Notes under the pieces: generated by a model | Database searches by the model: none | Told to the model about the DNA's origin: nothing | What the model saw: only the letters and a program-made list of their open reading frames with translations | Part shown: one piece after another, positions 1-36,074 of the stretch | Layout: every line of letters starts with the position of its first letter | Position numbering within the stretch: the stretch's first letter is position 1 | Made by a program: the position numbers and the translations under genes | Source of the DNA: an uncultured Ilumatobacter sp. | GTDB taxonomy: Bacteria > Actinomycetota > Acidimicrobiia > Acidimicrobiales > Ilumatobacteraceae | Assembly (NCBI GenBank): GCA_938049325.1 | Contig: CALICC010000059.1 | Span: forward strand, 1 to 36,074 | Direction: 5' to 3' | Length of the DNA: 36,074 nt

Positions 1-15
1 GTGGTGTAGTAATTT

Positions 16-1173
16 ATGTCGGGCGAAGGGCTCACCGGCGCCGCGTACGGCCAGGGTGTGATCCTCCTCGATGGCTCCGACAGCCGGTTCCGATGGGAGG
101 TGGTCGACGGCGCACGCGACCCGGGCCTCGTGCCATTCGATGCCATGCCGCGCGTCGAGACCACCGACTACGTCTTCAACGCGAACGACAGCTTCTGGGT
201 TCCGAGTGCCGAGACCACGATTTCCGGCGACTACTCGATCCTGCACGGTGAACAGAACGTCGCGCAGTCGATGCGGACCCGTCAGAATGCCGAGGTCCTC
301 GCTGCCGCGAACACGCTCGGTCTCGCCGGCCCTGACGGCAACTTCAGCGCCGCTGAAGTCCAGCAGGCCGCGTTCGACAACACCGCCCAAACCGCGACGC
401 TGCTGCTCGAACCGACGGTTGCCGCGTGTCGCTCCACGCCGATCATCGAAGTCGTCGAAACCATCGGAGAGGATGGCGTGGTCGACCTGCCAGCGGCGGC
501 CGTCGACCTCACCGCCGCGTGTGATGTGCTCGCGGCATGGGATGCGCGCTTCGACCTCGACAGCTCGGGCGCCCTGCTCTGGCGCGAAGTGATGGCCCGC
601 TTCGGCGGCTCCGACTTCGACGACGCCGGCCGCCTGTTCGGCACCCAATTCGCCGCCGACGCTCCCGTGACTTCTCCAGCCGGATTCACGGCCGATCCGA
701 CCGCGATCCTGCAAGCTCTCGCACGCGGCGTGCAGACGCTGGAGAAGGCCGGATTCGACGTTGACTCGACGTTGGGTACGGCACAATTCACTGAACGTTC
801 CGGCGACCGCATTCCGATCCACGGCGGCACCGGCCGCGATGGTACGACCAACATCGTCACATGGTCAGGCCGAGGCTCGTCGAGTGAACCAGCTCCGACC
901 CGAGGCGATCCCGTGGCTCAGGACGGCGCACTGCGCGGCAACGGCCACCCGATCAACTACGGCACGAGCTTCGCGATGATCGTCGACTACTCGAACGGTG
1001 CTCCCGAAGCGTCGGCGTTGCTCACGTACGGCCAAACCGGCCTGCGTGACCTCGACATCTTCTCGGCGCAGACTCAGCGCTTCAGCGACAAGAACTGGCG
1101 CACGGTCTTGTTCACCGAACAAGACATCCTCGACGACCCGGCCATGACCGAAGTCGTCGTCCGCCAACCCTGA
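16..1173 (+). CDS. Penicillin-acylase-family protein (AHL/aculeacin acylase-like), C-terminal part only
   Basis: This is the C-terminal half of an Ntn-hydrolase of the penicillin amidase family, whose members hydrolyse amide bonds of acyl-homoserine lactones, aculeacin or beta-lactams, usually in the periplasm or outside the cell. The family pattern is visible: LLDGSDSRFRWE, a PGLVPF segment, NANDSFW near residue 55, a following RTR segment, a WDARFDLDSSGALLWRE segment and the IPIHGG loop. At 385 aa it is about half the usual 750-800 aa. The signal peptide, alpha chain, autocleavage site and nucleophilic N-terminal Ser of the beta chain are absent. In this frame TAG and TAA occur at 7-12, directly before the first ATG, so the ATG at 16 is probably not a genuine start. 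Either the gene is broken by a frameshift or the first bases are a contig-edge artefact. The stop codon lies inside a dispersed repeat. Confidence 0.75.
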   Translation: MSGEGLTGAAYGQGVILLDGSDSRFRWEVVDGARDPGLVPFDAMPRVETTDYVFNANDSFWVPSAETTISGDYSILHGEQNVAQSMRTRQNAEVLAAANTLGLAGPDGNFSAAEVQQAAFDNTAQTATLLLEPTVAACRSTPIIEVVETIGEDGVVDLPAAAVDLTAACDVLAAWDARFDLDSSGALLWREVMARFGGSDFDDAGRLFGTQFAADAPVTSPAGFTADPTAILQALARGVQTLEKAGFDVDSTLGTAQFTERSGDRIPIHGGTGRDGTTNIVTWSGRGSSSEPAPTRGDPVAQDGALRGNGHPINYGTSFAMIVDYSNGAPEASALLTYGQTGLRDLDIFSAQTQRFSDKNWRTVLFTEQDILDDPAMTEVVVRQP

Positions 1174-1208
1174 GTAGCGCGGGTGCCGGAACCAAAAGGA
1201 CCCAGGGC
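1167..1208. repeat. Intergenic hairpin repeat, copy 1
   Basis: The arms CCCTGAGT and ACCCAGGG (one mismatch) flank a core containing GCGGGTGCCGGAACC. The core and right arm are identical over about 34 nt to the copy at 18464-18497. The left arm contains the TGA stop of the acylase fragment, and the element fills the gap between that gene and the convergent dehydrogenase gene. It may act as a bidirectional terminator or be a REP-like dispersed element. Confidence 0.8.
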
Positions 1209-1228
1209 GGTCGATTCGTTCTGACGGG

Positions 1229-3586
1229 CTATTCGAACCAGCCGAAGACGTCGACCGACAGATGCGTCGCGGCTTCGGAGAAGTACGACACGGTGCCGCC
1301 CGTACCGGTGGGGACGATGCCGAGTGCGCCTCGGGTCTGATTGGCGCCCGCAGCGTTGACGCTCGACACCATCGGCACGATGCCGCCCGGGAAGCCAGTG
1401 ACGAAGCCGCGGTCGCCCGTACGGATCATGGTGAGGTTCTGAGCAACCGCCGATGCCGACGCCGGGACGCTGATCGGATCAAGCGTGCGGACGTCGCCAG
1501 CGCTGAACGCATCGAACCCGAGGTTCAGACGCGTGTCGACCTCGCGAGCCGGAGCCACGAGGTGGAACAGACCGGCCGTGCCCTGTGCTGCTGAACTGCT
1601 GGTCATGTAACCGGCGACGTCGACGGTCACGTCGCGCACGCGCTCGAGATACAGATCGACCGAACCGTTCGCAACCGATGTGACGACGAGGTTCGCCCGC
1701 ACATCGGTGCCAGGGTTGACGTTGAGGTTCGAAGCGTCCGGTCGCGTTGCACCATTCGGGGTCACCGTGACGAAGCCTGCGCCCGGTCCGGCCGACTGGA
1801 TGCCGGTCACGATCAGCACGACCGCTTCGAGATCTGCGGGCATGTCAAACAGCGGCCCGTCGAGCGTCGCTGTGACCACGTCGCCCGCACCGTCAGTGAC
1901 ACGTTGGAAGTCGTTCAAGTCGCCAGGAGCCGAGCGCGTGTCGACCAATCGGAACGGATCAACGGTTTCGAGGCGACCACGACGCACCGGGTCGGGTGCA
2001 CCGAAGTAGAACCCGGCGACGTCGACGATGATGTCGGTGGTCGCCAAAGCGAAGAGGAGCACGTTGCCGTCGGCATCGACCGGCACGATCGACGCATTGG
2101 CAACCACATCACCGACGTCGGCATTGGCCGTTGCCGTGGCGGGTCGTTGCGTGCGCGGCTGCCACGCCGTGACGAACGCTCCCGCCGCCTGCGGCCGAGC
2201 GAGCGTGATGTTGACGAGCGCCGCTTCGGCGCCCGCCGGTGCCTCGAGATCGACCAGACGCGTGGTGCCGCCACGCAGCGGTGCACTCGGCGTGAGATCG
2301 CGAGTGTCGAATCGCCGCTCGATCGAAGGCAACGGTTCGTAGCGCAGCGGACCCGAGTCGGCGGCGCCCGCCGGCGTGTTGTGCGTGACCTTGTGTACTT
2401 GCCCGTTTTGCTGGACGTACCAGAGTTCGGGTCCGTTCGGTCCCGTCACGAACGTCATGTCGGTCGGCGCGGAGGCGGTCAAGAAGACCTCGGCGTCGGC
2501 CAGGTTGGACTCACCGCGGAACACCCACGTGGTCCCCGTCGCTCCGTCCGACACGAGGTAGCCGCCGTCGTATTGAGCTGGCCAGAACCCGTTGGGGATG
2601 AACGCGCCACCGGTGACGAAACCACCGGATGCCCGGCCGTAGTCGGAGATCGGGTCGACGAGACCTCCCGTGGGACCGGGGCATGGCACGGTCTGACCTT
2701 GCGGGCAACGGCCTTCGCGGATCGGCCAGCCGTAGTTCGCTCCGATCTGGCCTTCGTTGACTTCTTCGAGCGTGTTCTGACCGACGTCGTTGATGAAGAA
2801 TCGGGTCGCACTCGTGTTGGGGTCGAACGCGAAGCGGTACGGGTTGCGCAATCCGTACGAGAAGATCTCGCGACACGTCGTGGTCGGTGTGGACGCGTTG
2901 TTGCCGCGCAGACGGCAGTCGGCGGTTCCCGGTCCACTGAACGGATTGCCCGGTGCGGCGAGACCACTCGATGGGCTCACACGCAGGATCTTGCCGTTCA
3001 GCAACGACAGGTCTTGGCCTGCATCGTTGCTTCCGCCGGATCCCGAGTTGCCACGCGGGTCACGCCCGGCGTCGCCCGTCGCGATGTACAGGAAGCCGTC
3101 GTTGCCGATCTCGATGTCACCACCATTGTGGTTGGTGTTGATCGCAGAGATCAGGTCGACGAGCACTCGCTCCGAACCGAGCACGAGACCTGACTCGTTC
3201 ATCACGAAACGGCTCACCCGGTTGTGGCAACCACCCGGCGCCGTGGACGTGATGGTGCGATAGATGTACACGAAGCCGTTCGTGACGAACGCCGGATCGG
3301 CTGTGAACCCGAGGAGGCCCCGTTCGCCACCCCGGCACACGTCCAGGTTGGCCATCGTCGTGACGTCGGATGACCCGTCGCGATCATCGATTCTCAGCAG
3401 CCGACCGTTCTGCTCGAGCACCACGACACGTCCGTCAGGCAGTGCCTCGACGGTGGTCAGCGTGCCCACGTTGGTCACCACGGTGTCAGAGAACCCCGCC
3501 GGTGCGGCCGTTGCGACCGAAGGCCCAGCGCCGACGGTGACGACAGCCGAAGCAGCAACGGCAAGAGCAGAGATCAGAGCGCGCAT
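1229..3586 (-). CDS. Secreted PQQ-dependent sugar dehydrogenase (glucose/sorbosone dehydrogenase family) with C-terminal surface repeats
   Basis: This is probably an extracellular quinoprotein that oxidises aldose sugars. The chosen start gives a signal peptide (MRALISALAVAASAV...ATAAPA); the track ORF begins 14 codons upstream. Residues ~30-410 form the beta-propeller domain, with family motifs GERGLLGFTADP, NHNGGDIEIGNDGFLYIATGD (catalytic His region) and YGLRNPYRFAFDP (catalytic Arg region). Residues ~420-785 hold three copies of a ~115-aa module of the type R.VDTR...G...V.V...A.AV..N.T......G.VT..P...P..S..N...V.V...G.V.L......D..VDV.G.F, common in secreted actinobacterial proteins and probably used for surface attachment. 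The start is supported by a -10-like TACGGT 8 nt upstream, which suggests a leaderless transcript. The enzyme family is confident; the substrate is unknown. Confidence 0.85.
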   Translation of the reverse strand: MRALISALAVAASAVVTVGAGPSVATAAPAGFSDTVVTNVGTLTTVEALPDGRVVVLEQNGRLLRIDDRDGSSDVTTMANLDVCRGGERGLLGFTADPAFVTNGFVYIYRTITSTAPGGCHNRVSRFVMNESGLVLGSERVLVDLISAINTNHNGGDIEIGNDGFLYIATGDAGRDPRGNSGSGGSNDAGQDLSLLNGKILRVSPSSGLAAPGNPFSGPGTADCRLRGNNASTPTTTCREIFSYGLRNPYRFAFDPNTSATRFFINDVGQNTLEEVNEGQIGANYGWPIREGRCPQGQTVPCPGPTGGLVDPISDYGRASGGFVTGGAFIPNGFWPAQYDGGYLVSDGATGTTWVFRGESNLADAEVFLTASAPTDMTFVTGPNGPELWYVQQNGQVHKVTHNTPAGAADSGPLRYEPLPSIERRFDTRDLTPSAPLRGGTTRLVDLEAPAGAEAALVNITLARPQAAGAFVTAWQPRTQRPATATANADVGDVVANASIVPVDADGNVLLFALATTDIIVDVAGFYFGAPDPVRRGRLETVDPFRLVDTRSAPGDLNDFQRVTDGAGDVVTATLDGPLFDMPADLEAVVLIVTGIQSAGPGAGFVTVTPNGATRPDASNLNVNPGTDVRANLVVTSVANGSVDLYLERVRDVTVDVAGYMTSSSAAQGTAGLFHLVAPAREVDTRLNLGFDAFSAGDVRTLDPISVPASASAVAQNLTMIRTGDRGFVTGFPGGIVPMVSSVNAAGANQTRGALGIVPTGTGGTVSYFSEAATHLSVDVFGWFE

Positions 3587-3594
3587 GGCCGAAT

Positions 3595-3600
3595 ACCGTA
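3595..3600 (-). promoter_or_regulatory. -10 box (TACGGT) of the sugar dehydrogenase gene, leaderless type
   Basis: A TANNNT hexamer ends 8 nt before the ATG at 3586. This places the predicted transcription start at or next to the start codon and favours this ATG over the track start at 3628. Confidence 0.5.
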
Positions 3601-3652
3601 CCTTTGCGCTGCACCCCGTCACCTTCACGTGCTGCGACCCACCCTCAGCCCG

Positions 3653-3690
3653 TTCACGCGGCGTTCACAATCGGGCAACAGGTCCGCAAC
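3653..3690 (+). promoter_or_regulatory. Putative GlnR operator upstream of glnII (four AC dinucleotides at 11-bp spacing)
   Basis: TTCAC, TTCAC, GCAAC and GCAAC follow one another with exactly 6 nt between boxes, so AC occurs at 3656, 3667, 3678 and 3689. The known actinobacterial GlnR site is two pairs of half-sites of the form AC-n9-AC, and this array fits it four times. It ends 95 bp before the glnII start, and glnR is encoded two genes downstream. The pattern is seen directly; GlnR binding is inference. Confidence 0.6.
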
Positions 3691-3785
3691 TGGGCCGTGG
3701 CACCCTTTCGGCTCCAACCGGCTCGCCGATAGCGTCGGCGCTGCCCCTATTCCCCGAACACCAACGAGAAGACCGAGGACACACC

Positions 3786-4793
3786 GTGGCTATCAAGGCT
3801 GAGTACATCTGGATCGACGGAGCGGAGCCGTCACCACAGCTCCGTTCGAAGACAAAGATCCTCGACGAGCCCACCGACGACTACCCGGTCTGGGGCTTCG
3901 ACGGATCGTCGACCAACCAGGCAACCGGCGACAAGAGCGACTGCGTGCTCAAGCCGGTCCGGGCCTTCCCCGACCCGATCCGCGGTGGCGACAACGTGCT
4001 CGTCATGTGCGAGGTCATGCTCGTCGACGGCAAGGCGCACCCGACCAACACCCGCGCCGCTGCTGCTCGCACGGCGAAGAAGTACAAGAAGCACGAGTCG
4101 CTGTTCGGTATCGAGCAGGAATACACGATGCTTCGTCCGAACGGAAATCCTCTGGGCTTCCCCGACGACGGGTTCCCCGCACCGCAGGGTCCGTACTACT
4201 GCGGCGTCGGCGAGATCGCCATCACCGGCCGCCAGATCGCCGAAGACCACATGGATGCGTGCCTCGCAGCCGGTATCGGCATCTCCGGCATCAACGCCGA
4301 AGTCATGCCCGGCCAGTGGGAATTTCAAGTCGGTCCGCGCGGCCTGCTCGAAGTCTCCGACGAACTGTGGGTCGCCCGCTGGCTGCTCCACCGCATCGCC
4401 GAGGACTACGGCGTCGTGATCAGCATCGACGCCAAGCCGGTCAAGGGTGACTGGAACGGCGCGGGTGCACACACCAACTTCTCCACCAAGGAGATGCGCG
4501 AAGACGGCGGCATGAAGCACATCGAGGCTGGCTGCAAGGCACTCGGCAAGAAGGCTGCGCTCCACATCGCCAACTACGGCGACGGCGTCGAGGACCGCCT
4601 CACCGGCGCTCACGAAACCCAGCGCTACGACCAGTTCAGCTACGGCGTGTCGGACCGCGGCGCATCGATCCGCATCCCGTGGCAGTGCTCGGTCGACGGA
4701 AAGGGCTACCTCGAAGATCGTCGTCCGAACGGCAACATGGACCCGTACATCGTTGCTCGCCTCATGACCGACACGATCTGTTCAGCAATGTGA
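3786..4793 (+). CDS. glnII: Glutamine synthetase type II (GlnII)
   Basis: This 335-aa enzyme makes glutamine from glutamate, ammonia and ATP in the cytosol. It is the eukaryote-like GSII class: length and motifs match, with WGFDGSSTNQATG in the N-terminal beta-grasp region, GIEQEYTML (metal ligand Glu), GINAEVMPGQWEFQVGP, GAGAHTNFST and SDRGASIRIP. The GTG at 3786 is chosen because GAGG lies 7 nt upstream and the protein begins AIKAEYIWIDG as in homologues; the 174 upstream codons in the track ORF are not coding. It lies upstream of a type I glutamine synthetase and glnR. Expression is probably activated by GlnR when nitrogen is scarce, through the AC array at 3653-3690. GSII is not controlled by adenylylation in known bacteria. 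Confidence 0.95.
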   Translation: MAIKAEYIWIDGAEPSPQLRSKTKILDEPTDDYPVWGFDGSSTNQATGDKSDCVLKPVRAFPDPIRGGDNVLVMCEVMLVDGKAHPTNTRAAAARTAKKYKKHESLFGIEQEYTMLRPNGNPLGFPDDGFPAPQGPYYCGVGEIAITGRQIAEDHMDACLAAGIGISGINAEVMPGQWEFQVGPRGLLEVSDELWVARWLLHRIAEDYGVVISIDAKPVKGDWNGAGAHTNFSTKEMREDGGMKHIEAGCKALGKKAALHIANYGDGVEDRLTGAHETQRYDQFSYGVSDRGASIRIPWQCSVDGKGYLEDRRPNGNMDPYIVARLMTDTICSAM

Positions 4794-4796
4794 CCA

Positions 4797-4829
4797 GTCG
4801 GGTCGGGTTGCTGAGCAATCTGACCCGAC
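4797..4829 (+). terminator. Compound hairpin after glnII
   Basis: GTCGGGTC pairs perfectly with GACCCGAC, and the loop itself holds a short TTGCT/AGCAA hairpin. It begins 3 nt after the glnII stop. No T-run follows directly, so it may be an mRNA 3' stabiliser or part of a leader structure for the next gene. Confidence 0.5.
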
Positions 4830-4862
4830 GCTCGGTTGATTCCTGAGATCAGCAACGTTGCT

Positions 4863-4906
4863 GGCGGGGTGGAGAGGTGACTCTCCGCTCCGCCAGTTCC
4901 CTTTTT
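4863..4906 (+). terminator. Intrinsic-terminator-like hairpin before glnA2
   Basis: A 14-bp stem (GGCGGGGTGGAGAG with CTCTCCGCTCCGCC, two G-U pairs) closes a GTGA loop. A five-T run follows 7 nt later. A perfect 14-nt palindrome CAGCAACGTTGCTG (4850-4863) overlaps its 5' edge by one base. It could end glnII transcripts or attenuate read-through into glnA2. Confidence 0.6.
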
Positions 4907-4931
4907 CACCCCCAGATGGGAGACTTGAACC

Positions 4932-6272
4932 GTGAGTATTGAGCAGCAAAGGGCCTACGTCCTCCGGTCGGTCGAAGAACGCGGCGTACGGCTGATTCGG
5001 CTGTGGTTCACCGACGTGCTCGGCAACCTCAAGAGCATGGCGATTTCGCCTCCCGAGCTCGACAACGCGCTGAGCGACGGCATGACCTTCGACGGTTCAT
5101 CGATCGACGGGTTCAGCCGAGTCCAAGAATCCGATGTCCTCGCGATTCCCGACCCCGACACGTACGAGTTGCTGCCCTGGGGAGACCCGGCAGCACCAGA
5201 GGCGCGCATCTTCTGCGACGTGCACCACCTCGATGGCACACCGTTCGAGGGTGATCCTCGCCAGATTCTGCGCCGTCACGTTCAGGCCGCCCACGAGGCC
5301 GGTCTGACGTTCTACGTCGCACCCGATATCGAGTTCTTCTACTTCGAGCCGCCCATCGACGGCCAAGAGCCCGTGCCGATCGACCAGGGCGGCTTCTTCG
5401 ACCTCACCACGAACGACGTCACCGGCGACCTACGCAAGAACACCATCCGGACGCTCGAAACCATGGGCATCCCCGTCGAGTACAGCTTCCACGAAGACGC
5501 ACCGGGTCAGCAGGAAATCGACTTGCGCCATACCGATGCACTCACCATGGCTGATTCGGTCATGACCTTCCGGCTGGCGGTGCGCGAGCTCGCTGCACGC
5601 AACGGTGTTCACGCCACGTTCATGCCCAAGCCGGTCGAAGGCCTCCAAGGTTCCGGAATGCACCTCCACATGTCACTGTTCAACGGCGACGACAACGCCT
5701 TCTACGACGAGAGTGACGGCTACGACCTCAGCGACACCGCAAAGGCGTTCATGGCGGGCCTGCTGCGTCACGCTCACGAGATCACGGCAGTCACGAACCA
5801 AACGGTCAACAGCTACAAGCGCCTCGTGCCGAACTTCGAAGCGCCGGTGCACATCAGCTGGGCACGCAACAATCGCAGCGGACTCATCCGAGTTCCGATC
5901 GCCAAGGCCAGCAACCCGCTTGCCACCCGCATCGAGTACCGGTCACCCGACCCAGCGTGCAACCCGTACCTCGCCTTCAGTCTCATCCTGGCTGCGGGCA
6001 TGCGCGGCATCAACGAGGGGTATGAACTTCCGGAAGAGGCCGACGCCAACCTCTTCGAAATCGAAGACGACGTGCTCGAGAAACTCGGCATCAACCAGTT
6101 GCCCCATTCTCTGCACGAAGCACTCGAAACCATGGAGAAGTCGACCCTCGTCCGCGAGGCGCTCGGCGAACACGTCTTCGAATGGTTCCTGCGAAACAAG
6201 CAATCCGAATGGCGTGGCTACAAGACTCAGGTCACACCGTTCGAACGCGATCGGTACCTGAAGGCGCTCTGA
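4932..6272 (+). CDS. glnA2: Glutamine synthetase type I, GlnA2-like
   Basis: This 446-aa protein is a type I glutamine synthetase family member; the length equals that of mycobacterial GlnA2. Catalytic-site motifs are present: FDGSSIDGF, PDIEFFYFE, HEDAPGQQEID, GSGMHLHMS (ATP/ammonia region), KRLVPNFEAPVHISW and the IEYRSPDPACNPYLAF segment. The usual NLYDLP adenylylation loop is absent; the equivalent region reads GYELPEEADANLFE, so adenylyl-transferase control is unlikely. Some actinobacterial GlnA paralogues act on polyamines or other amines, so true glutamine synthesis is likely but not proven. GTG start with GGGAG about 9 nt upstream. glnR follows after 6 nt, which suggests co-transcription. 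Confidence 0.92.
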   Translation: MSIEQQRAYVLRSVEERGVRLIRLWFTDVLGNLKSMAISPPELDNALSDGMTFDGSSIDGFSRVQESDVLAIPDPDTYELLPWGDPAAPEARIFCDVHHLDGTPFEGDPRQILRRHVQAAHEAGLTFYVAPDIEFFYFEPPIDGQEPVPIDQGGFFDLTTNDVTGDLRKNTIRTLETMGIPVEYSFHEDAPGQQEIDLRHTDALTMADSVMTFRLAVRELAARNGVHATFMPKPVEGLQGSGMHLHMSLFNGDDNAFYDESDGYDLSDTAKAFMAGLLRHAHEITAVTNQTVNSYKRLVPNFEAPVHISWARNNRSGLIRVPIAKASNPLATRIEYRSPDPACNPYLAFSLILAAGMRGINEGYELPEEADANLFEIEDDVLEKLGINQLPHSLHEALETMEKSTLVREALGEHVFEWFLRNKQSEWRGYKTQVTPFERDRYLKAL

Positions 6273-6278
6273 TCGACC

Positions 6279-6971
6279 ATGGCTGACTCCAACCGCATGC
6301 TCGCCGTCCTCACCCGGTCGATCTCGCCTGAGCTCGCACGCACGCTCGACCTCGCTGGCTACTCGTGGAAGGCGATCGGCTCGATGCTCGAAGCGAGCGA
6401 CGCCGAGTCGGACGACGGTTGGGCTGGCGTCATCATCGACGCTGACGACGACCTCGAGTCGGCGTGGAGCTTTCTGCGCACGCTCCGCAAGCAGTACGCC
6501 GACCCAACACCGACGTTGGTATTGGTGGGCGGATCGCAGCTCCCCGAGCTCGAACACCGTGACGACCTGTTCGACGACTTCTGCCTCGCCCCGTTCCATC
6601 CCGCCGAACTCGAAGCGCGCCTGCGACACCTGCTCCACGCCGAGGTGGAAGTGCAGTCAGCCGATCTCGTCGAGTACGGCGACCTGGCGCTGAACCTCGA
6701 GACCTACCAGGCGTCGATCGGCGGCAAGCCGCTCGACATGACCTACATGGAGTACGAACTCCTCAAGTTCCTCGCGCAGAACCCGGGCAAGGTGTTCACC
6801 CGCGAGATCCTGCTCAGTCGAGTGTGGGGTTATGAGTATTACGGAGGCGCCCGCACCGTCGACGTGCACGTGCGACGACTCCGAGCCAAGCTCGGCGAGC
6901 AGCACGCCGGACTCATCCAAACAGTGCGTTCGGTGGGCTACCGCTTCGGTCAGTCCCGCTGGGACAGCTGA
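6279..6971 (+). CDS. glnR: GlnR-like orphan OmpR-family nitrogen regulator
   Basis: This 230-aa DNA-binding protein has a degenerate receiver domain (residues ~1-120) and an OmpR-type winged helix (~135-228) with EYELLKFLAQNPGKVFTRE, VWGYEYYGGARTVDVHVRRLRAKLG and SVGYRF. The receiver lacks the N-terminal acidic pair (MLAVLTRS instead of VLVVDDE) and the conserved Lys (LAPF instead of VKPF), but keeps an Asp in VIIDADDD. This is the condition described for actinobacterial GlnR, which works without phosphorylation. The winged helix strongly resembles GlnR. The position 6 nt after a glutamine synthetase gene supports a nitrogen role, probably activating glnII and glnA2. MtrA-like or other OmpR regulators are the alternative. 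No partner kinase is adjacent. Confidence 0.85.
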   Translation: MADSNRMLAVLTRSISPELARTLDLAGYSWKAIGSMLEASDAESDDGWAGVIIDADDDLESAWSFLRTLRKQYADPTPTLVLVGGSQLPELEHRDDLFDDFCLAPFHPAELEARLRHLLHAEVEVQSADLVEYGDLALNLETYQASIGGKPLDMTYMEYELLKFLAQNPGKVFTREILLSRVWGYEYYGGARTVDVHVRRLRAKLGEQHAGLIQTVRSVGYRFGQSRWDS

Positions 6972-6982
6972 CCTCGTCGCCG

Positions 6983-7717
6983 TTACTGCAAGAAGTTCGC
7001 CACCGTCGTCGTGACGAGTGACGCGAAGATCACCGCGCCGTCATCACCCGGATGCACGCCGTCACGGCGCAGGACACCGTCAGCGGGCGCGACGTCGCTC
7101 CATCGCCCGACCGTGGCATTGCCACGAGCTCTGATCGCACGCTCGATGGCTTCGTTCACCTCAGCGGTGTCTTGGGGACGCGAGTCGAAGTACGTGTTGA
7201 TCCAGATCAACGGAGCGTTGTCGGGGATCGGATCGAGCACTTCGTTGACGGCCGCTTCCATCTGTTCGACGTCGTTGTACTGACTGATGTCGTTGGTGCC
7301 CAACGCAACGACCCACAGCTGCGTCTCAGGACGCTCAACCTCCTGCGCGATGAACGCCGCGATTTCCGAGCCACTCGTGTTGTCGCGCAGCGACACGGCG
7401 GTCCGCTTGTTGTTCTGCGCCACGATGGTGACGGTGTCGAATCCCAGCAGTTCGAATTGCTCCTCGAGCGCTTCGGTCGATCCCACCGTGATCGAGTCGC
7501 CGATCATCACGATCGATTCGACAGCATCGGGCTCGATCGCGCGAACATCGGCGCCGCCACTGATCTGACCAGGGTTCGACCCGAGCCCGATCGTCGGCAG
7601 GGGCGCCTGAACCTCTTCCGCGGAGCCCGGCTGGCCGGATGCCTGCGATGACGTCGATGAGCACGCGGCGAGGCTGAACAGGCCAAAACAGAACAGCAAG
7701 ATCGAACGTGAACGCAT
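6983..7717 (-). CDS. SGNH/GDSL-hydrolase-fold lipoprotein
   Basis: This 244-aa exported lipoprotein begins with a signal peptide and lipobox LAAC (Cys19). The SGNH hydrolase blocks are visible: MIGDSITVGS (nucleophile Ser) around residue 72, ALGTNDIS (Asn of block III) and DGVHPGDDG (catalytic Asp and His) near the C-terminus. Family members are esterases, lipases or O-acetyl hydrolases acting on cell-envelope carbohydrates or lipids; the substrate here is unknown. A low-complexity linker (~20-55) separates the lipid anchor from the domain. The gene is convergent with glnR, with 11 nt between the stops. It shares the fold with the product of 33206-34114 but little else. Confidence 0.85.
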   Translation of the reverse strand: MRSRSILLFCFGLFSLAACSSTSSQASGQPGSAEEVQAPLPTIGLGSNPGQISGGADVRAIEPDAVESIVMIGDSITVGSTEALEEQFELLGFDTVTIVAQNNKRTAVSLRDNTSGSEIAAFIAQEVERPETQLWVVALGTNDISQYNDVEQMEAAVNEVLDPIPDNAPLIWINTYFDSRPQDTAEVNEAIERAIRARGNATVGRWSDVAPADGVLRRDGVHPGDDGAVIFASLVTTTVANFLQ

Positions 7718-7827
7718 CGCACCCAGTCTTGCCAGTTTTGGCGAATCGCGTGCGTCATCCCCTGCGGTTCCCCGTCACATGTCACGGTGGGCCTCGCCGG
7801 TCGGATTCGCACCCAGCCACCAACACC

Positions 7828-9198
7828 TCAGGCGAGGCGTTGGATCTTTCGGGAGAGCACGTCGTGTTCGGTGAGCATCTCTCCGAGGCGGTCGCTGACC
7901 AGCATGGCGTTGCGCACGATGGAGCGGCCGTGAACGATCGTGTCGCGAGCGGCGGCCGGGCCGCACCGCAACCACGCTTCGATCGGGTCGGCCACAGCGC
8001 CTGCAAACGATGGGCCATCCAGCGACCAGACCGTCACGTCACCGACCGCGCCGACCTGCAGCGTGCCGATCTCACCGTCGCGACCGAGGCACCCCGCTCC
8101 GCCGAGCGTGGCGATCTCCAACGCCATGCGCGCCGTGCCAGCGTCAGCGCCGTCGCGCAACTTCGCGAGCAACATGGCTTGGCGAGCCTCGAGCCACATC
8201 GACGCACTGTCAGCAGACGACGACCCGTCGACACCCAGTCCGACGCGCACACCGGCCGCACGAAGATCGACCACCGGCGCCATGCCTGACGCGAGGATCA
8301 TGTTGCTCGACGGGCAGTGCGCCGCACCGACGCCGGCTGCGCCCAGTCGCTTGATCTCGTCGTCGTTGGGCATCACGCAGTGAGCGACCCAGGTTCGATC
8401 GGTACACCAGCCGGTGCGCTCGAGATACTCCATCGGTCGACAGCCGAACGTCGCGAGGCTGAACTCGTCGTCTTCCGCGTTCTCCGCGAAATGCGTGTGC
8501 AACCGAACGTCGAGCCGTTCGGCGAGCTCTGCGGTTCGAACCATCAGATCTTCGGTCACCGAGAACGGCGAGCACGGCGCGAGCGCCACTCGAGTCATCG
8601 CACCGAACGACCGGTCGTGATGGGCTGCGACCGCCGCTTCGCACGCCACCAGGATCGAGTCGTCATCCGACACCACGTCGTCGGGCGGTAGGCCACCGTC
8701 CTTCTCCGACAGCGACATCGACCCGCGCGTCGGGTGGAACCGCATGCCGAGGTCGCGGGCGGCATGGATCTCGGCGCCGAGCAGGTCGCCGGCACCATGA
8801 GGATGGAGGTAGAGGTGATCGGTCGACGTGGTGCATCCCGACAGCGCGAGCTCGGCGAGGCCGACCCACGCCGACACGTAGACCGATTCGGTGTCGATCG
8901 AACGCCAGAGCGGGTACAGCGATTGCAACCACCCAAACAGCGGCTTGTCGGTCATCGGCGGGAACGCCCGCGTGAGGTTCTGGTACAGGTGGTGATGGGT
9001 GTTGACCAAGCCGGGCGTCACGAGGCAGCCCGACGCATCGATCAGCTCGGTTGCCGCAGGCGGAGCACCGTCTCCCACACCGCTCACGAGGCCGTCGGTG
9101 ATCGCCACCCAACCGCCCGCGAGTTCACGTCGAGCATCGTCGAGCGTGGCGACGCATCGAGCGTTGATGATGACGAGATCGTGGGTCACCGGAGACAC
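7828..9198 (-). CDS. 8-oxoguanine-deaminase-like amidohydrolase
   Basis: This 456-aa cytosolic metal-dependent amidohydrolase belongs to the ATZ/TRZ subtype. Zinc-binding and catalytic motifs are in order: PGLVNTHHHLYQNLTRA (~70-85), LHTHFAENAEDDEF (~235-245), TWVAHCV (~270) and GLGVDGSSSADSASMW (~325-340). The combination NTHHHLYQ...LTRA...LFGWLQSLYPLW and the GSSSADSA block match enzymes annotated as 8-oxoguanine deaminase, which convert 8-oxoguanine to urate. Hydroxyatrazine or other aminohydrolase activity is the alternative. The start is GTG with TAGGTT 6 nt upstream, a leaderless arrangement. The next gene upstream but one is RidA, an enamine/imine deaminase, so both may belong to nitrogen-compound catabolism or detoxification. 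Confidence 0.82.
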   Translation of the reverse strand: MSPVTHDLVIINARCVATLDDARRELAGGWVAITDGLVSGVGDGAPPAATELIDASGCLVTPGLVNTHHHLYQNLTRAFPPMTDKPLFGWLQSLYPLWRSIDTESVYVSAWVGLAELALSGCTTSTDHLYLHPHGAGDLLGAEIHAARDLGMRFHPTRGSMSLSEKDGGLPPDDVVSDDDSILVACEAAVAAHHDRSFGAMTRVALAPCSPFSVTEDLMVRTAELAERLDVRLHTHFAENAEDDEFSLATFGCRPMEYLERTGWCTDRTWVAHCVMPNDDEIKRLGAAGVGAAHCPSSNMILASGMAPVVDLRAAGVRVGLGVDGSSSADSASMWLEARQAMLLAKLRDGADAGTARMALEIATLGGAGCLGRDGEIGTLQVGAVGDVTVWSLDGPSFAGAVADPIEAWLRCGPAAARDTIVHGRSIVRNAMLVSDRLGEMLTEHDVLSRKIQRLA

Positions 9199-9204
9199 TC
9201 AGCG

Positions 9205-9210
9205 AACCTA
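9205..9210 (-). promoter_or_regulatory. -10 box (TAGGTT) of the amidohydrolase gene
   Basis: A TANNNT hexamer ends 6 nt before the GTG at 9198, predicting a leaderless transcript. Confidence 0.5.
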
Positions 9211-9241
9211 GCCGAGCCGACGCCTGGGTGACCGAGGATGG

Positions 9242-9397
9242 TCAGTCTTCGATGTCGAGCAGTTCGCTGCCGTCGTGGCGGATGACTCCGTCACGACGCA
9301 TCGCCTCACCGAGAATGGCCGACGCAGCAGCACCGGTCATCAACACGCCGACAGGAATCGCGATCATCGCGATGATGAGGGCAATTGCACCAGCCAT
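9242..9397 (-). CDS. Small single-span membrane protein, 51 aa
   Basis: This ORF is too short for the track. It starts at the ATG at 9395-9397 and encodes MAGAIALIIAMIAIPVGVLM..., a ~25-residue hydrophobic segment with a small-residue end (TGAAASAILGEA), then a polar tail ending in ELLDIED. It sits 9 nt downstream of the ridA stop and 43 nt upstream of the amidohydrolase start, on the same strand. Codon use fits its neighbours. No function is recognised; a membrane micro-protein is the plain reading. Confidence 0.6.
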   Translation of the reverse strand: MAGAIALIIAMIAIPVGVLMTGAAASAILGEAMRRDGVIRHDGSELLDIED

Positions 9398-9406
9398 GAG
9401 AGCAGC

Positions 9407-9763
9407 CTACTTGGCGGGAAGGTACGCAACCGCTTCGACTTCGACGAGGAAGCCCGCCGGAAGCGACGCCACCGCAACACACGAACGGGCTGGCCGATGG
9501 CGTGCTCCGAACGCTGCCGCGTAGTGCTCGTTGAAGGTGGCGTAGTCCTCCATGTCGGTGAGGAAGCAGGTGGTCTTGACCACGTCACTCAACTTCGCTC
9601 CCATCGAGGCGAGCTGCGCCTCGAGGTTCTTCATTGTCTGGATCGTCTCGCCGGCAACGCCACCGTCGACCACGACGCCGTCTTTCATGCCGCCCTGCCC
9701 GGAGACGTAGATGAAATCACCGGCGCGAACGGCGGGTGTATACGGACCGAGGGGCTTGCTCAT
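9407..9763 (-). CDS. ridA: RidA-family enamine/imine deaminase
   Basis: This 118-aa protein of the YjgF/YER057c/UK114 family hydrolyses reactive enamine/imine intermediates such as 2-aminoacrylate, releasing ammonia. Length and motifs fit: GDFIYVSGQGG near residue 15-25, TMKNLEAQLASMGAKLSDVVKTTCFLTDM, and the C-terminal RPARSCVAVASLPAGFLVEVEAVA segment with the substrate-carboxylate-binding Arg. It acts in the cytosol as a trimer in known members. The ATG has TACCCT 7 nt upstream, predicting a leaderless transcript. It is followed by the 51-aa membrane protein and an amidohydrolase, probably co-transcribed. Confidence 0.93.
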   Translation of the reverse strand: MSKPLGPYTPAVRAGDFIYVSGQGGMKDGVVVDGGVAGETIQTMKNLEAQLASMGAKLSDVVKTTCFLTDMEDYATFNEHYAAAFGARHRPARSCVAVASLPAGFLVEVEAVAYLPAK

Positions 9764-9770
9764 AGCCCGC

Positions 9771-9776
9771 AGGGTA
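9771..9776 (-). promoter_or_regulatory. -10 box (TACCCT) of ridA
   Basis: A TANNNT hexamer ends 7 nt before the ATG at 9763. It lies between the ridA start and the end of the upstream gene at 9783. Confidence 0.45.
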
Positions 9777-9782
9777 GGCCGA

Positions 9783-10727
9783 TCAGCGGCCTCCGTCGAG
9801 TTCGTCGGTCAGTGCGACGAACTCTTCCCACTTGCCCGCTGCCAGCAGCCCGGCTTGGCGAGGCCAGGTGCCCGGCTTGTGGACGGAGAAGCGGGAGCCA
9901 GCGTCGTCGAGCATCGATTGCAGCGTGGCGACATCAGCGTCCGCCAGACCGCGCCATGTGGTGATGCCAACACCCGCGCAGAGTTCGGCGATCTTCGGGC
10001 CGATCCCCTCAACCACGGTCAGGTCGTCGAGCTTGATCTTCTTGCCCACAGCTGCGGCGGCCGCATCCAGGTCGAGCGCTGAAGCATCCGCCGCGTCACC
10101 GTCAGCTGCTCCCGCGTCGTCAGCAGCCGAGGCGTCGGCCTCGGTCTCTGGTGCGGCTTGTGCCTCGGTGGCCGATTCCTCAGTGTCGGTGGCCGACTCT
10201 GCGTCGACAGCGGCCTCGGCCGGCTCGTTGTCCACAGTGACGTCATCGGATGGCGCCGCTTCAGCGTCGGTCGCATCGTCGGCCGATTCCGAGTCGTCGG
10301 GGACACCCATCAGCGGCGCGATCGTGGCAGCGTCGTCGACGTCTTGCGACGCAGCGGCGGCCTCATCAGACTCGTCGACGTCGGGCACGATGCTCGTCGG
10401 CGCATCGTCGCTCGATTCATCGGTCACAGCGTCGTCGCCCACCTCATCGGTCACGCTGTCGGTCACCGGGGCCCCGATGACGCCCGGTGAGTCAGCGTGG
10501 CGCATGTCGGCAACCTGCATACGCAACCGGTCGCGATCGGCGACGATGTGCTCGAGATTGGCGAGCCGGTGCCGCATCCGGTCGACCTCGTCGTGGTCGA
10601 CCGTCGTTGCACGCGCTCGCGCGACCTCACCACGGCACTTCAGCGCGCGCAGGCCCCACCCGACGCACCCGCCGATGAACGCCATGAGGAGGCCCCAGAT
10701 CAGGAATTTGAGCAATGTGTAGAACAC
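9783..10727 (-). CDS. Membrane-anchored protein with acidic linker and C-terminal helix-hairpin-helix domain
   Basis: This 314-aa protein has one N-terminal membrane helix (residues 3-25, FLIWGLLMAFIGGCVGWGL), a basic coiled segment (~30-75), a ~150-residue Asp/Glu/Ala/Ser-rich linker and a C-terminal domain (~235-310). The C-terminal domain reads DDLTVVEGIGPKIAELCAGVGI...TWPRQAGLLAAGKWEEF. GIGPKI is a helix-hairpin-helix motif; related domains occur in many bacterial proteins of unknown role, often beside or fused to OmpA-type domains. The start is GTG with AAGGA 7 nt upstream. It follows the OmpA-domain gene by 48 nt on the same strand, so the two probably work together in the envelope. Classical DNA binding by this domain is not assured. 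Confidence 0.75.
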   Translation of the reverse strand: MFYTLLKFLIWGLLMAFIGGCVGWGLRALKCRGEVARARATTVDHDEVDRMRHRLANLEHIVADRDRLRMQVADMRHADSPGVIGAPVTDSVTDEVGDDAVTDESSDDAPTSIVPDVDESDEAAAASQDVDDAATIAPLMGVPDDSESADDATDAEAAPSDDVTVDNEPAEAAVDAESATDTEESATEAQAAPETEADASAADDAGAADGDAADASALDLDAAAAAVGKKIKLDDLTVVEGIGPKIAELCAGVGITTWRGLADADVATLQSMLDDAGSRFSVHKPGTWPRQAGLLAAGKWEEFVALTDELDGGR

Positions 10728-10775
10728 GTGTTTTTCCTTGCTTCGCTTCGAGTTGTGGACGGATGTTCGTTCGAA

Positions 10776-12464
10776 TCAGGTCTCGGCCGCAGCGACGGTC
10801 ACGACGAACTCGACACGACGACTCGCTGCCTTGTCTTCGGCACCGTCGTCGCCCAGAATCGGTGAGTTGGCCCCTTCGCCTCGCGACGTGAGCGTGGTGG
10901 CATCGAGGCCCTCGTCGACCAGCGCATCGAGCACCGCAGCGGCGCGACCGTCGCTCAGAATCTGGTTGTCATCAGCATCGCCGTCGGTGTCGGTGTGGCC
11001 GACGATCTCGATGTTGACGCCATCGAGTCGGAGCGCTCGGGCCGCAACCTGCTCGGTCACGGCGTTCGCATCGGCGGTGAGCTCGGTCGAGCTCGGTTCG
11101 AACAGGATCGGGTTCAGCGCCACGAACTCGTTGAGTTCGTCCTGCAGCGCTTGGGCGGCGTCGACGTCGGCAACCGGGCGAGCACTCAACTCCGCACTCG
11201 CATCGGCCGATGCTGCAATGTCGTCGAGCGCAACTGTCGCGTCCGCGTCGATCGCCACACCGACGAGGGAAAGGGCACCATCGACGAGCGTCGCTTCTCC
11301 TTCGACGAGGCCCACCGGCATCGCGTCGATGAGCGTGCCAAGGCGTGCAACGTCGTCGTCGAGCACGTCGAGCGCATCGTCGACGACCAACTCGTCGACG
11401 ACGTTCGCCGGATCGACCACGGCTTCGGCGGCTGTGACGATCGCGTCACGCTGCGCCTCAGATTGGACTGTTCCAGACAAGGTGAAACGACCATCGACCA
11501 GCGAGACGATCGTCGTGCTGGCGCCGTCGACGGCGATCTCGAACCCTTCAGGCAGAAGGAGCTGATCGATCGCGTGAACGACGCCGTTCGACGCAACGAT
11601 GTCGAGCTGCGTCGCCGGGTCGGCAACGCCGGCAACCGAACTCGCGCTCGTGAACGTGATGCCACCTTCGGCGTCGGGATCGACGATCACCTCGGACTCA
11701 TCGAGCATGTCGATCGGACCCGCCGCGAAGTCGGCCGCACGAACGTCGCCAGCGGTGACGTGATGCAGGAGCAGTGTGCGGAGACGGTCCGGATCGGAGA
11801 TCAGTTCCTCGAACGCATCGGCGCCGAATTCCTCGAAGGCGGCGTCGAAGGCGGCGTTGGTCGGGGCGAGCACGGTCAATGGACCGTCGCCACCGAGGCC
11901 ATCGGCGCCCAACAGGTCAGCGGACGAGAGCACTCCGGACAAGTCTCTGAACAGCGGGTCTCCGCCGACGATCTCGACCAGAGACTCGAGCGGCGGCTGG
12001 GTGACCGGCGGCTCCGTGGTGGCTGGCTCGGTGGTGGCCGGTTCGGTCGACGGGGGCACGGTGCTGGCCGCAGCCTCCGTCGTTGGAGGTTCGGTGCTCG
12101 GAGGCTCGCTGTCGGCGGGCGCCGTCGTGTCATCGGCGTCCGTGCAGCTTCGGTCAAGCTTGATCGCGCGCACGCCGTGCAACGACTCTGCCCGCTCACG
12201 AACTGCCGCGGGGTCGTCGAGCGCTGCGTCGCAGGTGATGGTGCCGTCTTGACCGCTGAACGAGATCGAAACCCCGTCGACGCCGTCGTCGGCGAGGCGC
12301 TCCGACAGCCTGTCTTCGAGGTCGTTGTGCACTCGCGGGATCGTCACAGCGGCGCCCAGAACGAAAATCACAACAAGAGCTGCCGCGCCGATACCGAGGA
12401 TTCGACCGCGGTATCGTCGGGTGGAAAGCGGAGGCGCCGAATTCATGTGCTCGTACGTTTCCAC
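10776..12464 (-). CDS. Envelope protein with BON-like, fasciclin (FAS1) and C-terminal OmpA domains
   Basis: This is a 562-aa protein (GTG start at 12464; the ATG at 12446 is an alternative start, and neither has a good ribosome binding site). Order of parts: one membrane helix (~21-42); a BON-like alpha/beta module (~47-107); a Thr/Pro/Glu-rich linker (~110-158); a FAS1 adhesion domain (~160-310) with LTVLAPTNAAFDAAF, LLLHHV and GVVHAIDQLLLP; one or two further BON-like modules (~312-430); and an OmpA domain (~445-560) with VEFVVT, EIVGHTDTDGD and LSDGRAAAVLDAL, which binds peptidoglycan in known members. The BON-plus-OmpA arrangement recalls mycobacterial ArfA; the inserted FAS1 domain is unusual. 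It likely links membrane to cell wall and may mediate adhesion. Confidence 0.85.
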   Translation of the reverse strand: METYEHMNSAPPLSTRRYRGRILGIGAAALVVIFVLGAAVTIPRVHNDLEDRLSERLADDGVDGVSISFSGQDGTITCDAALDDPAAVRERAESLHGVRAIKLDRSCTDADDTTAPADSEPPSTEPPTTEAAASTVPPSTEPATTEPATTEPPVTQPPLESLVEIVGGDPLFRDLSGVLSSADLLGADGLGGDGPLTVLAPTNAAFDAAFEEFGADAFEELISDPDRLRTLLLHHVTAGDVRAADFAAGPIDMLDESEVIVDPDAEGGITFTSASSVAGVADPATQLDIVASNGVVHAIDQLLLPEGFEIAVDGASTTIVSLVDGRFTLSGTVQSEAQRDAIVTAAEAVVDPANVVDELVVDDALDVLDDDVARLGTLIDAMPVGLVEGEATLVDGALSLVGVAIDADATVALDDIAASADASAELSARPVADVDAAQALQDELNEFVALNPILFEPSSTELTADANAVTEQVAARALRLDGVNIEIVGHTDTDGDADDNQILSDGRAAAVLDALVDEGLDATTLTSRGEGANSPILGDDGAEDKAASRRVEFVVTVAAAET

Positions 12465-12528
12465 GTTCGAGTGGGCAGTTCAACGACGCCCCGCAAATAG
12501 TTCCTTCAGATCTGTGAGTCATCGCGCC

Positions 12529-13515
12529 ATGCACAACGTTTCAGAGTCCGCATCCACCCCGGTCAGCCGCCGTACCTTCGTCCTCGGTGCCGCCGCGACG
12601 GGGCTGCTCGCTGCGTGCGGGAGCGACGACGGAGCGGCCCCCGCCGACTCCATCGCTGAGACCACCAACCTCGACGGAACCGCTGACGACACCGCGGACT
12701 CCGCCACACCCCCGGTGTCGCCGGTCGTCGCTGACGAGTTCGCGGGCGACAGCGCCGACCTGCCAGCGGGCAGCTACAACGTCATCCAACGTTTCCCACC
12801 AAACGTGCAAGAGGTCGGCAACGTTCGGCTGCCGTTCTCCTTGAACGGCGGCGAGGCCAACCTCATCTCCGATGGTCCTCTGGTGCTCGGTGCCCAGATC
12901 GTCGATCTCGACGGCAACCCGATCGGCCCGCGTATCGAGGCCGTGCGTCGCGACGTGGCGCCCGCCTCGTACTACGCGTTCCGAACAACGATCGACACCG
13001 CAGGCTTCTACGGCATCCTGATCGACGGCGGACCCGAAACCGGTGCGAACTTTCAGATTCTCGAGGCCGGCGAGGCGCCGATTCCTCACATCGGACAACC
13101 GATGCCCGCGTTCGACACGCCCACGTTCGACGCTCCAGGTGACGTCGACCCGATCTGCACTCGCGACCCGATGTGCGAGTTCCACGATGTGACCCTCACC
13201 GACGCGCTGGCCGCGGGAGGCCCCGTGGCCTACTTCATCGGAACGCCGCAGTTCTGCCAAACCGGTTCGTGCACGCCGGCACTCGAAGCCATCATCGACG
13301 TCGCCGACTCATACGCGGGATCGATGACGTTCGTGCACGCCGAAGTGTTTGCCGACGCAACGGCATCGGCGCTCACTCCCGCGGTGCTCGACCTCGCGAT
13401 TACGTTCGAGCCGGCGCTCTACATCACCTCAGCCGATGGCACGATCGTCGACCGGCTCGACGGCTTGTGGGATGTGTCGGAACTGCGCGAAACCCTCGAC
13501 GCCGCGCTCGCCTAA
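12529..13515 (+). CDS. Lipoprotein with C-terminal thioredoxin-like domain
   Basis: This 328-aa protein has SRRTFVLGAAATGLLAAC at its N-terminus, a twin-arginine-like signal (RR) ending in lipobox LAAC, so it is likely a surface lipoprotein. A Thr/Ala/Asp-rich linker follows, then a beta-rich region (~75-180), then a thioredoxin-like domain (~185-328) with PVAYFIGTPQFCQTGSC and TSADGTIVDRLDG. The two Cys are arranged CQTGSC (four between) rather than CxxC, so ordinary disulfide exchange is doubtful. The ATG at 12529 is chosen because it gives a compact signal; an in-frame GTG five codons upstream is possible and the track start at 12325 is not. It is transcribed divergently from the OmpA-domain gene. 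Confidence 0.78.
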   Translation: MHNVSESASTPVSRRTFVLGAAATGLLAACGSDDGAAPADSIAETTNLDGTADDTADSATPPVSPVVADEFAGDSADLPAGSYNVIQRFPPNVQEVGNVRLPFSLNGGEANLISDGPLVLGAQIVDLDGNPIGPRIEAVRRDVAPASYYAFRTTIDTAGFYGILIDGGPETGANFQILEAGEAPIPHIGQPMPAFDTPTFDAPGDVDPICTRDPMCEFHDVTLTDALAAGGPVAYFIGTPQFCQTGSCTPALEAIIDVADSYAGSMTFVHAEVFADATASALTPAVLDLAITFEPALYITSADGTIVDRLDGLWDVSELRETLDAALA

Positions 13516-13541
13516 CAAAGTGCGACCTCAGTCAGCTCGAC

Positions 13542-13713
13542 GAGCGGCGATCACGGTTTCGTGCCGCCAGGAACACGACGACAACAGTCAGCTTGCTGAC
13601 GGTGCTCAGGGACGTCGCTCGCAAGGCGCGTAACGGGGAGGTCAGTCTTACTGAGCGGCGATCACGGTTTTCGTGTCGCCAGGAAGCATGAGCCCGAGTT
13701 GCCCCAGGGCAAC
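13542..13713. repeat. Repeat- and hairpin-rich convergent intergenic region
   Basis: Two near-identical ~32-nt copies starting GAGCGGCGATCACGG lie at 13542-13573 and 13653-13685; each can fold on itself (GCGG...CCGC with CACG/CGTG). Between them is a perfect GTCAGC-TT-GCTGAC hairpin (13587-13600), and after the second copy a GTTGCCC-CA-GGGCAAC hairpin (13698-13713). The region separates the convergent thioredoxin-like lipoprotein and A-type carrier genes. No coding potential is seen. It may terminate transcription from both sides. Confidence 0.7.
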
Positions 13714-13756
13714 GAGCGGCGAGGGGTGACGCCGCGAGACGGAAAGCTGGCGCCGC

Positions 13757-14080
13757 TCAGGAGAAGGATTGGCCGCAGCCGCAAGTACGCGATGCGTTGG
13801 GGTTCGTGATGGCGAAACCCGACTGGTCGAGACCGTCTTTGTAGTCGAGCGTTGCGCCTTCGAGCAGCTGTGCCGAGGCGGGGTCGACGACGACCTTGAC
13901 GTTGTCCTGGTATTCCGCGGTGGTGTCGTCGTCAGCGAAGTCCCCGTCGAAGAACATCTCGTAGGAGAAGCCTGAACATCCACCGGGGCGAACGGCGACG
14001 CGGAGCGCGAGATCTGCTGCGCCTTCAGCGTCGAGCAGTTCGCGGACTTTGACGGCGGCGGGGTCGGTGAGCGTGATCAT
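13757..14080 (-). CDS. A-type iron-sulfur carrier (HesB/IscA/ErpA family)
   Basis: This 107-aa protein delivers Fe-S clusters to apoproteins. The three conserved cysteines are present: GGCSGF (~35) and CGCGQSFS at the C-terminus. SYEMFFDGD, LEGATLDYKDGLDQSGFAITNPNA and the length are typical. The start at 14080 is fixed by a strong AGGAGG ribosome binding site 8 nt upstream; the longer track ORF is not needed. It lies next to a SufR-like regulator and a divergent Mrp ATPase, giving a compact Fe-S locus. A role as ErpA-like essential carrier is likely but not certain from sequence alone. Confidence 0.93.
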   Translation of the reverse strand: MITLTDPAAVKVRELLDAEGAADLALRVAVRPGGCSGFSYEMFFDGDFADDDTTAEYQDNVKVVVDPASAQLLEGATLDYKDGLDQSGFAITNPNASRTCGCGQSFS

Positions 14081-14120
14081 GTTCGGTTCCTCCTGATGTA
14101 TGGATCCAGTTGGTTCGATT

Positions 14121-14822
14121 TTAGCGTGTCGCGACGGTGACTTGGCATGGGGTGCGGCTGGTAACGGTGCAAAAGTCGCGAACTTCGGCATCGCCCATCT
14201 GTGCAACGAAGCCGGCCACGAGCCCACGATGCAGTCCGCAGACCAGCTCGGGGTGCTCTTGTGCGAGTTCCTTGAACGGGCAGTTCGCGAAGCCGACGAC
14301 CGCGGCGCCGTCGTCGTCGGGCGTCCAGTCGCCTGCCGGCACGCTTGCAACGGCATCGGTCACGAACGGATCGAATCCGAGGCGATCCAGATCGGACACG
14401 AGCGCTTCGAGCGTCGACGGTGCCTTCGCAAACGGACGCGCTCGGAGTTTGCCTTCGTCGTGGCCGACCGCTTCTGCGTCTTGCGCACTGGCCTCGAGGC
14501 GGCGGGCCATCGCGAGCACCATCCGAGCGAGCACCGGCATGGTGGGCGGTTCCAAACCAAGCGACGGCGCGTCGGGCGCGACCGAGTATCGGTGTTGCGG
14601 TCGACCGACGTCGCCGCGTCCGCCGACTTCGACGGCAACGAGGCCGGCGTCACGCATGCGCTCGAGGTGCGGGCGAACGGTGTTGGCGTGCAGGTTGAGT
14701 GACTCGGCGATGTCGGCTGTTGCGAGCGGCCGAGCGGAGCGGGCGAGTTCGAGGTAGATCGCATAGCGCGTGTTGTCGCCGAGTGCTTTGAGCACGTCGA
14801 GATTCACCGGAGCCTGCGTCAC
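14121..14822 (-). CDS. SufR-like winged-helix regulator with four C-terminal cysteines
   Basis: This 233-aa regulator has an ArsR/MarR-like winged helix at residues ~5-80 (LKALGDNTRYAIYLEL, ADIAESLNLHANTVRPHLERMRDAGLV) and a C-terminal half with four cysteines, in NCPF, LVCGLHRG, DFCTV and PCQVTV. SufR-type repressors of Fe-S assembly genes ligate a [4Fe-4S] cluster through such cysteines and lose or change DNA binding when it is missing. The neighbours, an A-type carrier downstream and Mrp divergent, support an Fe-S-sensing role. Start is GTG, with TAATCT 6 nt upstream (leaderless). The 41-bp gap to mrp must hold both promoters, so this protein probably controls both. Confidence 0.8.
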   Translation of the reverse strand: MTQAPVNLDVLKALGDNTRYAIYLELARSARPLATADIAESLNLHANTVRPHLERMRDAGLVAVEVGGRGDVGRPQHRYSVAPDAPSLGLEPPTMPVLARMVLAMARRLEASAQDAEAVGHDEGKLRARPFAKAPSTLEALVSDLDRLGFDPFVTDAVASVPAGDWTPDDDGAAVVGFANCPFKELAQEHPELVCGLHRGLVAGFVAQMGDAEVRDFCTVTSRTPCQVTVATR

Positions 14823-14828
14823 ACGACG

Positions 14829-14855
14829 AGATTACACGGGATTCGCCGGTAAAAT
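14829..14855. promoter_or_regulatory. Back-to-back leaderless promoters of the SufR-like gene and mrp
   Basis: On the minus strand TAATCT (14829-14834) lies 6 nt before the GTG at 14822. On the plus strand TAAAAT (14850-14855) lies 8 nt before the ATG at 14864. The -35 region of each overlaps the -10 region of the other, so occupancy by a repressor or by one polymerase would affect both genes. Confidence 0.6.
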
Positions 14856-14863
14856 GATGCCCG

Positions 14864-16102
14864 ATGACTTCCACCGAGCCCACCGATGCTGTCGGCAGCG
14901 GGCCGGTCGGCGCGCCGCCAACTGTCGACGAGGTCATGAGCGTGTTGTCGAACGTGATCGACCCCGAGCTCGGTGCCGACATCGTGTCGCTCGGCATGGT
15001 GCCCTCGGTTGAGGTCGGCACCGACGGCATCGTCACGGTCGAGATCAAACTCACGATCAGCGGCTGCCCGATGCGCGCCGAGATCAAGAAAGAGGTCGAG
15101 AGCCGCGTCGAGCTGCACCCGGGCGTCATCGATACGAAGATCGTGTGGGGCGAAATGAACGCCGACGAACGCACCGAGGTCATGACCAAAGCTCGCTGGA
15201 ACGCACGCGAGAACGCCGCCGAGACAATGGTCCCCGCCAACTGCAACGTGCTGGCCATCGCGTCGGGCAAAGGTGGCGTGGGTAAGAGCTCGGTCACGGT
15301 CAACCTCGCTGCGGCGCTCGCCGCAGCGGGTCACACCGTCGGCGTGCTCGATGCCGACATTTGGGGCTTTTCGGTCCCACGGCTGCTCGGTATCGACACT
15401 CGGCTCGAGGCCGAACACGTCGAAGGTTCCGACAAGCCGCTGATCATCCCCAACGAGCGCCGCGTCGGAGACGGCGTACTCAAGGTTGTGTCGACCGGCT
15501 TCCTCGTCGACGAAGACACGGCGCTGATGTGGCGCGGGCTGATGCTGACCAAAGCGGTCGAGCAGTTTCTTCGCGACGTGCAGTGGGGCGAGCTCGACTA
15601 CCTCCTGATCGACATGCCGCCCGGCACGGGCGACGTGCAGATGGGCCTGGCCCGCATGCTCCCCTCGACCGATCTGATCGTCGTGACCACACCTGCACTC
15701 GCCGCACAAAAAGTTGCGCAGCGCGCCGCTGACATGGCCAAGCGCAGCTTCTTGCGTGTCGTCGGTGTCATCGAGAACATGAGCAGCTTCACCGATCACC
15801 ACGGCGACGAACACGCACTGTTCGGCGTCGGCGGTGGCGAGGCCCTGGCGGCACAGATCGACGCACCACTGCTCGGGCGAGTGCCCATCGAGCCCGCTGT
15901 GTCGGCGGGCGGTGACGCTGGCGAGCCGGTCGCCCTCGACGGCACCGGGCCCGCAGCCGAGGTGTTCCGCAGCATCGCGACGACGATCGCCGACGAATTG
16001 GCGCCCGCGCGGGCGGCCGACGACATCGACATGGCCGGCTGTTCGGCCCGCCTGTTCGACTCGGTGAACAAAGCGTTCGACGCGCTCGACGCTCAGGCCT
16101 GA
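14864..16102 (+). CDS. mrp: Mrp/ApbC-family P-loop ATPase, Fe-S cluster carrier
   Basis: This 412-aa protein has an N-terminal MIP18/DUF59-type domain (~20-100; VIDPELGADIVSLGMV, ISGCPMR) and a MinD/Mrp ATPase domain (~125-370) with the deviant Walker A motif SGKGGVGKSSVTVNLA, DADIWGFSVPRLLG and LLIDMPPGTGDVQM. Such proteins assemble or transfer Fe-S clusters using ATP. In many Mrp proteins the segment after IENMS contains a CxxC cluster-binding pair; here it reads MSSFTDHHGDEHALFG, with His and Asp but no Cys. The gene is divergent from the SufR-like regulator with a leaderless -10 box. The C-terminal tail carries one Cys (AGCSARLFDSV). Confidence 0.92.
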   Translation: MTSTEPTDAVGSGPVGAPPTVDEVMSVLSNVIDPELGADIVSLGMVPSVEVGTDGIVTVEIKLTISGCPMRAEIKKEVESRVELHPGVIDTKIVWGEMNADERTEVMTKARWNARENAAETMVPANCNVLAIASGKGGVGKSSVTVNLAAALAAAGHTVGVLDADIWGFSVPRLLGIDTRLEAEHVEGSDKPLIIPNERRVGDGVLKVVSTGFLVDEDTALMWRGLMLTKAVEQFLRDVQWGELDYLLIDMPPGTGDVQMGLARMLPSTDLIVVTTPALAAQKVAQRAADMAKRSFLRVVGVIENMSSFTDHHGDEHALFGVGGGEALAAQIDAPLLGRVPIEPAVSAGGDAGEPVALDGTGPAAEVFRSIATTIADELAPARAADDIDMAGCSARLFDSVNKAFDALDAQA

Positions 16103-16161
16103 CGCCCCACCATCGCGAACCATCGTTGAAACCCGCCTGGCGCGTCGAACGCACGTGTGTC

Positions 16162-16167
16162 TAAAAT
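16162..16167 (+). promoter_or_regulatory. -10 box (TAAAAT) upstream of the cupredoxin-domain lipoprotein gene
   Basis: TAAAAT lies 38 nt before the ATG at 16206, in the 103-bp gap after mrp. No well-spaced -35 box is seen. Unlike most promoters in this window it predicts a short leader with a GGGG sequence near the start. Confidence 0.4.
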
Positions 16168-16205
16168 GGTTGTACACCGCAAGCAACTCAGGGGACACAC
16201 CGATC

Positions 16206-17573
16206 ATGCACCGACTTCGCTATTCCGCCGCCGCGTTGGCGACCATCGCCGTTCTCGCGGCATCGTGTTCGTCGAGCGACTCCGAACTCTCAACCTCCGA
16301 GACCGCACCCGCCACTGCTGCGCCCGCAACCGACGCTGCACCTGACACCGCTGCTGCGCCCGACACCGTCGCCGAGCCGGAGCCGGAGCCCGTCGTCACC
16401 GAAGCGGTCGAAGATGCGCCGCCTCCCACGCTGCCCTACGAGCTGCCCGACTACAGCGAAGAGGCGCTCGCGCAAAACTTCGTGGGTACCGACTACGAGA
16501 TTCCCGAAGAGATCCCTGATGCCCCGATCGGCTCCATCGGCTTCAGCCGCTTTGTGTACTCCCAGACCGCAAACGGTGACATCGTTCCGACGTTCGTCGA
16601 AGGCCCTCCCGGTCGTCAGACCCGCTGCCAGGCTTCCGAACAGGATTGCACCTACCCCGAGCTCAAGGCGCTGTACGACAGTGGCGCCGAGATCCCTGAC
16701 TACCTCGACATGGACCGTGAAACGCTGGGCGAACTCGTTGGCCAGCTGGAACAGGTCAACGAGTTCGTGCACAGCTTCGAAGACATCCACGACGCATGTG
16801 CCCGCGGCTACCGACCGACCACGAACCAAACTTCCAACATGGGCATCCACATGCTCAAGGGTGCGCTCACGAACGAGTTCGATCCCAGCGACCCGAAGAT
16901 GGTCCTGTTCGCTCGCGAGAACGGCACGCAGGCCGGATCCAACATCGGCGATTGCGCCGAGTCGGGTCGCTTCGAGAACGACGAGTTCGCCGACGAGTAC
17001 GTCGCCGTTGGCGCCGTGTTCAACCTGGAGCTCACCGACGAGCACCCGGCCGGATTCGCTGGCAACATCGACAACTGGCACATCCACTACAACACCTGCC
17101 TCGCTCCCACCTCGGGAACCGACTCCGTGGGTACGCAAGAAGATTGCGACAACGCCGGCGGCTCGTTCGTGCCGTTCATCCCGAGCTGGATGATGCACGC
17201 CTACGTCGCCGACGGCTTCGACGCTCAGACCGGCGTGTTCTCGATGTTCAACCCGGCTGTGTGGCCGGTGGCCGAACCTGCCGTCCTGCGTGATGCTCTC
17301 GCTCAGGAGATCGACGGTGCGGTCAACGCGCCGATCCTGAACTTCGACTACGGCAACATCAGCGCAGCGATCGGCGAGCCGATCGTGTTCTCGAACTCCG
17401 ACTCCGTGCCACACACCGTCACCGCTGGTTCAGCGTTGGAGCCATCGAGCAGCTTCGACTCGGGCGTGCTCGGCACCGGTCAGTCGTACGAGCTCAGCTT
17501 CGACGAGGCGGGCGAGTACTCACTGTTCTGCGCACTGCACCCCGACATGACCGCAATCGTCACCGTCGAGTGA
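16206..17573 (+). CDS. Lipoprotein with C-terminal cupredoxin (plastocyanin-like) domain
   Basis: This 455-aa protein starts with a lipoprotein signal (MHRLRYSAAALATIAVLAASC, lipobox LAASC) and an Ala/Thr/Pro-rich linker (~22-75). The middle part (~80-370) contains a segment with NMGIHMLKGALTNEFDPSDPKMVLFA, NWHIHYNT and PSWMMHAYV. It resembles secreted proteins of unknown function carrying GxHxxN-type motifs, and may bind a metal through its His residues. Residues ~372-455 are a cupredoxin fold with type 1 copper ligands in VPHTVTAG (His), FCALHPDM (Cys, His, Met). It is likely an extracellular electron-transfer or copper-binding protein. The track start at 16155 is replaced by the ATG at 16206, which gives the signal peptide. 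Confidence 0.8.
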   Translation: MHRLRYSAAALATIAVLAASCSSSDSELSTSETAPATAAPATDAAPDTAAAPDTVAEPEPEPVVTEAVEDAPPPTLPYELPDYSEEALAQNFVGTDYEIPEEIPDAPIGSIGFSRFVYSQTANGDIVPTFVEGPPGRQTRCQASEQDCTYPELKALYDSGAEIPDYLDMDRETLGELVGQLEQVNEFVHSFEDIHDACARGYRPTTNQTSNMGIHMLKGALTNEFDPSDPKMVLFARENGTQAGSNIGDCAESGRFENDEFADEYVAVGAVFNLELTDEHPAGFAGNIDNWHIHYNTCLAPTSGTDSVGTQEDCDNAGGSFVPFIPSWMMHAYVADGFDAQTGVFSMFNPAVWPVAEPAVLRDALAQEIDGAVNAPILNFDYGNISAAIGEPIVFSNSDSVPHTVTAGSALEPSSSFDSGVLGTGQSYELSFDEAGEYSLFCALHPDMTAIVTVE

Positions 17574-17579
17574 TCGTCG

Positions 17580-17614
17580 CCCTGGCTGCGACTCAGAGTT
17601 CGTCGTAGCCAGGG
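17580..17614. terminator. Bidirectional hairpin terminator between convergent genes
   Basis: CCCTGGCTGCGAC pairs with GTCGTAGCCAGGG over 13 bp with one G-U pair and a 9-nt loop. It starts 6 nt after the stop of the cupredoxin lipoprotein gene and covers the stop codon and last codons of the Nudix gene on the other strand. No strong T-run is present. Confidence 0.6.
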
Positions 17615-18384
17615 TCACCCGGCATCAAGATGTCGACCATCTTGGTGCCCTCGAACTTGATCTTCGGGAGAATCGTGACCGGGTCGGTGATCGCCGCGCC
17701 CGCCTGCACGACCGCTGACGCGGTCGAGAAGTCACGCAACCACCGCAGGTTCTTGATGGTCGGCGGCATCATCATCAACTCGCCCGCTGCCTGCATTCGC
17801 AAGGCCTCGGCTGGCTGAACCCACAGACTGTCGACGGTCTCCTTGTCGTCATGGAACCCGTCCTGGCCGTCGGGAGCCTCGGTCACGTAGAACCGCGTGT
17901 CGAACCGCCGCTTCTCGCCCATCGGCGTGATCCAGTGGTCGACGTACTGCGTGGTGGCGAGGTCGAGCACCAGATCATCGCGTCGACACAGGTCGACGAG
18001 GCTCAACGAGCCGTCGTGCACCGCGTGGCGATCATTCGCCTTGACGTCGAGCGGGGAGCCGTCGCGCGGGGCGGCGAGCAGGATGCCGGCCTCTTCGAAA
18101 CACTCGCGAATCGCAGCCACCCAATAGGCGAGTCCACCCGACTCCACACCGAGCTGCGCTGATGCATCGGCGTCGTCGAGACCGTCGCAGAACGGCTCGA
18201 GTTCGTCGGCGTGGTCAGCGTCGTCGACGCGTCCGCCGGGGAACACGTACATGCCGGCACCAAACGCTGCGTTGCCGGTGCGCCGCAGCATGAAGACCTC
18301 GAGTCCGATGTCGGCATCGCGCACGAGCATCACGGTCGCCGCGTTGCGAATCGGCACGGAGGTCGGATCGAAGTCTTCGGCCAT
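17593..18384 (-). CDS. Nudix hydrolase, NUDT19-like (putative CoA or nucleotide diphosphatase)
   Basis: This 263-aa Nudix protein hydrolyses a nucleoside-diphosphate-linked substrate. MYVFPGGRVDDAD (~45-55) is followed only about 40 residues later by AAIRECFEEAGILLA, so the Nudix box is split by an insertion between its Gly and its RExxEE part. That insertion is known from the NUDT19/RP2p group, whose members cleave CoA and acyl-CoA. The N-terminal RNAATVMLVRDADIGLEVFMLRR strand pattern also fits. The ATG at 18384 is chosen over the track start at 18630 because the upstream codons run through a dispersed repeat and TACGGT lies 6 nt before this ATG. Substrate is unproven. Confidence 0.85.
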   Translation of the reverse strand: MAEDFDPTSVPIRNAATVMLVRDADIGLEVFMLRRTGNAAFGAGMYVFPGGRVDDADHADELEPFCDGLDDADASAQLGVESGGLAYWVAAIRECFEEAGILLAAPRDGSPLDVKANDRHAVHDGSLSLVDLCRRDDLVLDLATTQYVDHWITPMGEKRRFDTRFYVTEAPDGQDGFHDDKETVDSLWVQPAEALRMQAAGELMMMPPTIKNLRWLRDFSTASAVVQAGAAITDPVTILPKIKFEGTKMVDILMPGDPGYDEL

Positions 18385-18390
18385 CGACGC

Positions 18391-18396
18391 ACCGTA
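18391..18396 (-). promoter_or_regulatory. -10 box (TACGGT) of the Nudix gene
   Basis: A TANNNT hexamer ends 6 nt before the ATG at 18384, predicting a leaderless transcript and supporting this start. Confidence 0.45.
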
Positions 18397-18423
18397 CCCA
18401 CCGACGTACGACCGCACGCATTC

Positions 18424-18498
18424 GGTAGCGCGGGTGCCGGAACCAAAGAGACCCAGCCCTGGGTAGCGCGGGTGCCGGAACCAAAAGGACCCAGGGCT
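18424..18498. repeat. Intergenic hairpin repeat, copies 2 and 3 in tandem
   Basis: Copy 2 (18424-18456) has the core but only a partial left arm and one change (AAAGAG for AAAAGG). Copy 3 (18455-18498) has complete 10-bp arms AGCCCTGGGT and ACCCAGGGCT around a 24-nt core containing GGTGCCGGAACC. Copy 3 matches copy 1 at 1175-1208. They lie between the Nudix start and the ccdA stop. Confidence 0.85.
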
Positions 18499-18511
18499 TC
18501 GACGGTTGGCG

Positions 18512-19636
18512 TCAGGCGAGCGCGGTCGCGCTGTCGGCGTCGGTGTCGGCCACGGCGTCAGGATCAGCGGTCGCTTCCGCATCTGCGTCGGGGTCAGGAT
18601 CCGCTCCCTGGCGCTCTGCGCTGCGTACACCGAGCGCCGAGCCCAATGCCGAGAACGCCGTCACCAGCGCCACACGCCAGAGCTCGGTGCCGAAGGTGAG
18701 GTTGATGCCGATGGCGATCACTGCGCCGGCGCCGACGACGATGGCGACGTCACGCCACTGCTTCGACATCACGTACGAGATTGCTGCGCCGACGATCGAC
18801 AAGAACACGATCGCCACGACCGGCCAGTTGTTGTCGAGGAACACGTTGGCGTCGCCCTGGAGACCTTCGACCCACTCGGTGATCGGGTCGGTCGTGGACC
18901 GAGCACGTGTCCGATCCTGGAACGTCGCCTCGAGCGTGCGGTTGCCGAACGCCGTGATGCGCCACGGGTTCTCGACGTCGACCCAGTAGAAGTACCAGAG
19001 CAGGTAGATGCCCGACAGTGCAACGAAGAACGCAGCGATGCGATCGACGTACGCCAGGCTCTTGCGGAGGAACTTCAACAGCCCCGTGTTGGCGAACGCG
19101 AGCGCGACGGTGAGGCCGCTCACCAGCAGCGCCATGCCGGCGCCGTAGGCCACGACGTTGCCGACGCCAGCAACCACGCCGTCACGGCTGCTCGTCGAGA
19201 ACACGGTCGCGATGAACAGGCCGATCGTGCAACCAATGGATGCGACCGCGTAAGCGATTCCGTAGACGAACATCGAGCGAACGGTCTTGTCCTTCTCGCC
19301 CGTCTTCACCGACGGGGTCATGAACGGCGGCTTGTAGCCGAACAACATCGCGATGCCCAGGCCGATCAACGCAACACCGAAGAAGCCGGTGGCGTACTTG
19401 GAGTTCTCCGTGATCCAACTCGTGGAGAAGTGAGCCACTGCACCGGCGATCAGGAAGACCGTCAAGAATCCCGACGACACCGCGGCGCTCACCAGGAGTG
19501 CTCGACGGATCGTCGCCCGCTGCGTTCCGGTGCCGCCCGACGAGATGCCGAGGAAGTACAGCAGGTACGTCGGTAGCAGGATGAACCCACACGGGTTGAC
19601 CGCGGCGACCAGGCCACGGATGAACGACAGACTCAT
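18512..19636 (-). CDS. ccdA: CcdA-type cytochrome c biogenesis / thiol-disulfide electron transporter
   Basis: This 374-aa polytopic membrane protein of the DsbD/CcdA family carries reducing equivalents across the membrane to thioredoxin-like proteins for cytochrome c maturation. The two key cysteines are in AAVNPCGFILLP (TM1) and ASIGCTIGLFIA (middle helix). At least six helices are seen in residues 1-230. The protein is longer than typical CcdA (~240 aa): a soluble segment (~225-270) and two extra helices (~272-325) follow, then an acidic DPDADA-rich tail. It overlaps the stop of the upstream TlpA-like gene by 4 nt (ATGA), so the two are translationally coupled and almost certainly partners. 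Confidence 0.9.
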   Translation of the reverse strand: MSLSFIRGLVAAVNPCGFILLPTYLLYFLGISSGGTGTQRATIRRALLVSAAVSSGFLTVFLIAGAVAHFSTSWITENSKYATGFFGVALIGLGIAMLFGYKPPFMTPSVKTGEKDKTVRSMFVYGIAYAVASIGCTIGLFIATVFSTSSRDGVVAGVGNVVAYGAGMALLVSGLTVALAFANTGLLKFLRKSLAYVDRIAAFFVALSGIYLLWYFYWVDVENPWRITAFGNRTLEATFQDRTRARSTTDPITEWVEGLQGDANVFLDNNWPVVAIVFLSIVGAAISYVMSKQWRDVAIVVGAGAVIAIGINLTFGTELWRVALVTAFSALGSALGVRSAERQGADPDPDADAEATADPDAVADTDADSATALA

Positions 19637-20247
19637 ATGAGCTCCTCTTGTTGTTGCAGCGTCGAGATCTTGTCGCGCAAGCCCTCGAGATCGATCACAC
19701 CGGTTTGCTCGATCACGGTTCCGTCGGACGTGACGAACAACGTGATCGGGAAGTTCGATGCTTCGATGGCATCGGTGAACTCGGCCAGGTCGTCACGGAA
19801 CAGTTCGTACGTGACCCCGCGTTCGTCGGCGAAGCGCTCCATGGCCGGAATCGGATCGATCGTATTCACGCCGATGAACCGGACCTCGTCGCCGAATTCG
19901 GCGTGCGCTTCGGCGAAGTCGGGAAGTTCCTTCGCGCACGGGGCGCACGACGAGAACCAGAAGTTGATGACCAACGGATTGTCGCCGAGCATCGATGCCG
20001 TGGTGATGGCGTTGCCGTCACGATCCGACACCGTGGCGTCGGGCAGCTGGTTGACCAAGCCGTTCGGTCGCAGCCCGATGTCGTCGGCTTCGATGTCACG
20101 GTCGGTCGGATCCTCCAACACCACCGTGTCGTCACCTGCGTCGTCACCTGCGTTGTCGTCGCCGGACAGCGACCACGCGTAGCCACCGATCACGGCCACC
20201 GCGACGACGAGCGACGCGATGAGCAAGCGTGGACGGTTGACATTCAT
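19633..20247 (-). CDS. TlpA/ResA-like membrane-anchored thioredoxin
   Basis: This 204-aa protein has one N-terminal membrane anchor (LLIASLVVAVAVIGGYAW), an acidic linker and a thioredoxin fold (~70-200) with VINFWFSSCAPCAKELPDF, i.e. active site CAPC, and the cis-Pro region NFPITLFV. It is expected to reduce apocytochrome c or other extracytoplasmic disulfides with electrons from CcdA, encoded directly downstream with a 4-nt overlap. The ATG at 20247 is chosen over the GTG at 20268 because TACCCT lies 7 nt upstream, which matches the leaderless pattern seen elsewhere in the window. Confidence 0.9.
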   Translation of the reverse strand: MNVNRPRLLIASLVVAVAVIGGYAWSLSGDDNAGDDAGDDTVVLEDPTDRDIEADDIGLRPNGLVNQLPDATVSDRDGNAITTASMLGDNPLVINFWFSSCAPCAKELPDFAEAHAEFGDEVRFIGVNTIDPIPAMERFADERGVTYELFRDDLAEFTDAIEASNFPITLFVTSDGTVIEQTGVIDLEGLRDKISTLQQQEELI

Positions 20248-20254
20248 TGATCCG

Positions 20255-20260
20255 AGGGTA
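20255..20260 (-). promoter_or_regulatory. -10 box (TACCCT) of the tlpA-ccdA operon
   Basis: A TANNNT hexamer ends 7 nt before the ATG at 20247, so the operon promoter is probably here and the mRNA leaderless. Confidence 0.5.
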
Positions 20261-20345
20261 ATGACCACAACCCTTCAGGTCGCCCCCACACCCCTGAACG
20301 TTCCGAGAACGAGCCGAAAACCGAACTTCAGATCCTTCGAACGAT

Positions 20346-21032
20346 TCAGGGTGACCGCATGAAGTGCACGACCTGGTCGTGAAACACCAGCAGGGCCGCC
20401 ACGAGTTCGAGCGATGCGCCGTTGAACGGCGCGGTCGTGGTCAGTGTGCCCGACCGAAAGAACTCGCCCCGTCCAGCGAACGCGGCCCAGATCTGGCCCG
20501 GAGCTGCCCGGAGTCGCTCGCCGACACCGAGGTCCGCAGACTCGGAGGCGGGGTCGGAGTCAGCGACCCGTGCGGACGTATCGGCGACAGGGCGGCCGTC
20601 ATCGGTCAGCACGAAGTGATCGCCGTCGGCGAGGACCATCGCCCGTGCCATGTCGGCGCCCAGACTGTGCACGGACTCGAACTTCAGGGTGCTGCGACCA
20701 TCGATCTCGACCGTTGTGGCTCCTCGCCGCGCCGCCGATGCCTGGAGCACGGCGATCAGCTTCCCCTGGCCATCGTGCACATGACAGGTGTGTGGAGCGA
20801 GCTTTCCTGCTCCGCTGATCGACCACGCAGCGTTCCCGTCCGGATGCCGGAACTCTGCACGCCGGCGCAGGTTGCGTCCCGTCGACGCCCCTTCGAACAC
20901 GACGGCGTTGGTTGGGCTGATCACACGGTGTTCGAGATCGGCTCCGAGCGACCGCCGTTTCGTCACCCGCGACTCGAGCACGAATTGCCCGAGCAGGTGA
21001 TCGCCACTCGTGCTCTCGGTTGTCGGTTCCAT
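20346..21032 (-). CDS. Hypothetical protein, possibly LURP-one/scramblase-like fold
   Basis: This 228-aa protein has no signal peptide and no clear membrane helix. The sequence alternates short beta-like strands: HLLGQFVLESRV, AVVFEGASTGRNL, WSISGAG, CHVHDGQGKLIAVLQAS and FVLTDDGRPVA. Paired segments of the type 'D..G..IA' resemble LURP-one-related/tubby-like beta-barrels, but this is a weak impression. The C-terminal part ends in a more hydrophobic helix (LELVAALLVFHDQVVHFM). AGAGGTG just upstream of the ATG at 21032 is a good ribosome binding site. It lies between the tlpA-ccdA operon and the WhiB7-like genes on the same strand. Function unknown. Confidence 0.6.
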   Translation of the reverse strand: MEPTTESTSGDHLLGQFVLESRVTKRRSLGADLEHRVISPTNAVVFEGASTGRNLRRRAEFRHPDGNAAWSISGAGKLAPHTCHVHDGQGKLIAVLQASAARRGATTVEIDGRSTLKFESVHSLGADMARAMVLADGDHFVLTDDGRPVADTSARVADSDPASESADLGVGERLRAAPGQIWAAFAGRGEFFRSGTLTTTAPFNGASLELVAALLVFHDQVVHFMRSP

Positions 21033-21156
21033 GCGTCACCTCTTGGTCGCTTCTCATCATGGCTCGCGGGAGCGCGACACGACCGGGACCGACCCTCGAG
21101 GGCGGCGCGTGCTGGGGGTTGGCACGCGCCGCCCTGACCGAACGCCCCTCAGCGCG

Positions 21157-21693
21157 TCATGCGACGGACACGACAGGCACGGTGTCGACCGGGCCCATCT
21201 CGTCGTAGATGACTTCGGGGCGTGGGTTCTTCGGCGGACGTCCGCAGGGCCGCTTGTTCGCTACGACACGGCCGCCGGAGATGAGCTCGCCACCCCAGAC
21301 GCCCCACGGCTCCTCGCGCTCGATTGCCGAAGCGAGGCAGTCCGCAGCGAGCGGGCACAGCCCGCACATTGCCTTGGCGCGGGCGATGTCGACCACGTTG
21401 TCGGAGAAGAACAGAGCGGTCAGCGTGCCGTTGCCGTCGGCGCAGCGAGCGACCGGAGCACGAGCGGCCAACGAGTCGTCGCACTCATCGGCACCCACGT
21501 CCTCGCCCGGCGGGCGAGGACTGTCTGGGGGCAAAGCGCCTCGATCCGGCAGTGCGCCGTCGAGTTCATCGTTGATCGAAGGGGAAAACATGGTGGGGTC
21601 CTTGGCGTAATCGTGAGTGGTGAGCGTTGACGTCCGGGCTGAATTGACGGGCCGGAGCGGTGTGGCGGTCATGTGGGTCTTGGTGGTGTCCAT
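21157..21693 (-). CDS. whiB7: WhiB7-like Fe-S transcriptional regulator, paralogue 1
   Basis: This 178-aa WhiB-family protein has the four cluster cysteines C84, C110, C113 and C119 (CGLCPLAADC), then EPWGVWGGELISGGRVVANKR, nearly the WhiB7 signature. In mycobacteria WhiB7 binds the housekeeping sigma factor and turns on intrinsic antibiotic-resistance genes when ribosomes are stressed. A C-terminal AT-hook (RGRP in WhiB7) is expected; here it reads KRPCGRPPK, with Cys in place of the first core Arg. Two starts are possible: ATG 21693 (AAGGA 9 nt upstream) and ATG 21591 (AAGGA 8 nt upstream), the latter giving MFSPSI, which aligns with MLFPSSIP of paralogue 2. The leader upstream contains small ORFs and a terminator. 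Confidence 0.88.
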   Translation of the reverse strand: MDTTKTHMTATPLRPVNSARTSTLTTHDYAKDPTMFSPSINDELDGALPDRGALPPDSPRPPGEDVGADECDDSLAARAPVARCADGNGTLTALFFSDNVVDIARAKAMCGLCPLAADCLASAIEREEPWGVWGGELISGGRVVANKRPCGRPPKNPRPEVIYDEMGPVDTVPVVSVA

Positions 21694-21694
21694 G

Positions 21695-21757
21695 TCATTG
21701 ATTCCTTCGTGTCTTGCTGGTGGTGTCTTGCTGGTGGTGTCTTGCTGATGCAGTCAT
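21695..21757 (-). CDS. Possible 20-codon leader ORF directly before the WhiB7-like gene
   Basis: The ORF starts at ATG 21757, just after the terminator T-run, and reads MTASARHHQQ... through the 14-nt tandem repeats. Its TGA is separated by one base from the WhiB7-like ATG at 21693 (TGACATG). The peptide is polar and basic. A GGGG four bases before the ATG is a poor ribosome binding site. The stop-start closeness would allow translational coupling. It may be fortuitous. Confidence 0.3.
   Translation of the reverse strand: MTASARHHQQDTTSKTRRNQ
21711..21752 (-). repeat. 14-nt tandem repeat in the WhiB7-like leader (three copies)
   Basis: GTCTTGCTGGTGGT occurs at 21711-21724 and 21725-21738 and, with changes in its last bases, at 21739-21752 (plus-strand reading). 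On the transcribed strand the unit is ACCACCAGCAAGAC. It lies between the leader terminator and the start codon. Confidence 0.85.
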
Positions 21758-21766
21758 GTGGCCCCG

Positions 21767-21805
21767 AAAACGCAAAAGCCGCCGGGTTCTGATGAACCCG
21801 GCGGC
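21767..21805 (-). terminator. Intrinsic terminator (attenuator) in the WhiB7-like leader
   Basis: A perfect 12-bp stem, GCCGCCGGGTTC with GAACCCGGCGGC, closes a 4-nt loop (21778-21805). On the minus strand it is followed by TTTTGCGTTTT. It lies inside the leader, 74 nt before the WhiB7-like start at 21693 and 28 nt after the stop of the 76-codon ORF, so it would cut transcription before the regulator gene unless overridden. Confidence 0.8.
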
Positions 21806-21818
21806 CTCGGAGGAGGTG

Positions 21819-21842
21819 ATGACGTTTCGTGAGTTACGTCAT
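21819..21842 (-). promoter_or_regulatory. Hairpin overlapping the leader ORF stop codon
   Basis: ATGACGT and ACGTCAT are perfect 7-nt inverted arms around a 10-nt loop. On the minus strand the 5' arm is formed by the last two sense codons (ATG ACG) and the first base of the TAA stop of the 76-codon ORF. A terminating or stalled ribosome would cover this arm, which suggests coupling between leader translation and the downstream terminator. Confidence 0.5.
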
Positions 21843-22064
21843 GCCTTCGAGGCGGCCGGGGGTGAGTCGCTTGGTTGCGTACTTGGAGCCAAAACCCTTG
21901 CTCTGCACGTCACCAAGCCACAGATTCGTGGTGGTCGGCATTGCAATGGCAGCGGTCGGCGCGGTAGCAACGTGCGCGGCCGAGGCAACGGTTGCCACAT
22001 GCGTCAGCGAGCAGGCGCGAGCGACGAGCCGGTCGGTGGCCCGGTTGTGGGTCATGATCGCCAT
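21834..22064 (-). CDS. 76-codon leader ORF of the WhiB7-like transcript
   Basis: The ORF starts at ATG 22064 with AGAGGAG 7 nt upstream, one of the best ribosome binding sites in the window, and ends at TAA 21834-21836, just before the terminator hairpin. The product begins MAIMTHNRATDRLVAR, has an Ala/Val/Thr-rich middle (THVATVASAAHVATAPTAAIA) and a basic tail (SKYATKRLTPGRLEGMT). No family is recognised. Known whiB7 genes are preceded by a short ORF whose translation controls a terminator; this ORF sits in that place but is long for such a peptide. It could instead be an independent small protein. Confidence 0.55.
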   Translation of the reverse strand: MAIMTHNRATDRLVARACSLTHVATVASAAHVATAPTAAIAMPTTTNLWLGDVQSKGFGSKYATKRLTPGRLEGMT

Positions 22065-22356
22065 GGTGTCGCTCCTCTCGCTCAGCTGTTTGATGCGCGC
22101 GACCTCATGGTCGGCGTTCGATTACCAGGCAAACAGGTCGCGACCACTCCGGTCAAGGAGGTTTCGCGATTTCTCGACATTCTTTTCTCGCAGCGCCGTC
22201 TCGACGACCGAATTCGATCCTCAGTCACGCTCGTCTGGGCGGGTCGGAGCCTTCCGGTTCATCGGCCAGCGGTGCCAAGTCGCGGCGACGCTCGGCACCC
22301 GCAGCGGAGAAGAGGTCGGATGACATCGGTCGAATGATGTCACCCCGGGCCTCCGG
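22065..22356 (-). promoter_or_regulatory. Non-coding gap between the two WhiB7-like genes, probable promoter of the leader
   Basis: No convincing coding sequence is seen here; the overlapping track ORFs have no family features. On the minus strand TTGACC (22151-22156) is a possible -35 box, preceded by a more A/T-rich stretch (22161-22190, GAGAAAAGAATG...GAAATCGCG). In mycobacterial whiB7 an A/T-rich stretch next to the -35 box is contacted by the WhiB7 AT-hook. No good -10 hexamer is seen at 17 bp spacing (TTTGCC there), so the promoter call is weak. Confidence 0.3.
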
Positions 22357-22836
22357 TCAGGCCACCAGGTGTGCGGGGATCGGCACCTCTTCGACTTCGA
22401 CCACGGGGCGCGGGTTCTTCGGCGGGCGGCCACGCTTCGGCCGAACGTCGACGGGGACGCCGTCGATGACGAGCTTGCCGCCCCACACGCCGTACGGCTC
22501 GAGGCGCTCGATGGCACCTTCGAGGCAGGAGGCCCGCAGCCCACACGGTCGGCAGATTGCGCGGGCTCGAGCGATGTCGTGGTCGTCCTCGGAGAAGAAC
22601 AACGACGACAGCGTTCCATGTCCGTCGGCGCAGCGTGCGTAGCTCGTGCCCGTGTCCTGCTCAGCGTCTTCATCGATGCCATCGGCAGCCTCACGAAGGA
22701 TCGGTGCAACAGATTCGAGCGAGACCCTCCGGGTGTAGGTGACGCTGTGCGAGCCGGTGTGGGTCGCTGTGTCGGCGACGGCATCGTCGCGATGCGCAAG
22801 CAGATCGAGGGCGGGGATGCTGGAAGGGAAGAGCAT
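22357..22836 (-). CDS. WhiB7-like Fe-S transcriptional regulator, paralogue 2
   Basis: This 159-aa WhiB-family protein has cluster cysteines C69, C95, C98 and C104 (CRPCGLRASC), the EPYGVWGGKLVIDG turn and an intact AT-hook RPKRGRPPKNPRP. The body from ARCADG to KNPRP aligns closely with paralogue 1, so the pair arose by duplication. WhiB7-type proteins act with the primary sigma factor at A/T-flanked -35 regions. The ATG at 22836 has AAAGAAG about 6 nt upstream. It follows the gene for a small secreted protein on the same strand, with a 13-bp hairpin in between, and lies upstream of the leader of paralogue 1. Whether both regulate each other is unknown. Confidence 0.87.
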   Translation of the reverse strand: MLFPSSIPALDLLAHRDDAVADTATHTGSHSVTYTRRVSLESVAPILREAADGIDEDAEQDTGTSYARCADGHGTLSSLFFSEDDHDIARARAICRPCGLRASCLEGAIERLEPYGVWGGKLVIDGVPVDVRPKRGRPPKNPRPVVEVEEVPIPAHLVA

Positions 22837-22928
22837 GGCGGGCTTCTTTCGGTTCGTGTTCGGAGTTCAGGTGTTCGAGGTGCAGTCGGCGCCAATGGCG
22901 CCGGAGGTGTTGACGGGTGCGTCCTTCG

Positions 22929-22958
22929 GGGTGCCGGACCTCGGCAGGTCCGGCACCC
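22929..22958 (-). terminator. 13-bp hairpin after the small secreted protein gene
   Basis: GGGTGCCGGACCT and AGGTCCGGCACCC form a perfect 13-bp stem with a 4-nt loop, starting 3 nt after the stop of the upstream minus-strand gene. No T-run follows. It may terminate, protect an mRNA 3' end, or regulate entry into the WhiB7-like gene that starts 92 nt later. Confidence 0.6.
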
Positions 22959-22961
22959 AGA

Positions 22962-23303
22962 TCAAGCGAACGAGCGGTCGTCGTCGCGTCGAGGTCGAGT
23001 CATGACGGCGCTGATCGATCCGAGACCGAGCGCTACCAGCCCGCCGCCGAGCAACAATCGGGTCGAGTCCGGGGCCATTCGTGACAGCGAGCCCGTCTGC
23101 TGGGACTGGACCGATGCGACCGCGACCGGAACGTCGACGCGGTCGTCGGGCGTTGATGCAGCGGCGGGTCCGCTCGGCGCGAGCAGTGCGACGAATCCGA
23201 CGACGGCGACGCCGAGTCCTCCACGACGCCAGTCGCGGCCGCGGGTGGGTGGCTTGGTGGTTCCGGATTGTCGGCGTGTCGGTGTCGTGTGGCAGTTGTT
23301 CAT
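22962..23303 (-). CDS. Small exported membrane protein, 113 aa
   Basis: The ATG at 23303 has GAGGG 7-8 nt upstream; the track start at 23372 is less likely. The basic N-terminus (RGRDWRRGG) precedes a hydrophobic signal segment (LGVAVVGFVALLAPSGPAAAS). A short Val/Asp/Gln-rich region follows, then a second hydrophobic segment (LLLGGGLVALGLGSISAVM) and a basic, Asp-rich tail (RPRRDDDRSFA). The end resembles the anchor of wall-sorted proteins, but no LPxTG motif is present. The function is unknown. It lies upstream of a WhiB7-like gene on the same strand and is divergent from a glycosyltransferase gene. Confidence 0.65.
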   Translation of the reverse strand: MNNCHTTPTRRQSGTTKPPTRGRDWRRGGLGVAVVGFVALLAPSGPAAASTPDDRVDVPVAVASVQSQQTGSLSRMAPDSTRLLLGGGLVALGLGSISAVMTRPRRDDDRSFA

Positions 23304-23373
23304 CGGAGGTCCCTCTTCGTGTGGTGTTGCTTCGTCACCGTTCAAGAGTCCGCACCTCGCCGCGACTTGCACT

Positions 23374-23386
23374 TTTCTTGAAGAAA
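23374..23386. promoter_or_regulatory. Palindrome TTTCTTGAAGAAA between divergent genes
   Basis: Six-base arms flank a central G in an A/T-rich island of the 95-bp gap between the small exported protein gene and the glycosyltransferase gene. It is a candidate operator or shared promoter element. No regulator is assigned. Confidence 0.35.
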
Positions 23387-23398
23387 TTCTGAAAGATC

Positions 23399-24571
23399 GT
23401 GCGTCGTGCCAGAGTGGGGTCCGTGCCGGGTCCGATCAGCATCCTTGGTTTGGAGATCGTCGGGATCGAACACACGTCTGTTGAGATTGCCGTCTACATG
23501 GTCGGTTGGATGATCGGATGGCTGTTGCTCTGGCGGCCCCGGCACCTCGCCGCCGCCTCGCCGCCCCCGCCAGGACGTTCATCGCACGATCTGACGGGAA
23601 CTTCCTCGCGACCGCCGATCGCGGTCGTCATACCTGCGCGTGACGAGGCATCTGCGCTGCCGAACCTGCTGCGTCCGCTCGTCGCTCAGCAACGCGCTGG
23701 CGACGAGATCGTGGTCGTCGACGATCACTCCGGCGACGGCACGGCACGCATCGCCGAACTCTTCGACGCCACCGTCATCACGCCGCCGGAGCCGCCGGAA
23801 GGCTGGCTCGGCAAACCGAACGCGTGCTGGCACGGCGCACTCGCGACGAGCGCCCCGCTGCTGGTTTTCCTCGACGCCGACGTCCGCCCGGGGCCGACGC
23901 TGCTCGACGATCTCGCAGGCGCCATCGACGATCACCCCGGCGAACTCGTCTCGATGCAGCCGTGGCACGAGATGGAGACCCTCGGCGAGCAACCGAGCAT
24001 CTTGTGCAACGTGACGGCACTCATGGGTTGCGGAGCGTTCACCGCGTTCGGACAACGGGCAACCGCCACCGTCGCATTCGGACCGGTGATCGCACTCGAG
24101 CGGGCAACCTACGACGCGGTCGGCGGGCACGGCGACCCTGGGGTGCGCGGGATGCACACCGAAGACATCGGCCTCGCTCGCGCAGTCGGAAGCGTCCGCC
24201 TGTTCGTGGGGTCGCAGGCGTCGACCACTTTTCGGATGTACCCCGATGGGTTCGGCGCGCTCGTTCGCGGATGGACCAGGAGTCTGGCCACCGGCGCACG
24301 GTTCACCAGTTGGTGGCTCGCACTCCTCACGCTGCTCTGGGTGTGGTCGTTGGCAGGCGGATGGATCGCAGCACCTGCCGTCTATCCCCTGACCGCGATC
24401 CAAGTGTGGGTGCTCGGTCGACGCGCCGGAACGATCCATCCGATCGCGGCGCTGTGCTTTCCGGTCTTGGTCGTCGTGTTCGTCGCGATCTTCGTCCGAA
24501 GCACCTTTGCGGTGGTGTTTCGTCGTGACGTGACGTGGAAGCGCCGACACGTCGCTGCGAACCAGAACTGA
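23399..24571 (+). CDS. Membrane-bound family 2 glycosyltransferase
   Basis: This 390-aa protein (GTG start; later in-frame GTGs at 23414 and 23423 are possible) has an N-terminal membrane helix (VEIAVYMVGWMIGWLLLW), a GT-A catalytic domain (~72-290) and two to three C-terminal helices. Motifs are AVVIPARDEASALPNLL (nucleotide-sugar binding), VVVDDHSGDGT, GWLGKPNACWHGA, VFLDADVRPG (DxD) and HTEDIGLARAV. This layout resembles CrtQ-like transferases acting on carotenoid or lipid acceptors; the acceptor here is unknown, and no carotenoid genes lie nearby. A CopC-like gene follows closely on the same strand. Confidence 0.85.
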   Translation: MRRARVGSVPGPISILGLEIVGIEHTSVEIAVYMVGWMIGWLLLWRPRHLAAASPPPPGRSSHDLTGTSSRPPIAVVIPARDEASALPNLLRPLVAQQRAGDEIVVVDDHSGDGTARIAELFDATVITPPEPPEGWLGKPNACWHGALATSAPLLVFLDADVRPGPTLLDDLAGAIDDHPGELVSMQPWHEMETLGEQPSILCNVTALMGCGAFTAFGQRATATVAFGPVIALERATYDAVGGHGDPGVRGMHTEDIGLARAVGSVRLFVGSQASTTFRMYPDGFGALVRGWTRSLATGARFTSWWLALLTLLWVWSLAGGWIAAPAVYPLTAIQVWVLGRRAGTIHPIAALCFPVLVVVFVAIFVRSTFAVVFRRDVTWKRRHVAANQN

Positions 24572-24583
24572 TTGAATGAAACG

Positions 24584-25528
24584 ATGCGAACAGAGGGATC
24601 CCGCGCACCGGGCCGCCGCAGACGGCCTGTTCGCGCCACACGGCTGATCGTGGCGGCCCTCGTGGCGACCGTGGCGACCGTCGCGACCATGCTCGGCGGC
24701 ACGGCGACGCCAGTCAGCGCTCACGACGACATCGAGGGCTCGACGCCGGCGTCTCGTTCGACGATCGACGAGCCCATCTCGATGGTCGAGATCGACTTCG
24801 GCGAGGTGATCGACGCCGACAACACGAGCTTGTTCGTCGAGTACGGACTGCCCGACAACGAAACCGAGACGATCGAGAGCACCACGACGGTCACCGGGCC
24901 CACCACGGCAATCGCCGAGTTCGACGAGATCACACGCAAAGGCACCTACTTCGTGCGGTATCTCGCACCGGTGCCCGCCGACGGCCACGTGATCGCAGGA
25001 TCGATCTCGTTCAGCTGGGGTGCCCCCACGGCCATCGTCGACACGAACCCCGACATCCGTTTGTCCACACCGGGCTCGCGCGACGTCATCGACGACCCGA
25101 TCACATCTGCCGACATCGAGTTCGAAATCGAGATCACCGACCTGCAGATGGAACTCATCTACGACCAGGGTGACGGCGAAACCTTCGACACGCTGGGCGG
25201 CGAGGTCGAACAGACGGGGCCGACGACGGCGACGTTCCGCTGGGACGAGCTGCCGCAAGAGGGCACCTACTTCATGAGCTACACGGCGTCTGCCGTTGCT
25301 GACGGCGACGAGGTCGCCGGTGCCATTCCGTTCATCTGGGGCAGCGCGAGCGGCACGAGCAGCGGCGGCTTCCCGTGGGTGTTGTTCATTCCCGTCTCGT
25401 TGGTGGCACTCGCGATCGGCGCCTTCTTCAGCCGTCGCCGGATGCTCGTCGACGCCAACGACGACGAGGCGGGCGACGACGCCGTCGACGACTCGGTCGG
25501 CGAAGACCCCGAACTCAGTTCGGTCTAG
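24584..25528 (+). CDS. Secreted protein with two CopC-like domains and C-terminal membrane anchor
   Basis: This 314-aa protein has a signal peptide (...VATMLGGTATPVSAHDD) whose mature N-terminus is AHDD, so a copper-binding N-terminal His as in CopC is possible. The first CopC-like beta-sandwich (~45-145; STPASRSTIDEPISMVEIDFGE, GTYFVRYLAPVPADGHVIAGSISFSWG) is followed by a second copy (~150-260; STPGSRDVIDDPI, GTYFMSYTASAVADGDEVAGAIPFIWG). The second lacks the N-terminal His. A membrane helix (FPWVLFIPVSLVALAIGAFF), a basic stop-transfer (SRRR) and an acidic tail follow. It may handle copper outside the membrane. The ATG at 24584 is preferred over the TTG at 24572. Confidence 0.8.
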   Translation: MRTEGSRAPGRRRRPVRATRLIVAALVATVATVATMLGGTATPVSAHDDIEGSTPASRSTIDEPISMVEIDFGEVIDADNTSLFVEYGLPDNETETIESTTTVTGPTTAIAEFDEITRKGTYFVRYLAPVPADGHVIAGSISFSWGAPTAIVDTNPDIRLSTPGSRDVIDDPITSADIEFEIEITDLQMELIYDQGDGETFDTLGGEVEQTGPTTATFRWDELPQEGTYFMSYTASAVADGDEVAGAIPFIWGSASGTSSGGFPWVLFIPVSLVALAIGAFFSRRRMLVDANDDEAGDDAVDDSVGEDPELSSV

Positions 25529-25547
25529 CGCCCCCTCAGGCGCGCGG

Positions 25548-26522
25548 TCAGAGGTCGATGAGGATCTTGCCGATGGACGCGTTCGACTCCATGTGCCGGT
25601 GCGCATCGGCGATGTCGTCGAACGCGAACCGTGAATCGATCACGGGCCGCATCGCACCGTGCTCGAACAGCGGCAGCATCTCGGCGATGAATCGTTGGCA
25701 CAGGTCGAGCTTGCGTTCGATGGGGCGGCTGCGCAACGTGGTGCCGATCCAGGTGATGCGCTTCATCAGGAGCAAGCCCATCGTGATCGGCGCCTTGCCG
25801 CCGCCCATGAGCCCGACCTGAACAATCGTGCCGTCAACAGCGACCGCGTGCAGGTTGCGATCGGATTCTTCGCCGCCGACCACGTCGAGGACGGTGTCGA
25901 CACCCGCAGGAATCTCCGCCTTCAGCGCCGCGAGCCAATCGGACGGGCTGCGCTCGATCACGAGGTCGGCGCCGAGCTCACGGCACGCATCCATCTTGCC
26001 CGCTGAGCAGGTGACCGCGATCCGGGCGCCGATCGCCTTGGCGATCTGGATCGCTGCGGTTCCCACGCCAGAAGCACCCGCGTGCACGAGAGCCCACCGA
26101 CCGCTGGTGAGACCACCCTGCACCACGAGCGCGTCCCACGCGGTGAGGAACACTTCGGCAATCGCTGCGGCATCGGCCAGTTCGATGTTGTTCGGGATGG
26201 GCAGCGCCTGACGTGCGTGCGTGACCACCTTCTCGGCGTAGCAGCCGCCGGTTTCGATCCCCATCACCCGATCGCCGACCGCCCACTCGGTGACCCCTTC
26301 GCCGAGTGCCGACACAACGCCCGCGTACTCCAGGCCCGGGATCTCGATCGCGAGTCCGCGCGGGTCCGGGTAGGCGCCTTGACGTTGCAGCGTGTCGGCT
26401 CTGTTGAGCGCCGTGTGTGCCACGTCGACCAGGATCTGGTCGGGTCCGGGAACCGGGTCGTCGACCTCTTGGATCGTCAGAACTTCGGGTCCACCATGAT
26501 CATTGAGAACGACAGCGCGCAT
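25548..26522 (-). CDS. Zinc-independent quinone oxidoreductase (PIG3-like MDR family)
   Basis: This 324-aa NAD(P)H-dependent medium-chain reductase probably reduces quinones or reactive enals. The N-terminal MRAVVLNDHGGPEVLTIQEV and IPGLEYAGVVSALGEGVTEWAVGDRVMG are typical. HAGASGVGTAAIQIAKAIGARIAVTCS is the NADPH-binding Rossmann segment, with AGASGVG as in the PIG3/quinone oxidoreductase group. Catalytic-zinc cysteines are absent. The start at 26522 fits homologues, and TACGTT lies 7 nt upstream (leaderless); the track start at 26564 is not needed. The stop is convergent with the CopC-like gene, 19 nt apart. Confidence 0.9.
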   Translation of the reverse strand: MRAVVLNDHGGPEVLTIQEVDDPVPGPDQILVDVAHTALNRADTLQRQGAYPDPRGLAIEIPGLEYAGVVSALGEGVTEWAVGDRVMGIETGGCYAEKVVTHARQALPIPNNIELADAAAIAEVFLTAWDALVVQGGLTSGRWALVHAGASGVGTAAIQIAKAIGARIAVTCSAGKMDACRELGADLVIERSPSDWLAALKAEIPAGVDTVLDVVGGEESDRNLHAVAVDGTIVQVGLMGGGKAPITMGLLLMKRITWIGTTLRSRPIERKLDLCQRFIAEMLPLFEHGAMRPVIDSRFAFDDIADAHRHMESNASIGKILIDL

Positions 26523-26529
26523 GTCCGGC

Positions 26530-26535
26530 AACGTA
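26530..26535 (-). promoter_or_regulatory. -10 box (TACGTT) of the quinone oxidoreductase gene
   Basis: A TANNNT hexamer ends 7 nt before the ATG at 26522. Confidence 0.45.
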
Positions 26536-26569
26536 GCGCGAGCGGCCGACCGGGCGGGAGTCAACTCGT

Positions 26570-26619
26570 GTTGCTGACGCCCGAACCCGGAACCTCATAC
26601 GGGTCCGGGCGTCAGCAAC
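26570..26619. terminator. Long hairpin between orn and the quinone oxidoreductase gene
   Basis: GTTGCTGACGCCCG pairs perfectly with CGGGCGTCAGCAAC (14 bp). After one mismatch five more pairs form, around a 10-nt loop. It lies downstream of the orn stop on the minus strand. There is no T-run, so it may be a Rho-independent terminator of the GC type or a stability element. Confidence 0.6.
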
Positions 26620-26672
26620 CGCGAACGTAGCCACGGCCGTGCGCGCGATGTCGCGAATTTCTATCGGTGAGG

Positions 26673-27248
26673 TCAGACGTCGGTGACGGCGGATGTCGCG
26701 TCAGCGTCGGCCGGCGCGTCAGCGAACACATGCTCGCGGTAGTAGACCAGCTCGCGGACCGACTCGCGGATGTCGTCGAGCGCACGGTGACTGCCTTCGC
26801 CGCGCGGGCGGCTGGCGTCAACACCCGGGTACCAGCGCTTGACGAGTTCCTTGACGCTCGACACGTCGATCGATCGGTAGTGGAGGTACTCCTCGATCTC
26901 GGGCAGGTAGGCGGCGAGGAAACGGCGGTCGGTGCCGATCGAGTTTCCGCACAAGGGCACGGTGCGCGCCTCGGGAACATGTTCTTGGATGAACGCGAGA
27001 GTCTGTTGACCTGCTTCTTCGAGCGTCATCGTGGATGACTTGATCTGATCGAGCAGACCCGACTTCGTGTGCATGTTGATCACGAACGGATCCATTGCCT
27101 CCAACACATCGTCGGGCGCATGGACCACCAGATCGGGGCCCTCGGCGACGATGTTGAGCTCGTCGTCGGTGATCAGGGTCGCAATCTCGACGATCACCTC
27201 GGTCGTGTGATCGAGGCCCGTCATTTCCAAATCCATCCACACCAGCAT
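26673..27248 (-). CDS. orn: Oligoribonuclease
   Basis: This 191-aa 3'-5' exonuclease of the DEDDh family degrades 2-5-nt RNAs to mononucleotides and, in actinobacteria, also processes pGpG and pAp-type products. All catalytic residues are seen: MDLEMTGLD (Asp, Glu), CGNSIGTDRRFL (Asp) and SHRALDDIRESV (His, Asp). YLHYRSIDVSSVKEL is a typical linker. The start at 27248 (MLVWMDLEM) is chosen because TACGAT lies 7 nt upstream; the ATG three codons earlier at 27257 is the alternative. The C-terminus has an Ala/Asp extension. It is divergent from the poly-gamma-glutamate-hydrolase-like gene. Confidence 0.95.
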   Translation of the reverse strand: MLVWMDLEMTGLDHTTEVIVEIATLITDDELNIVAEGPDLVVHAPDDVLEAMDPFVINMHTKSGLLDQIKSSTMTLEEAGQQTLAFIQEHVPEARTVPLCGNSIGTDRRFLAAYLPEIEEYLHYRSIDVSSVKELVKRWYPGVDASRPRGEGSHRALDDIRESVRELVYYREHVFADAPADADATSAVTDV

Positions 27249-27255
27249 CAGGGTC

Positions 27256-27261
27256 ATCGTA
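27256..27261 (-). promoter_or_regulatory. -10 box (TACGAT) of orn
   Basis: A TANNNT hexamer ends 7 nt before the ATG at 27248 and overlaps the alternative ATG at 27257. If it is the true -10 box, translation cannot start at 27257. Confidence 0.45.
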
Positions 27262-27321
27262 GGCCCGACGCGAGCTCGATGGGGGCTCTGAGCAGGACAG
27301 AAGCGGCTCGCACCAGGCATC

Positions 27322-27930
27322 ATGTCTGGAATGACCGAGTTCGCAGCGATTCTCGACACACCAGGGGTCGAGGAGATCTGCGAGCTGCGCGGGCCGATCG
27401 GGTTCATGGCGTACCACGGGGGCAACCTCGAGTGGATGACCGATGTGATCGCCTCGCGAGCCGCCGAGCGGGCGCACGCGTCGCTCTACGCCGTCATCCA
27501 ACCAACGGGAATGCGTGAGCACCTGGCCTCCACTCGCGTCAGTCCGGCGGAGTCCCCGGAGTTGGCTCGCTTCCTCCAACACGTCGAGATCGTGATCACG
27601 ATCCACGGCTTCGGGCGGCGCGGCATGTTCAGCTCGTTGTTGCTCGGCGGCCAGAACCGCGTCTTCGCCGAGCACGTCGGCCAGGTGCTTCGACGACACC
27701 TCCCCGCCTACGACGTGCTCACCGACCTCGACACGATCCCCACGAAGCTCCGCGGTCAACACGACAAGAACCCGGTGAACCTACCCAGCCAGCAAGGGGT
27801 GCAGATCGAGCTCCCGCCGCGCGTGCGCGGATCCAGCCCCATGTGGTGGGACTGGGAGGGGCCAGACCTCACGCCCCACACCGAAGCGCTGATCGACGCC
27901 CTCGTCGAAGCCGTTACTTCGTGGCAGTAA
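27322..27930 (+). CDS. Poly-gamma-glutamate-hydrolase-family protein
   Basis: This 202-aa protein shows the zinc-hydrolase pattern of the phage-derived poly-gamma-glutamate hydrolase family: MAYHGGNLEWMTDVIA (HGGxxE metal site) near residue 30, EIVITIHGFGR around 95, LLLGGQNR and GVQIELPPRVRG near the C-terminus. In phages these enzymes degrade gamma-glutamyl capsule; chromosomal copies may cleave gamma-linked peptides. No signal peptide is seen, so a cytosolic role is likely. The ATG at 27322 has only a short AGG upstream; an ATG three codons later is possible. The gene is divergent from orn and convergent with the histidine kinase gene. Confidence 0.8.
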   Translation: MSGMTEFAAILDTPGVEEICELRGPIGFMAYHGGNLEWMTDVIASRAAERAHASLYAVIQPTGMREHLASTRVSPAESPELARFLQHVEIVITIHGFGRRGMFSSLLLGGQNRVFAEHVGQVLRRHLPAYDVLTDLDTIPTKLRGQHDKNPVNLPSQQGVQIELPPRVRGSSPMWWDWEGPDLTPHTEALIDALVEAVTSWQ

Positions 27931-27967
27931 ACCGATCAACCGCCGCGATGTCGACACGCTGCCCGAG

Positions 27968-28999
27968 TCACATCGGGAGACGAATCTCGACGATGCCGCC
28001 GGGTCCGGCGAGCAGGCCGACCGTGCCGCTGTGAGCGGTGACGATGCCTTTGGCGATCGACAGGCCGAGCCCGGCCGTTCCCGTTCGCGTGTCGCGCGCT
28101 TCATCCGCCCGCGTGAACGGCTCGAAGGCTCGGTCGCGGAATTCAGCGGGGAAACCGGACCCTTCGTCGATGACGCGCAGCACAGCCTCACCACCGACCG
28201 CCTCCACCTGCACCAGGACGACCGAGTCGTTGGGTGCGTGCCGGATCGCATTGTCGAGCAGGTTGCGCACGACGCGCGCCAGTTGCGAGCCGTCGGCGTT
28301 GATCGACACTCGGGACTCGGTTTCGAGAAGCAGCTTGACCCGGCGCTGCTCCGCGAGCGGCCGCACGGTTTCCATCGACTCGTCAGCCAGCTCGGTGAGG
28401 TCGAGCATGGTCCGACTGAGTTCGAGCGTGCCGCTGACGAGCCGCGTGTGGAGCTGCAGGTCGTCGACGAGTGACGAGAGCGCCTTCACCTGTCGTTCCA
28501 TGCCGACGAGGTACTTGTCTGGGTCTGGGGCGACGCCGTCGCGGATGGCCTCGACCGCGGCACGCAGCGCCGCGAGTGGGGTGCGTAGATCGTGGGAGAT
28601 CGACGACAGCATGAGCGATCGTTCCTGCTCGACCGTGTCGAGACGATCGACCATCACGTCGAACATCTCGGCTGCCTCACCCAGTTCGTCATTGCGCTGC
28701 ACGCCGGTGCGCGCCGAGAGGTCACCATCGGCCACCTTCATCGCGGCGGAGCAGATGCGCTTGGCATCGCGGGCGACAGGTCGAGCCAACAGCACCGCCA
28801 CCATGGCCGCAGCGAGGACGGCCGGAACCAGCGCCCACATCACGATCCGCAGGTCGTGATCGTTGATGAACATCGTCTGGGCGGCGATCGCGATCATCAT
28901 GATCGCGACACCGAGAACGGCCAGGGTGGCGCCGAGGAACCGGCGTCCCAGCCGGTTCATCCCGTGCGCCTTGTGCTCGAGCGGGGACAGGTCGGTCAT
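27968..28999 (-). CDS. Two-component sensor histidine kinase
   Basis: This 343-aa membrane kinase has two helices near the N-terminus (LGATLAVLGVAIMMIAIA and IVMWALVPAVLAAAMVAVLLA) separated by only about 12 residues, so there is hardly any extracytoplasmic sensor. A HAMP segment follows (RPVARDAKRI...GDLSARTGVQRNDELGEAAEMFD), then HisKA with SSISHDLRTPLAALRAA (phospho-acceptor His), N-box RNLLDNAIRHAP, G1 VIDEGSGFP and G2 GTAGLGLSIAKG. The signal is probably sensed in or at the membrane. The ATG at 28999 is 7 nt after the response-regulator stop, so the two are co-expressed; the longer track start would overlap the regulator gene. Confidence 0.93.
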   Translation of the reverse strand: MTDLSPLEHKAHGMNRLGRRFLGATLAVLGVAIMMIAIAAQTMFINDHDLRIVMWALVPAVLAAAMVAVLLARPVARDAKRICSAAMKVADGDLSARTGVQRNDELGEAAEMFDVMVDRLDTVEQERSLMLSSISHDLRTPLAALRAAVEAIRDGVAPDPDKYLVGMERQVKALSSLVDDLQLHTRLVSGTLELSRTMLDLTELADESMETVRPLAEQRRVKLLLETESRVSINADGSQLARVVRNLLDNAIRHAPNDSVVLVQVEAVGGEAVLRVIDEGSGFPAEFRDRAFEPFTRADEARDTRTGTAGLGLSIAKGIVTAHSGTVGLLAGPGGIVEIRLPM

Positions 29000-29006
29000 C
29001 GGATAC

Positions 29007-29696
29007 TCACGGTTCGAACCGGTAGCCGACACCCCACACCGTGGTGATCCAACGCGGCTTCTCCGGGTCGACCTCGATCTTGTTGCGGATACGACGGACG
29101 TGCACGGTGACGGTTGCTGGGTCTTGCCACTCGGGCGACGACTGCCAGACCTGCTCGAGCAGCTGCGCTCGCGAGAACACTTGACGCGGGGATGCAGCGA
29201 GGAACGCGAGAACGTCGAACTCTTTGGGAGTCAACTCGATGATGTCGTTCCCCATGCGGACCTCGCGTGCGAGGGGATCGATCTCGAGGCCGTCGAACTC
29301 GATGGGTTGCGGGGAGTTCGTTTCGCGACCGTTCGTGCGACGCAACACGCCGTTGACCCGAGCAGCGAGCTCGCGTGGTGAGAACGGCTTGACGACGTAG
29401 TCGTCAGCACCGAGCTCGAGTCCGGACACACGGTCGGACTCCTCGGCTCGGGCGGTCAACATGATCACCGGAATGTTGCTGGTCTGGCGGACGCGGCGCA
29501 AGATGTCGAGACCGTTGACCCCGGGCAGCATCATGTCGAGCACCACGAGGTCAGGTGGCTGCGCCTCGAGGAGTTCGAGTGCGGTTGTGCCGTCGGCAGC
29601 TTCCGCCACGTCGTGGCCGTCACGGCGCAGGTAGCTGACAACGACCTCTCGTACGGTCGGCTCATCGTCGACGACCAAGACTTTTGTTCCCGTCAT
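29007..29696 (-). CDS. OmpR-family response regulator
   Basis: This 229-aa partner of the downstream kinase has a complete receiver domain (~4-120): VLVVDDEP (acidic pair), LVVLDMMLPG (phospho-Asp), IMLTAR and YVVKPFSPREL. Its OmpR-type winged helix (~135-228) has ELTPKEFDVLAFLAASPRQVFSRAQLL, TVTVHVRRIRNKI and GVGYRFEP. Unlike the GlnR-like protein at 6279 all phosphorylation residues are present. The ATG at 29696 has GAGG about 8 nt upstream; the track ORF start at 30149 runs through the antisense of the neighbour's repeat. It is divergent from a lipoprotein gene 133 bp away, a plausible target. Confidence 0.94.
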   Translation of the reverse strand: MTGTKVLVVDDEPTVREVVVSYLRRDGHDVAEAADGTTALELLEAQPPDLVVLDMMLPGVNGLDILRRVRQTSNIPVIMLTARAEESDRVSGLELGADDYVVKPFSPRELAARVNGVLRRTNGRETNSPQPIEFDGLEIDPLAREVRMGNDIIELTPKEFDVLAFLAASPRQVFSRAQLLEQVWQSSPEWQDPATVTVHVRRIRNKIEVDPEKPRWITTVWGVGYRFEP

Positions 29697-29829
29697 GGGA
29701 GCATCCTCACGTGTCTCGTGAACAAGTTCAACCCGAAGCGATTTCTGTTTCTGGTTTGGCTTCATCGGTTTCGACTTCTGTTCGCAAGATGACTGCCCCC
29801 GTTCTGATCTGCACCTCAGGCTCGTCTCC

Positions 29830-30975
29830 ATGTACAAAAACACTCTCAACTCCCGATTCCTCAACGGCCGCCGTGGCCTCGCTCTCGCCGTTGCCGGCGT
29901 CGTGACGCTCGCGGCATGTGGTTCCGACGACAACGCCACCGAGGACACGCCAATCGACACCGTGGCCGAAGAGGCCGCGCCGGCCGAAGACGATGCCATG
30001 GAAGACGACGCGATGGAAGAAGACGCCATGGAAGACGATGCGATGGAAGACGATGCGATGGAAGAAGACGCCATGGAAGAAGACGCCATGGAGGAAGACG
30101 CCATGGAAGAAGACGCCATGGAAGAAGACGCCATGGAAGAAGACGCCATGGAGGAAGGATCGGTGCCGATCGTGCAACTGCAGTTCGACGGCCTGCCAGT
30201 GCTGGGCGACGCTGCGGTCTACGAAGGCTGGGCAATCGTCGACGGCGCACCCGTCACCACCGGCCGCTTCACCGTCGACGAAGCTGGCACTCAATTCGAC
30301 GACGACGGCAATGAGGTCGACCACTTCGCTGTCGATGCCACCGACGCCACGGCCTTCGTGCTCACCATCGAGCCGACGTTCGACGACGACCCAGCTCCGT
30401 CCGACATTCATCTGCTCGGCGGCGACATCGTCGACGGCACCGCCCGCCTGTCGATCGATCACCCGACGGCGATCACCACCGACTTTGCCGAAGCTGCCGG
30501 ATCGGTCGAGGTCGTCGTGCCGACCGCGCCCGACTCGCCGATCGACACCGCCGGAATCTGGTTCTTCAAAGATGGCGCAGGCAGCCTGACGCTCCCCGAC
30601 CTCCCCGCCGGGTGGGTGTATGAAGGTTGGGCGGTATTCGACGGCATCCCCGTCTCGACCGGCCGCTTCACCGATCCGAACATGGCTGACGACTTCGACG
30701 GCTTCAGCGGTGACGGGTCCGGCCCGGCCACGCCAGGCGAGGACTTCATCCAGAACGCACCCGACGGCCTCGAGTTCCCCCGCTCGGCAGCTGGTGCGAC
30801 GGTCGTCGTGTCGGTCGAACCAATCGACGATGACTCCCCCGCACCGTTCGTGCTCAAGCCGCTCGTGGGCGAACTGCCTGCCGAGGTCGAGCGTCTCGGT
30901 GAGTACCCGTTGAACAACACCGGAACCGACACGTTCCCCACCGGCGTGGCGAACATCGTCCCCGCCGACGCCTGA
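29830..30975 (+). CDS. Lipoprotein with acidic 5-residue repeats and duplicated anti-sigma-factor-like domain
   Basis: This 381-aa protein has a lipoprotein signal ending in LAAC (Cys30), an acidic linker, then eleven copies of a five-residue (D/E)DAME unit (54-108). Two related domains follow (~112-240 and ~245-370), each with a VYEGWA.(V)DG.PV(T/S)TGRFT motif and a later VV.S(V/I)EP..DD.PAP segment. This motif is seen in extracytoplasmic domains of anti-sigma-factor-like proteins (RskA type), but no membrane helix or zinc motif for sigma binding is present, so anti-sigma activity is not implied. It is probably surface-exposed and may be controlled by the divergent two-component system. Confidence 0.8.
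   Translation: MYKNTLNSRFLNGRRGLALAVAGVVTLAACGSDDNATEDTPIDTVAEEAAPAEDDAMEDDAMEEDAMEDDAMEDDAMEEDAMEEDAMEEDAMEEDAMEEDAMEEDAMEEGSVPIVQLQFDGLPVLGDAAVYEGWAIVDGAPVTTGRFTVDEAGTQFDDDGNEVDHFAVDATDATAFVLTIEPTFDDDPAPSDIHLLGGDIVDGTARLSIDHPTAITTDFAEAAGSVEVVVPTAPDSPIDTAGIWFFKDGAGSLTLPDLPAGWVYEGWAVFDGIPVSTGRFTDPNMADDFDGFSGDGSGPATPGEDFIQNAPDGLEFPRSAAGATVVVSVEPIDDDSPAPFVLKPLVGELPAEVERLGEYPLNNTGTDTFPTGVANIVPADA
29989..30153 (+). repeat. 15-bp coding minisatellite, 11 copies
   Basis: Units of the form GA(C/A/G)GA(C/T)GC(G/C)ATGGA(A/G) encode DDAME or EDAME. The last six units are nearly identical, so copy number probably changes by slippage without breaking the frame. It encodes a flexible, highly acidic stalk after the lipid anchor. 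Confidence 0.9.
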
Positions 30976-30986
30976 TCCCAGGCTCA

Positions 30987-31114
30987 CCCGTTCTGGTCCA
31001 CACCCCGTTCTGGTCCACACCCCGTTCTGGTCCACACCGGCGTCGGAATCCGACGTTGGGTTCGACCAGAACAGCTGGACCAGAACGGGTCGGCGCAACG
31101 GTGGACCAGAACGG
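30987..31114. repeat. 17-bp tandem repeat with inverted copies in a convergent gap
   Basis: CCCGTTCTGGTCCACAC occurs three times head to tail without a change (30987-31037). A 15-nt palindrome CGTCGGAATCCGACG (31041-31055) follows, then inverted copies of the unit core at 31076-31089 and 31101-31114, plus a degenerate one at 31063-31072. The whole block can fold into a large hairpin or cruciform. It lies between the stop of the lipoprotein gene and the stop of pdxH, so bidirectional termination is likely. No spacers separate the direct copies, so it is not a CRISPR array. Confidence 0.85.
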
Positions 31115-31156
31115 TTGGATGAGACGAAGCGAGCGTGGTGCGTTGGAACGGGACGC

Positions 31157-31813
31157 TCAGGGCGCGAGGCGCTCGATCTGCCAGGTGCCGCCGTCGTCGC
31201 GTCGGTAACGAATCCGGTCGTGGAGTCGGCTCGGGCGGCCCTGCCAGAACTCCCACTCGGTCGGCACGAGGCGCCAACCGCCCCAGAAGCCGGGGCGCGG
31301 GACCGGATCACCATCCGCATCAGCCCCGAACTCGGCTTCGACCGCCGCGACACGACCTTCGAGAACGGAGCGGTCGGCGATCACCTCGCTCTGCGGGGAT
31401 GCCCACGCACCGAGCTGGCTGGACCTCGGACGCGAGGCGAAGTACTCGTCGGACTCCTCGCCCGACACTCGCTCGACCGTGCCGCGCACACGAACCTGGC
31501 GATGGAGATCGAGCCAGGCGAACACCGCCGACGCAACAGCGGACGCATCGAGTTGTTGGCTCTTGGCACCGGAGTAGTTCGTGTAGAACGCGAAGCCGCG
31601 TTCGTCGGCACCGCGTACCAAGACGATACGAGCGTCGGGGGCACCGTCGAGGCCAATGGTGCCCAGGGTCATCGCATTGGGCTCGGCGATCTCGGCGTCG
31701 AAGGCCTCATCGTGCCAGCGCTGCCATTGCATCATCGGGTCCGCGTACACGTCGTCAACGTCGAGCCCGGCAGTTTCGTACTGCACCCGTCGATCTCGGA
31801 TCGAGTCGCTCAC
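31157..31813 (-). CDS. pdxH: Pyridoxamine/pyridoxine 5'-phosphate oxidase
   Basis: This 218-aa FMN enzyme forms pyridoxal 5'-phosphate from pyridoxamine or pyridoxine phosphate. Typical segments are present: AMTLGTIGLDGAPDARIVLVRGADERGFAFYTNYSGAKSQQL (FMN and phosphate site), VRVRGTVERV, SRPRSSQLGAWAS and the C-terminal WEFWQGRPSRLHDRIRYRR with PLP-binding Arg and His, ending ERLAP as in homologues. The GTG at 31813 is chosen: it gives the usual length and lies one base after the serS stop (TGACGTG), so translation is coupled to serS. The longer track ORF is an artefact. Confidence 0.95.
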   Translation of the reverse strand: MSDSIRDRRVQYETAGLDVDDVYADPMMQWQRWHDEAFDAEIAEPNAMTLGTIGLDGAPDARIVLVRGADERGFAFYTNYSGAKSQQLDASAVASAVFAWLDLHRQVRVRGTVERVSGEESDEYFASRPRSSQLGAWASPQSEVIADRSVLEGRVAAVEAEFGADADGDPVPRPGFWGGWRLVPTEWEFWQGRPSRLHDRIRYRRDDGGTWQIERLAP

Positions 31814-31814
31814 G

Positions 31815-33125
31815 TCACGCCGTTGGAGCGATCGTGGTGATGCCGCGCATGTACGGATCCAGCACTTCGGGCACGGTGACGCTGCCATCTTCGTTGCGGC
31901 AGTTCTCGATGATCGCGGCCCACACTCGCGGCACGGCAAGTGCCGAGCCGTTGAGCGTGTGCGCGAACTCGGTGCCCTTGATGGGTTTGCCGTCGGCGTC
32001 GTGTCGCTTGAGTCGGATGGCGGCGCGACGTGCCTGGTAATCACCCAGCCAGCTCACCGACGACACTTCGAGCCACGCATCGGCGCCCGGGGCGTAGACC
32101 TCGACGTCGAACGTGCGGTGATGGCTCTGGCCCATGTCGCCCGTGCAGATTTCGATCACTCGATACGGCAACTCGAGTTCGGCGATTGCTCGCTCGGAGC
32201 GAGCGACCATGTCGTCGAGCAGGTCGGGCGCCTGCTCCGGAGTGGAGTACGCCATCAACTCGACCTTGTCGAACTCGTGCGCTCTGAGCATGCCCCGCGT
32301 GTCGCGTCCCGCCGAGCCAGCCTCGCGGCGATACGACGAACTGTGCGCCATGAGCCGGATCGGGAGCGCCGTGTCGTCGAGGGTTTCACCTGCGTAGATC
32401 GACGTGAGCGGTGCCTCGGCGGTGGGGCTCGCCCACAGGTCGTCGCGTTCGATCGCGTACGCGTCATCGGCGAACTTCGGGAGCTGACCGGTTGCGGTCA
32501 ATGTGGCGGTGCTCACCAACGACGGCACGCGCATCTCTTCGTGGGCGTCTGCATTGAGGTCGAGGCCGTACTGACACAGTGCTCGAGCCAGCGTGGCGCC
32601 GGCGCCGCGCTGCATCGTGAACATCGCACCCGAGATCTTGGTGGCACGTTCGTTGTCGAGAATGCCGAGTGCGTCGGCGGTTTCCCAGTGCGGCACACGC
32701 TGATGCTCGGGGTAGTCGTCGAGCAGATTGATCGGGCCGATGACGACGGGATTGTCGTCGTCGCTCGCGCCGTCGGGCGTTGCGTCCGACGGCAGGTTCG
32801 GGATGCCGAGCAAGATGTCTCGCAGCGCTTGCGACACTTCGTCGTGTTCGGCGGCGAGCACCTTCTCTCGGCCGCCGTGCTCCTTGCTCTGCGCTTGCAG
32901 CGCTTCGGCTTCGTCGACCTTGCCGTCGCGTCGCAGCCCGCCGACCTCTTTCGAAATCGTGTTGACCTTGGCTCGGATCTCGTCACGTTCTCGAGCGATG
33001 TCGAGCAGCCGGGCATCGAGCCGAGCGGCGTGGTCGACTTCGTCGAGGATCGCAGGCCGCTGGCGGCGAGACAGCGACGCCTTCACGGCATCGAGGTCGG
33101 TTCGCAGGAGGCGTTGATCGATCAC
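31815..33125 (-). CDS. serS: Seryl-tRNA synthetase
   Basis: This 436-aa class II synthetase charges tRNA-Ser. The N-terminal coiled-coil arm (~30-110, ARERDEIRAKVNTISKEV...KEHGGREKVLAAEHDEV) precedes the catalytic core. The core contains LTSIYAGETLD (serine site), motif 2 SSSYRREAGSAGRDTRGMLRAHEFDKVEL, SWLGDYQARR and motif 3 EFAHTLNGSALAVPRVWAAIIEN. The GTG at 33125 (VIDQRLLRTDLDAVKASL) is the expected start, and TAGCCT lies 8 nt upstream, predicting a leaderless mRNA. No tRNA-Ser gene or T-box leader is nearby. pdxH follows with a 1-nt gap. Confidence 0.97.
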   Translation of the reverse strand: MIDQRLLRTDLDAVKASLSRRQRPAILDEVDHAARLDARLLDIARERDEIRAKVNTISKEVGGLRRDGKVDEAEALQAQSKEHGGREKVLAAEHDEVSQALRDILLGIPNLPSDATPDGASDDDNPVVIGPINLLDDYPEHQRVPHWETADALGILDNERATKISGAMFTMQRGAGATLARALCQYGLDLNADAHEEMRVPSLVSTATLTATGQLPKFADDAYAIERDDLWASPTAEAPLTSIYAGETLDDTALPIRLMAHSSSYRREAGSAGRDTRGMLRAHEFDKVELMAYSTPEQAPDLLDDMVARSERAIAELELPYRVIEICTGDMGQSHHRTFDVEVYAPGADAWLEVSSVSWLGDYQARRAAIRLKRHDADGKPIKGTEFAHTLNGSALAVPRVWAAIIENCRNEDGSVTVPEVLDPYMRGITTIAPTA

Positions 33126-33133
33126 GAAACGCG

Positions 33134-33139
33134 AGGCTA
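33134..33139 (-). promoter_or_regulatory. -10 box (TAGCCT) of serS-pdxH
   Basis: A TANNNT hexamer ends 8 nt before the GTG at 33125. Confidence 0.45.
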
Positions 33140-33205
33140 CTGGCGCCACCGGTGCGTGGTCATGCTGCGTTTCGAGCGCCGACCGCTGCGCGGCCGACGA
33201 CCGGC

Positions 33206-34114
33206 TCAGAAGTCGTAGATCGTGTTCAGATCCGGGTACCCGCGGAAGGGCGGAAGCCGGTCGGGGTTCGGGCACTCCTGCTCCTGGCCGATGGCGAGGT
33301 TCCAGGGAAGGATGCACGGGCGAGCATCAAGCGCAGCCATGTGGCGAGAGATCCAGTCGGCGACTCCCCACGAGCCGATCCAGCGCTGGTGCACGCCGTC
33401 GGTGAAGAACCACGACGACGCTCCCGCGGTGTATGTGTTGAGATCCCACAGCTGCAGTTCGGGGTAGGCACCCGATGCGACGATTTCGGCGAGTTCGACA
33501 TTCATCGAGGCGTAGTTCGATCTGACATCGTCTTCTGTCGGAAGCTCGTAGGTGTTGTTGGTGCGATACGTGACCCAGGCAATGGTTTGAAAGCCTTTGG
33601 CTCGAGCAGCGTCGAGAATCATGCGCGACTGCCAGTCGAAGCCCACATGCCAATCGTTGTAACCGGTCGCGATCACGAGCACGTCGGTCGGCGAGGCTCG
33701 GCCCAAGATCTGCACTTCGCTCAAGGCGGTGCGCGGCGTGCGGTTCTCGCGACCATTGCACGACAGGTTCACCAAGCGGCGACACGACTCGAGCCGATGA
33801 TCGGCTTCAAAGCCTCGCAACCCGCCGAGCGCACCGTTCCATCGCACCCCGGCCATTGCCGAGTCACCGACGATCGTGGCCTTGCGGAGCGGCGGGGTCA
33901 GCCGTTGGGCAGTTTGAGATTCGCCCCCGGCCTCTTGAATCGGTTCGTCGATCGAGGAGGTGGCGTCGCGGTCAGCCGGAGCATCGGCCGCCGAGGGCGA
34001 ATCGATCGGCAGATCTGCCGATGGCTCTTCTTGTGCGCTCACTCCGACACCTGCACCAACCAGCGCGAGGGCGCCGGCGGTGAGTGCTGTACCGAATCTG
34101 TGACCCAACTTCAC
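33206..34114 (-). CDS. Secreted SGNH/GDSL-hydrolase-fold protein
   Basis: This 302-aa exported protein has a signal peptide (VKLGHRFGTALTAGALALVGAGVGVSAQ, GTG start), a Pro/Ala/Asp-rich linker (~30-70) and an SGNH domain (~75-270). The domain shows ATIVGDSAMAGVRW (block I Ser), ATGYNDWHVG (Asn, in place of GxND) and FTDGVHQRW (Asp-His). Four cysteines (SCRR, LSCNG, PCILP, QECPN) may form disulfides. Such proteins often deacylate or acylate cell-surface polysaccharides. The GTG at 34114 is chosen because it gives a clean signal peptide and TATCGT lies 7 nt upstream; the track start at 34162 is a TTG. Confidence 0.82.
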   Translation of the reverse strand: MKLGHRFGTALTAGALALVGAGVGVSAQEEPSADLPIDSPSAADAPADRDATSSIDEPIQEAGGESQTAQRLTPPLRKATIVGDSAMAGVRWNGALGGLRGFEADHRLESCRRLVNLSCNGRENRTPRTALSEVQILGRASPTDVLVIATGYNDWHVGFDWQSRMILDAARAKGFQTIAWVTYRTNNTYELPTEDDVRSNYASMNVELAEIVASGAYPELQLWDLNTYTAGASSWFFTDGVHQRWIGSWGVADWISRHMAALDARPCILPWNLAIGQEQECPNPDRLPPFRGYPDLNTIYDF

Positions 34115-34121
34115 GGCCGAA

Positions 34122-34127
34122 ACGATA
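34122..34127 (-). promoter_or_regulatory. -10 box (TATCGT) of the secreted SGNH hydrolase gene
   Basis: A TANNNT hexamer ends 7 nt before the GTG at 34114. Confidence 0.45.
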
Positions 34128-34184
34128 GCGAACCGCAGCCAGCGCGAGGGGCCAGCTTGCAACGTCGCTTGCAGTGGTGGGCGG

Positions 34185-35120
34185 TCACTCTTCGCTTGGG
34201 GCCCGGCTCGCGGCGAACTCGCGCTCGATATCCGCTGTGGTCATCTGGTCGTCGTCGGTGCCGATGATCTCCGCATCGGGGATCACCGCGCCGGGTTGGC
34301 GGCGGTAGTCGTGCTGGCCTTCGTATTCGGTGGCGAAGCGCTTGAAGAAGATGAACACGACGATCGCCCACAGGAAGATGCCGCCCGCCGTCTTCATGAT
34401 CGCTCCGGCCAACTGCTGATCGATCGCCACACTCCAGCCGAAGACTCGCACCGGGATGTCGTAGCTCTTGTAAACCGCGCCTTCGGCGAAGGTGAGCCAC
34501 GCAGCAGGCACGGTCGGGACGACCGACTGCAAGAACAGGTAGATGCACTTGCCGAGCGGCCCGATCTGCAACTCGCGCAGCGGACCGACAACGGGCATCC
34601 ACATCAGCAGCGACAACATCACGACGGCGAAGTGCAACGAATAGTGCAACGGCCCCGACTCGACGGACTCGTTCACCATCAGGGGGATGTGGGTGACCAT
34701 GATGACGAGGTTGAACAACACGCCGGCGATCACCGGCTTGGTCATGAACTTGACCACCTCGTAGAACTTCCCGTTGCCGACGAGCACCCGCATCAGCCAC
34801 GTCGGGGTCGCCAGCAGCGCCAGCGGCGGCAGGAAGTAGCTCAGCATCATGTGCTGCAACATGTGCGCGGAGTACAGGTACTCCTCGGAGATGTCGTGCA
34901 TCGGCCAGTCGGAGGCGACCCACAGCATCAGCATCGCCGCGGCGAACGCTCGCTTGTTCTTCTTGCTCACCGGATCGACCCCGGCCGGCACGGCCTTCGG
35001 GCCGATCACCTTGACCATGTAGACGTACGCACCGACGAGGAACGCGACGAGGAGCCATACCTCTGGGTGCCACTGGAACTTCCAGGGCTGCACGTTCTCG
35101 GTTACCGCCTGTGCGAACAC
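34185..35120 (-). CDS. ctaG: Cytochrome c oxidase assembly factor, caa3-type CtaG
   Basis: This 311-aa polytopic membrane protein has about seven helices. Motifs of the caa3_CtaG family are visible: FQWHPEVWLLVAFLVGAYVYMV, ASDWPMHDISEEYLYSAHMLQHMMLSYFLPPLALLATP (His-rich, probably copper-related), VTHIPLMVN and LHYSLHFAVVMLSLLMWMPVVGP. Family members help insert copper into oxidase subunits. The C-terminal tail is soluble and acidic. It lies next to oxidase subunit IV and III genes on the same strand. Start is GTG with TAGGCT 6 nt upstream, so it may be transcribed separately from the oxidase genes as a leaderless mRNA. Confidence 0.93.
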   Translation of the reverse strand: MFAQAVTENVQPWKFQWHPEVWLLVAFLVGAYVYMVKVIGPKAVPAGVDPVSKKNKRAFAAAMLMLWVASDWPMHDISEEYLYSAHMLQHMMLSYFLPPLALLATPTWLMRVLVGNGKFYEVVKFMTKPVIAGVLFNLVIMVTHIPLMVNESVESGPLHYSLHFAVVMLSLLMWMPVVGPLRELQIGPLGKCIYLFLQSVVPTVPAAWLTFAEGAVYKSYDIPVRVFGWSVAIDQQLAGAIMKTAGGIFLWAIVVFIFFKRFATEYEGQHDYRRQPGAVIPDAEIIGTDDDQMTTADIEREFAASRAPSEE

Positions 35121-35126
35121 GGAGTC

Positions 35127-35132
35127 AGCCTA
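35127..35132 (-). promoter_or_regulatory. -10 box (TAGGCT) of ctaG
   Basis: A TANNNT hexamer ends 6 nt before the GTG at 35120, in the 56-nt gap after the subunit IV gene. Confidence 0.45.
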
Positions 35133-35176
35133 GGTCAGCAATGAAAACGAGCACCAGCGAGCTCGCGTGACGCGCG

Positions 35177-35563
35177 CTACGCGCTGAAGAAGCGGAAGGT
35201 GGCGAGCGCTGCGAGGTACACGCAGAGTGCCAGCACGAGCCCGGTGTAGAACAACCAACTGAAGATGCGGTCGTCGAACTTCAGGTGCATGAACATGCGC
35301 ACGACGATGGCGAACTTGACGACCATCATGCCGAGCAGTGCGGGCAGGAAGATCGGGCCGAGATCGATATAGCTCGCAGCTACTTCGAGCGCGGTGATCG
35401 CCGCGAGGATCAGCGCGATGACGATGTAGCGCGAATCGCTGGGGTGATCGTGGTGGTCGTCGTCGTGGTCAACCGCGCCGCCGTCGCCGTGACCGGCGGG
35501 TGCGTCGTGGTCGTCGTGAACAACGTCCATCTCGGGCGTCGTAGGTGCGTCAACGTCAGTCAT
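35177..35563 (-). CDS. ctaF: Cytochrome c oxidase subunit IV (prokaryotic type)
   Basis: This 128-aa protein has three membrane helices (YIVIALILAAITALEVAASYI, IFLPALLGMMVVKFAIVVRMFMHL and WLFYTGLVLALCVYLAALATF), the arrangement of prokaryotic subunit IV/CyoD-like proteins; VKFAIVVRMFMHLKFD is the family hallmark. The N-terminal ~40 residues are unusually rich in His and Asp (HDDHDAPAGHGDGG, HDDDHHDHP), which could bind metal such as copper. The ATG at 35563 is 12 nt after the subunit III stop; the track start at 35575 is a TTG directly after that stop. The gene belongs to the oxidase operon. Confidence 0.88.
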   Translation of the reverse strand: MTDVDAPTTPEMDVVHDDHDAPAGHGDGGAVDHDDDHHDHPSDSRYIVIALILAAITALEVAASYIDLGPIFLPALLGMMVVKFAIVVRMFMHLKFDDRIFSWLFYTGLVLALCVYLAALATFRFFSA

Positions 35564-35575
35564 GTCTGCTCGCAA

Positions 35576-36074
35576 TCAGGCCGGGATCAGGTAGACGAGG
35601 GTGAAGATGATGATCCACACGACGTCGACGAAGTGCCAGTACAGGCCGACCATTTCGACGACTTCGGCTTTGTCACCGGAGATCCGGTTCTTGGCGACCA
35701 TGCCCATCGTGGCGATCAGCATGATGATGCCGACCGAGACGTGCACGCCGTGGAAACCGGTGAGGGTGTAGAAGCTCGAAGCAAACAGGCTCTCGGTGTA
35801 GCCGAGGCCCTCCCGGTAGAAGGTGGTGAATTCGTACACCTGGCCGGCAACGAACAGGCCGCCGAGCGTTGCGGTGACGACGAGCCACAGGTTGGTGTTG
35901 CGGTCGTCTTTGCGGTTGGCCGCCGACACGGCGAGCACCATCGTGAGCGACGACATGAGGAGCACGAAGCTCGACGCCGAGGTGAACGGGATGTCCCAGA
36001 GCTGGTCAGGGCCGACGTCTTCGCTGTGCCGGTTGCGGTACAGCATGTAGGTCGAGATGAGACCACCGAAGAGG
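35576..36074 (-). CDS. ctaE: Cytochrome c oxidase subunit III, 5' end beyond the window
   Basis: The reading frame is open to the window edge, and the residues before the track Met read LFGGLISTY, the conserved start region of helix I, so the gene continues past 36074. Visible are SASSFVLLMSSLTMVLAV, GLFVAGQVYEFTTF, SLFASSFYTLTGFHGVHVSVGIIML (His-rich HGxHV motif) and GLYWHFVDVVWIIIFTLVYLIPA, all typical of subunit III. It is part of the aa3 oxidase that reduces oxygen to water and pumps protons. The subunit IV gene follows on the same strand; subunits I and II are not in this window. Confidence 0.95.
   Translation of the reverse strand, partial: LFGGLISTYMLYRNRHSEDVGPDQLWDIPFTSASSFVLLMSSLTMVLAVSAANRKDDRNTNLWLVVTATLGGLFVAGQVYEFTTFYREGLGYTESLFASSFYTLTGFHGVHVSVGIIMLIATMGMVAKNRISGDKAEVVEMVGLYWHFVDVVWIIIFTLVYLIPA

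Follow-up and report, generated by a model that had tools for sequence, protein, structure and literature searches.

The question raised by this locus is how the glutamine synthetase II gene glnII is controlled in an uncultured Ilumatobacter, and whether a short repeat upstream of the gene serves as the operator. In the window, i.e., the whole 36,074-nt stretch of DNA that was analysed, glnII (3786..4793, + strand, GTG start) was identified by a match of 580 bits to the NCBIfam model gln_syn_GlnII, which is above the cut-off. A 199-bp intergenic region separates it from a divergent GSDH-like gene (start 3586, - strand), and the array TTCAC-n6-TTCAC-n6-GCAAC-n6-GCAAC (3653-3690) lies within this region, 95 bp upstream of glnII. 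All four boxes are on the + strand: two of the a-type (box 1, TTCAC, 3653..3657; box 2, TTCAC, 3664..3668, with an invariant A directly after it at 3669) and two of the b-type (box 3, GCAAC, 3675..3679; box 4, GCAAC, 3686..3690). An earlier note on this DNA had placed AC dinucleotides at 3656, 3667, 3678 and 3689, in boxes 6 nt apart, and these positions proved exact when read directly from the sequence. The boxes agree with the description of GlnR operators as 5-nt boxes resembling gTnAc or GaAAc, 6 nt apart and usually four in number (PMC3087709, PMC10704036). The same note had claimed a double a/b half-site layout; four GlnR-type boxes were indeed present, but their order was a-a-b-b and not the alternating a-b-a-b.

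The phasing of the AC dinucleotides taken alone was weak evidence, being barely unusual. By dinucleotide shuffling, a series of four AC in 11-bp phase would be expected 0.014 times in the intergenic region. The box consensus score in this region was 20/20, compared with 17/20 for the best of 5,000 dinucleotide shuffles, although this comparison is optimistic because the consensus was the array itself. The - strand of the 36-kb window contains two further sets of four AC in this phase, and AC runs at other periods were similar in number to those at the 11-bp period. A pattern search of the 3.9-Mb assembly (79% complete) found the full 38-bp pattern at this locus only. The array was accepted as real because it was conserved and not because of its AC phasing.

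Conservation was studied by comparing glnII upstream regions from genomes of the same order and from 80 named contigs. The four-box array was present at nearly all Actinomycetota glnII loci compared, and it was absent from the compared upstream regions of glnII loci labelled Chloroflexi/Dehalococcoidia and of Candidatus Actinomarina. In the 69 distinct arrays, information resided in the four boxes, their near neighbours and one downstream element. In box 1, T2, A4 and C5 were found in 69, 69 and 68 of the 69 arrays, respectively; TTCACA at box 2 was nearly invariant, with A at position 17 in every array, and boxes 3 and 4 were likewise evident from the column counts. Two genomes of the same genus (G003 and G005) have kept boxes 1-3 and the -10 element and lost box 4. 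Among the relatives, the sequence upstream of the array and the neighbouring genes varied, while the array remained constant. A blind model of 54 columns was built solely from glnII promoters outside the class (21 sequences from Streptomyces, Glycomyces, Actinomadura and the like); its top match in the window fell exactly at 3653, with 33.2 bits against 5.0 bits for the best of 4,800 shuffles. With this model, 42 of the 48 glnII promoters of the same order exceeded the best of the 4,800 shuffles, and the two exceptions within the genus were G003 and G005. The earlier note had named conservation upstream of glnII in relatives as a check, and such conservation was found both in the same order and in other actinobacterial classes. 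Judged by these comparisons, the array is not a product of chance and is deeply conserved.

The conserved downstream element, TG-n-[C/G]A-n3-T, played no part in the selection of the arrays. An A and a T at positions 50 and 54 from the start of box 1 were found in 68 of the 69 distinct arrays, whereas at any other offset the pair was found in at most 5; TG at positions 46-47 occurred in 45/69. The element stands 10 nt after box 4 and looks like an extended -10; in the window, this predicted extended -10 (3698..3706, + strand) comprises TG at 3698-3699 and CACCCT at 3701-3706. The transcription start predicted from it would be at about 3713 (+ strand), giving a glnII leader of approximately 73 nt. 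The array would then lie at about -60 to -23 relative to the start, so that boxes 3 and 4 occupy the place of the -35 element. A standard sigma-70 scan of 3500-7100 gave no matches, which fits a promoter that lacks a -35. According to the earlier note, a transcription start upstream of or inside the array would be incompatible with activator binding; the deduced promoter is downstream of the array, in a geometry that would suit activation. Separately, a second -10-like element, GCCGATAGCGT, was seen at 3724-3740 of the window, at a variable spacing of 23-25 nt past the first one within the genus. Relatives carry such an element (TAGGGT, TACGGT or TATCCT) at the same place (L018-L022, L025, L026 and L028), and it is possibly a second, GlnR-independent promoter of glnII.

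The gene at 6279 (6279..6971, + strand) begins 6 nt past the stop codon of glnA, a type I glutamine synthetase gene (4932..6272, + strand; TIGR00653, 466 bits, over the cut-off). Its product contains the Pfam domains GlnR_1st, which is receiver-like, and Trans_reg_C, and its Asp54 aligns with D50 of S. coelicolor GlnR. The nearest solved relatives were the GlnR chains 8hih (1e-40), 8hig and 8hml, with MtrA 2gwr behind (5e-24). In a tree of 50 regulators, the protein grouped with orthologs from Acidimicrobiia next to actinobacterial GlnR, whereas Streptomyces GlnRII candidates and MtrA/PhoP-like proteins fell elsewhere. In approximately 30 genomes of the same order, a GlnR_1st match was located by coordinates within about 5 kb of glnII. 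Its domains, closest solved structures, recognition helix and position in the tree identify the gene described in the earlier note as GlnR-like as a GlnR ortholog, and the glnII-glnA-glnR cluster is conserved. The further statement that it is the only similar regulator in the window was not entirely accurate, since a canonical OmpR-family response regulator without GlnR features is also encoded there (29007-30149, - strand), beside a histidine kinase (27968-29032, - strand). A further ORF (29830-30975, + strand), which encodes an extended stretch of DAMEE-type acidic repeats, overlaps this response regulator ORF on the opposite strand, at its repetitive N-terminal extension; probably one of the two frames is read too long.

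A GlnR array before glnA was also considered and was rejected, as none was seen in the upstream sequences read in the window and in close relatives. Between glnII and glnA, a strong hairpin with a T-run was observed at 4860-4897, and it recurs in L019, L022, L025-L028 and L039. A conserved GAGACT-like -10 was seen roughly 6 nt ahead of the start codon of glnA, in the 4860-4931 region of the window and in relatives. The glnA gene may be transcribed, together with glnR, from its own promoter as a leaderless mRNA.

A second target was found at amtB. The first amtB gene of the genus is preceded by TTCAC-n6-GAAAC-n6-GCGAC-n6-GAAAY and, after the same 10 nt, by TA-n3-T. When the combined pattern of array and -10 was searched in eight genomes with at most 2 mismatches, it was found at 14 places, comprising 8 glnII and 6 amtB sites, and the reversed control pattern gave no matches at this threshold in the same genomes. 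Most matches of a looser scan, which allowed 3 mismatches, were again at glnII and amtB; a few extra places serve as leads only, and the control gave 2 matches in six genomes. The earlier note had suggested searching upstream of amtB and glnA; a related four-box array was recovered at amtB in relatives and none at glnA. In the assembly that contains the window, which is incomplete, no amtB gene was found. One of the leads from the looser scan, in an order-level relative (L277, G037:C1:631706-631759), is an array with one mismatch and a -10 that precedes the gene of an NMT1-like ABC transporter binding protein, which diverges from an amidohydrolase gene; the site is a possible GlnR target through which organic nitrogen might be scavenged. 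The second amtB is preceded, about 42-80 bp away and on the strand opposite to the gene, by an array of three boxes, GAAAC-n6-TTCAC-n6-GAAAC, which is conserved in four genomes of the genus (L159 in G006, L146 in G009, L158 in G003 and L153 in G005).

Comparison of the two targets pointed to a difference in the -10. Its first base was C or G in 62/69 glnII arrays and T in 2/69, in contrast to T in the amtB arrays, a detail that may be new. A tentative reading, somewhat less probable than its opposite, is that glnII promoters across Actinomycetota follow a fixed grammar of four GlnR boxes, 10 nt and an extended -10 in which T at -12 is avoided, strict output at glnII and looser output at amtB being set by promoter tuning alone. 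If so, avoidance of this T would keep RNA polymerase from opening the glnII promoter without GlnR, and the TA-n3-T -10 at equal spacing in amtB promoters of the same genomes would correspond to the looser GlnR output.

Taken together, 3653-3690 is very probably a four-half-site GlnR operator of glnII, a class-II activator site, whose regulator is encoded two genes downstream at 6279. By analogy with Streptomyces, from which GlnR binding, activation and the nitrogen signal are inferred for this promoter, four GlnR DNA-binding domains would bind head to tail to the four 11-bp-spaced boxes under nitrogen limitation. Boxes 3 and 4 would overlie the place of a -35, and GlnR would recruit RNA polymerase to the weak extended -10, thereby activating transcription of glnII from about 3713.

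The closest known counterpart is the GlnR site at the glnII gene of S. venezuelae (Sven_1874), for which the ChIP-chip-derived GlnR sites GTAACACGGGGTTCAC and GCAACCGACGGGAAAT and a change of -291.6-fold in the glnR strain have been reported (PMC3087709). That site, read as GTAAC, TTCAC, GCAAC and GAAAT, likewise has four boxes at 11-bp steps in the a-a-b-b order upstream of glnII, and the -10 spacing in other Streptomyces glnII promoters that were read is identical to that of the window. The window site differs in box 1 (TTCAC) and box 4 (GCAAC), and the window glnR adjoins glnA, whereas Streptomyces glnR lies elsewhere in the genome. Mycobacterial GlnR sites have the form t/gTAAC-n6-Gc/aAAC, which fits the GCAAC boxes, and four GlnR DNA-binding domains have been described on four sites in head-to-tail order, their receivers forming a tetramer (PMC10704036). 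The GlnR boxes of Streptomyces amtB are arranged as a3-b3, a1-b1 and a2-b2 (PMC5826061), i.e., in the a-b-a-b manner, unlike the window array. The Ilumatobacter amtB resembles the Streptomyces gene in having a four-box array. In three genomes (G006, G007 and G008; L148, L149 and L154), an extra TTCAY-n6-GAAAC pair was observed upstream of the first amtB array, resembling the a3-b3 box.

The Streptomyces glnII promoter is also bound by MtrA, PhoP, AfsQ1 and GlnRII, so the sequence cannot show that GlnR acts alone. PhoP, MtrA and AfsQ1 may, by the same analogy, bind the window promoter too. One version of this idea makes the array an integration point, where GlnR activates while its boxes are contested by MtrA-like and PhoP-like regulators. 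The GlnR boxes of Streptomyces glnII and amtB are also bound by MtrA, whose own sites resemble them and which represses nitrogen genes, and at the glnII promoter GlnR has a competitor in PhoP; in addition, boxes 1 and 2 are PHO-like and the own genome encodes several OmpR-family regulators. Boxes 3 and 4 are, however, unlike PHO repeats, and competition of this kind is considered less likely than not; it would add to the explanation by a GlnR operator and would not replace it.

Much less probable is a PHO box, recognised by the phosphate regulator PhoP, as the primary identity of the array. This assignment draws on the 11-nt repeats of Streptomyces PHO boxes, in which GTTCACC is conserved and resembles boxes 1 and 2 (PMC6988585), on the binding of PhoP to the Streptomyces glnII promoter, and on the GTTCAYC repeats in pstS promoters of the genus. 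Both kinds of site have 11-bp direct repeats, an OmpR-family regulator and a nearby -10 without a -35. The pstS upstream regions (L201, L203, L204 and L205) contain GTTCAYC twice and, 21-22 nt further, a third repeat, TTCAC; GCAAC-type boxes are absent, and when these regions are set in the four-box frame, box 3 does not match the repeat. PHO repeats are GTTCACC-type throughout, and pstS of the genus, including that of the own genome, has TTCAC-type repeats only, whereas boxes 3 and 4 are GCAAC in the window and of this type in nearly all arrays. Position 17 is C or T in PHO repeats, not the A of every glnII array, and the pattern matches in the eight genomes were confined to glnII and amtB. 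A PHO box as the main identity was therefore rejected because of the different repeat pattern of the pstS promoters. In the pstS promoter of G005, a TATCTT -10 was observed 10 nt past the last box, a spacing equal to that of glnII.

Equally improbable is a GlnRII-type regulator acting on the operator. GlnRII adjoins glnII in Streptomyces, as the 6279 gene is near glnII here, and it binds the glnII, glnA and amtB promoters (PMC10704036). However, the recognition helix of the 6279 protein (GGARTVDVHVRRLRAKLG) has Arg and Ala, the marks of GlnR, at the two discriminating positions, and not the Ala and Arg of GlnRII (VRRLRAKLG in the window vs VARLRRKLG in Streptomyces GlnRII candidates). These residues, together with the tree, speak against GlnRII, although the fork separating GlnR from GlnRII, the deepest one, is weakly supported (67/44); the GlnR_1st domain is also present. 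That the repeat arose by chance, or that it serves the GSDH-like gene on the other side, as the other AC runs and the gene start at 3586 might suggest, has practically negligible probability given the conservation and the fixed spacing to the -10 on the glnII side, and the latter option was rejected because the upstream neighbours change among relatives while the array persists.

No discussion of GlnR in Acidimicrobiia was found in the open-access literature. The earlier proposal that GlnR control of glnII reaches this class is supported by the conservation, the amtB array, the GlnR ortholog and the promoter geometry. The finding extends the known Streptomyces-type system and is not a new system. 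The spacing rule of box 4, 10 nt and A-n3-T provides a pattern by which draft genomes can be searched for GlnR targets at the cost of very few false matches. The site, the promoter spacing and the regulator have been kept together across deep branches of Actinomycetota, and, as the sequences suggest, both glutamine synthetase II and ammonium uptake would be under GlnR control in Acidimicrobiia as well.
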